48,265 bases of DNA, taken from positions 1 to 48,265 of the forward strand of contig CAMENN010000008.1 in assembly GCA_945928315.1 (NCBI GenBank). The letters run 5' to 3'. The stretch comes from an uncultured Clostridia bacterium (GTDB taxonomy: Bacteria; Bacillota; Clostridia; Christensenellales; Aristaeellaceae). Shown in pieces: positions 1-48,265 of this stretch; within the stretch, counting starts at the first letter, position 1, and each line of letters opens with the position of its first letter. The notes under the pieces are model-generated. The model was given only the letters and a program-made list of their open reading frames with translations, had not been told where the DNA came from and did not search any database. The translations under genes and the position numbers were made by a program.

Positions 1-187
1 CGCTGCGCACAGCCTGCACAATGCGCTTGTATCCGGCGTTGTTCACCACGCTCTTGCCGAACTCGTTGCGGAAGGGCAGTCGCTTGCCCGCCACGTTCAG
101 CACGCAGACCTCGCCGGGCGCGAAGGTGCGCAGGCTGGCGCTCTTGCCGCTGCCGCTCTCGCCCATGATCATCACAATCTCCGCCAT
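1..187 (-). CDS. Phage P-loop ATPase (RecA/Sak4-like), partial
   Basis: The gene runs off the left edge, so only the first 62 residues are visible. A Walker A motif, GESGSGKS, lies at about residues 9-16, followed by an FAPGEVCVLNVAGK strand typical of phage RecA-like NTP-binding proteins found in early modules. Such proteins (Sak4 and relatives) act in phage recombination or replication. The start is supported by a GGAGG about 6 nt upstream. Its ATG overlaps the stop of the 50-aa gene upstream, so the two are translationally coupled. It is the last visible gene of the leftward early operon. The Sak4 assignment is an inference from the N-terminus and context only, because Walker B lies outside the window. 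Confidence 0.75.
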   Translation of the reverse strand, partial: MAEIVMIMGESGSGKSASLRTFAPGEVCVLNVAGKRLPFRNEFGKSVVNNAGYKRIVQAVRS

Positions 188-339
188 CAGGTATCCTCCT
201 CGTCCATTGGGTCGTAAAACGGGTCATACGGACCGTCCATATCCACGCGGCCACGGCTCGGAAAGAAGGGGATGTCCTCCTCGCACGCGCCGCAGCCGTC
301 GCATTCATTCTTCAGCCACAGGATGCAACGATACGCCAT
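187..339 (-). CDS. 50-aa phage protein with CxxCxxC motif
   Basis: This is a short frame translated as MAYRCILWLKNECDGCGACE followed by an acidic, aspartate-rich tail. Cysteines spaced CDGCGAC look like a metal-binding knuckle, but there are too few for a classic zinc ribbon, so any metal site may need dimerisation or the extra Cys5. The stop codon shares its last base with the start of the downstream ATPase gene, and the 5' end overlaps the upstream 83-aa gene by 35 nt. The tight packing and the coupled stop/start argue that it is a real gene. I do not recognise the family. Confidence 0.55.
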   Translation of the reverse strand: MAYRCILWLKNECDGCGACEEDIPFFPSRGRVDMDGPYDPFYDPMDEEDT

Positions 340-556
340 CCTCCGGCCTCCTCTCGAATCTCCTCTCGTATTTGTTCCTCAACTCGCGCGGAATCAGGTA
401 GTATTGGAACATGATCTCGTTCGCCACGCGCACCGCCTCGAAGAGGTTGAGCGCCGTGCCCTCCGGCACGACGCGGTTGCTCTCCATCCTCTCCATGATC
501 ATGGCGGCGTCATTGAGCGTCCTCCCGGCTCGCAGCGCTCTCCTGCGTCCGATCAT
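305..556 (-). CDS. Hypothetical phage protein (83 aa)
   Basis: This is a basic, mostly helical small protein with no recognisable domain. I chose the ATG at 556 because a GGAGGTG sits about 7 nt upstream; an upstream in-frame ATG at 583 has no comparable ribosome binding site and would lengthen the overlap. It overlaps the end of the preceding 112-aa gene by 47 nt and the start of the 50-aa gene by 35 nt, consistent with compact phage operon architecture. The sequence LNLFEAVRVANEIMFQYYLI suggests an amphipathic helical core. Function unknown. Confidence 0.55.
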   Translation of the reverse strand: MIGRRRALRAGRTLNDAAMIMERMESNRVVPEGTALNLFEAVRVANEIMFQYYLIPRELRNKYERRFERRPEDGVSLHPVAEE

Positions 557-848
557 TGCCCTGCACCTCCTTTTTGTAGTCATGCATGAACCGCTCGATC
601 ACGTTGTCACGCGCGAAGAAGTAGGTCGAACCATCCTCGCATTTCACAGGCTCCGGAACCTTTATGTCATAGAGCTCGTCCTGCATGTGATTGACCAGCT
701 CGTTCATCTCCTCCGGCAGAATGCGGTCCACCTGTGCCGTGCAGGTGAAAAGGATGTCGAATCGAGGTTTCTCTTCCACCGTGTCGAGGTATCCGCGCAG
801 CATCAGCGTCTCCCCCTCCAGAACGAAACTCCTCAGTTTAAGCGCCAT
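510..848 (-). CDS. Hypothetical phage early protein (112 aa)
   Basis: The N-terminal half reads as alternating beta strands (LRSFVLEGETLMLRGYLDTV, then RFDILFTCTAQV); the middle is acidic and helical (EEMNELVNHMQDEL) and the tail is probably disordered. The start has an AAGGTG ribosome binding site and overlaps the preceding gene by 11 nt, so translation is probably coupled to that 243-aa protein. The close coupling suggests that the two act together in phage replication or recombination, but this is inference. No family recognised. Confidence 0.6.
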   Translation of the reverse strand: MALKLRSFVLEGETLMLRGYLDTVEEKPRFDILFTCTAQVDRILPEEMNELVNHMQDELYDIKVPEPVKCEDGSTYFFARDNVIERFMHDYKKEVQGNDRTQESAASREDAQ

Positions 849-1569
849 GCCGCTTCACCTTCTCTTTCTCCTGATCGTCCACGCGCTCCCATGTGAAGCG
901 CCCGTAGCCTCCGTTGCGGAACTGGCCGATGCCGCGCAGCTCGCCGTAGTCAAGCGCCAGCTCGATGTCGTCAAAGGTGATGTTCGAGGAGACCTTGCTG
1001 CCGTTGTTGGGCAGCAGCGACACGCTGAATGTGATCTGCCACGGGTCCATGATCTGCTCGCTGGATGCCAGGCAGACGCGCTCGCCCTGCATCGTCATCG
1101 CGCGCAGCGGCCGCTCGCAGGGCTCCGCCGCCTCCGGGTCATCCTGCTTGATGGGGCTGCCGTCCTCACGGCAGATGGTGATCTTGCGCGGGGAGACGAA
1201 CACGAACTTGTCCACCTTGCCGCGCGGGGCCTTGATGCCCGTCTGCGCCGTCAGCGCCTCCAAAGAGCCCTTGATGAAGCCCTGCAGCTGGTAGTCAAGC
1301 AGCATCAGTCCGCCGCCGCATTCGTCGTTGGCCATGAAGACGGTCATCTTGTCCTGCTCCATGTCGCGCATGTACTGCGCTTCCTCCTCGATCGTACGCT
1401 GCGTCTGCGCGTCGATCTCGTTCTTGGGCATCGACTTGAACTTTTTGGCCCGCTCCTTCATTTCCTTCTGCATCAGGAACTGCGTGTAGAGCTCGTAGCT
1501 CGCCGGCCGGCTGCCCAGGATCGGCGTAAAGCCGGTCAGCCTGTAGGTCCTCGTTTCCATCTGGATCAT
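838..1569 (-). CDS. Phage early-module protein with C-terminal glycine-rich loop
   Basis: A 243-aa protein starting at 1569, where an AAGGAGGAC ribosome binding site precedes the ATG. The N-terminus reads MIQMETRTYRLTGFTPILGS; the middle has RAMTMQGERVCLASSE and DPWQITFSVSLLPN strands; the end has a glycine-rich segment GIGQFRNGGYGRF at residues 213-225. That segment resembles the C-terminal G-loop of RAMP-superfamily proteins (Cas5, Cas6, Cas7) in spacing (GxGxxRxxGxGR). This is motif resemblance only; no catalytic residue is identifiable. Position beside a P-loop ATPase suggests a role in DNA or RNA handling during early phage growth. It may equally be an unrelated beta-rich phage protein. 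Confidence 0.6.
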   Translation of the reverse strand: MIQMETRTYRLTGFTPILGSRPASYELYTQFLMQKEMKERAKKFKSMPKNEIDAQTQRTIEEEAQYMRDMEQDKMTVFMANDECGGGLMLLDYQLQGFIKGSLEALTAQTGIKAPRGKVDKFVFVSPRKITICREDGSPIKQDDPEAAEPCERPLRAMTMQGERVCLASSEQIMDPWQITFSVSLLPNNGSKVSSNITFDDIELALDYGELRGIGQFRNGGYGRFTWERVDDQEKEKVKRHGA

Positions 1570-1599
1570 GGTTCGTCCTCCTTGTGTGTCGTTGTGTGT

Positions 1600-2603
1600 C
1601 GTTTTATCGCGCCCACGCGCCTCCGTTTCAGCGGTATGCAATTCCGCAGCATTTCAGTGGAACGCCACGCTGTCGCAAAGCTTCGCCGATCCATTCCATC
1701 GCTCGTTCTTTGCTTTTCTCATCCGAGCTTCACCGCTGCTTTGCCTGTCTTATCGCTGCGTAACCAGTGCACAGCCAGGCCATGCCCGCGCCGTTCCAAG
1801 CTTGCTTCGCAATTCCCTTCCTTCGCTTTTCGCCGCTTCGACTCGCCTTGCTCATCCTTCGCCAATCGTAGCTCACGTAGCTATTCCGTTGCGAGTCATT
1901 GCGTTACATTGCATATCCGCCGCCATGCATTCCCATGTGCCGCATTCCCATTGCGTCTCAATCCATTCTAAGCTGTTCCGTGTCTGTTCCGTGCAAATCA
2001 GAGCCGATCATTGCCTTTCCACTGCCTTTCTGATGATTGCGTCGCCACGCCGTAGCTTTTCTTGGATTTGTTTTGCAGTTCCTTCGCTGCTCATTGCGAA
2101 GCTCATCTCCGGCGTGCTATGCCTTCGCACTGCCTTGTCAATCTTCGCTAAGCTGATCCCCTGCTTTTCTGCGCGTCGCTCACCGGCGCCGCCATATGCA
2201 ATTCAGATCCAGTGCTGCGTTCTTCCTTCCAAAGCGCCACTTCCGCGAAGCTGTGCTTCGCATTGCCTTGCATGTGCGTAGCAATTCACTTCTCCACACT
2301 GCTTTTCATCCGCATATCATATCAGCTTCATGCTTGTCCAGGCCTTTGCAGATCGCTTCGCTCCTGATCGGTGCCGTTCCTGTGCATCTTTGTTCGACTT
2401 ATTGCATTTCATATCATCCGCAGTTCGCTTCAGATCCCTGCTCATCCAAGCCTTTGCAGTTCGTGTTCTTCCTCATCGGTGCGGTGCTGTACCTTTGCAT
2501 TTCGCATTTCCATGCCGGGCTATCCTTCCGCCATGCTCCGCAAAACGCTGCTTTCCTGTGCCGTGCTTCGTTTCTCAGCGTTTCTCTGCATTTCCACTGC
2601 GGT
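1600..2603. repeat. About 1 kb low-complexity purine/pyrimidine-biased region
   Basis: This stretch between two leftward genes has no convincing gene. The minus strand consists of endlessly varied short words such as GCGAAG, GCAATG, GCAACG, GGAATG and AAAGG; the plus strand has the complements (CTTCGC, CATTGC, TTCC). Exact tandem copies are absent, so it is a degenerate word array rather than a simple repeat. Small palindromes occur, for example GCGAAGC-TGT-GCTTCGC at 2245-2261. Open frames on the plus strand arise because the composition is poor in stop codons; they lack ribosome binding sites and give no protein-like sequence. Its polarity matches the leftward operon, so it would be transcribed as a long purine-rich leader or spacer. 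Confidence 0.7.
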
Positions 2604-2915
2604 TCACGGGCCTGCTCTGCTCTCGTTTGCTCCGCTGTGCTCCCGCACAAAGCGCCGCACATCCGCCGTCGGGCACCGGGCGTTCATCGCCGCCTCCCTG
2701 GGCAACGCGTTAAGGCGCATGTACATCACCTGTTTGTTCAAGTACATCCCGTCGGATTCGCGGACCATGCGCTTTTCGTCCTCGTGGACCATAATCCGGA
2801 TCTTCGATCCGAGCCGTAGCGCCTCGCGCACATCCTTCACGCGGATGTACACGTCTCCGTCGATCTCGCAGATCCTGGCCCGGCTTAGCCGGTCGTATGC
2901 GTCGTGGTAGATCAT
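2604..2915 (-). CDS. Hypothetical phage protein (103 aa)
   Basis: A mixed alpha/beta protein beginning MIYHDAYDRLSRARICEIDG. The segment GDVYIRVKDVREALRLGSKI reads like a beta hairpin followed by a helix, reminiscent of small phage-encoded DNA-binding or antirepressor N-terminal domains, but I cannot name a family. The ATG overlaps the stop of the upstream 67-aa gene by 4 nt and has a GGAGGG ribosome binding site. The C-terminal 15 or so residues run into the low-complexity DNA downstream, so the true end of the ancestral protein may be earlier. Part of the leftward early operon. Confidence 0.55.
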   Translation of the reverse strand: MIYHDAYDRLSRARICEIDGDVYIRVKDVREALRLGSKIRIMVHEDEKRMVRESDGMYLNKQVMYMRLNALPREAAMNARCPTADVRRFVREHSGANESRAGP

Positions 2916-3115
2916 GCGGCCCTCCTGTATCGCACGCGCATGCGCTGGCTGCGCAGCCTTGCAAGGTGCGCGTCCGTGCGCATCGCCGCGGCCGTCGCCC
3001 GGCGCAGTACCTCGCGCTCGCGCTCCGACTGCATCAGGGCCGAAGCCTTCCAGCAGAAGTACGCCATCAGCGCGGCGGCTGCCGCCAGCTGAATCACGAT
3101 CAGGATCTTCATCAT
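2912..3115 (-). CDS. Small single-pass membrane protein (67 aa)
   Basis: The N-terminal 25 residues (MMKILIVIQLAAAAALMAYF) form one hydrophobic segment; the remainder is strongly basic and helical (REREVLRRATAAAMRTDAHL). It could be an anchored cytoplasmic coiled coil. It overlaps by 4 nt with both neighbours (ATGA type on each side), so it is locked into translation with the HTH gene upstream and the 103-aa gene downstream. Function unknown. Confidence 0.55.
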   Translation of the reverse strand: MMKILIVIQLAAAAALMAYFCWKASALMQSEREREVLRRATAAAMRTDAHLARLRSQRMRVRYRRAA

Positions 3116-3396
3116 GCCATTTTCACCTCCTCCATGCTGAGCATCGGGTTATAGGGCACCCCATGCTTTTCAAACAGAAGCACCAGCCGGCGCTCGTGTT
3201 CCTTCGTCATAAGGCCGGGATCCCGCTTCCAGTGCGAAATCGTCGGCTGGCTCACGCCTATCGCCCGCGCGATCTGATCCTGCGTAAGTCCGGTTATGGC
3301 CTTGAAAATATCAAGCTGCTGGGCGTAGCGCCTGTCCGCCTCTTTCCATCTGGCGGCGTTTTGCGCGCTTTCTCCCAGTGGTCTTACCTTGGGCAT
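3112..3396 (-). CDS. XRE-family helix-turn-helix protein
   Basis: A 94-aa protein with a Cro/C1-type HTH at about residues 33-58: ITGLTQDQIARAIGVSQPTI followed by SHWKRDP. It is the first gene of the leftward early operon, so it probably acts as an early or Cro-like regulator. The N-terminus is basic and rich in Ala, and the C-terminal 30 residues probably form the dimer interface. The start has GGGGGAAA upstream. The ATG at 3396 coincides with the -35 hexamer of a convincing rightward promoter (3396-3424), so binding near its own start could switch between the two directions. Confidence 0.75.
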   Translation of the reverse strand: MPKVRPLGESAQNAARWKEADRRYAQQLDIFKAITGLTQDQIARAIGVSQPTISHWKRDPGLMTKEHERRLVLLFEKHGVPYNPMLSMEEVKMA

Positions 3397-3424
3397 TGCA
3401 TTTCCCCCGTTTCTGTGCTATACT
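3396..3424 (+). promoter_or_regulatory. Rightward promoter overlapping the HTH gene start
   Basis: TTGCAT at 3396-3401 and TATACT at 3419-3424 are separated by 17 bp. The promoter points away from the HTH gene towards a short segment that ends in a rho-independent terminator. Confidence 0.65.
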
Positions 3425-3430
3425 CTAGGT

Positions 3431-3502
3431 GGATGTTATCCTTGTGTGTTGTGGAGTCCATCCCCCTTGCCCGCGCAGTTCCAGCTGCGCGGGCCTTTTG
3501 TT
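3431..3502 (+). ncRNA. Candidate small RNA of about 70 nt
   Basis: The promoter at 3396-3424 would start RNA near base 3431, and a strong terminator (stem 3469-3478 with 3485-3494, followed by CTTTTGTT) would end it at about 3502. No credible reading frame with a ribosome binding site lies between. The 5' part could form a small GGATGTTATCC stem. The RNA would be divergent from the HTH early operon and complementary to the end of the 37-aa gene and the leader of the HTH mRNA. The existence of the RNA is inferred from its promoter and terminator. Confidence 0.45.
3469..3502 (+). terminator. Rho-independent terminator
   Basis: A perfect 10-bp stem GCCCGCGCAG / CTGCGCGGGC with a 6-nt loop is followed by CTTTTGTT on the plus strand. 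The minus strand has no T-run after the stem, so it acts rightward. Confidence 0.75.
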
Positions 3503-3614
3503 ATGCGTGAATCCATCTGGCCTGGTAGAGGATGCGTCCCCGCGCCGAGCAGATAATGGTGAGAGTGCCCGGCGAGGAGCGTTTGCTGTAGTCGATCTCG
3601 ATGTGGTGAATCAT
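3501..3614 (-). CDS. 37-aa phage peptide
   Basis: A short frame beginning MIHHIEIDYSKRSSPGTLTI and ending ARWIHA. It is supported by a strong GGAGGAGG ribosome binding site about 6 nt before the ATG. It reads as a beta-hairpin micro-protein with charged surface. It lies upstream of the HTH gene on the same strand and could be the first cistron of a longer leftward transcript. Its stop codon lies in the T-run of the opposing terminator. Function unknown. Confidence 0.45.
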   Translation of the reverse strand: MIHHIEIDYSKRSSPGTLTIICSARGRILYQARWIHA

Positions 3615-3629
3615 GGGTCGCCTCCTCCG

Positions 3630-3638
3630 TGGTATAAT
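3630..3638 (+). promoter_or_regulatory. Extended -10 promoter
   Basis: TGGTATAAT is a perfect extended -10 element (TGn plus TATAAT) 24 nt before the ATG of the 133-aa gene. No good -35 is visible at 17 bp. Confidence 0.6.
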
Positions 3639-3662
3639 GGGTCAAAAGGAAGTGTGTGCTTC

Positions 3663-4064
3663 ATGACAGATCTTCAATATACCGTTCTCCGGAAGGTGCG
3701 GGATAACCAGCCCTGCCCGGATGAACTGTTTACCGGTAATGAGCTGCTCATCCTGGGCACATGCGCCAGCGAGCGCTGGGTGCGCTGGACGCGGGAGAAG
3801 CTGCTCATTGTCATGACCTCACGGGGGGACACCGCGCTGCTGGAACATGAGAGCCAGCTTCAGCAGCAGGCAGAGCAGCGCGCCCGAGAAGAAGCCGCGC
3901 GCAAAGCGCGCGATCAGGCCGAGGAGAAGCGATGGCGTCAGGATGCCCGGCGCTCTTGGGCGCAGTTCTGGCTGGGCGCGCTCTTCGGCCTGATCGGCTT
4001 CGCCGCCGGCGTCGCCGTGGAGCACTGGTTTTCTGTGCTGGAGCTTCTTCTTGCTTTTTTCTGA
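3663..4064 (+). CDS. Coiled-coil protein with C-terminal membrane anchor (133 aa)
   Basis: The first 60 residues appear globular (MTDLQYTVLRKVRDNQPCPD onwards). Residues about 60-100 form a charged coiled coil rich in Gln, Glu, Ala and Arg (QQQAEQRAREEAARKARDQA), and residues about 103-133 are hydrophobic (WLGALFGLIGFAAGVAVEHW, then FSVLELLLAFF). The protein is therefore probably tail-anchored with its helix in the cytoplasm. It has its own extended -10 promoter and is transcribed against the early operon, as expected of a gene expressed in the lysogen. The family is not recognised; a superinfection-exclusion or other cargo role is inference. Confidence 0.6.
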   Translation: MTDLQYTVLRKVRDNQPCPDELFTGNELLILGTCASERWVRWTREKLLIVMTSRGDTALLEHESQLQQQAEQRAREEAARKARDQAEEKRWRQDARRSWAQFWLGALFGLIGFAAGVAVEHWFSVLELLLAFF

Positions 4065-4091
4065 CATGGTTCTTCCTGCTTTCCCCGGTGT

Positions 4092-4114
4092 TCATCCCGC
4101 GAACGATCAGCATG
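4092..4114. repeat. Inverted repeat, left arm (23 bp)
   Basis: This arm begins TCATCCCGCGAACG and is the exact reverse complement of 4286-4308, with 171 bp between the arms. It is too distant for a simple terminator. It could be a recombination or protein-binding site. Confidence 0.85.
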
Positions 4115-4285
4115 TGCAAATCTTTATAAATGACATCTGTATCGCAAAATGAAACGTCTTTATCCGGTTCGACGACTCAAACGTCGACGGAAGTTAAGAA
4201 TTTCTACGCAGCTTCATTCGTAGTTGCGATATGGCGGCCTTTGCCGCCGGACTGCGATCCAACCACTCGCAGCTTTTTCTTGCCT

Positions 4286-4308
4286 CATGCTGATCGTTCG
4301 CGGGATGA
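4286..4308. repeat. Inverted repeat, right arm (23 bp)
   Basis: Exact reverse complement of 4092-4114. A third, shorter copy of TCATCCCG occurs at about 4319, so this arm can also form a small local hairpin. Confidence 0.85.
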
Positions 4309-4348
4309 TGGTTTGTCAGTCATCCCGTTGCGTCCTCATCCCCAAGAA

Positions 4349-4357
4349 TGGTATAAT
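4349..4357 (+). promoter_or_regulatory. Extended -10 promoter
   Basis: TGGTATAAT again, identical to the element at 3630-3638, placed 21 nt before a GTG start that has an AAGGTGG ribosome binding site. Confidence 0.55.
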
Positions 4358-4378
4358 CATTCTGAAGGTGGTGTTTCT

Positions 4379-4981
4379 GTGAATCTCTCTCTGCTCATTT
4401 CCGTCTGTTCTCTGGCGCTTTCCGTATTCGTTGCCTTTTCAAGCTGGAAGGAAAAGCGCGTCAGGCTCAAGGCCCGTCTTTCCGCGTTTGTCCTTGTCCC
4501 GGATGAGGTCACCAGCAGCACATGGGCCGGTCTGGTCGTAACCATTCAGAATCTGTCAGCCCGCTATTGTGAAATACATGGCGGATGTCTTGAAACAGGT
4601 AGAGGTTCACGTCATGGTCTATCTTCGTGTTGTGAAATGCAAAGCTCCCGCGAAGCTGGGAAAGAAGCAGCAGATCGGTTTCGGAAAGTGCCCTCTGCGC
4701 TTCAAACAGACTTTCCAATACCTCTCGCTCCATACAGGGCGCGTAAAATGTTGCTCTGGGTCTGTCTTGATAGAGAAGACGGACTTCAAAGCTTTCTGGC
4801 GTCCCGGCTTTGCGCGTCCAACACCGTGTGCAGAACGGAAGCCTTCCCCAGGTCATTCCCTTCTTCTCTTCCCTTCTCAGGAAGTCAGAGAACGCGTCTT
4901 TCCCTCCGGCTTTCCTGTAACGCCGGCATGTCAAGGGTGAATCTCTGCGTTCCGCCTCACCTTGACTATCTGGATCTTTGA
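4379..4981 (+). CDS. Membrane-anchored hypothetical protein (200 aa, GTG start)
   Basis: A GTG start with an AAGGTGG ribosome binding site gives the N-terminus MNLSLLISVCSLALSVFVAF, one transmembrane segment, then a basic linker (SSWKEKRVRLKARL) and a beta-rich domain (FVLVPDEV, WAGLVVTIQNLS). Later segments such as PIPLAPYRARKMLLWVCLD fit a soluble domain with PIxLxPY motifs seen in small prophage-borne membrane proteins. The last 60 residues look less protein-like (Ser/Arg/Cys rich), so the 3' end may be frameshifted or degraded. A 188-aa frame on the opposite strand was judged less likely because this frame has a promoter and ribosome binding site. Function unknown. Confidence 0.45.
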   Translation: MNLSLLISVCSLALSVFVAFSSWKEKRVRLKARLSAFVLVPDEVTSSTWAGLVVTIQNLSARYCEIHGGCLETGRGSRHGLSSCCEMQSSREAGKEAADRFRKVPSALQTDFPIPLAPYRARKMLLWVCLDREDGLQSFLASRLCASNTVCRTEAFPRSFPSSLPFSGSQRTRLSLRLSCNAGMSRVNLCVPPHLDYLDL

Positions 4982-5013
4982 CCCGGAACCCGTACCGGTC
5001 AATGCGGATGGTA

Positions 5014-5172
5014 TCACGCTCCTTTCTGTTCCGCGCTGAGTCCGCGCTCGATGAGCATGCGGAGGATTTCTGCAACAGACGAGCGGCAATACTCGTCAGT
5101 CTTCCGTATCTCCATGACCTTCCTTTCCATTTCGGGGGTCAGGGATACGCTGATCCTTCTGCAATTTGTCAT
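5014..5172 (-). CDS. Small ribbon-helix-helix repressor (Arc/CopG type)
   Basis: A 52-aa protein. MTNCRRISVSLTPEMERKVM forms the beta strand and first helix, and SSVAEILRMLIERGL the second helix, the classic RHH fold that binds DNA as a dimer through its paired beta strands. The start is fixed by AGGAGG 5 nt upstream. It is divergent from the RHH-S24 repressor and has a near-consensus promoter whose spacer is itself an operator palindrome. Its position and size make it the likely Cro-like partner of the switch. The similarity of its helix 2 (LIERGL) to that of the opposing repressor suggests shared sites. Confidence 0.85.
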   Translation of the reverse strand: MTNCRRISVSLTPEMERKVMEIRKTDEYCRSSVAEILRMLIERGLSAEQKGA

Positions 5173-5189
5173 ATAAACCTCCTTTCTAG

Positions 5190-5206
5190 GTGCACCACTC
5201 GTGCAC
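5190..5206. promoter_or_regulatory. Operator O1 (17-bp palindrome)
   Basis: GTGCACCACTCGTGCAC, a near palindrome lying between the leftward promoter and the RHH gene start. It shares its design (GTGnACC-n3-GGTnCAC-like arms) with O2 and O3. Confidence 0.75.
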
Positions 5207-5217
5207 CGTGTGCCCTC

Positions 5218-5246
5218 ATTATAGTGCACCACTGGTTCACCGTCAA
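5218..5246 (-). promoter_or_regulatory. Leftward promoter of the RHH gene
   Basis: On the minus strand TTGACG (5246-5241) and TATAAT (5223-5218) are spaced by exactly 17 bp. The spacer is operator O2 from end to end. Confidence 0.85.
5224..5240. promoter_or_regulatory. Operator O2 (17-bp palindrome) inside the leftward promoter
   Basis: GTGCACCACTGGTTCAC, symmetric as GTGnACCAnTGGTnCAC. It fills the 17-bp gap between the -35 and -10 hexamers, so a bound repressor would exclude RNA polymerase. Confidence 0.8.
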
Positions 5247-5289
5247 GGGGTTTTAAGAAATTTTCGCGCAATTTTCTTTCTGGTGCACC

Positions 5290-5318
5290 TTTACACCAGT
5301 GATGCACTATGTTATAAT
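5290..5318 (+). promoter_or_regulatory. Rightward promoter of the RHH-S24 repressor
   Basis: TTTACA at 5290-5295 and TATAAT at 5313-5318 with a 17-bp spacer, 22 nt before the repressor ATG. The spacer contains operator O3. Confidence 0.8.
5291..5307. promoter_or_regulatory. Operator O3 (weaker 17-bp palindrome)
   Basis: TTACACCAGTGATGCAC keeps the ACCAnTGAT core and one GCAC arm of O2, so it looks like a lower-affinity copy. A further GGTGCACC block abuts it at 5282-5289. It suggests autoregulation of the repressor gene. Confidence 0.6.
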
Positions 5319-5340
5319 GAATCAGAAAGGAGGCGAAATC

Positions 5341-5931
5341 ATGCCTACAGAAAAACCGCGCTTCACCGTCACTGTCAGCGACGACATGAAGCGCAGAATC
5401 GAAGACTATCAGTTTTCCAATCGAATGCGAAACCAGAACCAGGCTGTCAGCCATCTAATCGAACGTGGACTCAATGCAATAGACGAAATCGTCGAAGAAA
5501 ACGAGCCATCCCTACCCATGCACCCTGACATTCTTCCGGTGACAAGACAGCGCATTCCGCTGATCGGGAGCATCGCTTGCGGTGAACCAATCTTTGCAGA
5601 CGAGGATATGTCCGCCTCCATTGCAGTCGACCATCCAGTGGATTGTGACTTTGCGCTTCGATGCAGGGGGGATTCCATGATCGGTGCTCGAATTCTGGAT
5701 GGGGACGTCGTATTCATCCGGAAGCAGGACGTCGTGGATGACGGCTCCATCGCTGCCGTGCTCATTGATGACGATGCCACGCTCAAACGGGTGTATCACC
5801 TCGCCGACGGCCGGGTGGAGCTTCGCGCAGAGAATCCGAAGTATGCGCCCATTGTCATTGGAGGTGAAAACGAAACGAGAATGTGCCGAATCCTCGGTAA
5901 AGCTGTTGCATTCCAGAGCGCTTTAATCTAG
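5341..5931 (+). CDS. Phage repressor: RHH DNA-binding domain fused to S24 LexA-like protease
   Basis: A 196-aa repressor. Residues 7-45 form an RHH domain (RFTVTVSDDMKRRIEDYQFS, then NQNQAVSHLIERGL) in place of the usual XRE helix-turn-helix. Residues about 70-190 form an S24 peptidase: the cleavage motif GSIACGEPIFA (predicted cut C80-G81, as in UmuD), catalytic Ser112 in RGDSM and Lys149 in ATLKRVY. This architecture implies RecA-stimulated self-cleavage during DNA damage, releasing the early promoters. The start has AGGAGG 8 nt upstream. It faces the small RHH gene across three shared operators and precedes AT-rich cargo genes. The domain assignments are clear; SOS induction is known for the family and inferred here. 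Confidence 0.88.
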   Translation: MPTEKPRFTVTVSDDMKRRIEDYQFSNRMRNQNQAVSHLIERGLNAIDEIVEENEPSLPMHPDILPVTRQRIPLIGSIACGEPIFADEDMSASIAVDHPVDCDFALRCRGDSMIGARILDGDVVFIRKQDVVDDGSIAAVLIDDDATLKRVYHLADGRVELRAENPKYAPIVIGGENETRMCRILGKAVAFQSALI

Positions 5932-5961
5932 GTTTCACAAATTCATTTCATGGAGAACAAC

Positions 5962-6276
5962 ATGTTTCTGACAATATTTGCTTATGTGGCTTGGATGTTG
6001 CTATATCCTATATCAGGAATTATGGCCATGACAGGTATTGTATCAAAAAGAATTACTGATCCCCTTTTATGGACTTATGCGATTGTTTCTGCTTTTATTA
6101 TGCACTTCAAGACAAAAACAGTTTTGTTTATCCCGTCAATGATTGCGGCAACATTCCTTTTAATTATAGTTTTTTACAATTATCAGATACCAGACGAATG
6201 GGATACTTTGTTCAACACAACTTTTTTCCTTATAGTTGCTTCTTCGTTTGACAATTTACACGATGATGAAGGGTGA
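5962..6276 (+). CDS. AT-rich multi-pass membrane protein (104 aa)
   Basis: Four hydrophobic segments span the protein: FLTIFAYVAWMLLYPISGIM, LLWTYAIVSAFIM, VLFIPSMIAATFLLIIVFY and FFLIVASSF. I chose the ATG at 5962 because GGAG lies 6 nt upstream; an in-frame ATG at 5950 lacks a ribosome binding site. It follows the repressor gene by about 30 bp and is probably on the same lysogenic transcript. The base composition is far more AT-rich than anything else in the window, indicating recent acquisition. Small membrane proteins in this position are often superinfection-exclusion factors; that role is inference. Confidence 0.6.
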   Translation: MFLTIFAYVAWMLLYPISGIMAMTGIVSKRITDPLLWTYAIVSAFIMHFKTKTVLFIPSMIAATFLLIIVFYNYQIPDEWDTLFNTTFFLIVASSFDNLHDDEG

Positions 6277-6282
6277 AGAAAA

Positions 6283-6654
6283 TTGTATAAAGCTTTGTGT
6301 CTTATTCTTTTATCTGTTATCGCTTTCTTCTGCATAACCGGATATACGCCTAAAAGCAGTTCGATAAATTATCGTATAGACAGAACGCCAGAATTAAAAT
6401 ACGATATAGACATCTCTGTGAACAAGGTTTATCTGAATATCGAAAAAAGTAACGTGTACCACAATTCAAAACACTGTCGAACAGAAGAAAAACTCATAGG
6501 AGTAAAGTACGATTCATTTATTAAAATGACAGAATACGAAGCCGTTCTGAGAGGCTTCAAAGAATGTCCGGATTGTCGTCATGATCTTGAATATAGAGAT
6601 CTTGCAGTTATTGAAAACGCAGTTCAAGAGATCCAATCAATCTTGAGCAAATAA
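6283..6654 (+). CDS. AT-rich secreted protein with Ada-like Cys motif
   Basis: The TTG start has GGTGAAG upstream. The N-terminus is a signal peptide or anchor (MYKALCLILLSVIAFFCITG). The outer domain contains VYHNSKHC, then a Tyr-rich spacer, then GFKECPDC. This order (H-x4-C ... G-[YF]-x2-C-x2-C) matches the small Ada-type zinc-binding module often appended to nucleases and secreted proteins. The gene is AT-rich like its upstream neighbour, from which it is separated by only 6 nt, so the two are one cargo operon downstream of the repressor. Cys17 could be a lipid-attachment site, but the lipobox is poor. Function unknown. Confidence 0.55.
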   Translation: MYKALCLILLSVIAFFCITGYTPKSSSINYRIDRTPELKYDIDISVNKVYLNIEKSNVYHNSKHCRTEEKLIGVKYDSFIKMTEYEAVLRGFKECPDCRHDLEYRDLAVIENAVQEIQSILSK

Positions 6655-6688
6655 AAATCCCGCCGCAGCCTCTCACCTCTGCGACGGG
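6652..6688 (-). terminator. Terminator acting leftward, between cargo and integrase genes
   Basis: A 10-bp stem (6659-6668 with 6679-6688, one mismatch) is followed on the minus strand by ATTTTTATTT. On the plus strand there is no T-run. It would stop transcription entering the lysogeny region from the right, although it may also help end the cargo mRNA. Confidence 0.55.
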
Positions 6689-6717
6689 AACGCAACACGC
6701 TACCAAGCCAATTCAGT

Positions 6718-6747
6718 AGGATGTGCTCTTTCATTATAGCACATCCT
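6718..6747. promoter_or_regulatory. 10-bp inverted repeat upstream of the integrase
   Basis: AGGATGTGCT and AGCACATCCT are exact inverted copies separated by 10 bp, ending 25 bp before the integrase ATG. The AT-rich gap (CTTTCATTAT) overlaps a possible -10 sequence. It could be an operator for the integrase promoter, an arm-type integrase or excisionase site, or a leader hairpin. Confidence 0.65.
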
Positions 6748-6772
6748 GCGCTGTAATGAAAGGAGTATCTCT

Positions 6773-7855
6773 ATGGCTACTGCAAAAAAACTTCCTTCCG
6801 GGAAATGGCGTTGCCGCCCCTCCTATACGGACGAGGACGGTGTCGTCCACACGGCATCCTTCACGGCCGAAACCGCGAAGAAGGCCAACGCGCTTGCCGC
6901 AGCGTGGCAGTCCGGCATGATCGAGGAACGTTCAGTTCCCATCAAAATCACTGTCCGTCAGGCTGTCGAGCAGCATATTGAAACCTGCCGCTGCGCCGGC
7001 ATGTCACCATCTACCATCTACGGCTACAACGTTTGTCTGCGCAATGGCTATGCCCTCATCGCAGATCGCCGCCTGTCCAACCTCACCGCCGCGGACGTCC
7101 AGCGTCAGATCAACGAGCGCGCGAAGACCTGCGCACCCAAGACCGTCTCCAACGAGGTCATGCTCCTGCGTACCGCCATCCGTCCGCACCGTCCGGATCT
7201 GGATCTGTCCCATCTGGTTCTTCCCCACCCGGAACGTCAGGAGATGGTCATCCCCACCGATGAGCAGGTCGAGCGCCTGGTCAGCGCCTCCGCCAACAAT
7301 CGCAACCTGCACCTGTGCATTCTGTTTGCCGCCTTCATGGGTCTGCGCCTGTCAGAGATTCTGGCCCTGTGCTGGGATGATATTGATACCACCGCGAAGA
7401 CGCTGCATATTGAAAAGGCCGCCGTGCGCAGTGAGACAGGCTCCGGTCAGGTTATCAAGGGCACAAAGACGCGGGCAGGCACGCGCGTTCTGCCCATTCC
7501 GGATGCGCTGTATGCCCGACTGATGTCCTTCCGCGATCTGAACAAGCGGATTGTCCCTGCCGCGAACGACACCATTTCAGCGCAATATAGGCACCTGTGC
7601 GACAGAATCGGCATTCCTCGCCGCTTCCATAACCTCCGGCACTATCACGCCTCCGTCATGCTGGCGATGGGCGTCCCCGAAAAATACATCATCGAGGATA
7701 TGGGGCATTCGACGTTCGATATGGTTCGCAACGTCTACGGTCATACCATCCAGAAGAAGCAGATTCTCATCAATCAGGCCATGGCTGCCCATACAGAATG
7801 TATCCTCACCGGAAAGGAAATCAAATATAACGATGCTGAAAACTTGACACGATAA
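6773..7855 (+). CDS. int: Tyrosine recombinase (phage integrase)
   Basis: A 360-aa site-specific recombinase. Residues 1-50 form an AP2-like arm-binding domain (LPSGKWRCRPSYTDEDG), residues about 58-150 a SAM-like core-binding domain, and residues about 160-340 the catalytic domain. Catalytic residues are visible: Arg192 (MGLRLSE), Lys232 (TKTRAG), His286 and Arg289 (HNLRHYH), His312 (GHS) and Tyr322 (NVYGHT). A strong AAAGGAG ribosome binding site fixes the start. It lies at the right boundary of the element, with its 3' end facing the chromosome, so the attachment site should lie just beyond 7855. Length and motifs are normal for the family. Confidence 0.95.
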   Translation: MATAKKLPSGKWRCRPSYTDEDGVVHTASFTAETAKKANALAAAWQSGMIEERSVPIKITVRQAVEQHIETCRCAGMSPSTIYGYNVCLRNGYALIADRRLSNLTAADVQRQINERAKTCAPKTVSNEVMLLRTAIRPHRPDLDLSHLVLPHPERQEMVIPTDEQVERLVSASANNRNLHLCILFAAFMGLRLSEILALCWDDIDTTAKTLHIEKAAVRSETGSGQVIKGTKTRAGTRVLPIPDALYARLMSFRDLNKRIVPAANDTISAQYRHLCDRIGIPRRFHNLRHYHASVMLAMGVPEKYIIEDMGHSTFDMVRNVYGHTIQKKQILINQAMAAHTECILTGKEIKYNDAENLTR

Positions 7856-7917
7856 TTGCCACGCATTCAGTTTTTTCTAAGTATTGTTTGATTTTATACA
7901 TCTTTATAATGGGATCA

Positions 7918-7939
7918 GCTCCCGCAGGGCGGCGTTTTT
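7918..7939 (+). terminator. Weak terminator after the integrase
   Basis: GCTCCC-GCA-GGG(C)GGC forms a short stem with one bulge and a wobble pair, followed by GTTTTTAG. The interval 7856-7980 otherwise holds only AT-rich sequence and presumably includes the right attachment core, which cannot be defined without the left end. Confidence 0.35.
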
Positions 7940-7980
7940 AGTTATCCGGTTGTCAAGCCGTTTTCAAACTGACATGGGGC

Positions 7981-8550
7981 TTACGACGCGGCGATCTCCG
8001 CGCTCTCCAGAATCTCCCGGGCCACGTCGGCGATCCGCCTGCCCGAATCCATGCTCTGCTTCTGAATCCGGTAGTGCGCCTCGGCCTCGCTCAGGTGCAG
8101 CGTGTCCATCAGCCTGCCCTTCGCCCGGTCGACGATCTTGCGGTCCTCCAGCGTGCGCTCGAGCTTGTCCGCCTTCAGGCGCAGCTTCTCCATCCGGCTC
8201 AGGCAGTGCGCCAGCGCGCGGAGTGCCTGCACCAGCGCGTCCTGGCTGATGGGGTTGCGCAGCGTCAGCACGTTGTCCGTTTCCTCGCTCTCCGCATAGT
8301 CCTGCGGGACGATCATCAGCACCTCGCCCGCCTCGCCGAGCCGGCGCGCCAGCTCCTCGCCCGCCATATCCGGCAGGCGGTAGGTCGTCAGCAGCAGCGC
8401 GCCGCTCTGCCCGGCGGCCTCCAGTGCCTGCGCGCCCGCATGGCAGACGCTCGCGGGGGCAATTCCCGCCGTGCGCAGAATTCCGGTCAGCCGGACCGCC
8501 ACGTTCTCCGGGGCCGCGATCACAAGGCGTTCCATGGTCGTCTCACTCAT
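7981..8550 (-). CDS. ANTAR-domain RNA-binding regulator with pseudo-receiver
   Basis: A 189-aa protein: a receiver-like domain at residues about 8-112, a coiled linker (LRLKADKLERTLEDR) and a C-terminal ANTAR domain at about 132-185 (DRKIVDRAKGRLMDTLHLSE, then AHYRIQKQSMDSGRRI). ANTAR domains bind paired hairpins in nascent RNA and prevent termination. The receiver has Thr56 where the phospho-accepting Asp should be (LLLTTYRLPDM), so it is unlikely to be phosphorylated; clostridial ANTAR proteins often show this. It stands alone, downstream of pyrG on the same strand but with its own promoter. Relatives are tied to nitrogen metabolism; the target here is unknown. Confidence 0.85.
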   Translation of the reverse strand: MSETTMERLVIAAPENVAVRLTGILRTAGIAPASVCHAGAQALEAAGQSGALLLTTYRLPDMAGEELARRLGEAGEVLMIVPQDYAESEETDNVLTLRNPISQDALVQALRALAHCLSRMEKLRLKADKLERTLEDRKIVDRAKGRLMDTLHLSEAEAHYRIQKQSMDSGRRIADVAREILESAEIAAS

Positions 8551-8582
8551 ACAGGCATTCCCCCATGCATCGGTATAGGCGT

Positions 8583-8611
8583 ATTATACCAGCCCTTTTG
8601 CGGTTTTGCAA
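8583..8611 (-). promoter_or_regulatory. Promoter of the ANTAR gene
   Basis: On the minus strand TTGCAA (8611-8606), a 17-bp spacer and TATAAT (8588-8583) with a TGG extension before the -10. Confidence 0.75.
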
Positions 8612-8688
8612 GACCAATTTGAATGTTCAGACTATATTTCCTGCATTTTTAACCAATTTCTGACGCGTATCTGAGCATTTCCGGATAT

Positions 8689-10350
<1,662 letters not shown>

Positions 10351-10352
10351 CT

Positions 10353-10380
10353 ATTATATCATTCTCCGCCGGATTTTCAA
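10353..10380 (-). promoter_or_regulatory. Promoter of pyrG
   Basis: Minus strand TTGAAA (10380-10375), 16-bp spacer, TATAAT (10358-10353). Confidence 0.7.
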
Positions 10381-10526
10381 GAGATATTTGAAGATTTTTT
10401 GATTCAATCCTGCAGTTTTGTTCAGATTGAATATCCGTTCGAGAGAAAACTGCACCAAATACAAAAACCCCATCACGAAGCAGGGGATTCCCGGTCCCCG
10501 CCCTCACGCAGGGCCGCCATATGAAA

Positions 10527-10568
10527 ACGCGCTTCCCGGGCCGCAGGGATACGGCGCGGGAAGCGCGT
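10527..10568 (-). terminator. Terminator of the DUF1846 gene
   Basis: A 12-bp perfect stem (ACGCGCTTCCCG with its complement) surrounds an 18-nt loop and is followed on the minus strand by TTTTCAT. It begins 4 bp after the stop codon. Confidence 0.7.
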
Positions 10569-10571
10569 GCT

Positions 10572-12056
10572 TCACTTGTGATAGAGGTTGTTCTTCTCGT
10601 AGGTCGGCTCGCAGGTGATGTTCATGTTGAGGCGCTTGAACACGCCGTCGTCCACCGAGGCGAGGATGACTGTGGAGTGCGCGTCGCAGCCATCGAGCGC
10701 GCTGAGCTGCTGCATGGCGCGCATGGCGTGCTCATCCGACGCGGCGGAAATCGCCAGCGCGATGAGCATCTCGTCGGTGTGCAAACGCGGATTGCGGCTC
10801 TTCATGTAGCCGGTCTTGAGCGTCTGAATGGTGCCGATGACCTCCGGGGAGATGAGCTTGATCTCGTCCGGAATACCGGCCAGCGCCTTGAGCGCATTGA
10901 GCATCGCCGCGGAGGACGCGCCGAACAGGTCGGTTGTGCGGCCGGTGACCACGCGTCCGTCCGGCAGCTCGATGGCGGCGGCGGGCTTGCCCGTGCGGTC
11001 GGCGACGGCCAGCGCCGCAGGCACGACGGCGCGGTTTTCCGGCTCGATCTGCGTCGCCTGCATCAGCAGCTCGATCTTGCCCAGCTCCTCCTGCGTGGCC
11101 AGACCCTGGCGCACGAGGCAGGCGGTCTTGAAGTAGCGGCGGATGATCTCCTGGCAGGAGGCCTCGCGGCAGACGGCGTCGTCCGTGATGGACAGGCCCG
11201 CCATGTTCACGCCCATGTCCGTCGGGCTCTTGTAGGGGCACTCGCCGTAGATGCGCTCGAAGATCGTGCGCAGCACCGGAAAGATCTCGACGTCGCGGTT
11301 GTAGTTGACCGTCGTGACGCCGTAGGCCTCCAGGTGGAACGGGTCGATCATGTTCACGTCGTTGAGGTCCGCGGTCGCCGCCTCGTAGGCGAGGTTGACC
11401 GGGTGCTTGAGCGGCAGGTTCCAGATCGGGAACGTCTCGAACTTGGCGTAGCCGGCCTTCACGCCGCGCTTGTGCTCGTGATAGAGCTGGGAGAGGCAGG
11501 TCGCCATCTTGCCGCTGCCCGGGCCGGGCGCGGTGACGACGATGAGCTGGCGCGTCGTTTCAATATAATCGTTGCGGCCGTAGCCCTCGTCGCTGACGAC
11601 CAGGCGCAGGTCGGCGGGATAGTTTGGGATGGGATAGTGCCGGTAGACCCGCAGGCCCAGCGCGGTCATGCGCTTTTCGAACACGGCGGCGGCGGGCTGG
11701 TCGGCGTACTGCGTGATGACGATGGAGCCGACGTACAGCCCGAAGCCGCGGAAGATGTCGATCAGGCGCATGACGTCGGCGTCGTAGGTGATGCCCAGGT
11801 CGCCGCGGCGCTTGTTCTTCTCGATGTCGCCCGCGCAGATGGCGATGACGATCTCCGCCTGATCGCGCAGCTCCAGCAGCATCTTGATCTTGTTGTCCGG
11901 CTCAAAGCCCGGCAGCACGCGCGAGGCGTGGTAATCGTCGAAGAGCTTGCCGCCGAATTCCAGATACAGCTTGCCGCCGAACTGGCTGATGCGTTCGCGG
12001 ATGCGCTCGGACTGCAGGCGGATATACTTCTGGCTGTCAAAACCGACTTTTCTCAT
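10572..12056 (-). CDS. DUF1846 / UPF0371 family protein
   Basis: A 494-aa cytosolic protein matching the conserved DUF1846 family: the opening KVGFDSQKYIRLQSERIRER, the VTAPGPGSGKMATCLSQLYH loop at about residues 175-195 that resembles a P-loop, and the KFETFPIWNLPLKHPVNLAY block. The family is widespread in Bacillota and structurally characterised, but its biochemical function is not established; the P-loop-like motif suggests nucleotide binding. It is monocistronic with its own promoter and terminator, downstream of nothing informative. Length is typical. Confidence 0.9.
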   Translation of the reverse strand: MRKVGFDSQKYIRLQSERIRERISQFGGKLYLEFGGKLFDDYHASRVLPGFEPDNKIKMLLELRDQAEIVIAICAGDIEKNKRRGDLGITYDADVMRLIDIFRGFGLYVGSIVITQYADQPAAAVFEKRMTALGLRVYRHYPIPNYPADLRLVVSDEGYGRNDYIETTRQLIVVTAPGPGSGKMATCLSQLYHEHKRGVKAGYAKFETFPIWNLPLKHPVNLAYEAATADLNDVNMIDPFHLEAYGVTTVNYNRDVEIFPVLRTIFERIYGECPYKSPTDMGVNMAGLSITDDAVCREASCQEIIRRYFKTACLVRQGLATQEELGKIELLMQATQIEPENRAVVPAALAVADRTGKPAAAIELPDGRVVTGRTTDLFGASSAAMLNALKALAGIPDEIKLISPEVIGTIQTLKTGYMKSRNPRLHTDEMLIALAISAASDEHAMRAMQQLSALDGCDAHSTVILASVDDGVFKRLNMNITCEPTYEKNNLYHK

Positions 12057-12130
12057 CGTTCTCTCTCCCGTTCTCTGCTTTCCTCATTGCCAACAGAAAG
12101 CGGGCATATGCCCGCCAAATCACGCCCATC

Positions 12131-12159
12131 AGTATAGCAAACTCCGGCGCAGCTTTCAA
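12131..12159 (-). promoter_or_regulatory. Promoter of the DUF1846 gene
   Basis: Minus strand TTGAAA (12159-12154), 17-bp spacer, TATACT (12136-12131). Confidence 0.75.
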
Positions 12160-12192
12160 GCCGTTTATCCCGTTTTTTCAGGAAAAAACAGA

Positions 12193-12230
12193 GAAAACCG
12201 CGCACGGGCGGGAGATGCCTGCGCGCGGTC
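12193..12230 (-). terminator. Terminator upstream of the DUF1846 promoter
   Basis: An imperfect GC-rich stem (ACCGCGC ... GCGCGGT) is followed on the minus strand by TTTTCTCTGTTTTTT. It could end transcripts of the LRR gene, 300 bp upstream. Confidence 0.6.
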
Positions 12231-12274
12231 GCCGGTTATGCGGCTTTCAAACAGAACCGGGCCGAGGGATAGCC

Positions 12275-12514
12275 GACCGTCAGGGTTCGCCCTGCTCCCT
12301 GACCGCTTTTTTTCCGGATCGCTTCGCGATATGGGAACGCCGGGCTGCCGCCCGGACCTGCCTGAAGGACGATGAGTCCGGGAAACTCGCATAGTCGCGC
12401 CATGAATGGCGCTCCTTGCGATTTCCGACGCTCCGTCTGCCTGTTTCCGCCACAGGCGGCGGCAGACTCCGGTCCCCTCAGACTCCCTTCTCCGCTTCGC
12501 GCTTATGGCTCGTT
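12275..12514 (+). repeat. Intergenic repeat family R2, copy 1
   Basis: The element begins GACCGTCAGG, contains CCCTGAC-GCTTTTTTT, then GGATCGCTTCGCGAT, and ends CCCTCAGACTCCCTTC...CGCTTCGCGCTTATGG-CTCGT. The same landmarks recur in the same order at 15567-15713 and 21352-21464. The middle differs most; this copy carries about 100 bp extra. Nothing in it looks coding. The 12057-12529 gap therefore holds a promoter, a terminator and this element. Confidence 0.75.
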
Positions 12515-12529
12515 TTTTGGCGGACAGGA

Positions 12530-13711
12530 TTATTCCATTCTTGCCGCCATGCGTCCGGCGTTCACGCCGCCGAACACGTGCAGCCCCGGCGCGCAGCCGT
12601 CGAAGGCAAAATCGCTCACCCGCGTGGTCGTGGGCATCTTGACGAACGAGAGCCGTGTGCAGCCGAAGAACGCCATGCGCCCGACGCTGCTTGTCCCCCA
12701 CGGAAGCGTCACCTGCGACAGGCCCTCGCAACCGGCGAACGCGCTGTCGCCGACGTGCTCGAGCCCGCGCTCCAGGCTCAGCGAGAGCAGTGAGCGGCAG
12801 CCGAAGAACGCGCTCTCGCCGATCGTGCGCACACCCCCGCCGATGCTCACGCGCTCCAGCGTGCCGTTGGCGAAAAACGCCTTGGGCGCGATGGCGACGA
12901 TGCGCCGTCCGCACAGCTCGCTGGGGATGTCCAGCGCCGTCACCCGCTCCTGCCGCGCGCCGGCGACGGTCAGCGTGCCGTCCTCGTTCTCGGTGAGCAC
13001 CAGCTCCTCGTCCTCGCGCCAGCTCTCCGAGTCAAACGTGAGGCCGTTGAACTGCGCGTACTTCTCGGCGAAGGAGCCCGCCGCGCCGTAGAGCGTGAGC
13101 TGCCTGCCGCAGCCGAAGAACACACCGCCGCCCAGAGCGGTCACGCTGGCGGGAATATCCACCCGGGTCAGGCGGCCGCACTTGGAAAAGCACGATGGTC
13201 CGAGCCCCTGCACGCCCGGCTCGATGCGCACGCGCCGCAGGTCCTGGCACTTGGCAAACGCCAGCGTGCCCACGCGCACCACGCCGCCGGGGATGACGAT
13301 GCGCTCGATGTGGCTGCATCCGGAGAACGCCATTTCGCCGATTCTCGTGAGCGCCGCCGGGAGCACCACGCGCCGCAGCGCCGTGCAGCCCTCGAACGCC
13401 TTGGGTCCGATCGCCGTCACCGGGCACGCGCCCGCCTCGAACTGGATGTCGAGGTCGTCCGCCGCCGGGTCGATGCAGCGCACGGCCGTCAGCGTGCCGT
13501 CCCCGTTGTCGGCAAAGTCGATCGTCCTGCGCCCGACCTGCGCAAACGCCGCCTCCTGCCGGGGCATCGTGCCCGCCTGCTGCGCATGCCATGGTCTGCG
13601 CGCGCCTGCCACGCTCGCGCTGAATCCGTCCTGTCCCAGCCTATCGCGGGCCATCTCCTGCCGCCCGTCCGCTTCCCGTCTGTCCGTCACGCCGCTGCCT
13701 CCGTACGCCAT
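12530..13711 (-). CDS. BspA-type leucine-rich repeat protein (LRR_5)
   Basis: A 393-aa protein made of repeated units such as AFEGCTALRRVVLPAALTRI, AFSGCSHIERIVIPGGV and AFFGCRSLLSLSLERGL, the Treponema/BspA-type leucine-rich repeat. There are two repeat blocks (about residues 90-205 and 265-375), each introduced by a NGDGTLTAV or NEDGTLTVAG strand. No signal peptide or sortase motif is present, so it appears cytosolic, unlike most BspA proteins. The start is uncertain: the first ATG at 13711 has almost no spacing from its AAGG, and a later Met (residue 20 or 48) is possible. It probably mediates protein binding. Confidence 0.8.
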   Translation of the reverse strand: MAYGGSGVTDRREADGRQEMARDRLGQDGFSASVAGARRPWHAQQAGTMPRQEAAFAQVGRRTIDFADNGDGTLTAVRCIDPAADDLDIQFEAGACPVTAIGPKAFEGCTALRRVVLPAALTRIGEMAFSGCSHIERIVIPGGVVRVGTLAFAKCQDLRRVRIEPGVQGLGPSCFSKCGRLTRVDIPASVTALGGGVFFGCGRQLTLYGAAGSFAEKYAQFNGLTFDSESWREDEELVLTENEDGTLTVAGARQERVTALDIPSELCGRRIVAIAPKAFFANGTLERVSIGGGVRTIGESAFFGCRSLLSLSLERGLEHVGDSAFAGCEGLSQVTLPWGTSSVGRMAFFGCTRLSFVKMPTTTRVSDFAFDGCAPGLHVFGGVNAGRMAARME

Positions 13712-13740
13712 CCTTCATGTCTGCTGCCGCAATTCATTCT

Positions 13741-13769
13741 ATTATAGCATCGCACGGCCCTTTTCGCAA
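13741..13769 (-). promoter_or_regulatory. Promoter of the LRR gene
   Basis: Minus strand TTGCGA (13769-13764), 17-bp spacer, TATAAT (13746-13741), leaving a very short leader. Confidence 0.7.
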
Positions 13770-13796
13770 TGCTCAATCTCGCGCCGTTTTTCCCCC

Positions 13797-13825
13797 TTGA
13801 CAATCCTCCCGCAGCGCTGTATCAT
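13797..13825 (+). promoter_or_regulatory. Promoter of the SPFH operon
   Basis: TTGACA at 13797-13802, 17-bp spacer, TATCAT at 13820-13825; near consensus. It is divergent from the LRR promoter, 28 bp away. Confidence 0.85.
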
Positions 13826-13874
13826 ATTGATAGCAAATCAATATCACAAAGCCGGATCTGAAGGAGGTCTGCAT

Positions 13875-14885
13875 ATGGATACCGAGATTCTCGCCAACGT
13901 TCCCGCCGAAAAGACCGCGCCGCATGCCAACGGCTTCTTCATGCTGCCTGTCGTGCTCGTGGGGCTCTGCGCCTCGGCGGCCTGCCTCGTGCTGGGCATC
14001 ATCCGCCTCGTCAACGCCTTCTACGCCATCGGCGGCATCCTGCTGGCCGTGGGCATCGTCGGCCTGCTCTTCTTCCCGATCATGCTCGCGGGCTTCAAGG
14101 TGCTCGCGCCGAACCAGGCATACGTCTTCACGCTCTTCGGCAAGTATTACGGCACGCTCAAGCAGCCGGGCTTCTACCATATGAATCCGTTCGTCACGGC
14201 GAACGCCCCTGCGGTCATGAACGGCGAGCCGACCGGCCCCGTGCAGCGCAAGAGCGCCAACGGCACGGAAACCACCATCTCGATGGGCCAGCCCAAGAAG
14301 ATTTCACTCAAGACGCGCACGCTGGACAACCGCAAGCAGAAGGTCAACGACGCGCTGGGCAACCCGATCATCATCGGCTCGGTCGTCATCTGGCACGTCG
14401 CGGACCCGACCACGGCGGTCTTCGCGGTGGAGAACTTCGAGGAGTACCTCTCCATCCAGTGCGACTCGACCATCCGCAACATCGCGCGCCTCTACCCGTA
14501 CGACACGATGGAGGGCGACACGGACGAAAAGACGCTGCGCGGCTCCTCGAGCGAGATCTCGGAGATCATGCAGGAGGAGCTTGCACAGCACGTGCGCGAC
14601 GCGGGCATCGTCATCGAGGACGTGCGCATCACCACACTGGCCTACGCTGAGGAGATCGCCGCAGCGATGCTCCAGCGCCAGCAGGCGACGGCGATCATCG
14701 CCGCCCGCCAGAAGATCGTCGAGGGCGCGGTCGGCATGGTCAAGATGGCCATCGACCAGCTCGGCGAGGAGGAGGTCGTTGTGCTCGACGAGGAGCGCAA
14801 GGCGCAGATGGTCGCCAACCTGCTCGTGGTGCTCTGCGGCAACAAGGACGCGCAGCCCATCGTCAACAGCGGCTCGATCTATTGA
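13875..14885 (+). CDS. SPFH/Band 7 domain membrane protein
   Basis: A 336-aa protein with two hydrophobic segments at about residues 20-75 ([40 protein letters not shown]), then an SPFH domain ([20 protein letters not shown] through [20 protein letters not shown]) and a helical C-terminus ([20 protein letters not shown]). SPFH proteins oligomerise into membrane scaffolds (flotillin, stomatin, HflKC). The start has AAGGAGG 7 nt upstream. An RHH protein follows 17 nt downstream, a common pairing in Bacillota. The exact process it organises is unknown. Confidence 0.88.
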
Positions 14886-14902
14886 CGCGCGGAGGTGATC
14901 CC

Positions 14903-15160
14903 TTGAACGAAGAGGAACTCCAGCAGAGGGAGGCGCAGCTGAGTGCGCGGCTGGCGCGCATCAGCGAGATGGAGGCACAGATTCTCAAAAAGGAAAAGGC
15001 GGTTAAGGAGAAGGAAAAGGCCAAAAAGCAGGTGCTGCTGCGCCTCTCCCCGACGCTCTGGGACGAGATTGCCGCCTGGGCCGATGAGGACTTCCGCTCC
15101 ATCAACAGCCAGATCGAGTTTTTGCTCTCCGAAGCGGTTCGCCAGCGGAGGAAGAAATGA
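14903..15160 (+). CDS. RHH (Arc-like) protein paired with the SPFH gene
   Basis: An 85-aa protein with a TTG start, chosen because GGAGGTGATCCC precedes it. Residues 1-45 are a charged coiled coil (EELQQREAQLSARLARISEM, then AQILKKEKAVKEKEKAKK); residues about 48-83 form an RHH domain (VLLRLSPTLWDEIAAWADED, then INSQIEFLLSEAV). The SINSQIEFLL segment is the typical second-helix motif of proteins annotated as Arc-family next to SPFH genes. It may be a regulator of the operon or a structural partner; its fold is clear, its target is not. A terminator follows 5 bp after the stop. Confidence 0.8.
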   Translation: MNEEELQQREAQLSARLARISEMEAQILKKEKAVKEKEKAKKQVLLRLSPTLWDEIAAWADEDFRSINSQIEFLLSEAVRQRRKK

Positions 15161-15165
15161 CATAC

Positions 15166-15195
15166 GCGGACAGGGATCGCCCTGTCCGCGTTTTT
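15166..15195 (+). terminator. Strong terminator after the SPFH-RHH pair
   Basis: A perfect 10-bp stem GCGGACAGGG / CCCTGTCCGC with an ATCG loop, followed by GTTTTT. It separates the pair from the small gene at 15212, which would need read-through or its own promoter. Confidence 0.9.
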
Positions 15196-15211
15196 GAAGG
15201 GAGGATGCAGC

Positions 15212-15439
15212 ATGCGAACCGAAGCGGACATGCTCCGGCTGATCACGGACACCGCGCAGGCGGACGCGCTGTGGGCGGCGGTCCACCGGATGTGCCATCT
15301 GTTTGCCCGGGAGGAATGCGCGCTGGCCGCGCGGCTGTCCTTCCCCTGCGACAGGGTGCGTCAGGAGAACACGCTGCGCTTCCTGCGCGCCGTGCAGCTG
15401 CTGCCCGCCGATGCGACGGACTTTACGCCGGAGGGATAA
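15212..15439 (+). CDS. Hypothetical helical protein (75 aa)
   Basis: A small, mainly helical protein (MRTEADMLRLITDTAQADAL, then VHRMCHLFAREECALAARLS). The GGGAGG ribosome binding site 7 nt upstream supports the ATG at 15212. It starts 16 bp after a strong terminator and ends 41 bp before another, so it seems a separate small transcription unit or is reached by read-through from the SPFH operon. No cofactor motif and no recognised family. Confidence 0.5.
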   Translation: MRTEADMLRLITDTAQADALWAAVHRMCHLFAREECALAARLSFPCDRVRQENTLRFLRAVQLLPADATDFTPEG

Positions 15440-15480
15440 TCCTGTTTTCCGGCAAAATGCTTTATACGGCGCGAAGCGAA

Positions 15481-15516
15481 GAAGGATCAGGCGTTTGCTG
15501 CCTGACCCTTCTTTTC
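15481..15516 (+). terminator. Terminator after the 75-aa gene
   Basis: GAAGGATCAGGC and GCCTGACCCTTC pair with one mismatch around a 7-nt loop, followed by TTTTC. Confidence 0.85.
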
Positions 15517-15566
15517 ATATACCTGCCGCTCAGGCTCGTCCGAATCAGAAATGCCCGGCGATCATT

Positions 15567-15713
15567 CACCGTCAGGTGACGCTTCGCTCCCTGACTGCTT
15601 TCTTTTTTGGATCGCTTTGCGATTGGGGAACGATGGGGGTCTTCCCCCCATACCCCTGCCTGAGGGACATTGTCCCTCAGACTCCCTTCTTCGCTTCGCG
15701 CTGATGGTTCGTT
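15567..15713 (+). repeat. Intergenic repeat family R2, copy 2
   Basis: Contains CACCGTCAGGTGACGC, CCCTGACTGCTTTCTTTTTT, GGATCGCTTTGCGAT and the terminal CCCTCAGACTCCCTTC...CGCTTCGCGCTGATGG-TTCGTT block. It also has an internal palindrome around GAGGGACATTGTCCCTC. Located between convergent genes. Confidence 0.75.
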
Positions 15714-15728
15714 ACTCTGCGCGAATCC

Positions 15729-16772
15729 TCAGAGGTACTTCGCCAGCGACTCGACCGTCGCGCCACTGAGCTTCTTCCCCTCGCGTGCGCAGCACATGGA
15801 GTTGAGCACGGCCTCCTGCGTGGCCTCCGCAATCGCGCGGAAGGCCAGCTCCAGCGCGTCCTCGTTCACCGCGCGGTACGTCAGTACGCGGTTCGCGCCG
15901 CCGTGGGGCACGCGGTTGGCCGTCGAAAAGCCGATCATCACGTCGCCGCTGCCGTGGCCGAAGTACGAGCCGCCGCGCGCCAGGCCCACTGCGCAGCGCT
16001 TGATGATGCGCCGCAGCTGGCGGTCCGTGACGGGCAGGTCCGTAGCGGTGATCATCATGATGGAGCCGCGGTCGGTCGGCTCCGCGCTGGCCTGCTGCCT
16101 GCGTTTGGCGAGGATCTCCCGCCCGATGGCGCGCTCGCCGACGTGCAGCTCCTCGAGACACCCGTGGTTGCTCTGCACGAGCACGCCGAGCGTATAGCGC
16201 TGTCCGTCAATCGTCAGCACGCGCGAGGCCGAGCCAATGCCGCCCTTGAGCCCATGGCAGACGGTGCCGCAGCCCGCGCCGACGTCGCCCTCCTCGAAGT
16301 CGCTGCGCGCGTCCGCAATCGCGGCGAGCACATGCTCCCCGGTCACGGGCCGGTCGGCAATCTCGTTCATGCCGGAATCGTTGCACTCTCCGACGACGGG
16401 GTTGATCGAGTGCATCGGCACGCCCTCCTGCGCGCAGCGCACCGCCATATAGCCCACCAGCGCGTCATGCACGATACCCACGTTGAGCGTGTTGGTCAGC
16501 GCGATGGGCGTCTCCAGCGTGCCCAGCTCGTCGATCTGCACGAGGCCCTGCGTCTTGCCGAAGCCGTTGAGCACGAACGACGCCGCCGTCAGCTTGCTGG
16601 CGAACATATTGTCCTTGCAGGGCATGATGACGGTCACGCCGGTATGGTGGCGCTCATCGCGGATGGTCGCATGGCCGACGGTCACGCCGGGCACGTCCGT
16701 GATCTTGTCCAGCGGGCCGTGCGGAAACACGCCCAGCTTCACACCGTAATCACCGATTCTCTTCTGTTTCAT
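15729..16772 (-). CDS. P1 family peptidase (S58, DmpA-like aminopeptidase)
   Basis: A 347-aa N-terminal nucleophile hydrolase. The opening KITDVPGVTVGHATI is the hallmark of the DmpA/P1 family, NTLNVGIVHDALVGYM follows, and the predicted autoproteolysis site is Gly236-Ser237 (DRGSIMMITATDLP), which generates the new N-terminal serine nucleophile. Family members include D-aminopeptidases, L-aminopeptidase/D-esterases and beta-peptidases, so the substrate cannot be stated. The start at 16772 has GGAGG 6 nt upstream and overlaps the end of the CapA-like gene by 23 nt, so the two are coupled. Cytosolic, no signal peptide. Confidence 0.9.
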   Translation of the reverse strand: MKQKRIGDYGVKLGVFPHGPLDKITDVPGVTVGHATIRDERHHTGVTVIMPCKDNMFASKLTAASFVLNGFGKTQGLVQIDELGTLETPIALTNTLNVGIVHDALVGYMAVRCAQEGVPMHSINPVVGECNDSGMNEIADRPVTGEHVLAAIADARSDFEEGDVGAGCGTVCHGLKGGIGSASRVLTIDGQRYTLGVLVQSNHGCLEELHVGERAIGREILAKRRQQASAEPTDRGSIMMITATDLPVTDRQLRRIIKRCAVGLARGGSYFGHGSGDVMIGFSTANRVPHGGANRVLTYRAVNEDALELAFRAIAEATQEAVLNSMCCAREGKKLSGATVESLAKYL

Positions 16773-18039
16773 GGATGGCCTCCACAATTTCTGCGGCGCG
16801 CGCCGCCGCGCTGCGCTCCGATTCCTCCAGCGGGGCGAGCGCCTCCTCATCGTTCGCGGGCACGACGCGGTAGACGTTCTCGTCGTCCTGCCGGGTTCTG
16901 GCGATGTAGACGGGCGTGACCTGCGGCTCGCCCAGCGCCACGCGGCGCGTCGCGGGATCGTAGGTCGCTTCGAGCGTCACGATCATGCCCGCCGTGTTCT
17001 CCGCGGCGCGCGAGTCGGTGAGCAGGCTGCCCAGCGAATAGCATACGATCGTGTCATAGTCAAGCCCGTCGGAGCGCGTCGTCGTGATGCGCTCGATGCT
17101 CTGCGCGACGTTCGGATGTGTGCCGAAGATCACGTCGGCGCCGGCCTGCGCCAGCGTCTTCGCCATCGCGCGCACGCTTTCCGGCGTGGTCTGCTTGTTC
17201 TTGGTGCCCCAGTGCGGCAGCACGACGACCAGATTTGCGCCGTCCATGCGCGCCCGGGCGATGTCCTCGGTCATGCGCTGCACGTCGAGCATCGCCAGCG
17301 CGCCGCGGCTGTCGCCGTTTGTCTTGCTGCTGCCCTCGTCGCTGAGCCCGTAGCTGTAGGCGAGGACGGCGATCTGCACGCCGCCCACGCGCACCATCGT
17401 CGCGCCGCCGCCCGTCCCGTCGGGATCGGCGCCCGCCCGAAAGAGCCCGCGGCTGGTCAGCTCGCCCGCGGTGATGGACAGGCCCTCGTAGCCCTTGTCG
17501 AGCGCCCGCTCCGTCGCCAGGGAGATGAGATCGATCCCGCAGGCGCGCAGCGCATCGAGGATCTGCGGCGGCGTGTTGTAGTTGCCATAGCCCTTGTCGC
17601 TCCCAGCGGTGGTCGTCTCCAGCGTGGCGATGGCCAGGTCCGCCGCGCTCAGCGTGTCCGTGAGCGCGGAAAACACGGGTGTGAAGTCGAACTGATCCGC
17701 GCCCGTCTGCACGCTCTGGCGGACGGCCTTGGGCGCATACACCGTGCCCGCCGCCGCGAGGGTGACCGTCGCCTTCTGCGGCAGGGGCGTGGGCTGCGCC
17801 GTCGCGCTTTCGGAGGGTGAGGGCACGGGCGATGCGGCGGGAACCGCCGTCGGCGCCGCGGAGGGCTGCGGGGTGGTCTGCGCCGCGTAGGCGCTGACGT
17901 GCGCGAGCAGCTCGCCCGAGCGGCTGCCATTCGCCCCGCCGGAGAGCACAAGCATGAACGCCGCACAGCCCACAACGACCGCCGCCGTCAGCAGCAGCAT
18001 GATGATCGTGCCCGCGGACAGCCTGCCCCGGCGCTTCAT
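16750..18039 (-). CDS. CapA-family metallophosphatase-like protein, membrane anchored
   Basis: A 429-aa protein with an N-terminal anchor (GTIIMLLLTAAVVVGCAAFM), a Pro/Ser/Thr-rich linker at about 50-90, then a PGA_cap (CapA) domain: AAADLAIATLETTT-like strand, GIDLISLATERALDKG, VVLPHWGTKNKQT and GADVIFGTHPNVAQSIE, with the conserved His and Asp metal ligands, although the usual HxGxE is HWGTK. CapA proteins take part in poly-gamma-glutamate synthesis or related envelope functions; no capB or capC is nearby, so a capsule role is not supported. The start has GGGAGG upstream. It precedes the P1 peptidase in one operon. Confidence 0.85.
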   Translation of the reverse strand: MKRRGRLSAGTIIMLLLTAAVVVGCAAFMLVLSGGANGSRSGELLAHVSAYAAQTTPQPSAAPTAVPAASPVPSPSESATAQPTPLPQKATVTLAAAGTVYAPKAVRQSVQTGADQFDFTPVFSALTDTLSAADLAIATLETTTAGSDKGYGNYNTPPQILDALRACGIDLISLATERALDKGYEGLSITAGELTSRGLFRAGADPDGTGGGATMVRVGGVQIAVLAYSYGLSDEGSSKTNGDSRGALAMLDVQRMTEDIARARMDGANLVVVLPHWGTKNKQTTPESVRAMAKTLAQAGADVIFGTHPNVAQSIERITTTRSDGLDYDTIVCYSLGSLLTDSRAAENTAGMIVTLEATYDPATRRVALGEPQVTPVYIARTRQDDENVYRVVPANDEEALAPLEESERSAAARAAEIVEAIHETEENR

Positions 18040-18170
18040 GCGCGTTCACCTCCCTCGTGAGCCTTTGTTATGTAAACTTTCCGCAAAGCATCGGTCTCGG
18101 GCGCAAAGCATCGGGATTTACAGCACTTCGGAGGGCTTGCCGCCGGCAGCATGCCGGTTTGTTTCATATG

Positions 18171-18190
18171 AAAAAACGGGCTGTGCCCGC
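18171..18190 (-). terminator. Short leftward terminator
   Basis: CGGGC-ACA-GCCCG followed on the minus strand by TTTTTTCAT. A second leftward terminator lies 80 bp upstream, at 18271-18305; the gap 18040-18316 otherwise has no gene. Confidence 0.55.
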
Positions 18191-18270
18191 TCCCGCCCCC
18201 GAACAGCCTGTTCAAGCAATGTCCCTCAGTGCTCGCTGTACGATGCTTTGGCGCAATTCCCCATGCAGTG

Positions 18271-18305
18271 AAAAAAGGATGCATCCGGCCTAGCCGAATG
18301 CATCC
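18271..18305 (-). terminator. Terminator of the ferredoxin gene
   Basis: GGATGCATTCGGC pairs with GCCGGATGCATCC (one mismatch) around a TAG loop, followed by TTTTTTC on the minus strand. Confidence 0.9.
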
Positions 18306-18316
18306 AGTCTGGCGAA

Positions 18317-18487
18317 TTAGGCCTGAGCCGGGGCGCCCACCGGGCAGTTCTCGGCGCAAGCGCCGCACTCGATGCAGGTATCCGCATCAATCACGTACTT
18401 GCCGTCACCCTCGCTGATCGCGTTCACCGGGCAGTTGCTGGCGCAGACGCCGCAGGAGATGCAATCGTCGCTAATCTGATAAGCCAT
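18317..18487 (-). CDS. 2x[4Fe-4S] ferredoxin
   Basis: A 56-aa clostridial-type ferredoxin. Two cluster motifs are visible: CISCGVCASNCPVNA and CIECGACAENCPVGA, each CxxCxxCxxxCP, giving two low-potential [4Fe-4S] clusters for electron transfer in the cytosol. The ATG at 18487 has GGAGG 8 nt upstream, and its promoter and terminator make it a single-gene unit. Partner enzymes are not encoded in this window. Confidence 0.97.
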   Translation of the reverse strand: MAYQISDDCISCGVCASNCPVNAISEGDGKYVIDADTCIECGACAENCPVGAPAQA

Positions 18488-18529
18488 TGTTTTCACCTCC
18501 GACTGATTGATATAGGTAAAGCCCAATTT

Positions 18530-18558
18530 ATTGTAGCACGCGGCGCGGTCAATTGCAA
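18530..18558 (-). promoter_or_regulatory. Promoter of the ferredoxin gene
   Basis: Minus strand TTGCAA (18558-18553), 17-bp spacer, TACAAT (18535-18530). Confidence 0.75.
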
Positions 18559-18583
18559 GGTCCTTTTCTCATTTCGTGCGGAA

Positions 18584-19813
18584 TCAGAGCAAATCCTCGG
18601 GCTGCGCGCTTTCGCGGATTTCGACCTCCTCCGCGAGAATCACCGTCTCTTCGACCGGAGCGGCCTGCTCCGTCTTCACCGGCGCGGCCTCCTCCATCAG
18701 CACATCCAGCTTTTCCGGCTCCGCGGGCCTGTCCGCCTGCTTCGCGCTCTGTCCGTCCTTCGGCGGGCGCGGCGGACGGTCGGGCCGCTGCGCCCGCTCG
18801 CCCTTCTGCGGGCGCTCACCCTTCTCGCGCGGGGGCCTGTCCGGGCGCGGGGGCTTCTCCGGACGATCTCCCCTGGGGCCACGGGGCTTGTCCGGCCGCT
18901 CGCCCTCCGGCCGCTCCGGCTTCGGCGGGCGCTCCAGCTTCGGCGGGCGCGGCTGCGCGGGGGCTTCGCCGGCGGTATCGCCGCCCTGCTGGACCTGCGC
19001 ATCGGCGCCAGGGCGCTGGCAGTCGTCGATGGGATACTCGCGCAGCTCGAAGGAATCGCCGACGGCGATGCGCACGCGCACCGTCTCGGAGAGCACGTTG
19101 ATCGCGTTGATGGTGCCCACGCCGTCGGGCGTGATGATCTCCCGGCCCACGCGCGGCATGCGCTTGCGCGTCGCCTCGTAGTGATCCTGCTCATACTTGA
19201 GGCAGCACATCAGGCGGTCGCACAGGCCGGAGATCTTCGTCGGGTTGAGCGAGAGGTTCTGCTCCTTCGCCATCTTGATAGACACGGGCGTGAAGTCGCC
19301 CAGATACGTCCGGCAGCAGATGGGCCGTCCGCAGGGGCCGATGCCGCCGAGCATCTTCGCCTCGTCGCGCACGCCGATCTGGCGCAGCTCGATGCGGGTC
19401 TTGAAGATGCCCGCCAGGTTCTTGACCAGCATGCGGAAGTCCACGCGGCCGTTGGCGGTGAAGTAGAAGATGATCTTCGAGTGGTCAAACGCGTATTCGA
19501 CATCGACCAGCTTCATCTCCAGCTTGTGTTCGGCGATCTTCTCGACCGCGATGTCGAACGCTTCCTTTTCGTTCTGCTCGTTGCGGCGCTGAATCATGAG
19601 ATCCTGCTCCGTGGCGATGCGGATGATGGGCTTGAGCGGGGAGACGACCCGCTCGTCGGGCACCTCCATCACGCCGGAGACGCACTCGCCCAGCTCCACG
19701 CCGCGCGCCGTCTCGGTGACCACCTTCGTGCCGGTATGCAGCTCGAGCCCGTTGGGGTCAAAGTCATACAGCTTGCTGGCGCGCTTGAAGCGCACCCTGA
19801 TTACCATGGCCAT
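18584..19813 (-). CDS. ricT: RicT/YaaT-like PSP1 protein with long Pro/Arg-rich tail
   Basis: A 409-aa protein. Residues 1-260 match the PSP1/YaaT family, with the characteristic cysteine cluster GGIGPCGRPICCRTYLGDF and GLCDRLMCCLKYEQD, which in the Bacillus RicAFT complex binds iron-sulfur clusters and supports RNase Y-dependent mRNA processing. Residues about 280-375 are a low-complexity tail of Pro, Arg, Lys and Glu (repeats of RPPKPERPEG and RPDRPPREKG type), probably disordered and possibly RNA-binding; this is longer than in the usual protein. The start overlaps holB by 13 nt. Third gene of the conserved darA-holB-ricT operon. Confidence 0.92.
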   Translation of the reverse strand: MAMVIRVRFKRASKLYDFDPNGLELHTGTKVVTETARGVELGECVSGVMEVPDERVVSPLKPIIRIATEQDLMIQRRNEQNEKEAFDIAVEKIAEHKLEMKLVDVEYAFDHSKIIFYFTANGRVDFRMLVKNLAGIFKTRIELRQIGVRDEAKMLGGIGPCGRPICCRTYLGDFTPVSIKMAKEQNLSLNPTKISGLCDRLMCCLKYEQDHYEATRKRMPRVGREIITPDGVGTINAINVLSETVRVRIAVGDSFELREYPIDDCQRPGADAQVQQGGDTAGEAPAQPRPPKLERPPKPERPEGERPDKPRGPRGDRPEKPPRPDRPPREKGERPQKGERAQRPDRPPRPPKDGQSAKQADRPAEPEKLDVLMEEAAPVKTEQAAPVEETVILAEEVEIRESAQPEDLL

Positions 19814-20787
19814 TGGGTATATTCCTCCGTCAAGTTCAGCAATATGGATTCAAACGCGGCGGCAAAGGAGACGTTGCTGGCGACCATCTGGCGCGCGCGC
19901 GTCACCGCGGCGGAGAGCCTCAGCCCGCCGGAGAGCGGCACAGCCCGCGCATAGGCCTCAGCCTGCGGCGCGTAGCCCGCATCCTCGAGCGTCATGCGCC
20001 CGGCCTGCGCCATCATGATGTCGCGCACGGCGCACTCGAGCACGTCGAGGATCTGCGTCTTCTGCTCCTTCGCGTCCTTGTAGGGATTCACCGCGGCAAG
20101 CACGTCCGCCGGCCTGCGCACGGAAAATACATCGCGCGTGAGTTGCTCGCGCAGCGCCATGGCCGCCTCGTCGATGGCCAGCGCCTGGCCCACGCAGCCC
20201 TCGGCCATGCGGGCCCTGCGCCGCGCCTCCTCGGGCGCAAGCCCCAGCGCGGTCAGGCGCGCCGCGGCCTGCGGGAGATCCAGCGGGTGAAAGCGCACCG
20301 TTCGGCAGCGGGAGACGATCGTGGGGAGCAGCGCGGCGGGCTGGTCGGTGATCAGGAAGAACACCGTGTCCTCCGGCGGCTCCTCGAGCGTCTTGAGCAG
20401 GCAGTTCTGCGACTGCGCCGTCATGCGCTCCGCCTCCGGGAAGATCAGCGCCTTGACGCCGTCCTCAAACGCGCGCACGCTGACCTCCTCGATCACGCCG
20501 CGCAGCACGTCCACGCCGATCAGCTGCTTGCCCTTCTCCGGCTCGACGGTGTGCACATCCGGGTGGGTGCCCGCGAGCACGCGCCGGCAGGGGCCGCACA
20601 CGCCGCAGGGGCGCTTTCCCTCCCCGCGGCACAGCGCGGCCATGGCGCAGAGCCGGGCGACGGACTTTTTGCCCGTGCCCTTCGGCCCCGCAAACAGATA
20701 GGCGTGCACAAACGCGCGCGATGCAAAGTCGCTGTGCAGCTGCGCGATGTGCGCGGACTGCCCGGCGAAATCCTCAAACGACTGCAT
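19801..20787 (-). CDS. holB: DNA polymerase III delta' subunit
   Basis: A 328-aa clamp-loader subunit. Visible are the Walker A-like GPKGTGKKS, the zinc-binding cysteines (C-x9-CGVCGPC), the delta'/gamma motif LLKTLEEPPEDTVFFLITDQ and the SRC motif (TIVSRCRTVRF). It loads the sliding clamp with the tau/gamma and delta subunits. Located between darA (1 nt upstream) and ricT (overlapping), the standard Bacillota order. Confidence 0.93.
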   Translation of the reverse strand: MQSFEDFAGQSAHIAQLHSDFASRAFVHAYLFAGPKGTGKKSVARLCAMAALCRGEGKRPCGVCGPCRRVLAGTHPDVHTVEPEKGKQLIGVDVLRGVIEEVSVRAFEDGVKALIFPEAERMTAQSQNCLLKTLEEPPEDTVFFLITDQPAALLPTIVSRCRTVRFHPLDLPQAAARLTALGLAPEEARRRARMAEGCVGQALAIDEAAMALREQLTRDVFSVRRPADVLAAVNPYKDAKEQKTQILDVLECAVRDIMMAQAGRMTLEDAGYAPQAEAYARAVPLSGGLRLSAAVTRARQMVASNVSFAAAFESILLNLTEEYTQWPW

Positions 20788-20788
20788 G

Positions 20789-21121
20789 TTACACCTTCAG
20801 GAACTGGCTGACCTCCAGCACGAACACCGTCGCACCGCCGACGGTCACCTTGATCGGGTACGGCACATAAACGCCGCTCGCGCCGCCGCTCATGTGCGTG
20901 GCCGAGGCGGTGATCTGCTCACGGCTCTTGCAGATGCGCTCGATGATGGCCAGCGCGCCATCCAGCTTCTCGTCCTCCACGCCGCTGATGAGCGTGGTGT
21001 TGCCTGCGCGCAGGAAGCCGCCGGTGGTGGCCAGCTTCGTGACACCGAAGCCCTTGTCCATCAGTTCGGAGACCAGACGCCCCGCGTCCTCATCCTGAAC
21101 AATCGCTACGATCAGTTTCAT
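20789..21121 (-). CDS. darA: PII-like cyclic-di-AMP receptor
   Basis: A 110-aa protein starting MKLIVAIVQDEDAGRLVSEL with the TKLATTGGFLRAGNTTLISG loop characteristic of DarA/PstA (YaaQ), a trimeric PII-like protein that binds c-di-AMP. Length and position at the head of the holB-ricT operon fit. Its signalling partner is unknown in general. The start is followed without a gap by holB, and the promoter lies 85 bp upstream. Confidence 0.95.
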   Translation of the reverse strand: MKLIVAIVQDEDAGRLVSELMDKGFGVTKLATTGGFLRAGNTTLISGVEDEKLDGALAIIERICKSREQITASATHMSGGASGVYVPYPIKVTVGGATVFVLEVSQFLKV

Positions 21122-21205
21122 TCTATTTCCTCCATTTCTGTCGGCGCGGAAGCCCGCGCGATGGAAGTACCGCTGCGCCCTACCGGCGCAGATGGGTCTG
21201 TCTCT

Positions 21206-21234
21206 ATTATACAGGATATGCGGGGAAAATGCCA
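21206..21234 (-). promoter_or_regulatory. Promoter of the darA-holB-ricT operon
   Basis: Minus strand TGGCAT (21234-21229), 17-bp spacer, TATAAT (21211-21206). The -10 is perfect, the -35 weak. Confidence 0.6.
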
Positions 21235-21260
21235 GTCCTTCCGCAGGAAAGGGAAAGAGG

Positions 21261-21291
21261 AAAGGCCGCGGGCGTGCAGCCTGCGGCCTTT
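21261..21291. terminator. Terminator between the M24 peptidase gene and darA
   Basis: GGCCGCGGGC and GCCTGCGGCC pair around GTGCA; flanked by AAA on the left and TTT on the right, so it can act in both directions. On the minus strand it would end the peptidase transcript. Confidence 0.65.
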
Positions 21292-21351
21292 GCGTATGAG
21301 GGAGTGCGCACGTCATGCTGCGCACAAACGGGACTGGGTTGTGGGATCATC

Positions 21352-21464
21352 GACCGTCAGGTGACGCTCCGCGATGTGGGTTTGCGTTGGGGCGGCTGCC
21401 CCAAACCCCGCCCGAGGGATTTCATCCCTCAGACTCCCCTCCTCGCTTCGCGCTTATGGCCCGT
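21352..21464 (+). repeat. Intergenic repeat family R2, copy 3
   Basis: Begins GACCGTCAGGTGACGC, has GGGGCGGCTGCCCC and GAGGGATTTCATCCCTC palindromes in the middle, and ends CCCTCAGACTCCCCTC...CGCTTCGCGCTTATGG-CCCGT. It is the shortest copy, lacking the T-run block. Confidence 0.75.
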
Positions 21465-21480
21465 ATCCTTCAGAGAAGAA

Positions 21481-23271
21481 TCAGATCGCCCTCGTCGCCT
21501 CGCGCAGCCAGGCCTTCTCGTCCTCAGTTTTCATCCAATCCATGAGCGTGTCGCGCACGAATTCGTGATAGCTGTTGAGCCACGCGCGCTGGCGCGGGGT
21601 CATCTGCTCCGGAATCACCGCGTCCAGGTCGATCGGCGCGCAGGTGATCGTCTCAAACGCCATGAACTGGCCGTACTCGTTCTCCTCGCGCTTCACGCAG
21701 ACCAGCTCGTTCTCCGTGCGGATGCCGTGGCTGCCCTCGATGTAGATGCCCGGCTCGTCGGTGGTCACCATGCCCTCCTCGAGCACGGTGTCCTCGTTGC
21801 GGGTCGGGGACTTGTGCCAGCGGAAGCTGTTGGGGCCCTCGTGCACGCTGAGCAGATAGCCCACGCCGTGGCCCGTGCCGCAGCGGTAGTCGATGCCCAG
21901 GTCCCAGATCGGCCCTCGGGAGAGGATGTCGAGGTTGATGCCCGTGCAGCCGTGCAGGAACTTCGCGTTGGCCAGGTTCAGCATGCTGCACAGCACGGCG
22001 GTGAAGTGCTCCTTCTGCTCCGGCTCGACCTCGCCCAGCGCAAAGGTGCGGGTGATGTCCGTCGTGCCCTCCAGGTACTGTCCGCCGGAGTCGATGAGCA
22101 GCAGGTCGCGCGGCTCGAGGACGGCGTTGGACGTCTCACTGGCGGAGTAGTGCATCATCGCAGCGTTGGCACGGTAGGCGCAGATGGTGTTGAAGCTCAG
22201 GTCGAGGAAGCCCTCCTGCTCCTGACGCAGGCCGAGCAGCTTCTCCTGAACGCTCATCTCGGTCATGGGGATCTTCCCCACGTTCTTCTTGAGCCAGTAC
22301 ATCAGGCGCGTCACCGCCGCGCCGTCGCGCACATGCGCCATGCGCAGGTTGGCAAGCTCGACCTCGTTCTTGATCGCCTTCATGGCCATCGCGGGATTCG
22401 CATGCTCGATGAGCTGCGCCTGCGAAAGCGCCGCGCACAGCTTCGCGGTCAGGCGGCCGGTGTCGGCCATCACGCGCGTATCCGGGGCGACCGCGTGCAG
22501 CGCGCCCTCGATGGCGTCATACGGCGCGACGCGCACGCCCTGCGCGGCAAGCTCCGCCCGCAGCGCATCGCTGACCTTCGCGGGATCGACGTACCAGACG
22601 GCCTCGTCCTCCCCGACGGTCAGGTAGCTCATGACCACCGGCGTGCAGTGGACGTCGCTTCCGCGGACATTGAGCGTCCAGGCGATGTCGTCGAGCACGT
22701 TGGTGACGTGCAGCTGCGCGCCCGCCTCGCGCATCTCCTCACGGATGGCGGCGAGCTTGTCCGCGGCGCTGCGGCCCGCATACCGCATGTCCAGCCCGAA
22801 CGCCGCGCCCGTGGGCAGCGCCGGACGGTCCGTCCACAGCGCGTCAAACCAGTCGCCGGTATCCACGAGCCTGCCGCCCGCAGCGAGCATGGCCGCGCTG
22901 AGCTTCTGCATGAACCGCTCGCTCACCACGCCGAAATCGACGCCCGCCCTGCTGTCCTTCGCCAGCTGCGCCGTGTACTCCTCGACGCCCGGCACGCCGG
23001 GCTGACCCATGCGCATGAGCGTAACCCCGCTGCCCGCGAGCTGGCGCTCCGCCTGGATGAAGTAGCGGCCGTCGGTGAAGAGCGCGGCCTCCTCCCGGCC
23101 CACGACCAGCGTGCCGGCCGAGCCGGTGAACCCGCACAGCCACTGGCGGGTCTTGAAGTGATCAGCGATGTATTCCGAGGCATGGCTGTCCGCCGTGGGC
23201 ACGACGACAGCCGCCAGCTCTTCCTGCGCCATCCGCGCGCGGAAGGCAGCAATTCTCTCTCTGACGTTCAT
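21481..23271 (-). CDS. Aminopeptidase P family protein (M24B)
   Basis: A 596-aa enzyme of the long Xaa-Pro aminopeptidase type: two creatinase-like N-terminal domains (starting RERIAAFRARMAQEELAAVV) and a C-terminal pita-bread domain. Metal ligands can be placed: Asp in LLIDSGGQYLEGTTDITRTF (two), His in GTGHGVG, Glu in TTDEPGIY and Glu in ENELVCVK. It removes N-terminal residues preceding proline from peptides in the cytosol. The start at 23271 has GGAGAG upstream. Length fits the bacterial and eukaryotic XPNPEP1-like group. It complements the prolyl-specific S9 peptidases elsewhere in the window. Confidence 0.94.
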   Translation of the reverse strand: MNVRERIAAFRARMAQEELAAVVVPTADSHASEYIADHFKTRQWLCGFTGSAGTLVVGREEAALFTDGRYFIQAERQLAGSGVTLMRMGQPGVPGVEEYTAQLAKDSRAGVDFGVVSERFMQKLSAAMLAAGGRLVDTGDWFDALWTDRPALPTGAAFGLDMRYAGRSAADKLAAIREEMREAGAQLHVTNVLDDIAWTLNVRGSDVHCTPVVMSYLTVGEDEAVWYVDPAKVSDALRAELAAQGVRVAPYDAIEGALHAVAPDTRVMADTGRLTAKLCAALSQAQLIEHANPAMAMKAIKNEVELANLRMAHVRDGAAVTRLMYWLKKNVGKIPMTEMSVQEKLLGLRQEQEGFLDLSFNTICAYRANAAMMHYSASETSNAVLEPRDLLLIDSGGQYLEGTTDITRTFALGEVEPEQKEHFTAVLCSMLNLANAKFLHGCTGINLDILSRGPIWDLGIDYRCGTGHGVGYLLSVHEGPNSFRWHKSPTRNEDTVLEEGMVTTDEPGIYIEGSHGIRTENELVCVKREENEYGQFMAFETITCAPIDLDAVIPEQMTPRQRAWLNSYHEFVRDTLMDWMKTEDEKAWLREATRAI

Positions 23272-23320
23272 GACGATTCTCTCCTTTGCGTGACGCGTCT
23301 GCGGGCGCGCCAGTGCCTCC

Positions 23321-23349
23321 ATTATACACCTCAAACCGCCGCGGCTCAA
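23321..23349 (-). promoter_or_regulatory. Promoter of the M24 peptidase gene
   Basis: Minus strand TTGAGC (23349-23344), 17-bp spacer, TATAAT (23326-23321). Confidence 0.75.
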
Positions 23350-23434
23350 TCCCCATTTGCGCATCCGGGCGCACCCAAAACGGGCTGCCGGGCGCCAGGA
23401 TCGTCCTGTTCCGCGAAAAAAACGCGCCGTTCCG

Positions 23435-23463
23435 TGGACAGATTCCGCGTTTTATAGTAGAAT
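23435..23463 (+). promoter_or_regulatory. Promoter of the kinase gene
   Basis: TGGACA at 23435-23440, 17-bp spacer, TAGAAT at 23458-23463. The leader to the start codon is about 100 nt and contains a GC-rich hairpin near 23525. Confidence 0.5.
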
Positions 23464-23567
23464 GGGATGGATTGACAATTGCCGCTCAATCCCGCCGCCC
23501 CGCACGGGCCGGCTATCAGGCGCTGCCCCAAAGCCGGGGCCTGCGCAGTCTTTGGGGAGGAAACACC

Positions 23568-24704
23568 ATGCAGGAGCTTCACACCGGGGATGTGTTCGCC
23601 GTATGCAGCGCCTTTGCGCTGCACGGGACGCCCGTCTCCGCCGAGCCGTTCGGCAACGGCCATATCAACGACACGTTCCGCGTGCGCACGCAGGACGCCG
23701 ACGGTCAGGCGACCGAATACATCCTTCAGCGCATCAACACGTCCATCTTCCGCGATCCGCTCGCCGTCATGCGCAACATCCGCGCGGTGACGGAGCACGT
23801 GGCGCAGCGCATCCGTGCGCGCGGCGGCGATGCCCTGCGCCAGACGCTGACCGTCGTCTCCGCACGGGACGGCGCGCCGTGCCATTTCGATCCGGACGGC
23901 GGCTGCTGGCGCGCCGACCTGATGATCACCGACTCCGTCTCGCACGACACGGCGGACAGCCCCGAGATGTTCGAGAGCGCCGCGCGCACGTTCGGCGAGT
24001 TCTTCATGGACCTCGACGACTTCCCCGCCGACCAGCTCGCCGAGACGATTCCGCTGTTCCACAACACGCCCAACCGCCTGCGCCAGTTTGAGGAGGCGGT
24101 CGCGCGCGACGCTGCGGGCCGCGCGCAGGGCGTGCAGCGGGAGATCGCGGACGTGCGCGCCTTCGCGGGCGAGACGGGCTACCTGACCGACCGCCTGGTC
24201 GACGGCCGCCTGCCGCTGCGCGTGACGCACAACGACACCAAGCTCAACAACATCCTCTTCGACAGCCGGACCAACGAGGGCCTGTGCGTGATCGACCTGG
24301 ACACGGTGATGCCCGGCCTGACCGCCTACGACTTCGGCGACGCCATCCGCGTCGGCGGCAACACGGCGGACGAGGGCGACCCGGACATCTCCCATGTGAG
24401 CATCAGCATCCCGAACTTCACGGCGTTCGCCCGGGGCTTCCTGTCCGCGGTGCATGGCGTCATCACGGACGAGGAGACCGCCTCGCTGGTCATGGGCGCG
24501 AAGCTGATGACGTGGGAGTGCGCCAGCCGGTTTCTGGCCGACTACCTGAACGGCGACGTCTACTTCAAGATCCACTACCCCACGCAGAACCTCGACCGCG
24601 CGCGCAACCAGATCGCGCTCGTGCAGGACATCGACCGCCATCAGGCACAGCTGGAGGCCATCATCGAGAGCGTGCTGCGCGAGGTGCGCGGCGAGAAAGA
24701 CTGA
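23568..24704 (+). CDS. nahK: N-acetylhexosamine 1-kinase-like phosphotransferase
   Basis: A 378-aa kinase of the aminoglycoside phosphotransferase fold that closely follows bifidobacterial NahK along its length: an N-terminal FGNGHINDTFRVR nucleotide loop, YILQRINTSIFRDP, the catalytic loop LRVTHNDTKLNNILFD with Asp223 and the metal-binding IDLDTVMPG (Asp243), and WECASRFLADYLNGDVYF. NahK phosphorylates GlcNAc or GalNAc at C1 in the lacto-N-biose/galacto-N-biose pathway. No GH112 phosphorylase is adjacent, so the exact sugar is inference. The start has GGGGAGG 6 nt upstream. It is divergent from the M24 gene. Confidence 0.85.
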   Translation: MQELHTGDVFAVCSAFALHGTPVSAEPFGNGHINDTFRVRTQDADGQATEYILQRINTSIFRDPLAVMRNIRAVTEHVAQRIRARGGDALRQTLTVVSARDGAPCHFDPDGGCWRADLMITDSVSHDTADSPEMFESAARTFGEFFMDLDDFPADQLAETIPLFHNTPNRLRQFEEAVARDAAGRAQGVQREIADVRAFAGETGYLTDRLVDGRLPLRVTHNDTKLNNILFDSRTNEGLCVIDLDTVMPGLTAYDFGDAIRVGGNTADEGDPDISHVSISIPNFTAFARGFLSAVHGVITDEETASLVMGAKLMTWECASRFLADYLNGDVYFKIHYPTQNLDRARNQIALVQDIDRHQAQLEAIIESVLREVRGEKD

Positions 24705-24737
24705 TCCCAAGCGGAATGGCTTTCCAAAATGCGCAGA

Positions 24738-24917
24738 GACTGTCAGGCGAATACTGAACAATCTATAAAGCAACTTTTCTAAGAATGATTGGCTTTTTCA
24801 GTCTTGGGGCTCCGCCCCAACGCCCCGCCAAAGGGCTTTCCGATCGCCCTTTGGAAACCTTCGGGTGCAAACCCTCTTAGTTTTGCTTGGATTGTCCGGA
24901 TTCTTTGCCTGACAGCC
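24738..24917 (+). repeat. MITE-like element, copy A (180 bp)
   Basis: Ends are GACTGTCAGGC and GCCTGACAGCC, nearly perfect terminal inverted repeats. Inside are AAAGCAACTTTTCTAAGAAT, CTTGGGGCT-CGCCCCAACGCC and the palindromic block CCAAAGGGC...GCCCTTTGG. It is about 85% identical by eye to 29384-29562 in the same orientation. There is no room for a transposase; such elements can be mobilised in trans. Located between convergent nahK and the prolyl oligopeptidase gene, where its hairpins may end transcription. Confidence 0.85.
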
Positions 24918-24957
24918 TCTTTTGGCTTATGGCCCGCTTTTTTCTTATACTAATTCT

Positions 24958-24988
24958 CGTCTAAACCGGCATGATGCCGGTTTAGACG
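24958..24988. terminator. Long perfect palindrome between convergent genes
   Basis: CGTCTAAACCGGCAT and its exact complement around one base. No T-run follows on either strand, so it may be a weak bidirectional terminator or a protein-binding site. The flanking AGACGCAAAACAG recurs at about 38062-38074. Confidence 0.5.
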
Positions 24989-24998
24989 CAAAACAGTA

Positions 24999-27044
24999 TT
25001 ATACCTTTTCCTCATCCGCCTCGCGCAGGCCGATCTCGATGAACGTCTGCATCTGCGCGATGTTGCGGTAGTATTCGTCGCCCACGCCGCGGTTATGGCT
25101 GCCGTGCGCCAGCACGGTCAGCAGCACCGGATGACGCTCATCCGCGTCATGCTGCATGCGCACGGCGAACTTCTTGCCGTGGTACGGCGGCACGTTGTTG
25201 TCGTTCTCGCCCGTCTGCACGAGCAGGCGCGGATACAGCGTGCCGGGACGCACGTTGTGATAGGGCGAATACGAGAGCATGTAGCGCAGCGTCTCCTCGT
25301 TCTCCTGCGGATCGCCGTACTCGGTGATGTACATCATGCCGCGGTCGTCGTTGCGGAAGCGGATCATGTCCGTGTGCGGCACCGAGGCGATCACCGTGCC
25401 GAACAGGTCCGGGCGCATCGTCGTGATCGCCGCCATCAGCAGGCCGCCGTTGCTCGCGCCGTTGGCGACGATCTTCGCCGGGCGCGTATAGCCCTCGTCG
25501 ACCAGCCACTGCGCGATGTCGATGAAGTCGGTAAACGCATTCTTCTTGCGCAGCAGCATGCCGTCCTCATGCCAGGCCGTGCCGTATTCTCCGCCGCCGC
25601 GCAGGATGCAGTGCGCATAGATGCGCCCCTTGCGCACCCAATCGACGATGTCGATGCCCGCCAGGTTCTCCGGCATCGGCGAGAGGACGTTGAAGTAGCC
25701 GCCGTAGCCGTACATGAGCACCGGCGTGTCGCCGTTTTTGATCAGTCCCTTCGGCTGCACGAGGTAGACGAGGATGCGCTGCCCGTCGCGCGCGTTCAGG
25801 AAGTGCTGCACGACCTCCACGTCGCCCGTGTCGCGCTCCTCCTCGCGGTCGATGCAGGTGAGCGACCAGTCCGCCGTGTCGAGCATGAGCAGCTCGGGCT
25901 TCATCGTGAAGCTCTGGAAGCGGAAGAACACCCGGCCCTGATCGGAAACCTGCATGACCTCCGGCGCGCCCACCGCGCCGAAGCGGTCGGGCAGCTCGAT
26001 CTCGCGCAGCCTTGCGCCGCCCTCGGCGTAGAGCGCCATCGAGGAGCAGGCATCCTTGCTGTGCACCGCCAGGATGCCGTCCTTCGTCAGGCAGACGCTC
26101 TCCAGCGACGCGTCCTGCTCGGGCAGCGCCACCTCAAAGCCGTCGCACAGCGCGCCCTCCTGGCCGGCCTGATCGCAGCGGATGCTGACCACGCGGCCCA
26201 TCGGCGCGCCGTCGTCCGTGCTGAAGTAGCAGCGGCCGTTCATCTCGCCCGCATACTGATAATAGCCCTTGCCGCTGCTCAGGCGCGTCACGGCGCCCGC
26301 CGCGTCCTGATGCAGGATCAGCGTGTCGCCATAGTTGACCTTGACCATCAGGAAGCAGCCGCCCTCCGGCGCCGGCTCCACGCCGATGAACACGGCGTTC
26401 TCCTCGTAGGTATAGGTCGTGACGAGCTTTTTCTGCTGCCACTCGTAGCGGTGCACGCGGTTGATGTTGCGGTTGTGCTCCGCGTCCACGACGGCGCTCG
26501 AGTAGTAGATGGCCTCGCCGTCGTCCGTCCAGCTGAAGCCGAACACGTCGTCCAGCTCGGCGATGACCTGCTTGGCATTGGCGTCATAGACGAGCACACA
26601 GCAGCGCGGCGCGCCGTGCTTGACCGCCGTGAAGGCGAAGATGCCCGGGTGCGTCGGGCAGGGAATGCCTGCGTAGACGTGCATGCGGTTGTCCACCATG
26701 GCGTCGTTCATCAGCACGCCGGTGATGCGGAACTGCTCGTCGAGCAGCACGCTGTCGCGCAGGCCGCCCTCGATGGTGCGGGTCGCGCAGCGCACGCCGC
26801 AGGCCTCGTGAATATCCTGAAGCGTGTGCGGCGTGGGCTTTGCGCGCAGCTCGGCCTCCAGCGCCCGCGCGTCAAAGTCCGTCCGGCTGTCAAAGAACGC
26901 CTGCGTATAGGCGTTTTCCTGGGCGACCAGCGCGCGCGTGCCGGCCGCGTCGCGCTCCTCCAGATAGCGGTACGGGTCCTCGATCCTCACTCCGAAAAGG
27001 GTATCGGCCGCGTCGCAGCGCGGCGCCTGCGGATAATGGCGCAT
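24999..27044 (-). CDS. Prolyl oligopeptidase (S9A)
   Basis: A 681-aa cytosolic serine peptidase that cuts short peptides after proline. The N-terminus MRHYPQAPRCDAADTLFGVR leads to the family signature IEDPYRYLEE; a seven-blade propeller follows (about 80-400), then an alpha/beta hydrolase domain. The catalytic Ser531 lies in GASNGG, Asp615 in ENDNNVPPYH, and the His in AHGSHNRG (residue 647 or 650). Length is normal for the family. It starts 3 nt after the stop of the amidohydrolase gene, so it is the last gene of a three-gene operon. It lacks a signal peptide. Confidence 0.95.
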   Translation of the reverse strand: MRHYPQAPRCDAADTLFGVRIEDPYRYLEERDAAGTRALVAQENAYTQAFFDSRTDFDARALEAELRAKPTPHTLQDIHEACGVRCATRTIEGGLRDSVLLDEQFRITGVLMNDAMVDNRMHVYAGIPCPTHPGIFAFTAVKHGAPRCCVLVYDANAKQVIAELDDVFGFSWTDDGEAIYYSSAVVDAEHNRNINRVHRYEWQQKKLVTTYTYEENAVFIGVEPAPEGGCFLMVKVNYGDTLILHQDAAGAVTRLSSGKGYYQYAGEMNGRCYFSTDDGAPMGRVVSIRCDQAGQEGALCDGFEVALPEQDASLESVCLTKDGILAVHSKDACSSMALYAEGGARLREIELPDRFGAVGAPEVMQVSDQGRVFFRFQSFTMKPELLMLDTADWSLTCIDREEERDTGDVEVVQHFLNARDGQRILVYLVQPKGLIKNGDTPVLMYGYGGYFNVLSPMPENLAGIDIVDWVRKGRIYAHCILRGGGEYGTAWHEDGMLLRKKNAFTDFIDIAQWLVDEGYTRPAKIVANGASNGGLLMAAITTMRPDLFGTVIASVPHTDMIRFRNDDRGMMYITEYGDPQENEETLRYMLSYSPYHNVRPGTLYPRLLVQTGENDNNVPPYHGKKFAVRMQHDADERHPVLLTVLAHGSHNRGVGDEYYRNIAQMQTFIEIGLREADEEKV

Positions 27045-27047
27045 CGG

Positions 27048-28220
27048 TCATCCCTCCATATTCTTCTGATAGACGATCTGTCCGTCGATGAGCGTCATGA
27101 GCACCTCGGCCGCAGGCGCGACGCACGGCATCGCGCTGAACACGGCGATGTCCGCGTCCATGCCCGGCGCGAGGCGGCCGATGCGGCTGTCCAGCCCCAG
27201 CATCCTGGCGGGGTTAACCGTCATCATCCGCAGCGCGCGCATCGGCTCCATGCCCGCGCGCACGCACTCGCCCACCTGGTTGACCAGCATCTGCGCGCCG
27301 CTCAGCAGCGCGTCGGTCATCATCGCCGTGCAGACGCCGCGGTCGTCGAGCAGCTTCATCGCGTCAAAATCGACCTTGCAGCCCTCGCCCGGGAACAGGC
27401 CGATGTACACCGGCCCGTAGATTACGCCGCGCAGGTGACGGCTCGCGGCCATCTCCTCCACGAAATCGGACGCGCCCAGCGCGTGGTCGAGCGTCACGTC
27501 GATATCGAACTCGTCCGCGATCGCCAGCACGGTCATCATGTCCTGCTGATAGGCGTGCACCTTGAGCGGGATCTCCCGGCGCAGCACGGGGATGCCGTGC
27601 TCGAGGGCTTCATCATAGGGCGGCAGCTTCTCCGGATCGCCGTCCGCCGCCTCCTTCTTCTTCATGTACGCCTGCACGCGCCGCAGGTAGTCGCGCAGCA
27701 CCTGTGCGATGCCCATGCGCGTCATCGGCAGGCGGTTCTTGCCGCTGTATACGCCCTTGGGGTTGATGCCCATCGCCGCCTTGAGCGCGACGGGGTTGGC
27801 GATCACGCGTGAGGCGAGGTCCCCGCCCGCGGACTTGATCGCCACGCACCATCCGCCGACGACGTTGCCGCTGCCCGGCGCAATGCAGCTGGTGGTGATG
27901 CCGTAGGCGCAGCTGATCCTGAACGACTCGTTCTTCGGGTCGATGGCGTACAGCGCGTTCAGCTCGGCCGTCACCGGGTTGGTCAGCTCGTTGATGTCGC
28001 CGCTGCCCTCGCCAGAGACGGGGAAGTTCGAGCGGTGCGCGTGCGCATCGACGAGGCCCGGCATGACGATGCGCCCGGTCAGGTCGATGACCTCGCAGCC
28101 CTCCTGCGGCAGGTCCGTGCCAACGGCCGCGATCTTTCCGCCGTCGATGAGCACGTCGCCGTGCTCGATGACCTGCGGCTCGTCCATGGTGAGCACGGTC
28201 GCGTTTTTCAGCAGTAGCAC
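27048..28220 (-). CDS. Amidohydrolase (imidazolonepropionase/dipeptidase-like), second copy
   Basis: A 390-aa amidohydrolase with a GTG start inside the end of the upstream gene (13-nt overlap); GGAAGGAG lies 11 nt before it. The metal site is visible as GLVDAHAHRS, then EIPLKVHAYQ and DVTLDHALG, with Asp in CTAMMTDA. Substrates of this group are cyclic amides or acyl-amino compounds; I cannot specify one. It shares the fold and the TxTELNALYAIDP-like region with the neighbouring amidohydrolase, indicating an old tandem duplication. Coupled translation suggests the two may form a hetero-oligomer. Confidence 0.88.
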   Translation of the reverse strand: MLLLKNATVLTMDEPQVIEHGDVLIDGGKIAAVGTDLPQEGCEVIDLTGRIVMPGLVDAHAHRSNFPVSGEGSGDINELTNPVTAELNALYAIDPKNESFRISCAYGITTSCIAPGSGNVVGGWCVAIKSAGGDLASRVIANPVALKAAMGINPKGVYSGKNRLPMTRMGIAQVLRDYLRRVQAYMKKKEAADGDPEKLPPYDEALEHGIPVLRREIPLKVHAYQQDMMTVLAIADEFDIDVTLDHALGASDFVEEMAASRHLRGVIYGPVYIGLFPGEGCKVDFDAMKLLDDRGVCTAMMTDALLSGAQMLVNQVGECVRAGMEPMRALRMMTVNPARMLGLDSRIGRLAPGMDADIAVFSAMPCVAPAAEVLMTLIDGQIVYQKNMEG

Positions 28221-29359
28221 TTGATCTCGTCTCCTTCCTGATAGACGGTGCGCCCAGCGATCATCGTGCGCACGACGCGCGCGCGGAAGTCCGTCAGCGG
28301 GTTCATCGTAAAGACGGTCAGATCGGCGCGCTTGCCCACGGAGATGCTGCCCGTCTGCGCGTCGATGCCCAGCAGCCGCGCCGGCTCGATGGTCATCATG
28401 CTGAGCACGCGCTCCGTGTCCGCGATGTGGCGGGTCAGCTCCATGCCCTCCCAGAGCACCCACTCGCGGCTGTACGAGGTACCGTCCATGCCGCTGACGG
28501 CCACATGCACGCCGCGGTCCATCAGCTTCGTCAGCACGTCGTAGCGGCGGTTCATGCTGCGCGGGTCGAGATCGCCGCCCGCAAAACCCGTCACGAACGA
28601 CACGCGGGCCGGGTCGAGCGCGAGGTCCTGCTCGTCCATGCCGTTGATCGAGGTGAAGATCACCCGCACGTCGGGATACGGCTTCAGGATGTCCATCGCC
28701 AGCGCGCGGTCGTTGGCGCTGTCGCAGGCGAGGATCAGCGGCATCTCCCCGCGCAGCGCGCGGCGGATGGCGGCGAGCTTCTCATCCGGCTCGACGCCCT
28801 CCTTGTCCGGATCGTACGCATCGGCCTTGCGCAGCCAGCTCCCGAAGAGCTGGAAGATGCCCATGCGCGTGGAGGGCATCACGCTGCGCCCGCCGTAGAC
28901 GCGCTTGACCTCCCGGGCCAGGCTGCACTTGAGGCCCACGCCCCGGCGCAGGCACATGGTGTATCCGTTCACGCCGTCCGTCTCGAACGCGGCGGCCTGC
29001 CCGCCGAACACGTTGTTGTCCGATGGCGCGACGCCGCACGCCGTGATGCCGTAGGCCGGCAGCTGCTGCACGCTGACCGCGCGGCCGTTGAAGGCGTAGA
29101 TCACGTCCAGCTCCGGGGTGACCGGCTCGGACTTCTCGTCGTTGTCGTCGCTCGAGGGGCGGATCTCATAGGCCGTGCCGTTGATGCCCCACTTGCTCAT
29201 CGTGTCGATGAAGCCGGGCAGCAGGTGCATGCCCGTCAGGTCGATTCCCTCCCCGTCGATGTGCGGGGCCACCTGCGCGATGAGCCCGTTTTCGATGCGC
29301 ACGTCGCAGACCGCGGCGGCGCCCAGCCCGTCATGGACGACGGCTTGCTTGAGCAGCAT
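28208..29359 (-). CDS. Amidohydrolase with degenerate metal site, first copy
   Basis: A 383-aa amidohydrolase-fold protein. The motif that should read HxH is FIDTMSKWGINGTAY, so the first two metal-binding histidines are missing (a Thr and a Lys occupy that region), and the later His positions read EMPLILACDSAND and VRVIFTSING without histidine. The neighbouring copy has them all. It is therefore probably catalytically inactive or has another role, perhaps as a structural partner. The start at 29359 has AAGGAGG upstream. The MITE-like element B lies only 24 bp upstream, so its promoter must lie in or beyond that element. Confidence 0.82.
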   Translation of the reverse strand: MLLKQAVVHDGLGAAAVCDVRIENGLIAQVAPHIDGEGIDLTGMHLLPGFIDTMSKWGINGTAYEIRPSSDDNDEKSEPVTPELDVIYAFNGRAVSVQQLPAYGITACGVAPSDNNVFGGQAAAFETDGVNGYTMCLRRGVGLKCSLAREVKRVYGGRSVMPSTRMGIFQLFGSWLRKADAYDPDKEGVEPDEKLAAIRRALRGEMPLILACDSANDRALAMDILKPYPDVRVIFTSINGMDEQDLALDPARVSFVTGFAGGDLDPRSMNRRYDVLTKLMDRGVHVAVSGMDGTSYSREWVLWEGMELTRHIADTERVLSMMTIEPARLLGIDAQTGSISVGKRADLTVFTMNPLTDFRARVVRTMIAGRTVYQEGDEIKCYC

Positions 29360-29383
29360 GTTTCTTCCTCCTTGCAAAGCGGG

Positions 29384-29562
29384 GACTGTCAGGCTAATCC
29401 TTAACATTCCATAAAGCAACTTTTCTAAGAATAATTGGCTTTTTCGAGCTTGGGGCTCTGCCCCAACGCCCCGCCAAAGGGCTTTCCGATCGCCCTTTGG
29501 AAACCTTCGGTCGCAAACTCTTAGTTACTGCTTGGAGTGTCTGGACTCTTGGCTTGACAGCC
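29384..29562 (+). repeat. MITE-like element, copy B (179 bp)
   Basis: Ends are GACTGTCAGGC and GGCTTGACAGCC. The internal AAAGCAACTTTTCTAAGAAT, CTTGGGGCTCTGCCCCAACG and the CCAAAGGGC/GCCCTTTGG hairpin match copy A. It sits between the opp operon and the amidohydrolase operon, both leftward, so it separates the end of one from the start of another. Confidence 0.85.
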
Positions 29563-29573
29563 CCCGTGTTGTT

Positions 29574-29969
29574 TTATCCGATGAGCATCACGATGACGCT
29601 CAGCGCGATGCACACCGCCGCCACCAGCAGCGGCTCGCCCGCCGAGGGCAGCACCTTCGGCTGGCTCATGTAGTCCGCCAGGCTGGGCATCGGCTCCATC
29701 GGCGGCGCGTTTTTGGCGCCTGCCTGCATGTGGTGCGCCAGCTTTTTGAAGCCGTACACCGTGGAGTCGAACAGCCCCAGCCAGCGCACGAGGTTCCAGC
29801 AGCCCACGATCAGGCACAGGAGCCCCGCCATGAACAGGCTGTCCACGGGGAGCCACGCGCCCTCCAGCTTCCGGAAATAGAGCATGCAGGCCGCGGCAAA
29901 CATCGCCGCGGAGACGGCTGTCTTGATCAGCGGCCGCCTGCGCACGCTGACGCACTGGGGTACGCTCAT
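29574..29969 (-). CDS. DUF3899 family membrane protein
   Basis: A 131-aa protein with three hydrophobic segments: LIKTAVSAAMFAAACMLYF, SLFMAGLLCLIVGCWNLVRW and LLVAAVCIALSVIVMLIG. The segment GLFDSTVYGFKKLAHHM matches the DUF3899 signature (a small domain often found after Opp transporter genes). Start chosen at 29969, which has AGAAGG upstream and overlaps oppF by 4 nt; an ATG at 29990 is possible. Its role in peptide uptake is not known. Confidence 0.75.
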   Translation of the reverse strand: MSVPQCVSVRRRPLIKTAVSAAMFAAACMLYFRKLEGAWLPVDSLFMAGLLCLIVGCWNLVRWLGLFDSTVYGFKKLAHHMQAGAKNAPPMEPMPSLADYMSQPKVLPSAGEPLLVAAVCIALSVIVMLIG

Positions 29970-30895
29970 GCCTTCTGATATGCCTCCCACTCGCTGTCGC
30001 TCATGAGCACGAAGTGCTCGGGCCGGACCTCGCGCAGCTGCGGATGATCGTCCGGGCCGTAGTCCTGCCTGCGGTCATAGGAGATGCGCTTGCGCTTCTT
30101 CTCCACGCGCGGGTCCGGCACCGGGATGGCGGAGAGCAGCGACTTGGTGTAGTCGTGCATCGGCGCGTCGTAGATCTCCCGCGAGGAGGACAGCTCGACG
30201 ATGCGCCCGGCGTTCATGACCGCCACGCGGTTGGAGAAGTACTTGACCACGGACAGATCGTGCGCGATGAACAGGATCGTCAGCCCCAGCTCCTTGCGCA
30301 GGTCGCTGAGGATGTTGAGGATCTGCGCCTGAATGGACACGTCCAGCGCGGAGATCGGCTCATCGGCGATGATCATGTCCGGCTGGGTGATCAGCGCGCG
30401 GGCGATGCAGATGCGCTGACGCTGGCCGCCGGAGAACTCGTGCGGATAGCGCGTGGCGTGCTCGCGGGTGAGGCCCACCATGTCGAGCATGCGGTACATC
30501 TGCTTGCGGCGCTCCTCCCTGGAGGGATAGAGGTTGTTGATCTTGACGCCCTCGCAGATGATCTCCTCGACCGTCATGCGCGGGTTGAGCGAGGCGACCG
30601 GGTCCTGGAAGACCATCTGCATCTTGCTGGTGACGGCTCGTGCCTCCTCGGCGTTCAGCTTGCCGTCGATGCGCTTGCCGTTGAACCAGACCTCGCCCGA
30701 CGTGGGCTGATAGAGCCGGATGACCGTGCGGCCGGTGGTCGTCTTGCCGCAGCCGGACTCGCCGACCAGGCCGAGCGTCTCGCCCCGGTTGATGTGGAAG
30801 GAGACGTCGTTGACCGCCTTCATCGGCGCGCTGTGCTTGCCGGCGTAGAAGAACTTGCAAAGGTGCTTGACCTCAAGAATGCGTTCATCCGTCAC
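29966..30895 (-). CDS. oppF: Oligopeptide ABC transporter ATPase OppF
   Basis: A 309-aa cytoplasmic ATPase: Walker [15 protein letters not shown], signature [16 protein letters not shown], Walker [15 protein letters not shown] and the switch His in LFIAHDLS. The C-terminal extension ([20 protein letters not shown]) is the OppD/F domain. It pairs with OppD to drive peptide import through OppBC. It begins 3 nt after oppD. Confidence 0.95.
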
Positions 30896-30898
30896 CGG

Positions 30899-31954
30899 TC
30901 ACACCTCCCTTGCCAGCTGCGCGGCGATGCGGCTTTTGAGCGGCTCCGGGATGCCGATCTTCGGCGCGTCGGGGTGCTCCAGCCACGTCGCGGCGTAGTG
31001 CGTGTCGCTGATTTTGAACATCGGCGGCTCCTCCTCAAAGTCGATCTTCATGGCGAAGCGGTTGCGCGCCGCGAAGGCGTCGCCCTTGGGCGGATGCACC
31101 ATGTTGGGCAGCGAGCCGGGGATGACCGTCAGCTTGTCCTCCGCGGAGGTCGCCAGGCTGGGCATGCTCGTCAGCAGGCTCCAGGTGTAGGGATGGCGCG
31201 GATCGTAGAAGATCTCCTCGACCGTGCCGGTCTCCACGATCTTGCCCGCATACATGACGCAGACGCGGTCGGCGACGTTGGCCACCACACCCAGGTCGTG
31301 CGTGATGAAGATGACGGAGAGGTCGTTCTTGCGCTGGAGCTCGCCGATCAGCTCGAGAATCTGGCTCTGGATCGTCACGTCCAGCGCGGTGGTCGGCTCG
31401 TCGCAGATGAGCACCTCCGGGTTGCAGGCCAGCGCGATGGCGATGACGATGCGCTGGCGCATGCCGCCGGAGAACTGGAACGGGAATTCGTCGAAGCGCT
31501 TTTCCGGCTCCGGAATGCCCACGGCCGCCATCAGCTCCAGCGCGCGGGCCTTCGCCTGCTCGCGCGGCATTTTGAGCTTGATGCGCAGCGTCTCGGTGAT
31601 CTGCTTGCCGATCTTCATGACCGGGTCAAGCGAGGAGAGCGGGTCCTGGAAAATGACCGAGATCTCGCTGCCGCGCAGCTGGGAGAACTGCTTGTCGGTC
31701 ATGTTCAGGATGTCCTGCCCCTTGTAGGTGATGCTGCCGCCCTTGATGACGGCGTTGGGCGCGAGCAGCTTGGTCACCGTCTTGATGGTGACCGACTTGC
31801 CGGAGCCGGACTCGCCGACGATGGCCAGCGTCTCGCCCTTGTTCAGGTGGAAGCTGACGCCCCGCAGCGCCTGCACCTGTCCGGCGTAGGTGTTGAAGCC
31901 CAGCTCCAGATCCTGCACATCGAGGATGCGTTCGCCCTTCTGATATTCGTTCAT
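30899..31954 (-). CDS. oppD: Oligopeptide ABC transporter ATPase OppD
   Basis: A 351-aa ATPase with Walker A GESGSGKSVTIKTV, signature QFSGGMRQRIVIAIAL, Walker B VLICDEPTTALDVT and the C-terminal oligopeptide-binding extension (IPGSLPNMVHPPKGDAFAAR). That extension normally carries an iron-sulfur cluster with several cysteines; here they seem absent (FAARNRFAMK). It lies between the S9 peptidase and oppF genes. Confidence 0.95.
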   Translation of the reverse strand: MNEYQKGERILDVQDLELGFNTYAGQVQALRGVSFHLNKGETLAIVGESGSGKSVTIKTVTKLLAPNAVIKGGSITYKGQDILNMTDKQFSQLRGSEISVIFQDPLSSLDPVMKIGKQITETLRIKLKMPREQAKARALELMAAVGIPEPEKRFDEFPFQFSGGMRQRIVIAIALACNPEVLICDEPTTALDVTIQSQILELIGELQRKNDLSVIFITHDLGVVANVADRVCVMYAGKIVETGTVEEIFYDPRHPYTWSLLTSMPSLATSAEDKLTVIPGSLPNMVHPPKGDAFAARNRFAMKIDFEEEPPMFKISDTHYAATWLEHPDAPKIGIPEPLKSRIAAQLAREV

Positions 31955-31971
31955 GTCGCACGCTCCTCCGT

Positions 31972-33768
31972 TCAGCTGTCCATGCGCAGGTGCTTCTTGA
32001 GGAAGGCGACCACCTGCGGATAGCAGTCGAGCTGGTTTTTGCGCTTGGCCAGTCCGTGGCCCTCGTCCTCATAGCGCAGATACTGAACCTCCACGCCGCG
32101 GGAGCGCACGTTCTCCACGATCAGCTCCGCCTCCGTCACCGGCACGCGCGGGTCGTTCGCGCCATGGATGACCATCAGCGGCGCGCAGATGTCATCCACC
32201 TTCGCGATCGGGGAGACGTCAAAGAGCGTTTGCCGGTCATGCGCCAGCGTGCCGTACTCGCTCTCGCGGTGGGCGCGGCGGTATTCGCTCGTGTTCTCCA
32301 GGAACGTGACCAGGTTCGTCATGCCCACGACGTCCACGCCGGCCGCCCAGAGCTTCGGATAGCGCGCCACGCAGGAGAGCGTCATGAAGCCGCCGTAGCT
32401 GGCGCCCATCACGGCGATGCGGTCCCTGTCCGCGATGCCCGTCTCCACCAGGTGCGCGACGAGCGCGTCGATGTCATGCACGCTGTCCAGGCGCTTTTCC
32501 ACGTCGTCCAGGTGCGTGTAGGTCTTGCCGTAGCCGACGCTGCCGCGCACGTTCGGCGCGACGATGCTGATGCCCTGGCTGACCAGATACTCCGTCAGCG
32601 CAGTGAACATCGGGCGCTCCTGCCCCTCCGGCCCGCCATGGATGTCGATGAGCACCGGACGCGGGCCGCTGTGCTGCGCCGGCGCGCGGTAATACCAGTA
32701 GGGCACGGTCAGCCCGTCAAAGGACGTGTAGTGGCACAGCTCCGCGTCCACCAGCTCGTCCGGGTCGATGCCCTCCATGTCGGACTGCGTCACGCGCTCG
32801 ATGCGCTGCGCCTCGAGATCCAACACCCAGAGGTTGTTCGGCATGGTGCCGCTGGTCAGCGTGAAGAGCAGCTGATGTCCCTGCGCGGACCAGCTCATGC
32901 GCCAATAGCCGGAGACGCCCTTCGGCGGCTGCGGGATGTTCACGAACAGCTCGCGCTTCAGGTCGAACACCTTGAGCGCGTCATAGCCGTCCTCGTTGAC
33001 GAGGATCGCCAGATAGCGGTCGTCCGGGGAGACGGCCAGCGACTCGACATCCCAGTCGGGGGCGTACTGCTTCGTCATCACGCCCGTGGCGATGTCGTAA
33101 TACGCGAGGTACTTGAACTCGCTGCCCTCGTCCGTGCACAGGAAGAACGCGTCGCGCCCGTGCATGAACGCGGGGTTGGTGTAGGCGGCGTATGCGCCGG
33201 GCGCGCCGACGTCCTTCGCCTCGCCGGTCTCAAGGTCGAGCATCCACAGGTGGTTGTCGCTCAGGCCCTTGAGCTTGTTGTAGAGCAGGTAGCGCCCGTT
33301 CGGGGAGAGCGCCGCCGGCCAGTTGTAGCTGTCCTGGTTCTCCAGCACGATGCGGGACTCACCCGTCTCCACATCCAGCGTGCAGATGTCGAAGTTCGCG
33401 GCGCTGCGCGCGTTGGACGCGTACACCACGGTTTTTCCGTCCGGGGTCACGCCGCCGAACTGGTTGCGCGCCTTCGGGTTGTTCGTCAGGTTCACCGGCT
33501 CCGCGGCGCCCTTTTTGAGCAGGAAGATCTGCTCCTGCTCGTCGCCGCCGTGGTCCATCGTCAGGAACGCGTCCTCGCCGTTGGGCGCGGCGTGCAGGCT
33601 CCACACGCGGTCGCCAAGGTCCGTGCGCTGCACGGGGGCCTCGCCCGCGCGGCCCTGCCAGACCTGGTTCATGCCGCTGCGGTTGCTCAGGAACAGAAAG
33701 CTCCCGTCCTTCATGAACACGCCGTTCGTGGATGTGGAAACCTCGTAAAATGCCTTGATGTCAGCCAT
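31972..33768 (-). CDS. S9 family prolyl oligopeptidase embedded in the opp operon
   Basis: A 598-aa S9C-type peptidase: a WD40/TolB-like propeller (repeats such as SPNGRYLLYNKLKGLSDNHL and SPDDRYLAILVNEDGYDALK) and a C-terminal hydrolase domain with Ser457 (GASYGG), Asp539 (GANDPRVP) and His571 (DEGHGLAK). It lacks a signal peptide, so it acts in the cytosol. The start at 33768 has AAGGAG upstream, 26 bp after oppC, and oppD starts 17 bp after its stop. Placement within the transporter operon suggests that it hydrolyses imported peptides, acylaminoacyl- or dipeptidyl-type. The specificity is inference. Confidence 0.93.
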   Translation of the reverse strand: MADIKAFYEVSTSTNGVFMKDGSFLFLSNRSGMNQVWQGRAGEAPVQRTDLGDRVWSLHAAPNGEDAFLTMDHGGDEQEQIFLLKKGAAEPVNLTNNPKARNQFGGVTPDGKTVVYASNARSAANFDICTLDVETGESRIVLENQDSYNWPAALSPNGRYLLYNKLKGLSDNHLWMLDLETGEAKDVGAPGAYAAYTNPAFMHGRDAFFLCTDEGSEFKYLAYYDIATGVMTKQYAPDWDVESLAVSPDDRYLAILVNEDGYDALKVFDLKRELFVNIPQPPKGVSGYWRMSWSAQGHQLLFTLTSGTMPNNLWVLDLEAQRIERVTQSDMEGIDPDELVDAELCHYTSFDGLTVPYWYYRAPAQHSGPRPVLIDIHGGPEGQERPMFTALTEYLVSQGISIVAPNVRGSVGYGKTYTHLDDVEKRLDSVHDIDALVAHLVETGIADRDRIAVMGASYGGFMTLSCVARYPKLWAAGVDVVGMTNLVTFLENTSEYRRAHRESEYGTLAHDRQTLFDVSPIAKVDDICAPLMVIHGANDPRVPVTEAELIVENVRSRGVEVQYLRYEDEGHGLAKRKNQLDCYPQVVAFLKKHLRMDS

Positions 33769-33794
33769 TGTGTTTTTCTCCTTTCGCCTGCCGC

Positions 33795-34922
33795 TCACTG
33801 TCCGCGCATGCGCGGGTCGAAGGCGTCGCGCAGACCGTTGCCGAAGAGATTGAACGCCAGCATCAGCAGCGAGATGACCAGCGCCGGGAACAGCGTCAGA
33901 TGCGGGTCCGTCGTCAGGAAGCCCTGTCCCTCCGCCAGCAGCACGCCGATGGACGGCTCCGGCGCCTGAATGCCCAGGCCCAGATAGGACAGGAACGACT
34001 CGGAAAAGATCGCCGAGGGCACGGCGAACGTCGCCTGCGTGATGATCGGGCCGATGGCGTTGGGCAGGATGTGGCGGAAGATCAGCGTTCTGTCCTTCGC
34101 GCCCATCGTGCGGGAGGCCAGGACGTACTCATAGTCCTTGTAGCGGTAGAACTGCGCGCGGATCATGCGGCTCATGCCGATCCAGCCCGTGAGGATCAGC
34201 ACCAGGATGAACGAGGTCACGCCCGCGCCCATGAACATGACGAACAGGATCGACATGACCAGGAACGGCACGCCGCCGATGATCTCGATGATGCGCTGCA
34301 TGATCATGTCCACGCGGCCGCCGTAGTAGCCGGAGATGGAGCCGTAGACCACGCCGATCAGGCAGTTGATGAGCACCGAGCAGAAGCCGATCAGCAGCGA
34401 GATGCGCGTGCCGCGCCACAGGCGCACCCACAGGTCGCGGCCGATGTTGTCCGTGCCGAACCAGAAGTAGTAGTCGCCCGCGCCCTTGTAGATGTACTGG
34501 TTGATCTTGATGCGCAGCATCGGGATCTCCTTGTTGCGGTAGACCCAGGTGTACTCCTCGAGCACCTCCATGAGGCACTCCTCGTACTCGCCGAGCTTGC
34601 TCGCCTGAATCTCGATGATCTTGGAGCCGTCGCAGATGCCGAGCTTCTCGAGCTCCGGGATGCGCGGCGGCAGGATGCCGAAGGAGGTGTGCTGCTCGCG
34701 GTAGCCGTACGGAGCAAACATCGGCGCGAAGATGGCCATCAGCACGATGAACAGGATGATGATCGCCGCGACGACGGACGCCTTGTTCTGCTTGAAGCGC
34801 ATCCAGGCATCCCTGAAGAAGCCGATGGGCTTGCCCTCGAATTTCTGATCGTAGATCTTGTCATCCGTCTGCACAAAGGCGGTATCCTCCGCCGTCAGAC
34901 GCCGGGTCATGTTTTCACTCAC
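33795..34922 (-). CDS. oppC: Oligopeptide ABC transporter permease OppC
   Basis: A 375-aa inner-membrane permease with an N-terminal TM (ASVVAAIIILFIVLMAIFAP), a long extracytoplasmic insert (about residues 75-160) and five further TMs; the BPD permease loop is visible as EYVLASRTMGAKDRTLIFRH. I favour the GTG at 34922, which has GGGAGGG 8 nt upstream and overlaps oppB by 8 nt; the ATG at 34910 is the alternative. The insert ending YYFWFGTDNIGRDLWVRLWR is the usual OppC entry to the second TM. Confidence 0.93.
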   Translation of the reverse strand: MSENMTRRLTAEDTAFVQTDDKIYDQKFEGKPIGFFRDAWMRFKQNKASVVAAIIILFIVLMAIFAPMFAPYGYREQHTSFGILPPRIPELEKLGICDGSKIIEIQASKLGEYEECLMEVLEEYTWVYRNKEIPMLRIKINQYIYKGAGDYYFWFGTDNIGRDLWVRLWRGTRISLLIGFCSVLINCLIGVVYGSISGYYGGRVDMIMQRIIEIIGGVPFLVMSILFVMFMGAGVTSFILVLILTGWIGMSRMIRAQFYRYKDYEYVLASRTMGAKDRTLIFRHILPNAIGPIITQATFAVPSAIFSESFLSYLGLGIQAPEPSIGVLLAEGQGFLTTDPHLTLFPALVISLLMLAFNLFGNGLRDAFDPRMRGQ

Positions 34923-35871
34923 GGGTCTTCCCTCCCCCAATGCGGATACGCGGATCGACAATGCCGTAGCTCAGGTCAACCACCAGCACGCTGGTCAGGT
35001 TGATGAGGGAATACACGAAGAGAATGGCGATCGTCAGGTAGTAGTCGGACGTGCTGATGGAGCCCGTCATCAGGGAGCCGAGGCCGGGGATGTTGAAGAT
35101 CGTCTCCACGACCATCGAGCCGCTGAGCACGCTCATGAACATCGGCACAATGACGTTGCACAGCGGAATGAACGAGTTGCGCAGCGCGTGGCGCACCGTG
35201 GCCTGCAGCTGCGTGAGCCCCTTCGCCCGCGCCAGCAGCATGTATTCGGAGCTGAGCGCCTCAAACAGCTCCGCGCGCATGTAGCGCGTGATGGTCGCAA
35301 TGCCGCCGAAGGAGAGCGCCAGCACAGGCAGCACCATGCTCCACAGCTGCGCGCCGGACATGAACGGCGCCTTCAGGTCGAGCAGGATGGGGAACCAGCC
35401 CAGCTTGTAGGCCAGGAAGTACTGCAGCAGCGAGGCGAACACGAACGAGGGCACCGAAACGTTGAACACGACCATGGTGGAAATGGCATGGTCCGTGAGG
35501 GTATTCTTCTTGAGCGCCGCGGCGATACCGCAGGCGATTCCGGTGGGGATGGTGATGATCAGCGAGAAGATGTTGAGCACCAGCGTCAGCGGCACCTTCT
35601 CCGCGATCACGTCGAACACGGGACGGCGCGGATACAGGTTGATCGACTCGCCGAAGTCAAACGAGAGGAAGTTTTTGATGAAGATCACATACTGCTCGAT
35701 GAGCGGCTTGTCCAGATGGTAGCGCGCGCGCATCGCAGCACGAAGCTCCGGGTTGGCGCCTTCGCCAAGGACGTCGCCGGGGATCAGGCGGATGGCGAAG
35801 AAGCTGATGCTGATGATGATGAACAGCGTGAGCACCATCGCCAGAATTCGTTTTACAATGTACTTTGCCAA
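34915..35871 (-). CDS. oppB: Oligopeptide ABC transporter permease OppB
   Basis: A 318-aa permease with six TM segments, starting YIVKRILAMVLTLFIIISIS, with the binding-protein-dependent permease motif EYMLLARAKGLTQLQATVRH at about 210-230. It pairs with OppC to form the channel. It lies 130 bp downstream of oppA after a strong hairpin. Confidence 0.95.
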   Translation of the reverse strand: MAKYIVKRILAMVLTLFIIISISFFAIRLIPGDVLGEGANPELRAAMRARYHLDKPLIEQYVIFIKNFLSFDFGESINLYPRRPVFDVIAEKVPLTLVLNIFSLIITIPTGIACGIAAALKKNTLTDHAISTMVVFNVSVPSFVFASLLQYFLAYKLGWFPILLDLKAPFMSGAQLWSMVLPVLALSFGGIATITRYMRAELFEALSSEYMLLARAKGLTQLQATVRHALRNSFIPLCNVIVPMFMSVLSGSMVVETIFNIPGLGSLMTGSISTSDYYLTIAILFVYSLINLTSVLVVDLSYGIVDPRIRIGGGKTRE

Positions 35872-35937
35872 AGGAACATGGCCCTCCTTTGCATCCGCCG
35901 GGAAGCGGGATCAATTTTCCGCACATGCAGGAAAAGA

Positions 35938-35971
35938 GTTGGGCAGTGCAGCCCAGGCTGCGCTGCCCAAC
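35938..35971 (-). terminator. Intercistronic hairpin between oppA and oppB
   Basis: A 16-bp stem with one mismatch (GTTGGGCAGYGCAGCC and complement) and a 2-nt loop, followed on the minus strand by TCTTTTCC. Such hairpins after oppA usually reduce downstream expression or protect the oppA mRNA, giving excess binding protein. It may be a partial terminator. Confidence 0.75.
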
Positions 35972-36001
35972 CTCTTGTCATGGGATATGCGAGATCAAAA
36001 C

Positions 36002-37702
36002 TCAGTTGACCGGGTTTTCGATGGTGCACTGGGTGAGGCCGTAGCCCACGCCGGTGAGGAACTCCTCGGTCGGCAGCCAGATGCGCTCGTTGTAGATGAC
36101 GGAGTTGTCGTTCTGCATCAGCGGGATGAAGGCCACCTCGCCCAGCAGCAGCTCCTCCATGCGGTTGAGCGCTTCGATCTTGCCCTGCGGATCGTTCAGC
36201 AGATCGCCGTACACGCAGTCATACTGCAGCTGGTCGAACTCTTCGTTGTCAAAACCGGTGATGTACTTGTCCGCAAAGTCCGTGGTCCACGGCGCCATGG
36301 AGGTCCAGGGGTTGAACGGGCTGCACAGGCGCACGCCGATGCCCAGATCGTAGTCGCCCGCGCGATAGCGGTCATACGCCGGCTGCGGCAGCACAGCCTC
36401 CAACGCCAGCTCGAAGCGGTCCGCGCCGAAGAGGTTCTCGAAGATCTCCTTGGCGACCTCGGCGGTGCGCTTCATGTCCTCCTGCTGATCGAAGTAGATG
36501 TAGCCCACGGTGATCTTCTGGCCGCCGAGCTCCTCATAGGCCTTGTTGAAGTACTCCAGCGCGAGCTCGCGGTTGGTGGCGTACTTCTCCTTGATCGCCT
36601 GGGCGCCCTCGGTCTTGCGGTAGATGGTGCCCTCGGCGCCGTCATCGACGAAGATGGACTCGGCGACCATGTAGGACGCGGCGGTGTACATCTTGTAGAC
36701 GTCGTAGGACATCTCCTCGCGCGGGGCGGCATACTGCAGCGCCAGGCGGAGGTTCTTGTTGGCCATCGCGGTGTTCTTGGAGGCGGAGTTGACGAACAGG
36801 CCCCAGACGGACGAGGTCATGTTCTTGTAGACGCGCGGGTCATCCTTATAGGTGTCGTACTCGGTGCCGGTGAGGGTGTGATAGTCGAGATCGCCGTTCC
36901 AGAACAGCTCGCTGCGGGTCGTGTTGGAGGAGAGGAACTGATCATGCTCGCCGTCGATGGAGAACCAGCCGTCCTGAACGAGCGGATCGTCCGGGTTGAT
37001 CTCGAAGGCATAGTAGCCGTCGATGACCCACTCGGTCAGAATGAAGTAGCCGCAGGACGGGGTCGTCTCCAGCGTGGTGCCGTAGGTGGTCGCCGTGCGG
37101 TCCCCGTTCATGCAGGCCTCGTAGAGGTCCTCCTTGACCGGGTTGATGTACTGGCAGATGGTGGTGTAGAAGTCGATATCCGTGCAGGGATACTCAAGAG
37201 AGAACTCAATGGTGTTCGCATCGAGCACCTTGATGCCGACCTCGTTCCAGTCGGTCACGGTGCCCTGGAAGTACTCCTTGGCGTTCTTGACGACGACCGG
37301 GTCGAACAGATAGGTCGCCGCGGTGTTGACCAGCTTCGGGTCGATGAGCATCTTCATGGAGTACTCATAGGTGTACGCGTCGATCGGCGTGCCGTCGGTC
37401 CACTTAAGGCCGTCGCGCAGCTTCACGGTCCAGGTGTAGCCGCCGTCGCTGCTGGTGGGCAGCTCAGCCGCATGCTCCGGCACGAACTCCAGCGAGGTGC
37501 CATCCTTGGACACCATCTGACGAACAAACGTGCCCAGGTTCGGCATACGGGTGGAAGCCGTGGTGGAGGTGTACATATGCGGATTCAGCGTCGTGGGGGA
37601 CGTCGTCCAGCCGTACAGGATGTTGTCCGTGTGATCCGCGAGCGCGACACTGCACGTCAGCGCGAGCGCAAGCACCAGGACGAAAGCGAGAAGCTTCTTC
37701 AT
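36002..37702 (-). CDS. oppA: Oligopeptide-binding protein OppA
   Basis: A 566-aa SBP family 5 protein: signal peptide (MKKLLAFVLVLALALTCSVA), then LYGWTTSPTTLNPHMYTSTT, DGLKWTDGTPIDAYTYEYSM and NPWTSMAPW near the ligand pocket. There is no good lipobox: the only Cys (position 17, LTC) has Thr at -1, and an ALA-D signal peptidase I site follows. It may be an atypical lipoprotein or be retained in another way. It captures peptides for OppBCDF. A well-formed promoter lies 90 bp upstream. Confidence 0.94.
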   Translation of the reverse strand: MKKLLAFVLVLALALTCSVALADHTDNILYGWTTSPTTLNPHMYTSTTASTRMPNLGTFVRQMVSKDGTSLEFVPEHAAELPTSSDGGYTWTVKLRDGLKWTDGTPIDAYTYEYSMKMLIDPKLVNTAATYLFDPVVVKNAKEYFQGTVTDWNEVGIKVLDANTIEFSLEYPCTDIDFYTTICQYINPVKEDLYEACMNGDRTATTYGTTLETTPSCGYFILTEWVIDGYYAFEINPDDPLVQDGWFSIDGEHDQFLSSNTTRSELFWNGDLDYHTLTGTEYDTYKDDPRVYKNMTSSVWGLFVNSASKNTAMANKNLRLALQYAAPREEMSYDVYKMYTAASYMVAESIFVDDGAEGTIYRKTEGAQAIKEKYATNRELALEYFNKAYEELGGQKITVGYIYFDQQEDMKRTAEVAKEIFENLFGADRFELALEAVLPQPAYDRYRAGDYDLGIGVRLCSPFNPWTSMAPWTTDFADKYITGFDNEEFDQLQYDCVYGDLLNDPQGKIEALNRMEELLLGEVAFIPLMQNDNSVIYNERIWLPTEEFLTGVGYGLTQCTIENPVN

Positions 37703-37792
37703 GGGTATCTCTCCTTTTTTCTCTCAGGGCTGACTGCAAAGCCACCGGACCGGCGAGCATGAAAAAAACTCAACCCAGAGTTATTGGCTTCC

Positions 37793-37821
37793 ATTATACA
37801 GTTGATCGACAAAAATTGCAA
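37793..37821 (-). promoter_or_regulatory. Promoter of the opp operon
   Basis: Minus strand TTGCAA (37821-37816), 17-bp spacer, TATAAT (37798-37793). Confidence 0.8.
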
Positions 37822-37880
37822 GCTGATTTGACATTTTCTCCATTTATTTTTCCCATGAAAAGCCATATTTTCCGTCTATA

Positions 37881-37897
37881 TGTGAATCTTTTTCACA
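37881..37897. promoter_or_regulatory. 17-bp palindrome upstream of the opp promoter
   Basis: TGTGAATCTTTTTCACA (TGTGAA-N5-TTCACA) lies about 60 bp upstream of the -35. Its form resembles activator sites of the CRP/FNR type, but no such regulator is in the window. The rest of 37703-38144 holds the promoter, this site and a terminator but no gene. Confidence 0.5.
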
Positions 37898-38099
37898 TCA
37901 GTTTACAGAACGTCCGCCATTTGGGGACAGGATTTTTGATACTATGCTGCGGCATAATTCTTACTTTGCGAATCAAACCCGTTTCAATCGCAGGCTGCTT
38001 CGCACTCTGCTCTAGGAGCAGTGCCCCTTGACCCCGCTTCGCTTCGCGCTGCATAAAGCATGTAGACGCAAAACAGGATGATCCCACATACCGCGCATG

Positions 38100-38122
38100 A
38101 AAAAAGCCGCCCGCAGGCGGCC
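38100..38122 (-). terminator. Terminator of the tat operon
   Basis: GCCGCCTGCGGGCGGC hairpin followed on the minus strand by TTTTTTC, 22 bp after the tatC stop. Confidence 0.9.
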
Positions 38123-38144
38123 TTCCAATCTGTCAACCGAAAAA

Positions 38145-38927
38145 TCACTCGTCGTCCTCTTCGTCCTCGTCGTCTTCCTCGTCCTCATGCTGCTTTCTGT
38201 GCTTGACGACGACCATCGAGATGCCAATGCTCAGCTCATACAGACCGATCATCGGGACCGCGATCATAAACTGGGAGACGACGTCCGGCGGGGTGATGAT
38301 CGCAGCGAGGACGAAGATCAGCACGATGGCATACGGCCGGATCTTGCGCAGCAGCTGCGGCGTCAGCACGCCCAGGCTCGAGAGCACGAAGGCGAGCATC
38401 GGCAGCTCAAACACCAGGCCGAACGTGAGCAGCATGCCGACCATGAAGTCGAGGTAGCTGGCCACGGAGATGGCCGACTGGATGAACTCCGACGCGCTGT
38501 AGTTGATCAGGAACTGGATCATGAACGGCAGCGCGATGAAGTAGCTGAACGCCGCGCCCAGGAAGAAGAAGAACAGGCCGCCAATCAGTGCCGGGCGGAT
38601 CGCCCGCTTCTCGCGCCGGGTGAGCGCCGGGGCGACGAAGCCCCAGATCTCATAGAGCAGCAGCGGGGCGACGATCACCGCGGCCAGGATCATCGACAGC
38701 TTGAAGTACGAGGTCAGCAACTCCGAGGGCGCCAGATAGACGTACTGAAAGCCGCAATTTTTACCCATCTCCAGCAGCTTGTTGGCCAGGGGCTTGATGC
38801 AGGCAAAGCACGCGAAGAACACGACGATCAGCGCGACGAACACCAGCGCGATGCGGTTGCGCACCTCGCGCAGATGGCCCACCAGGGACATGTTCCCCTC
38901 TTCGTTATGGCTCACCTTGTTGCTCAT
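38145..38927 (-). CDS. tatC: Twin-arginine translocase subunit TatC
   Basis: A 260-aa six-TM protein and the signal-peptide receptor of the Tat pathway. Visible are the N-terminal MSLVGHLREVRNRIALVFVA with the conserved HLxExRxR, GFVAPALTRREKRA and the P-loop ITPPDVVSQ near TM5. The last 20 residues are almost entirely Glu and Asp (QHEDEEDDEDEEDDE), an unusual acidic tail shared in style with TatA here. It lies 85 bp downstream of tatA after a hairpin. Confidence 0.95.
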   Translation of the reverse strand: MSNKVSHNEEGNMSLVGHLREVRNRIALVFVALIVVFFACFACIKPLANKLLEMGKNCGFQYVYLAPSELLTSYFKLSMILAAVIVAPLLLYEIWGFVAPALTRREKRAIRPALIGGLFFFFLGAAFSYFIALPFMIQFLINYSASEFIQSAISVASYLDFMVGMLLTFGLVFELPMLAFVLSSLGVLTPQLLRKIRPYAIVLIFVLAAIITPPDVVSQFMIAVPMIGLYELSIGISMVVVKHRKQHEDEEDDEDEEDDE

Positions 38928-38970
38928 GGACAGTTTCCTCGCTTTGGTTCATGTTGGAAAGGAGACGGGA

Positions 38971-38990
38971 GAAGGGGCCGCAGCCCCTTC
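38971..38990 (-). terminator. Hairpin between tatA and tatC
   Basis: GAAGGGGC-TGCG-GCCCCTTC on the minus strand, followed by only TCTCCC, hence no classical T-run. Likely an attenuating or processing hairpin that lowers tatC relative to tatA. Confidence 0.5.
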
Positions 38991-39012
38991 CTCATCGCTT
39001 ACAGGGAGAGGC

Positions 39013-39249
39013 TCAGGCGTCCTCTTCCTCCTCGTCAGCCTCCGCCTTCGCGGCGGTCTTTTTCTTCTTCTTCACCACGACGACCTCTTCATCATCGTTG
39101 TCCTCGTCGTCGTCCTCCTTGAGGCCCTTCTTGAAGCCGCCCAGGGTCTTGCCCAGGGAGCGTCCCAGCTTCGGCAGCGCCTTCGGTCCAAAGATCACCA
39201 GCACAATGGCCAGCACGATCAGCAGTTCCGTCGTTCCAATCTTACCCAT
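39013..39249 (-). CDS. tatA: Twin-arginine translocase subunit TatA
   Basis: A 78-aa pore-forming subunit: short TM (TTELLIVLAIVLVIF), the FGPKALPKLGRSLGKTLGGF hinge and amphipathic helix, then an acidic and basic low-complexity tail (EDDDEDNDDEE, KKKKK, EEEEDA). GGAGG lies upstream of its ATG. It is 15 bp downstream of the tatB-like gene. Confidence 0.92.
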   Translation of the reverse strand: MGKIGTTELLIVLAIVLVIFGPKALPKLGRSLGKTLGGFKKGLKEDDDEDNDDEEVVVVKKKKKTAAKAEADEEEEDA

Positions 39250-39264
39250 AATGTGTTTCCTCCT

Positions 39265-39741
39265 TTATACTGCGGCGGCAGCGTCCTGCTGCTCGTCATT
39301 GTCAGCGGTTTTTCCGGGCTGTGCAGCCTCTGTCACTTCGGGCTGTGCGGCCTCCGTCTTTTCAGGCTCCGCAGCTGCCTCCTTGTCGGGAGCCTGCGCG
39401 GCGGCGGGTTCGTCCTTCGCGGGCTCATCCGCCTGTGCCTTCTTCTTTTTCTTCTTGCCGTTCAGCGTCTCGTCCGCCTCCCGGCCGGCCGCCTTGATCT
39501 CCTCGTCCGCGTCGAGCAGCGCGTTCTTCATGGTCTTCTGCGCGCTGGCGATCTCGTCGGTCACGCCCTTGAACTCGTCGCTGACCTCGCGCAGCTCGCT
39601 GGTCGCGTCATTCATGGACTTCTTGAACGAGGCGACGGCGCGGCCCAGCGTTCTGGCGGCCTTGGGCAGACGCTCCGGGCCAATGACAAACAGCGCGACC
39701 ACCAGGATCACAAGCAGCTCCATGCCTCCGATTTTTGCCAT
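39265..39741 (-). CDS. tatB: TatB-like subunit (second TatA/B family protein)
   Basis: A 158-aa protein with the TatA/B fold: MELLVILVVALFVIGPERLP, where GPERLP (Glu at position 20 or so) is the TatB hallmark, then a long amphipathic helix (ASFKKSMNDATSELREVSDE) and a disordered Ala/Glu/Pro tail. Its length matches TatB rather than TatA. Most Bacillota have only TatA and TatC, so a distinct TatB-like gene is notable. It is the first gene of the tat operon. Confidence 0.8.
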   Translation of the reverse strand: MAKIGGMELLVILVVALFVIGPERLPKAARTLGRAVASFKKSMNDATSELREVSDEFKGVTDEIASAQKTMKNALLDADEEIKAAGREADETLNGKKKKKKAQADEPAKDEPAAAQAPDKEAAAEPEKTEAAQPEVTEAAQPGKTADNDEQQDAAAAV

Positions 39742-39761
39742 CTGTCTCTCTTCCTTTCTCG

Positions 39762-39777
39762 TTGTAATATTTTACAA
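39762..39777. promoter_or_regulatory. Palindromic operator-like site 1 (tat operon leader)
   Basis: TTGTAATATTTTACAA, a 16-bp near-perfect palindrome about 30 bp downstream of the tat -10. A matching site lies 86 bp away at 39848-39863, on the other side of the promoter. Confidence 0.65.
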
Positions 39778-39798
39778 ACGAAAAAATCAACTGAACGA

Positions 39799-39827
39799 AG
39801 TATATCACATTTCGGCGCGAATGACAA
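39799..39827 (-). promoter_or_regulatory. Promoter of the tat operon
   Basis: Minus strand TTGTCA (39827-39822), 17-bp spacer, TATACT (39804-39799). Confidence 0.8.
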
Positions 39828-39847
39828 CCCGTCCGGTGAAAATTGCG

Positions 39848-39863
39848 TTGTAATTTTTTACAG
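39848..39863. promoter_or_regulatory. Palindromic operator-like site 2 (upstream of the tat promoter)
   Basis: TTGTAATTTTTTACAG, 13 of 16 positions shared with site 1, 20 bp upstream of the -35. The pair flanks the promoter with about eight helical turns between centres. Confidence 0.6.
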
Positions 39864-39874
39864 ATTCTTGACGC

Positions 39875-41305
39875 TCACAGCCCGTGCGGCATCAGCTGCG
39901 GCAGCGCGAGCATTTTGTAGGTGCACATCATCATGAACCGGCGCTCCTGCCCGGCCGTTTCGCCGATGAGCGCGTCGATCTTGCGCATGTGGTATTCCAT
40001 CGTGTTGCGGTGCATGTGCAGCTGCTGCGCGGCGAGCTTCATGTCCCGGAAGTGCAGCAGATACGCGTAGAGCGAGCGCGAGAGCGCCGTGCCCTTCTGC
40101 GCGTCGTCGTCCATCACGCGGATGACCTCCTCGCACAGATACGGCGCGAGCGAGCAGCAGCGCTCCATGACCATGAACAGCAGCGTGGACCCCATGTCCT
40201 GCGTGCGCGTGCACAGACCGGACGCCGCGCACAGCGCCATCCGGCAAAGGCGCGCCCGCGCGTCGATGCGTCCGGCGGGGAACGCCTGCGTGAGTACGAC
40301 CGGACACCCCTGCGCGGTGCACAGCGGCACGGCCGCCGCCTCGAAGGCCGCCATGCGCTCCGGAGCGAGCGCCGCCAGCAGCACATCCTCGTCGAAGGCG
40401 AACGCCGCGCCGAGGCCCTGCCCCGCTTCGCTCAGACCGGACAGCAGCGCATAGCGCCCGTCGTCGGGCAGCGCCTCCACGCTCACGCACAGCAGCGCGC
40501 AGGAAAACGGCGCCCCGGCGGACGGCTCGCCGTCCGCGCGCCGCTCCACATGGCGCCACAGCGCGGCCTGCGCCGCACGCGCGTCGAAGGGCGCATCGGC
40601 GGGCGCCTCCGCCTGCGCCGGGAGGTTCTTCATCAGCCAGAGCGAGAACAGCAGCTCGAAGCAGGTGTTCATGTCGCCAAGGTCGAGCGCGAACAGCTCG
40701 CCGATGCGCGAGAGGCGGTAATCGAGCGTGTTGCGGTGCACGCCCAGCGCCTGCGCCGCGCGCTTCATGTCCCGGCCGCAGCCCAGATAGGCGTCGAGGC
40801 TGCGCAGGTACTGCGTGTCGCGCAGCGCGTCCATGCGCGCCATGCGGCCGAGCGCCTCATGGAGGAAATCGCCCGGCACGAAGTCCTGACGCGCGAGCGC
40901 CTGACGGGCCGCGCGCAGCAGCGCCGCCTCGCCGAATTCGCCCATCGGATAGACGGTGCGCCCGGGCGCGACGGCGAGGCCGGTTTCCAGTGCAAGCTGC
41001 GCCTTGAGCATGCAGCCGTGCGCGGAGGCCGCCAGCGCGAACGGGCCGCTCAGCCCCGCCTGAAGGCCCAGACTTTTCAGCGCATTGGTGAGCTTTTCGA
41101 TGCTCCAGACGCCCTCGTCCTGCGCGTAGAGCAGCGCGGCGTCCTCCCCCTCGCGGTAGGTGCAGAACGCACCCATCCGTGCCAGCGCGTCAAGCTGCGC
41201 ATCCGGCGCGCCGCGCAGCGCGATGCAGCAGATGCCCCGCAGCCCGTCCTGCCGGGCGAGCGCCAGGTCCGGATGCTCGTCCCAGCGGCGCTGCGTCTCC
41301 TCCAT
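39875..41305 (-). CDS. PucR-type regulator with two helix-turn-helix domains
   Basis: A 476-aa regulator with an internal duplication: two PucR C-terminal HTH_30 domains, at about residues 186-235 (YLGCGRDMKRAAQALGVHRN followed by TLDYRLSRIGELF) and about 413-465 (HFRDMKLAAQQLHMHRNTME followed by YHMRKIDALIG), each preceded by an alpha/beta domain of about 180 residues. Thus one chain could hold two DNA-binding units of the PucR dimer. PucR proteins usually govern purine, amino-acid or polyketide catabolism. It lies directly upstream of the tat promoter, with the thiol-redox genes upstream of it, and may control either. Confidence 0.85.
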   Translation of the reverse strand: MEETQRRWDEHPDLALARQDGLRGICCIALRGAPDAQLDALARMGAFCTYREGEDAALLYAQDEGVWSIEKLTNALKSLGLQAGLSGPFALAASAHGCMLKAQLALETGLAVAPGRTVYPMGEFGEAALLRAARQALARQDFVPGDFLHEALGRMARMDALRDTQYLRSLDAYLGCGRDMKRAAQALGVHRNTLDYRLSRIGELFALDLGDMNTCFELLFSLWLMKNLPAQAEAPADAPFDARAAQAALWRHVERRADGEPSAGAPFSCALLCVSVEALPDDGRYALLSGLSEAGQGLGAAFAFDEDVLLAALAPERMAAFEAAAVPLCTAQGCPVVLTQAFPAGRIDARARLCRMALCAASGLCTRTQDMGSTLLFMVMERCCSLAPYLCEEVIRVMDDDAQKGTALSRSLYAYLLHFRDMKLAAQQLHMHRNTMEYHMRKIDALIGETAGQERRFMMMCTYKMLALPQLMPHGL

Positions 41306-41338
41306 GGCGCGTCCCCTCCTCCCCAGATGAATCCGTGT

Positions 41339-41965
41339 TCAGTTCGACAGCAGCCCGTCGATTTCCTGCTGAAGCTGTGCCTGCGTCATCGCGCCGATGC
41401 GCTTGCTCACCAGCACGCCGTCCGCCGAGAGGAAGACCGTCGTGGGCATGGAGCGGATGCCGTAGGCCGTGACGGCCTCGCCCTGCGTGTCATAGCAGAC
41501 GGGGAAGGTCCAGCCGCCCGCCCCGACCATCGCCCGGGCGTTTTCGATCGTGTCGTTGCCGTAGGCGCACAGATCGACCATCAGGAAGTGGATCTCCTCC
41601 CCGTAGGTCCTGTACGCCTCGTCGAAGTGCGGCATCTCGGAGCGGCAGGGGCCGCACCAGCTGGCAAAGAAGTTGACGACGGCGGGCTTGCCGCGCAGAT
41701 CGATCAGCCGCACGGACTCGCCGTCCTCCGTGTACGCCGTGAACACGGGTGCGAGGTTGGCCTTCGGCTGCGGTCCGGCAGCCTCAGCCTTTTGGGGTGC
41801 ATCGGTCGGGGCGTCCGCCTGCGGCGCGAGCGTCACAGCGGGCGCCTGCGTCGCCTCCGGGGCGGGCGTCTCACTCGACAGACGGGTATACAGCGCGCCC
41901 GCGCCGGCCAGCAGCAGCACGAGCAGCGCGGCCAGCGCGAGGATGGCGAGGGCATTTCGTTTCAT
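41339..41965 (-). CDS. Membrane-anchored thioredoxin-like protein (TlpA/ResA family)
   Basis: A 208-aa protein: N-terminal anchor (AILALAALLVLLLAGAGALY), an Ala/Pro-rich linker (30-70), and an extracytoplasmic thioredoxin domain with WCGPC (Cys104, Cys107) and the cis-proline MPTT. It reduces disulfides outside the membrane, fed with electrons by CcdA, whose gene ends 12 bp upstream. In other bacteria such pairs serve cytochrome c maturation or endospore proteins; none is visible here. Confidence 0.92.
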   Translation of the reverse strand: MKRNALAILALAALLVLLLAGAGALYTRLSSETPAPEATQAPAVTLAPQADAPTDAPQKAEAAGPQPKANLAPVFTAYTEDGESVRLIDLRGKPAVVNFFASWCGPCRSEMPHFDEAYRTYGEEIHFLMVDLCAYGNDTIENARAMVGAGGWTFPVCYDTQGEAVTAYGIRSMPTTVFLSADGVLVSKRIGAMTQAQLQQEIDGLLSN

Positions 41966-41977
41966 AGCAAAGCCTCC

Positions 41978-42646
41978 TCAGGAAAGCAGCACGGACAGCC
42001 GCGCGAACAGGCCGGTCATCATCAGCACACCGACGAGAACGAGGAACGCGCCGCAGACGCGGTTGACGGCGGCGTAGTGCCGCCTGATGACGGCGAGTGC
42101 GCCGCGGAGCCTGTCGACGAGCAGCGCGCAGAGCACGAACGGCACGCCCAGCCCGAGCGAATAGCACAGCAGCAGGAGCATGCCCTGCGCCGCGCCGTTC
42201 CGGCTGGCGGCAAGCATCATGGCGGAGCCGAGGAACGCGCCGGTGCAGGGCGACCAGCCCGCGGCGAACACCGCGCCCAGCAGCACGCAGGACAGGAAGC
42301 CCTTCGCCTCGACGCGGACGTCCGGGCGGACGGTCCTTTGCAGCGCGCCGATGCGCAGCACGCCCATGTAGTGCAGGCCGAAGAGCACGACGACCGCGCC
42401 GGTGACGAGGTTCACTGCGCGCTGATGCGCAGCGAACAGGGAGCCCAGCGTCGCGGCGAACACGCCGAGGGCGACGAACAGCAGCGTGAAGCCGAGCACG
42501 AAGCCGAGGGCGCGCACGAGCGCGCGGCCTGCCCTCCCGTCCCGCTCTCCTGCGGTGAACCAGAGCGCATAGACGGGAATCATCGGCAGCACGCAGGGCG
42601 AGATGAAGGTGATCATGCCTTCAAGAAACGTGATGAGACAAGACAA
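41978..42646 (-). CDS. ccdA: CcdA-type thiol:disulfide transporter
   Basis: A 222-aa six-TM protein with both conserved cysteine motifs, FISPCVLPM near TM1 and AGWSPCTGAF in TM4, which carry electrons from cytosolic thioredoxin across the membrane. I place the start at a TTG (42646) with GGAGGG 8 nt upstream; this gives the usual LSCLITFLEGMITFISPC N-terminus, while the ATG at 42697 adds a charged segment atypical of the family. Followed by its TlpA-like partner. Confidence 0.92.
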   Translation of the reverse strand: MSCLITFLEGMITFISPCVLPMIPVYALWFTAGERDGRAGRALVRALGFVLGFTLLFVALGVFAATLGSLFAAHQRAVNLVTGAVVVLFGLHYMGVLRIGALQRTVRPDVRVEAKGFLSCVLLGAVFAAGWSPCTGAFLGSAMMLAASRNGAAQGMLLLLCYSLGLGVPFVLCALLVDRLRGALAVIRRHYAAVNRVCGAFLVLVGVLMMTGLFARLSVLLS

Positions 42647-42748
42647 GGACGAATCCCTCCGGGTCAATGAATCGATCGCAGGCGGGCAAAGGGTCATCCG
42701 GCCAGCGGACGCCCTTCCCCGTTTCTGTGCGGAATGAAGCAGCTTTTC

Positions 42749-44731
42749 TTATTTCAGGTGGCTGTCAAACCAGTCGGTGATCTCGCGCAGGCGGCGCTCG
42801 CGGTGCTTCGGCTTGCCGGAGCGCGAGAGCTCATGGTTCTCCCCATGGAACAGGCACAGCCGCGCCTCGCACCCGTGCACCTTCAGCGCCGTGTACATTT
42901 GCAGGCCCTCCGCCATCCAGCAGCGGTAGTCCTCGTCCGAGTGGATGAACAGCGTCGGCGTCGTGCAGCGGTCCGCATACTTGAGCGGCGAGTGGAACCA
43001 CATCTTGTCAAAGTCGCTCCACGCGGTGCAAAGCATCTGGTCCGCGTTGAACGTGTAGCCGATGTCGGTCGTGTTGCTCTTGGAGATCCAGCTGGCGATG
43101 GAGCGCTGCGAGGCCGCCGCGGCAAACCGGTCGGTATGGCCAATGATCCAGTTGGTCATGAAGCCGCCGTAGCTGCCGCCGGTCACGCCCACGCGCGCCG
43201 GATCGATCTGCGGGAACGCGGAGAGCACCGCGTCGGTGAAGCGCATCAAGTCGTCGTAGTCGATGGTGCCGTACTTGCCGCGGATGTCGGCGAACGCGTC
43301 GCCGCGGCCGTCGCCGCCGCGCGGGTTGCAGTAGAACACGAAGTAGCCCAGGTTCGCCCAGACCTGCATCTCGTGGAAGAACACGCTGCCGAACGCCGTC
43401 TTCGGGCCGCCGTGGATGTCGAGCACCGCCGGATACGTCTTCTCCGGGTCGAAGCCGACCGGTTTCATCACAAAGCCCTCGATGGTCACGCCGTCGCTGA
43501 CGATCTGCATCGCCTCCGGCGTGCTGAGCGTCTTCCCGGTGAAGACGGCCTCGTTGAAGGACGTCCTCTGCACGAGCGCGCCGTCCTCCAGCGCATAGAC
43601 CTCCTGCAGCCGCAGACCGCGCATGGCAACGGCGAGCACGCGCCCGTCGTGCACGTCAAAGCCATCCACCGAGCCCTCGCCCGAGATGAGCGTCTCGGCA
43701 TGGCCGTCCTTCGTCAGGCGCAGGAGCTTCGTGTCGGTGTGGTCGGCGACGGTGTAATAGAGGGACTCGCCCTCGACCGCGAGGGTTCTGCCCCCGCCGA
43801 GGCGGCAGTCCGAGCCGACGTTGCTGCCCGGGGCCTCGTCGCGCAGGAAGAGCTGCGTGATCCCGCCCTCGCGCGCGGCGAACAGCGCCGGGTTCTGGTT
43901 GCCGCCGTAGGCCTTCATGTCCGTCGCGAAGAAGCACGGCTCGCCGTCCCAGAAGAACACGTCGCCCACGCCAAGCACATCGCCCGGCAGCAGCTCGCGC
44001 GTCTCACCGGACGCCGTGTCGTACAGGCTCACGGACGAGGTAACCGGCGCCTTGGCATCGTACGTCTGGCCGGAGAAGAGCACCTGCGTGCCGCACACGT
44101 CGAAATCCTCCACGTTCATCTGCGGCTCGCTGACCGGGGTGATCGCGCCGGTGGCGGGATCGACGATCATCAGGCGGCTGCGCTTCTTGTCGATGAAGCC
44201 CTGTCCGTTGAACCAGAAGGGGATCTCCTCGAGCACCTTGTAATCCTGCTCGTCCTTCTGATGCGCGAGGACGTCGGCGCGCTGCGCGTCGTCCATGGCG
44301 TAGAAGTCGCCCACGCGCAGATCGTGCTCCGCCAGCACGGCGAGGCGTCCGTCCGCCATCAGCTTCACGCTGCCCACGGACAGCGGCAGGCGCAGGGCCT
44401 CGCTCGCCTCGCCGCCGTCAAGGCAGAGGCGCTGCCAGACGGTCAGCGGTTCGCCCGCGGCGATGCGGTCGCGGTCGGCCTGCTTCCGGGCGGCGGGGAA
44501 CCAGATCTCCCGCGCGCTTTTGAAGAAGAAGCTGCGGCAGTCGCCCGCGCTGGTCATCCGGCGCAGCGTGCCCTGCGCGTCCAGCAGATACAGATCGGCA
44601 TCATAGCCGTCGCCCTTTTCGTTGGCCCTGCGGGCGACAAACGCCGCGCAGCCTCCGTCCGGCGCCCACGTCAGCCCGGAAAGGAAGGTGTATCCGGTAA
44701 AATCGTTCAGCTCAAGTCTCGTCCTGTCCAT
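42749..44731 (-). CDS. S9 family peptidase (dipeptidyl/acylaminoacyl type)
   Basis: A 660-aa cytosolic peptidase: N-terminal propeller (starting DFTGYTFLSGLTWAPDGGCA) and C-terminal hydrolase domain with Ser520 (GGSYGG), Asp601 (SDEDYRC) and His633 (GENHELSRSG), the classical S9C signature. It is the third S9 peptidase of the window. It has its own near-consensus promoter and is divergent from the C26 hydrolase gene, so it is not part of the opp operon. Confidence 0.95.
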   Translation of the reverse strand: MDRTRLELNDFTGYTFLSGLTWAPDGGCAAFVARRANEKGDGYDADLYLLDAQGTLRRMTSAGDCRSFFFKSAREIWFPAARKQADRDRIAAGEPLTVWQRLCLDGGEASEALRLPLSVGSVKLMADGRLAVLAEHDLRVGDFYAMDDAQRADVLAHQKDEQDYKVLEEIPFWFNGQGFIDKKRSRLMIVDPATGAITPVSEPQMNVEDFDVCGTQVLFSGQTYDAKAPVTSSVSLYDTASGETRELLPGDVLGVGDVFFWDGEPCFFATDMKAYGGNQNPALFAAREGGITQLFLRDEAPGSNVGSDCRLGGGRTLAVEGESLYYTVADHTDTKLLRLTKDGHAETLISGEGSVDGFDVHDGRVLAVAMRGLRLQEVYALEDGALVQRTSFNEAVFTGKTLSTPEAMQIVSDGVTIEGFVMKPVGFDPEKTYPAVLDIHGGPKTAFGSVFFHEMQVWANLGYFVFYCNPRGGDGRGDAFADIRGKYGTIDYDDLMRFTDAVLSAFPQIDPARVGVTGGSYGGFMTNWIIGHTDRFAAAASQRSIASWISKSNTTDIGYTFNADQMLCTAWSDFDKMWFHSPLKYADRCTTPTLFIHSDEDYRCWMAEGLQMYTALKVHGCEARLCLFHGENHELSRSGKPKHRERRLREITDWFDSHLK

Positions 44732-44767
44732 GGTGCTCCCTCCGCTTATGCAAATTCAGATACCGTC

Positions 44768-44796
44768 ATGATACCATTCGCGCGCGGCGCTGTCAA
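44768..44796 (-). promoter_or_regulatory. Promoter of the S9 peptidase gene
   Basis: Minus strand TTGACA (44796-44791), 17-bp spacer, TATCAT (44773-44768). Confidence 0.85.
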
Positions 44797-44803
44797 ATTC
44801 CTC

Positions 44804-44832
44804 TTGCGCTTTTTTGCGTGCAGCCGTATAAT
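44804..44832 (+). promoter_or_regulatory. Promoter of the C26 hydrolase gene
   Basis: TTGCGC at 44804-44809, 17-bp spacer, TATAAT at 44827-44832. Confidence 0.75.
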
Positions 44833-44865
44833 GTCAGCGTATTTTCCGACAGGGAGGGTGGTTCC

Positions 44866-45591
44866 ATGTACAACAATCGTCCGTTTATCGCGCTGACCGT
44901 CAGCGGCAATGACCCGGACAAGCCCGGCAATTTCCGGACCTTCGAGTGTCCTTCTTCCTATTCCCACGCCATCGCCATGGCGGGCGGCATCCCCGGCATG
45001 CTGTGCGAGGAGGCGCCGGAGACCGCGGCTGCGATCTACGACGCGCTGCTGCTCACCGGCGGCGGCGATCTGGAGCCGTCCCTCTTCGGCGAGACGAAGC
45101 TCAACGACACCGTGGATATCGACCCCGCCCGCGACGGCTTTGAGATGCCGCTGGTGCGCGCGTTTCTGGCGGCGGGCAAGCCGATCATGGGCATCTGCCG
45201 CGGCGAGCAGGTGATCAATGTGGCGATGGGCGGCACGCTGTATCAGGATCTGCGCGAGCAGCTGGGCTTTGTGCATTACGATCCGAAGCTGCGCCACTTC
45301 GTGCACACGACGGAGGGCTCCGTGCTGCGCCGCCTGTTCGGCGAGACGTTCCGCGTGAACAGCACGCATCACCAGGCGGTGCGCGATCTGGGCGAGGGCC
45401 TGCGCGCGACGGCGCTCTCCCCGGAGGGCATCATCGAGGCCTACGAGCATGAGACGCTGCCGATTCTGGGCACGCAGTTCCACCCGGAGCGCCTGTGCGG
45501 GGACAACGGCAAGGGCGTCACGCCGGACTTCCTGCCGCTGTTTGAGCACTTCGTCGCGCTCTGCCGGGAGAATGCGCAGCAGCGGGCGTAA
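44866..45591 (+). CDS. Gamma-glutamyl hydrolase family protein (peptidase C26, PuuD-like)
   Basis: A 241-aa class I glutamine amidotransferase-like hydrolase. The nucleophile Cys111 lies in MGICRGEQ, and the His206/Glu208 pair in GTQFHPE. The oxyanion GGGDLEPSLFGE and the substrate-loop motif STHHQAV are typical of PuuD-like gamma-glutamyl-GABA hydrolases. It may split gamma-glutamyl amides or peptides in the cytosol; substrate not established. The start has AGGGAGG 8 nt upstream. Confidence 0.93.
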   Translation: MYNNRPFIALTVSGNDPDKPGNFRTFECPSSYSHAIAMAGGIPGMLCEEAPETAAAIYDALLLTGGGDLEPSLFGETKLNDTVDIDPARDGFEMPLVRAFLAAGKPIMGICRGEQVINVAMGGTLYQDLREQLGFVHYDPKLRHFVHTTEGSVLRRLFGETFRVNSTHHQAVRDLGEGLRATALSPEGIIEAYEHETLPILGTQFHPERLCGDNGKGVTPDFLPLFEHFVALCRENAQQRA

Positions 45592-45617
45592 GTATTCTTC
45601 AGATCAATAAGAATAAG

Positions 45618-45688
45618 ACAGGCGCGAAGCGGAGAAGGGGCAGGGGATGCACGCCCACCAATCCCCTCTCTTCGATTCGCGCCTGTTT
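45618..45688. terminator. Long bidirectional terminator between convergent genes
   Basis: ACAGGCGCGAA pairs with TTCGCGCCTGT, and an inner GGGG/CCCC arm extends the stem. T-rich sequence follows on both sides (TTTGTG; CTTATTCTTATT on the minus strand). Confidence 0.75.
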
Positions 45689-45702
45689 GTGCAATCAGTT
45701 TT

Positions 45703-46476
45703 TCACCCCAGCGCCACATCGAGCGCCATCATCAGCGCAAAGCCGATGGCAAACCCGATGGTGCCGATATTCGAGTGATGCCCCGCCGCCGATTCCGGAA
45801 TCAGCTCCTCCACGACGACGTAGAGCATCGCGCCCGCCGCAAACGAGAGCAGCACCGGCAGCACCGGCGTGAGCACGTCCGCCAGCAGGATCGTCACGAG
45901 CGCCGCGACCGGCTCCACGATGCCCGACAGCGCGCCCATCGCAAACGCGCGCGCCCGGCTCATGCCCCCGCCGCTGTGCAGCGGCAGCGAGATGATCGCG
46001 CCCTCCGGGAAGTTCTGGATCGCGATCCCCAGCGAGAGCGCAAACGCGCCCGCCGCCGAGAGCGACGCGCCGCCCATGCGCAGTCCCGCGTACATCACGC
46101 CCACGGCCATGCCCTCCGGGATGTTGTGCAGCGTCACCGCCAGCACCATCATCGCCGAGCGCCCCAGCGAGCAGCGCGGGCCCTCCGGCTCATCGCAGTC
46201 CACATGCAGATGCGGAATGATCCTGTCCAGCAGCAGCAGGAACGCGATGCCCAGCAGAAAGCCGCCCGCCGCCGGCGCGAACGCCCAGCGGCCCATCGCC
46301 TCGCACTGATCCATCGCGGGGATGAGCAGCGACCAGACCGACGCCGCGACCATCACGCCGGAGGCAAAGCCCAGCAGCGCGCGGTTGACGCGCTCGCTGA
46401 GACCGTCGCGCAGCAGAAACACACATGCCGCGCCGAGCGCCGTGCCCAGAAACGGCAGCCATACACCGATCAGCAC
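45703..46476 (-). CDS. ZIP family metal transporter
   Basis: A 257-aa membrane protein with about eight TMs and the ZIP signature in TM4 and TM5: VTLHNIPEGMAVGVMYA and SLGIAIQNFPEGAIISLPL, the metal-binding HNxPEG and QNxPEG motifs. A His/Asp/Cys loop (HLHVDCDEPEG) lies between TM3 and TM4. It imports divalent cations, likely zinc, iron or manganese. The GTG start has GGAGG upstream and lies 3 bp after the rubredoxin gene, in the PerR-like operon, suggesting a role in metal or peroxide homeostasis. Confidence 0.93.
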   Translation of the reverse strand: MLIGVWLPFLGTALGAACVFLLRDGLSERVNRALLGFASGVMVAASVWSLLIPAMDQCEAMGRWAFAPAAGGFLLGIAFLLLLDRIIPHLHVDCDEPEGPRCSLGRSAMMVLAVTLHNIPEGMAVGVMYAGLRMGGASLSAAGAFALSLGIAIQNFPEGAIISLPLHSGGGMSRARAFAMGALSGIVEPVAALVTILLADVLTPVLPVLLSFAAGAMLYVVVEELIPESAAGHHSNIGTIGFAIGFALMMALDVALG

Positions 46477-46479
46477 GCC

Positions 46480-47130
46480 TTACGCCTCCTGCCTGAAGTC
46501 CTGCGCGCCGTGCTTGCAGATCGGGCAGACGAAGTCCTCCGGCAGGCTGTCGCCCTCGTAGACATAGCCGCAGACCTCGCAGACATAGCGGTGCGCGCCC
46601 TTGGTTTCCTCCGGCTTGTCCTCCTTCTTCTCCTCGGCGATGTACGTCGGGGCGTTCTTGGGGCTCTTGCCGCGGATGACCTGATGATAGTAGGCATAGG
46701 TCATGGGCTTTTCGTCGGAGAGCTTCTTCGCCTCAATGACCTCGCCCAGGAAGATGGTATGCGTGCTCGTCTCCATCTCGCCGATGACGCGGCAGACGAC
46801 GTAGCCGCAGCCGGACTTGACGACGGGCACCCAGTTCACGCGCTCACAGTCGACGCCGTCAAACTTGTTGGTGTCGCGGCTGGACGCGAAGCCGAATTTG
46901 CCGATGAGCGACGGATCGGACTGCTCGCTGAGGATGGTGAAGCCGAACAGGCCGCTGCGGCGGATGCACTCGGTGGTGTAGTTGTCATGGTTGAGGCTCA
47001 CGCTGAACGTCGCCGGGGACGACGTGATCTGCGTGTTGCTGTTGGAGACGCAGCCGACGGGACGGCCCGCATCGACGGACGTGGTGATGTAGACACCGTA
47101 GGACATATCGCGGAAAACCTGCTTATCCAT
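46480..47130 (-). CDS. High-molecular-weight rubredoxin (flavin reductase-rubredoxin fusion)
   Basis: A 216-aa fusion: residues 1-155 form a FMN-binding flavin reductase-like domain (YGVYITTSVDAGRPVGCVSN, QITSSPATFSVSLNHDN), a Lys/Glu linker follows, and residues about 175-212 a rubredoxin (YVCEVCGYVYEGDS...DFVCPICKHG) with two CxxC iron ligands. Such proteins pass electrons from NAD(P)H to flavodiiron oxidases or rubrerythrins in clostridial oxygen defence. The ATG at 47130 has GGGAGG upstream and overlaps the PerR-like gene by 8 nt, so they are co-translated. Confidence 0.94.
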   Translation of the reverse strand: MDKQVFRDMSYGVYITTSVDAGRPVGCVSNSNTQITSSPATFSVSLNHDNYTTECIRRSGLFGFTILSEQSDPSLIGKFGFASSRDTNKFDGVDCERVNWVPVVKSGCGYVVCRVIGEMETSTHTIFLGEVIEAKKLSDEKPMTYAYYHQVIRGKSPKNAPTYIAEEKKEDKPEETKGAHRYVCEVCGYVYEGDSLPEDFVCPICKHGAQDFRQEA

Positions 47131-47512
47131 GTGTTTGTTCCTCCCTTTCACCGGCGCGCATGCATACGTCGCACAGCGCGCTCACGTTCAGTTCATACGA
47201 CCCGACCGGCCGGCCGAGCCGCGCTTCCAGCAGCGCCCGCAGATCGCCCAGCCTCACATCCTGAAATTCCCCGCACCGGGGACAGCGGATATGCTCGTGG
47301 GGCGAGAGCGTCTTGTCGAAGCGGTCGGGCGCATCGGCCGTGCGCACGCGGCGCACCTGGCCATCCCGCTCCATGAGCCCGAGATTGCGGTAGACGGTCG
47401 CCCGCGAGATCCCGGGAAGCCGCGCACGCGCTGCCTCAAAGATCTCGTCGGCCGTCATGTGCCGGGGGCTCTCCAGCACTGCCTGCATCACAGCCTCCCT
47501 CTGCCTGGTCAT
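47123..47512 (-). CDS. perR: Fur family regulator, PerR-like
   Basis: A 129-aa winged-helix regulator: HMTADEIFEAARARLPGISR and ATVYRNLGLMERDGQVRRV form the DNA-binding domain; two zinc-binding CxxC pairs (CPRCGEF and CDVC) and the regulatory site with RFDKTLSPHEHIRC follow. The Asp in RFD matches PerR-type rather than Fur-type Fe/Mn ligands. It should repress its own operon until peroxide oxidises a histidine. The start at 47512 has GGAG 6 nt upstream. A palindromic box lies over its promoter. PerR rather than Fur is supported by the coupled oxygen-defence protein. Confidence 0.85.
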   Translation of the reverse strand: MTRQREAVMQAVLESPRHMTADEIFEAARARLPGISRATVYRNLGLMERDGQVRRVRTADAPDRFDKTLSPHEHIRCPRCGEFQDVRLGDLRALLEARLGRPVGSYELNVSALCDVCMRAGEREEQTHG

Positions 47513-47525
47513 TTCCATCTCCTTT

Positions 47526-47544
47526 ATTAAGATTCATTCTTAAT
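47526..47544. promoter_or_regulatory. Fur/PerR-like box
   Basis: ATTAAGATTCATTCTTAAT, a 19-bp interrupted palindrome (ATTAAGA-n5-TCTTAAT) covering the start-site region of the perR promoter. It resembles the Per box in length and AT content, so it is the likely autoregulatory operator. Confidence 0.75.
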
Positions 47545-47552
47545 CTGAATTC

Positions 47553-47581
47553 ATTATACCGCATCCCGGCCGGAAAAGCAA
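47553..47581 (-). promoter_or_regulatory. Promoter of the perR-hrb-ZIP operon
   Basis: Minus strand TTGCTT (47581-47576), 17-bp spacer, TATAAT (47558-47553). Confidence 0.8.
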
Positions 47582-47693
47582 TGGGGTTTTCGACGATTCG
47601 GGGAAAACGGAAGGACGGATTTCCCCGCTCCGGGCTGACCATGCTCCGGCTATCGCAGGTTCTTCAGAGACAGCCGCACACTTTTTCGTGGAA

Positions 47694-47729
47694 AAACAGA
47701 GGCTGCGGACACCTCCGCAGCCTCTGTTT
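47694..47729 (-). terminator. Terminator of the GH94 gene
   Basis: AAACAGAGGCTGCGGA and its exact complement around a 4-nt loop, followed on the minus strand by TTTTTC. Highly stable. Confidence 0.9.
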
Positions 47730-47743
47730 CTCTTGCTTTCCGA

Positions 47744-48265
47744 TTACTCGAGCACCGCCTCGACGATGTGCTCCGCCGCGCCGTCCGCGGGCAGCACGCC
47801 GGAGGGCACGGGCTCACCGTCCATCGTCAGCGTCAGATGCCCCTTTTCGCCGCCCGCGCGGTTGACGATGTGAATCCGGTAGACGCCCCCCCGGAACCGG
47901 CGCGTCACGCGGACGTCGGTCATGTCCGCGGGCAGGCACGGGTCGATGCGCAGGCCGTCGTAGTCCGGCCTGATGCCCAGGATGCCCTGGCTCGCCGCGT
48001 AGAACGACCAGGCGGCGGTGCCGGTCAGCCAGGAGTTCTTCGCCTGACCGAAGCGCGGCGCGTACGGCCCGGCGACCATCTGGCTGTACACATAGGGCTC
48101 CGTGTGGTGCAGCTGCTGATCGGTGATGTACGCCGGGCAGGTGCGCCGGTAGATGTCGTAGGCGCGGTCGCCGTGGCCAAGCGTCGTTTCCGCCAGCGTG
48201 ATCCACGGGTTGTTGTGGCAGAAGATGCCGCCGTTCTCCTTGTATCCCGGCGGATAGGAGCTGAT
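47744..48265 (-). CDS. GH94 phosphorylase (cellobiose/chitobiose phosphorylase-like), 3' part
   Basis: Only the C-terminal 173 residues are in the window. The stretch SSYPPGYKENGGIFCHNNPW is a hallmark of GH94 enzymes, followed by CPAYITDQQLHHTEPYVYSQ, RFGQAKNSWLTGTAAWSFYA and the GIRPDYDGLRIDPCLP region leading into the terminal beta domain. GH94 enzymes split beta-glucosides by phosphate, releasing a sugar 1-phosphate inside the cell. The acceptor (glucose, GlcNAc, mannose) cannot be judged from this end. Confidence 0.92.
   Translation of the reverse strand: MSSYPPGYKENGGIFCHNNPWITLAETTLGHGDRAYDIYRRTCPAYITDQQLHHTEPYVYSQMVAGPYAPRFGQAKNSWLTGTAAWSFYAASQGILGIRPDYDGLRIDPCLPADMTDVRVTRRFRGGVYRIHIVNRAGGEKGHLTLTMDGEPVPSGVLPADGAAEHIVEAVLE

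Follow-up and report, generated by a model that had tools for sequence, protein, structure and literature searches.

A ribbon-helix-helix repressor fused to an S24 protease and its divergent RHH-like partner: a candidate prophage lysogeny switch in Clostridia

Introduction

Can a prophage repressor of the LexA/CI type carry a DNA-binding head of another fold while keeping its self-cleaving protease, and can the small gene that faces it encode a counter-repressor related to that head? The question is raised by a divergent gene pair in a 48,265-nt stretch of DNA from an uncultured Clostridia bacterium, contig C8 of a 2.9-Mb draft genome taken from its first base, which we call the window. An earlier note on this DNA had described the pair as a lysogeny switch built from two ribbon-helix-helix (RHH) proteins. 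We followed up this proposal by analysis of protein families, intergenic sites and gene neighborhoods; the first interpretation proved mostly right but incomplete.

Results

The element and the divergent pair

The first ~7.9 kb of the window resemble one end of an integrated element, with the following genes:
1..187, reverse strand: gene end cut by the contig start, with relatives in the phage-like loci L046 (74%) and L147 (54% identity)
3112..3396, reverse strand: small helix-turn-helix regulator (HTH_3, Phage_CII) of the leftward early region
5014..5172, reverse strand: P0002, RHH-B protein of 52 aa, divergent partner of the repressor (profiles)
5341..5931, forward strand: P0001, RHH-S24 repressor of 196 aa (Pfam, PHROG, family profile)
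6773..7855, forward strand: tyrosine integrase of the element (PF00589, 8.5e-17; PHROG 1, 7.2e-55)

The RHH-S24/RHH-B pair sits between the integrase and the leftward early genes. Past the integrase end of the element, an ANTAR-domain protein is encoded at 7981-8550 on the reverse strand and is followed by a CTP synthase-like gene (by eye); this region is the probable host border. The contig start truncates the element at its other end, and the prophage may have a second immunity region beyond it. Elsewhere in the same genome, three more S24 proteins with XRE-type heads by eye are encoded on contigs C69 (L003), C83 (L004) and C41 (L005), and a LexA-like S24 protein on C108.

An RHH head on an intact S24 protease

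The likely start of the repressor gene is the ATG at 5341 rather than the GTG at 5299, because this ATG is preceded by AGAAAGGAGG and agrees with the family start MPTEKPR. The protein consists of an RHH-A family head (residues 1-50), a short linker and an S24 protease (residues 73-189). Judged from its sequence, the S24 identity of the body is certain: Peptidase_S24 of Pfam covers residues 73-189 (E=4.6e-26), and a phmmer comparison with solved proteins matched LexA structures, the best at 1.1e-15. The cleavage pair C80-G81, S112 and K149 are all present at the positions given in the earlier note, and they make up the cleavage pair and Ser-Lys dyad of LexA/CI-type repressors. S112 is unvaried across a 4-protein alignment, and K149 is retained in its two XRE-headed members.

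Assignment of the head relied on its family. Pfam gave no match to the head when run on P0001 alone; among the 39 members of the head family, it found RHH_1 in 6 (best 0.0016) and Castor1_N in 8 (best 0.028). PHROG 4738, 'transcriptional repressor', matches residues 1-46 of P0001 with E=1.1e-10, and the top three solved matches of a profile of the 39 head sequences are NikR (2e-4), ArtA (1.6e-3) and HicB3 (5.7e-3), all of which we take to be RHH proteins. The family profile and PHROG 4738 place the head in the RHH (MetJ/Arc) class and bear out the proposal that an RHH domain stands where such repressors have an XRE helix-turn-helix.

The divergent 52-aa protein

P0002 is encoded opposite the repressor, at the usual place of Cro, and the term Cro-like given to it by the earlier note holds for this position; in size the protein is nearer to Arc. 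Its weak match to PHROG 3431, 'Arc-like', has E=0.13. The best solved match of the RHH-B family profile is Timeless (0.0063, with no single stretch passing alone), a non-RHH protein, followed by NikR at 0.33; neither Mnt nor Arc is among the solved-structure matches of the RHH-A and RHH-B family profiles. For the 27 RHH-B members, Pfam reported RHH_1 in 3 (best 0.0083), HTH_32 in 2 (0.00098) and Sigma70_r4 in 1 (0.0016). The RHH nature of P0002 is suggested indirectly: hhalign aligns the 27-member RHH-B profile to that of the head across 48 columns (probability 95.9, E=5.6e-9; aligned representatives 25% identical). The RHH-B profile also detects the head of P0001 itself, at 4.1e-5.

The motif LIERGL, pointed out earlier in both proteins, is indeed present in each, at a place that is aligned between the two families. 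Since this is where RHH-A and RHH-B align, common descent is the better reading of the motif, and its interpretation as a special common signature was set aside.

Operators and promoters between the genes

The 168-nt region between the two genes contains three copies of an operator-like 17-mer and two divergent promoter-like sites:
5190..5206, no strand: predicted operator O1, GTGCACCACTCGTGCAC, between the -10 element of RHH-B and its ribosome site
5218..5246, reverse strand: near-consensus promoter-like site of RHH-B, TTGACG (5246-5241), 17 nt, TATAAT (5223-5218)
5224..5240, no strand: predicted operator O2, GTGCACCACTGGTTCAC, exactly filling the 17-nt spacer of the RHH-B promoter
5290..5318, forward strand: promoter-like site of RHH-S24, TTTACA (5290-5295), 17 nt, TATAAT (5313-5318)
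5291..5307, no strand: predicted operator O3, reverse GTGCATCACTGGTGTAA, covering the -35 element of the RHH-S24 promoter and most of its spacer

O1 and O2 are symmetric at 14 of 17 positions; O3, oriented on the other strand relative to them, is symmetric at 10 of 17. The best pair or triple of 17-mers was equalled in none of 300 dinucleotide shuffles. As far as the letters of the DNA can tell, shared repeated operators overlap both divergent promoters, as they do in lambda CI/Cro.

This layout recurs in the family. Both promoter-like sites were found within 3.5 mismatches in 36 of 45 loci; among 450 pairs of shuffled regions, 24 did as well. In these 36 loci, the paired spacers of a locus are on average more alike than shuffled ones (mean likeness 0.667 versus 0.488 in shuffles, s.d. 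0.068; 0.92 in the window). The nine loci that fail the two-promoter test include L115, L128 and L098; L115 and L128, which have RHH-B, show a poor repressor promoter-like site with 4 mismatches. Three loci (L094, L116 and L029) pass the test though no RHH-B was found there.

The strand residues are R-x-T-x-T in the RHH-S24 repressor and R-x-S-x-S in P0002, and by their role in CopG-like proteins they presumably read the DNA. Sites of the GTGRT/AYCAC type were observed in 12 of 17 loci with T or S as the third strand residue and in none of 26 with I or V (2 of the 45 loci, lacking a promoter, were omitted, and eight residues were entered by hand). That the third strand residue varies with operator type is only suggestive, because the motif was picked after looking and the loci are related.

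The RHH-A family and its divergent partner

A pattern scan found the RHH-A head in at least 35 genome loci. The record titles point to Clostridia groups, the exceptions being one 'uncultured bacterium', two 'uncultured Firmicutes bacterium' and two Candidatus names; the family thus appears to occur mostly in Clostridia. The head was also detected in at least 2 IMG/VR contigs, at least 6 of 308 genomes of the host's family, at least 8 of 395 of its order (two of these weak) and at least 7 GenBank phage records from Clostridioides, Geobacillus and Bacillus, where phiCD27 and vB_BhaS-171 are each listed twice. All these counts are lower bounds, because the scans used exact degenerate patterns. 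In the three phage contexts (phiCD27, NIIg9.7 and vB_BhaS-171) the RHH-A genes are all solo. RHH-head relatives in cultured phages (L129, L130, L131) are annotated merely as 'repressor' or 'RHH protein'.

A divergent RHH-B gene lies within ~350 nt of RHH-A in 32 of 37 loci, or in 29 of 34 when the three profile-seed loci are left aside (seeds L006, L007 and L008 are loci L113, L102 and L099), several of the remaining loci being close relatives. In a control set of 65 S24 loci, scanned for ORFs of up to 260 aa, RHH-B occurred in 2, both on one contig, and RHH-A in none. The RHH-B profile does not match the small divergent genes of NIIg9.7 and vB_BhaS-171, two of the three phages whose annotated surroundings were read; by eye, both of these small proteins look RHH-like.

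Bodies behind the head

We collected 46 RHH-A reading frames, namely the 37 loci together with the window, L010, L029, L129-L131, L144, L164 and L165. Four of them carry S24, two have a helical tail alone (L010 and L098, without S24), one is interrupted (L124), and the others are short solo proteins. A search for RHH-headed S24 proteins divergent to small RHH genes, as proposed earlier, thus returned four (the window, L115, L128 and L029), of which three face RHH-B; on this sample of 4 in 46 members, RHH-S24 fusions look rare.

The three other fusions have a helical segment and an S24 subtype different from that of the window. Relatives of this other subtype from IMG/VR (L150-L158) have XRE-type heads by eye and none has RHH; L159 and L160, from the same set of 11 loci, are other proteins. 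The neighborhoods of the fusions are as follows: (i) in L128/L146, RHH-S24 faces RHH-B and a phage terminase is encoded ~11 kb further on, (ii) in L115/L145, RHH-S24 faces RHH-B and a serine recombinase lies one gene off, and (iii) in L029/L148 (genome G261), a profile search found no RHH-B. On the divergent side of L029/L148, collagen-like and other phage-looking ORFs were seen by eye.

Next to the tailed RHH-A gene of L098/L147 stands one for an IrrE-type peptidase; an integrase is encoded 5 kb further on, and ~1 kb behind RHH-B there is an AntA/KilAC antirepressor. The features of L147 at 10656-11207 and 8271-9011 comprise the tailed RHH-A with its IrrE-type peptidase and, on the opposite side, RHH-B with AntA/KilAC. 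This arrangement is a possible RHH counterpart of ImmR/ImmA immunity.

In a tree of heads (49 columns), the six head-plus-body proteins cluster, as a single change would have it, with weak support (48/72). Because this cluster lacks firm support, two histories fit: either RHH heads were put on repressor bodies repeatedly, or one RHH-headed lineage swapped its bodies.

Origin of the S24 body

The S24 half of P0001 shares 74.5% identity over 137 aa with an XRE-headed repressor that the same genome encodes on contig C69, and 71.9% over 146 aa with the XRE-headed repressor of the IMG/VR locus L036. This identity of 72-74% to XRE-headed repressors indicates that repressor heads have been exchanged. 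At the DNA level, identity to both relatives stays close to background over roughly the first 70 codons; beyond them it is mostly higher, apart from a dip at codons 91-100. The XRE-S24 repressor of L036 stands opposite an XRE Cro-like gene, behind which comes an RHH-B relative of P0002; L036 is thereby a possible intermediate of the head exchange. The P0002-like RHH protein behind the XRE Cro-like gene is encoded at 4109-4267 on the reverse strand, and the S24 half of this phage is among the nearest to that of the window.

By eye, none of 47 IMG/VR S24 relatives has an RHH head and all have XRE-type heads (49 loci less 2 near copies, some of the 47 being mutually near copies), and a second IMG/VR scan with a wider head alignment returned L044 again and nothing further. 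Among the GenBank/PLSDB matches, the three examined were ones that extend into the head; all are helix-turn-helix by eye and none is RHH. Matches in 29 genomes of the genus came to 50 rows; 29 S24 loci from these were examined by profile and none had an RHH head, the head of L178 being ambiguous by eye. Another of the 50 rows, outside these 29, is the RHH-S24 protein L029 of genome G261, which brings the number in the genus to two. An RHH-headed S24 repressor that faces an RHH-like protein beside an integrase is uncommon by these counts (0/47 and 0/29), as the earlier note had supposed.

RHH pairs before host-type genes

Solo RHH-A/RHH-B pairs also precede host-type genes, in loci L096, L100, L102, L103, L106, L114, L122, L124 and L127. 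On the B side they encode a TctC transporter receptor, a solute-binding protein, a radical SAM protein with PqqD (RiPP-like), an ABC transporter, a chemoreceptor, and leucine-rich and S-layer-homology proteins; the loci were picked by eye and are a non-random sample, and Pfam was run on 10 proteins from the 9 loci. The RHH-A gene of L124 is broken by a stop. These pairs look like a domesticated two-state switch. We know of no description of them, and a loosely matched literature search gave none among the matches listed, which is weak evidence.

Discussion

Proposed switch and alternatives

We propose that RHH-S24 and RHH-B probably form the primary lysogeny switch of the prophage. The genes, their domains and catalytic residues, the operator copies, their overlap with the promoter-like sites and the recurring plan are observed directly; from these we infer binding, mutual repression, RecA-dependent cleavage and the direction of the switch. 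In the role of CI, RHH-S24 would bind the 17-bp operators as an RHH dimer, with dimers probably paired through their S24 domains, and in the lysogen it would shut the leftward early promoter that drives RHH-B and perhaps tune its own promoter. RHH-B, in the Arc/Cro role and as the first gene of the early unit, would read the same operators and repress the RHH-S24 promoter; the two states would be mutually exclusive because each protein would repress the opposite promoter from the same operators. After DNA damage, RecA filaments would stimulate S24 to cut at C80-G81, the repressor body would be lost, and RHH-B expression and lytic growth would follow.

The effect of cleavage may differ from that in LexA or CI. 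RHH heads normally exist as obligate dimers. Because the head dimerises alone, the 80 residues left after cleavage may still bind DNA, in which this fragment would resemble the solo relatives of 55-72 aa. Induction might then proceed by lost cooperativity or by turnover of the fragment, unlike the loss of dimerisation in LexA or CI.

Other readings of the pair bear on its position, its integrity and the role of P0002. The pair could be a secondary module like immI of P22, with Mnt and Arc counterparts governing an antirepressor and the main repressor encoded elsewhere. Several relatives fit this: phiCD27 has counterparts of both proteins ahead of an annotated anti-repressor, and two 'putative phage repressor' genes lie closer to its integrase; in Geobacillus phage NIIg9.7, a head relative faces a 55-aa gene and then Rha; and L147 has its AntA/KilAC gene on the RHH-B side. 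The window pair, however, adjoins the integrase and its S24 body is that of XRE-headed repressors, while a phmmer search (E 1e-3) of the window ORFs of at least 60 aa in the visible ~5 kb turned up nothing related to the antirepressor of phiCD27 or of NIIg9.7. We therefore hold the secondary-module reading to be unlikely. The primary-switch reading accords with the integrase near the repressor and with the relative of phage genes at the contig start, and further elements of prophage type (L128/L146, L115/L145 and L098/L147) follow a similar plan. Less in its favor are the fourth RHH-S24 locus, L029, where RHH-B was not found, the weak repressor promoters of L115 and L128, the loci that pass the two-promoter test with no RHH-B found, and the indirect evidence for an RHH fold in P0002.

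It is highly improbable, in our judgment, that the locus is a degenerate remnant, a switch kept by chance in a defective prophage or controlling a cargo gene: solo RHH pairs do precede host genes in several genomes and the element is visible in part, but both genes are open, and neither the catalytic residues nor the two promoter-like sites are damaged. P0002 might also be an accessory partner of RHH-S24, acting by mixed dimers or co-repression, rather than a counter-repressor, which would alter one step of the scheme and leave the rest compatible. Its relatedness to the RHH-S24 head, the single operator type at both promoters and the place of RHH-B in L036, after a separate XRE Cro-like gene, would suit this role, whereas the divergence of the families (25% identity between aligned representatives) and the divergent promoters suit opposed roles; we regard an accessory P0002 as quite unlikely.

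A possibly portable pair and its implications

A wider reading, to which we give somewhat less than even credence as a whole, is that RHH-A/RHH-B is a portable switch, mainly of Clostridia, to which phages add bodies and whose bare pair hosts reuse for heritable two-state control. Within this joint and tentative scheme, (i) phage use would be in secondary (immI-like) or primary immunity, (ii) the body behind the head would be S24 of two subtypes, a neighboring IrrE/ImmA-type peptidase, or none, (iii) host use would concern surface proteins, transporters and RiPP-like clusters, and (iv) the window would represent the S24 form, addressable by SOS.

The primary switch, as we read it, indicates that a prophage repressor can trade its head for one of a different fold and keep its SOS sensor, and that the counter-repressor can change along with the head, which suggests that lysogeny switches are composed of interchangeable parts. 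Its self-dimerising head makes testable the textbook assumption that S24 cleavage inactivates repressors through lost dimerisation. The family, moreover, connects phage immunity with the RHH gene pairs that, in Clostridia, precede host genes of surface, transport and RiPP-like types.

Comparison with known systems

Prophage repressors of the XRE-S24 (LexA-like CI) type share the S24 half of P0001 and differ in the head, XRE helix-turn-helix in theirs and RHH in P0001. The logic of lambda CI/Cro is alike, whereas its XRE helix-turn-helix in both repressor and Cro is absent from the window pair.

Mnt and Arc of P22 are both RHH proteins encoded divergently; Mnt, to our knowledge, has no S24 protease. 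The window shows the same plan of two divergent RHH repressors, P0002 being taken as RHH by profile alignment. The immI region of P22 is secondary, whereas the window pair lies by the integrase, probably in the primary immunity position. In the available part of one account, immI has two small repressors that affect each other's expression, one of them made together with the antirepressor (PMC11016777). An antirepressor behind the Arc-like gene occurs in P22 immI, phiCD27 and L147, and none related to those of phiCD27 or NIIg9.7 was found in the ~5 kb visible in the window. In phiCD27 (L129), gp47 and gp48 resemble the window pair in the related head, the divergent RHH-B (1.4e-18), the promoter-like sites and the operator-like spacers; gp47 is a solo protein of 57 aa with an anti-repressor after gp48, whereas the window head is fused to S24. 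The description of the locus as distinct from P22 was therefore half right, because the phiCD27 pair precedes its anti-repressor as Mnt/Arc-Ant do in immI: the divergent RHH pair matches the immI plan, while S24 on one partner and the probable primary immunity position set the window apart.

F55 of the archaeal virus SSV1, as described in the available part of PMC5569661, is an RHH protein that maintains lysogeny and whose level drops after UV; it is a solo protein of 6.3 kDa bound to tandem-repeat sites, and the cause of its loss is given as not precisely known. The same part mentions no protease domain in F55, whereas the window repressor has S24. Closest are L115, L128 and L029, which carry the same head family on S24 and differ from the window in S24 subtype, with RHH-B in two of the three. 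A literature search, covering few subscription journals and including the available parts of PMC10459684 and PMC11172241, found no RHH-S24 repressor. Set beside these systems, the RHH-S24 locus is real and rare and, if it is the switch that we think probable, a new form of a known type of lysogeny switch.
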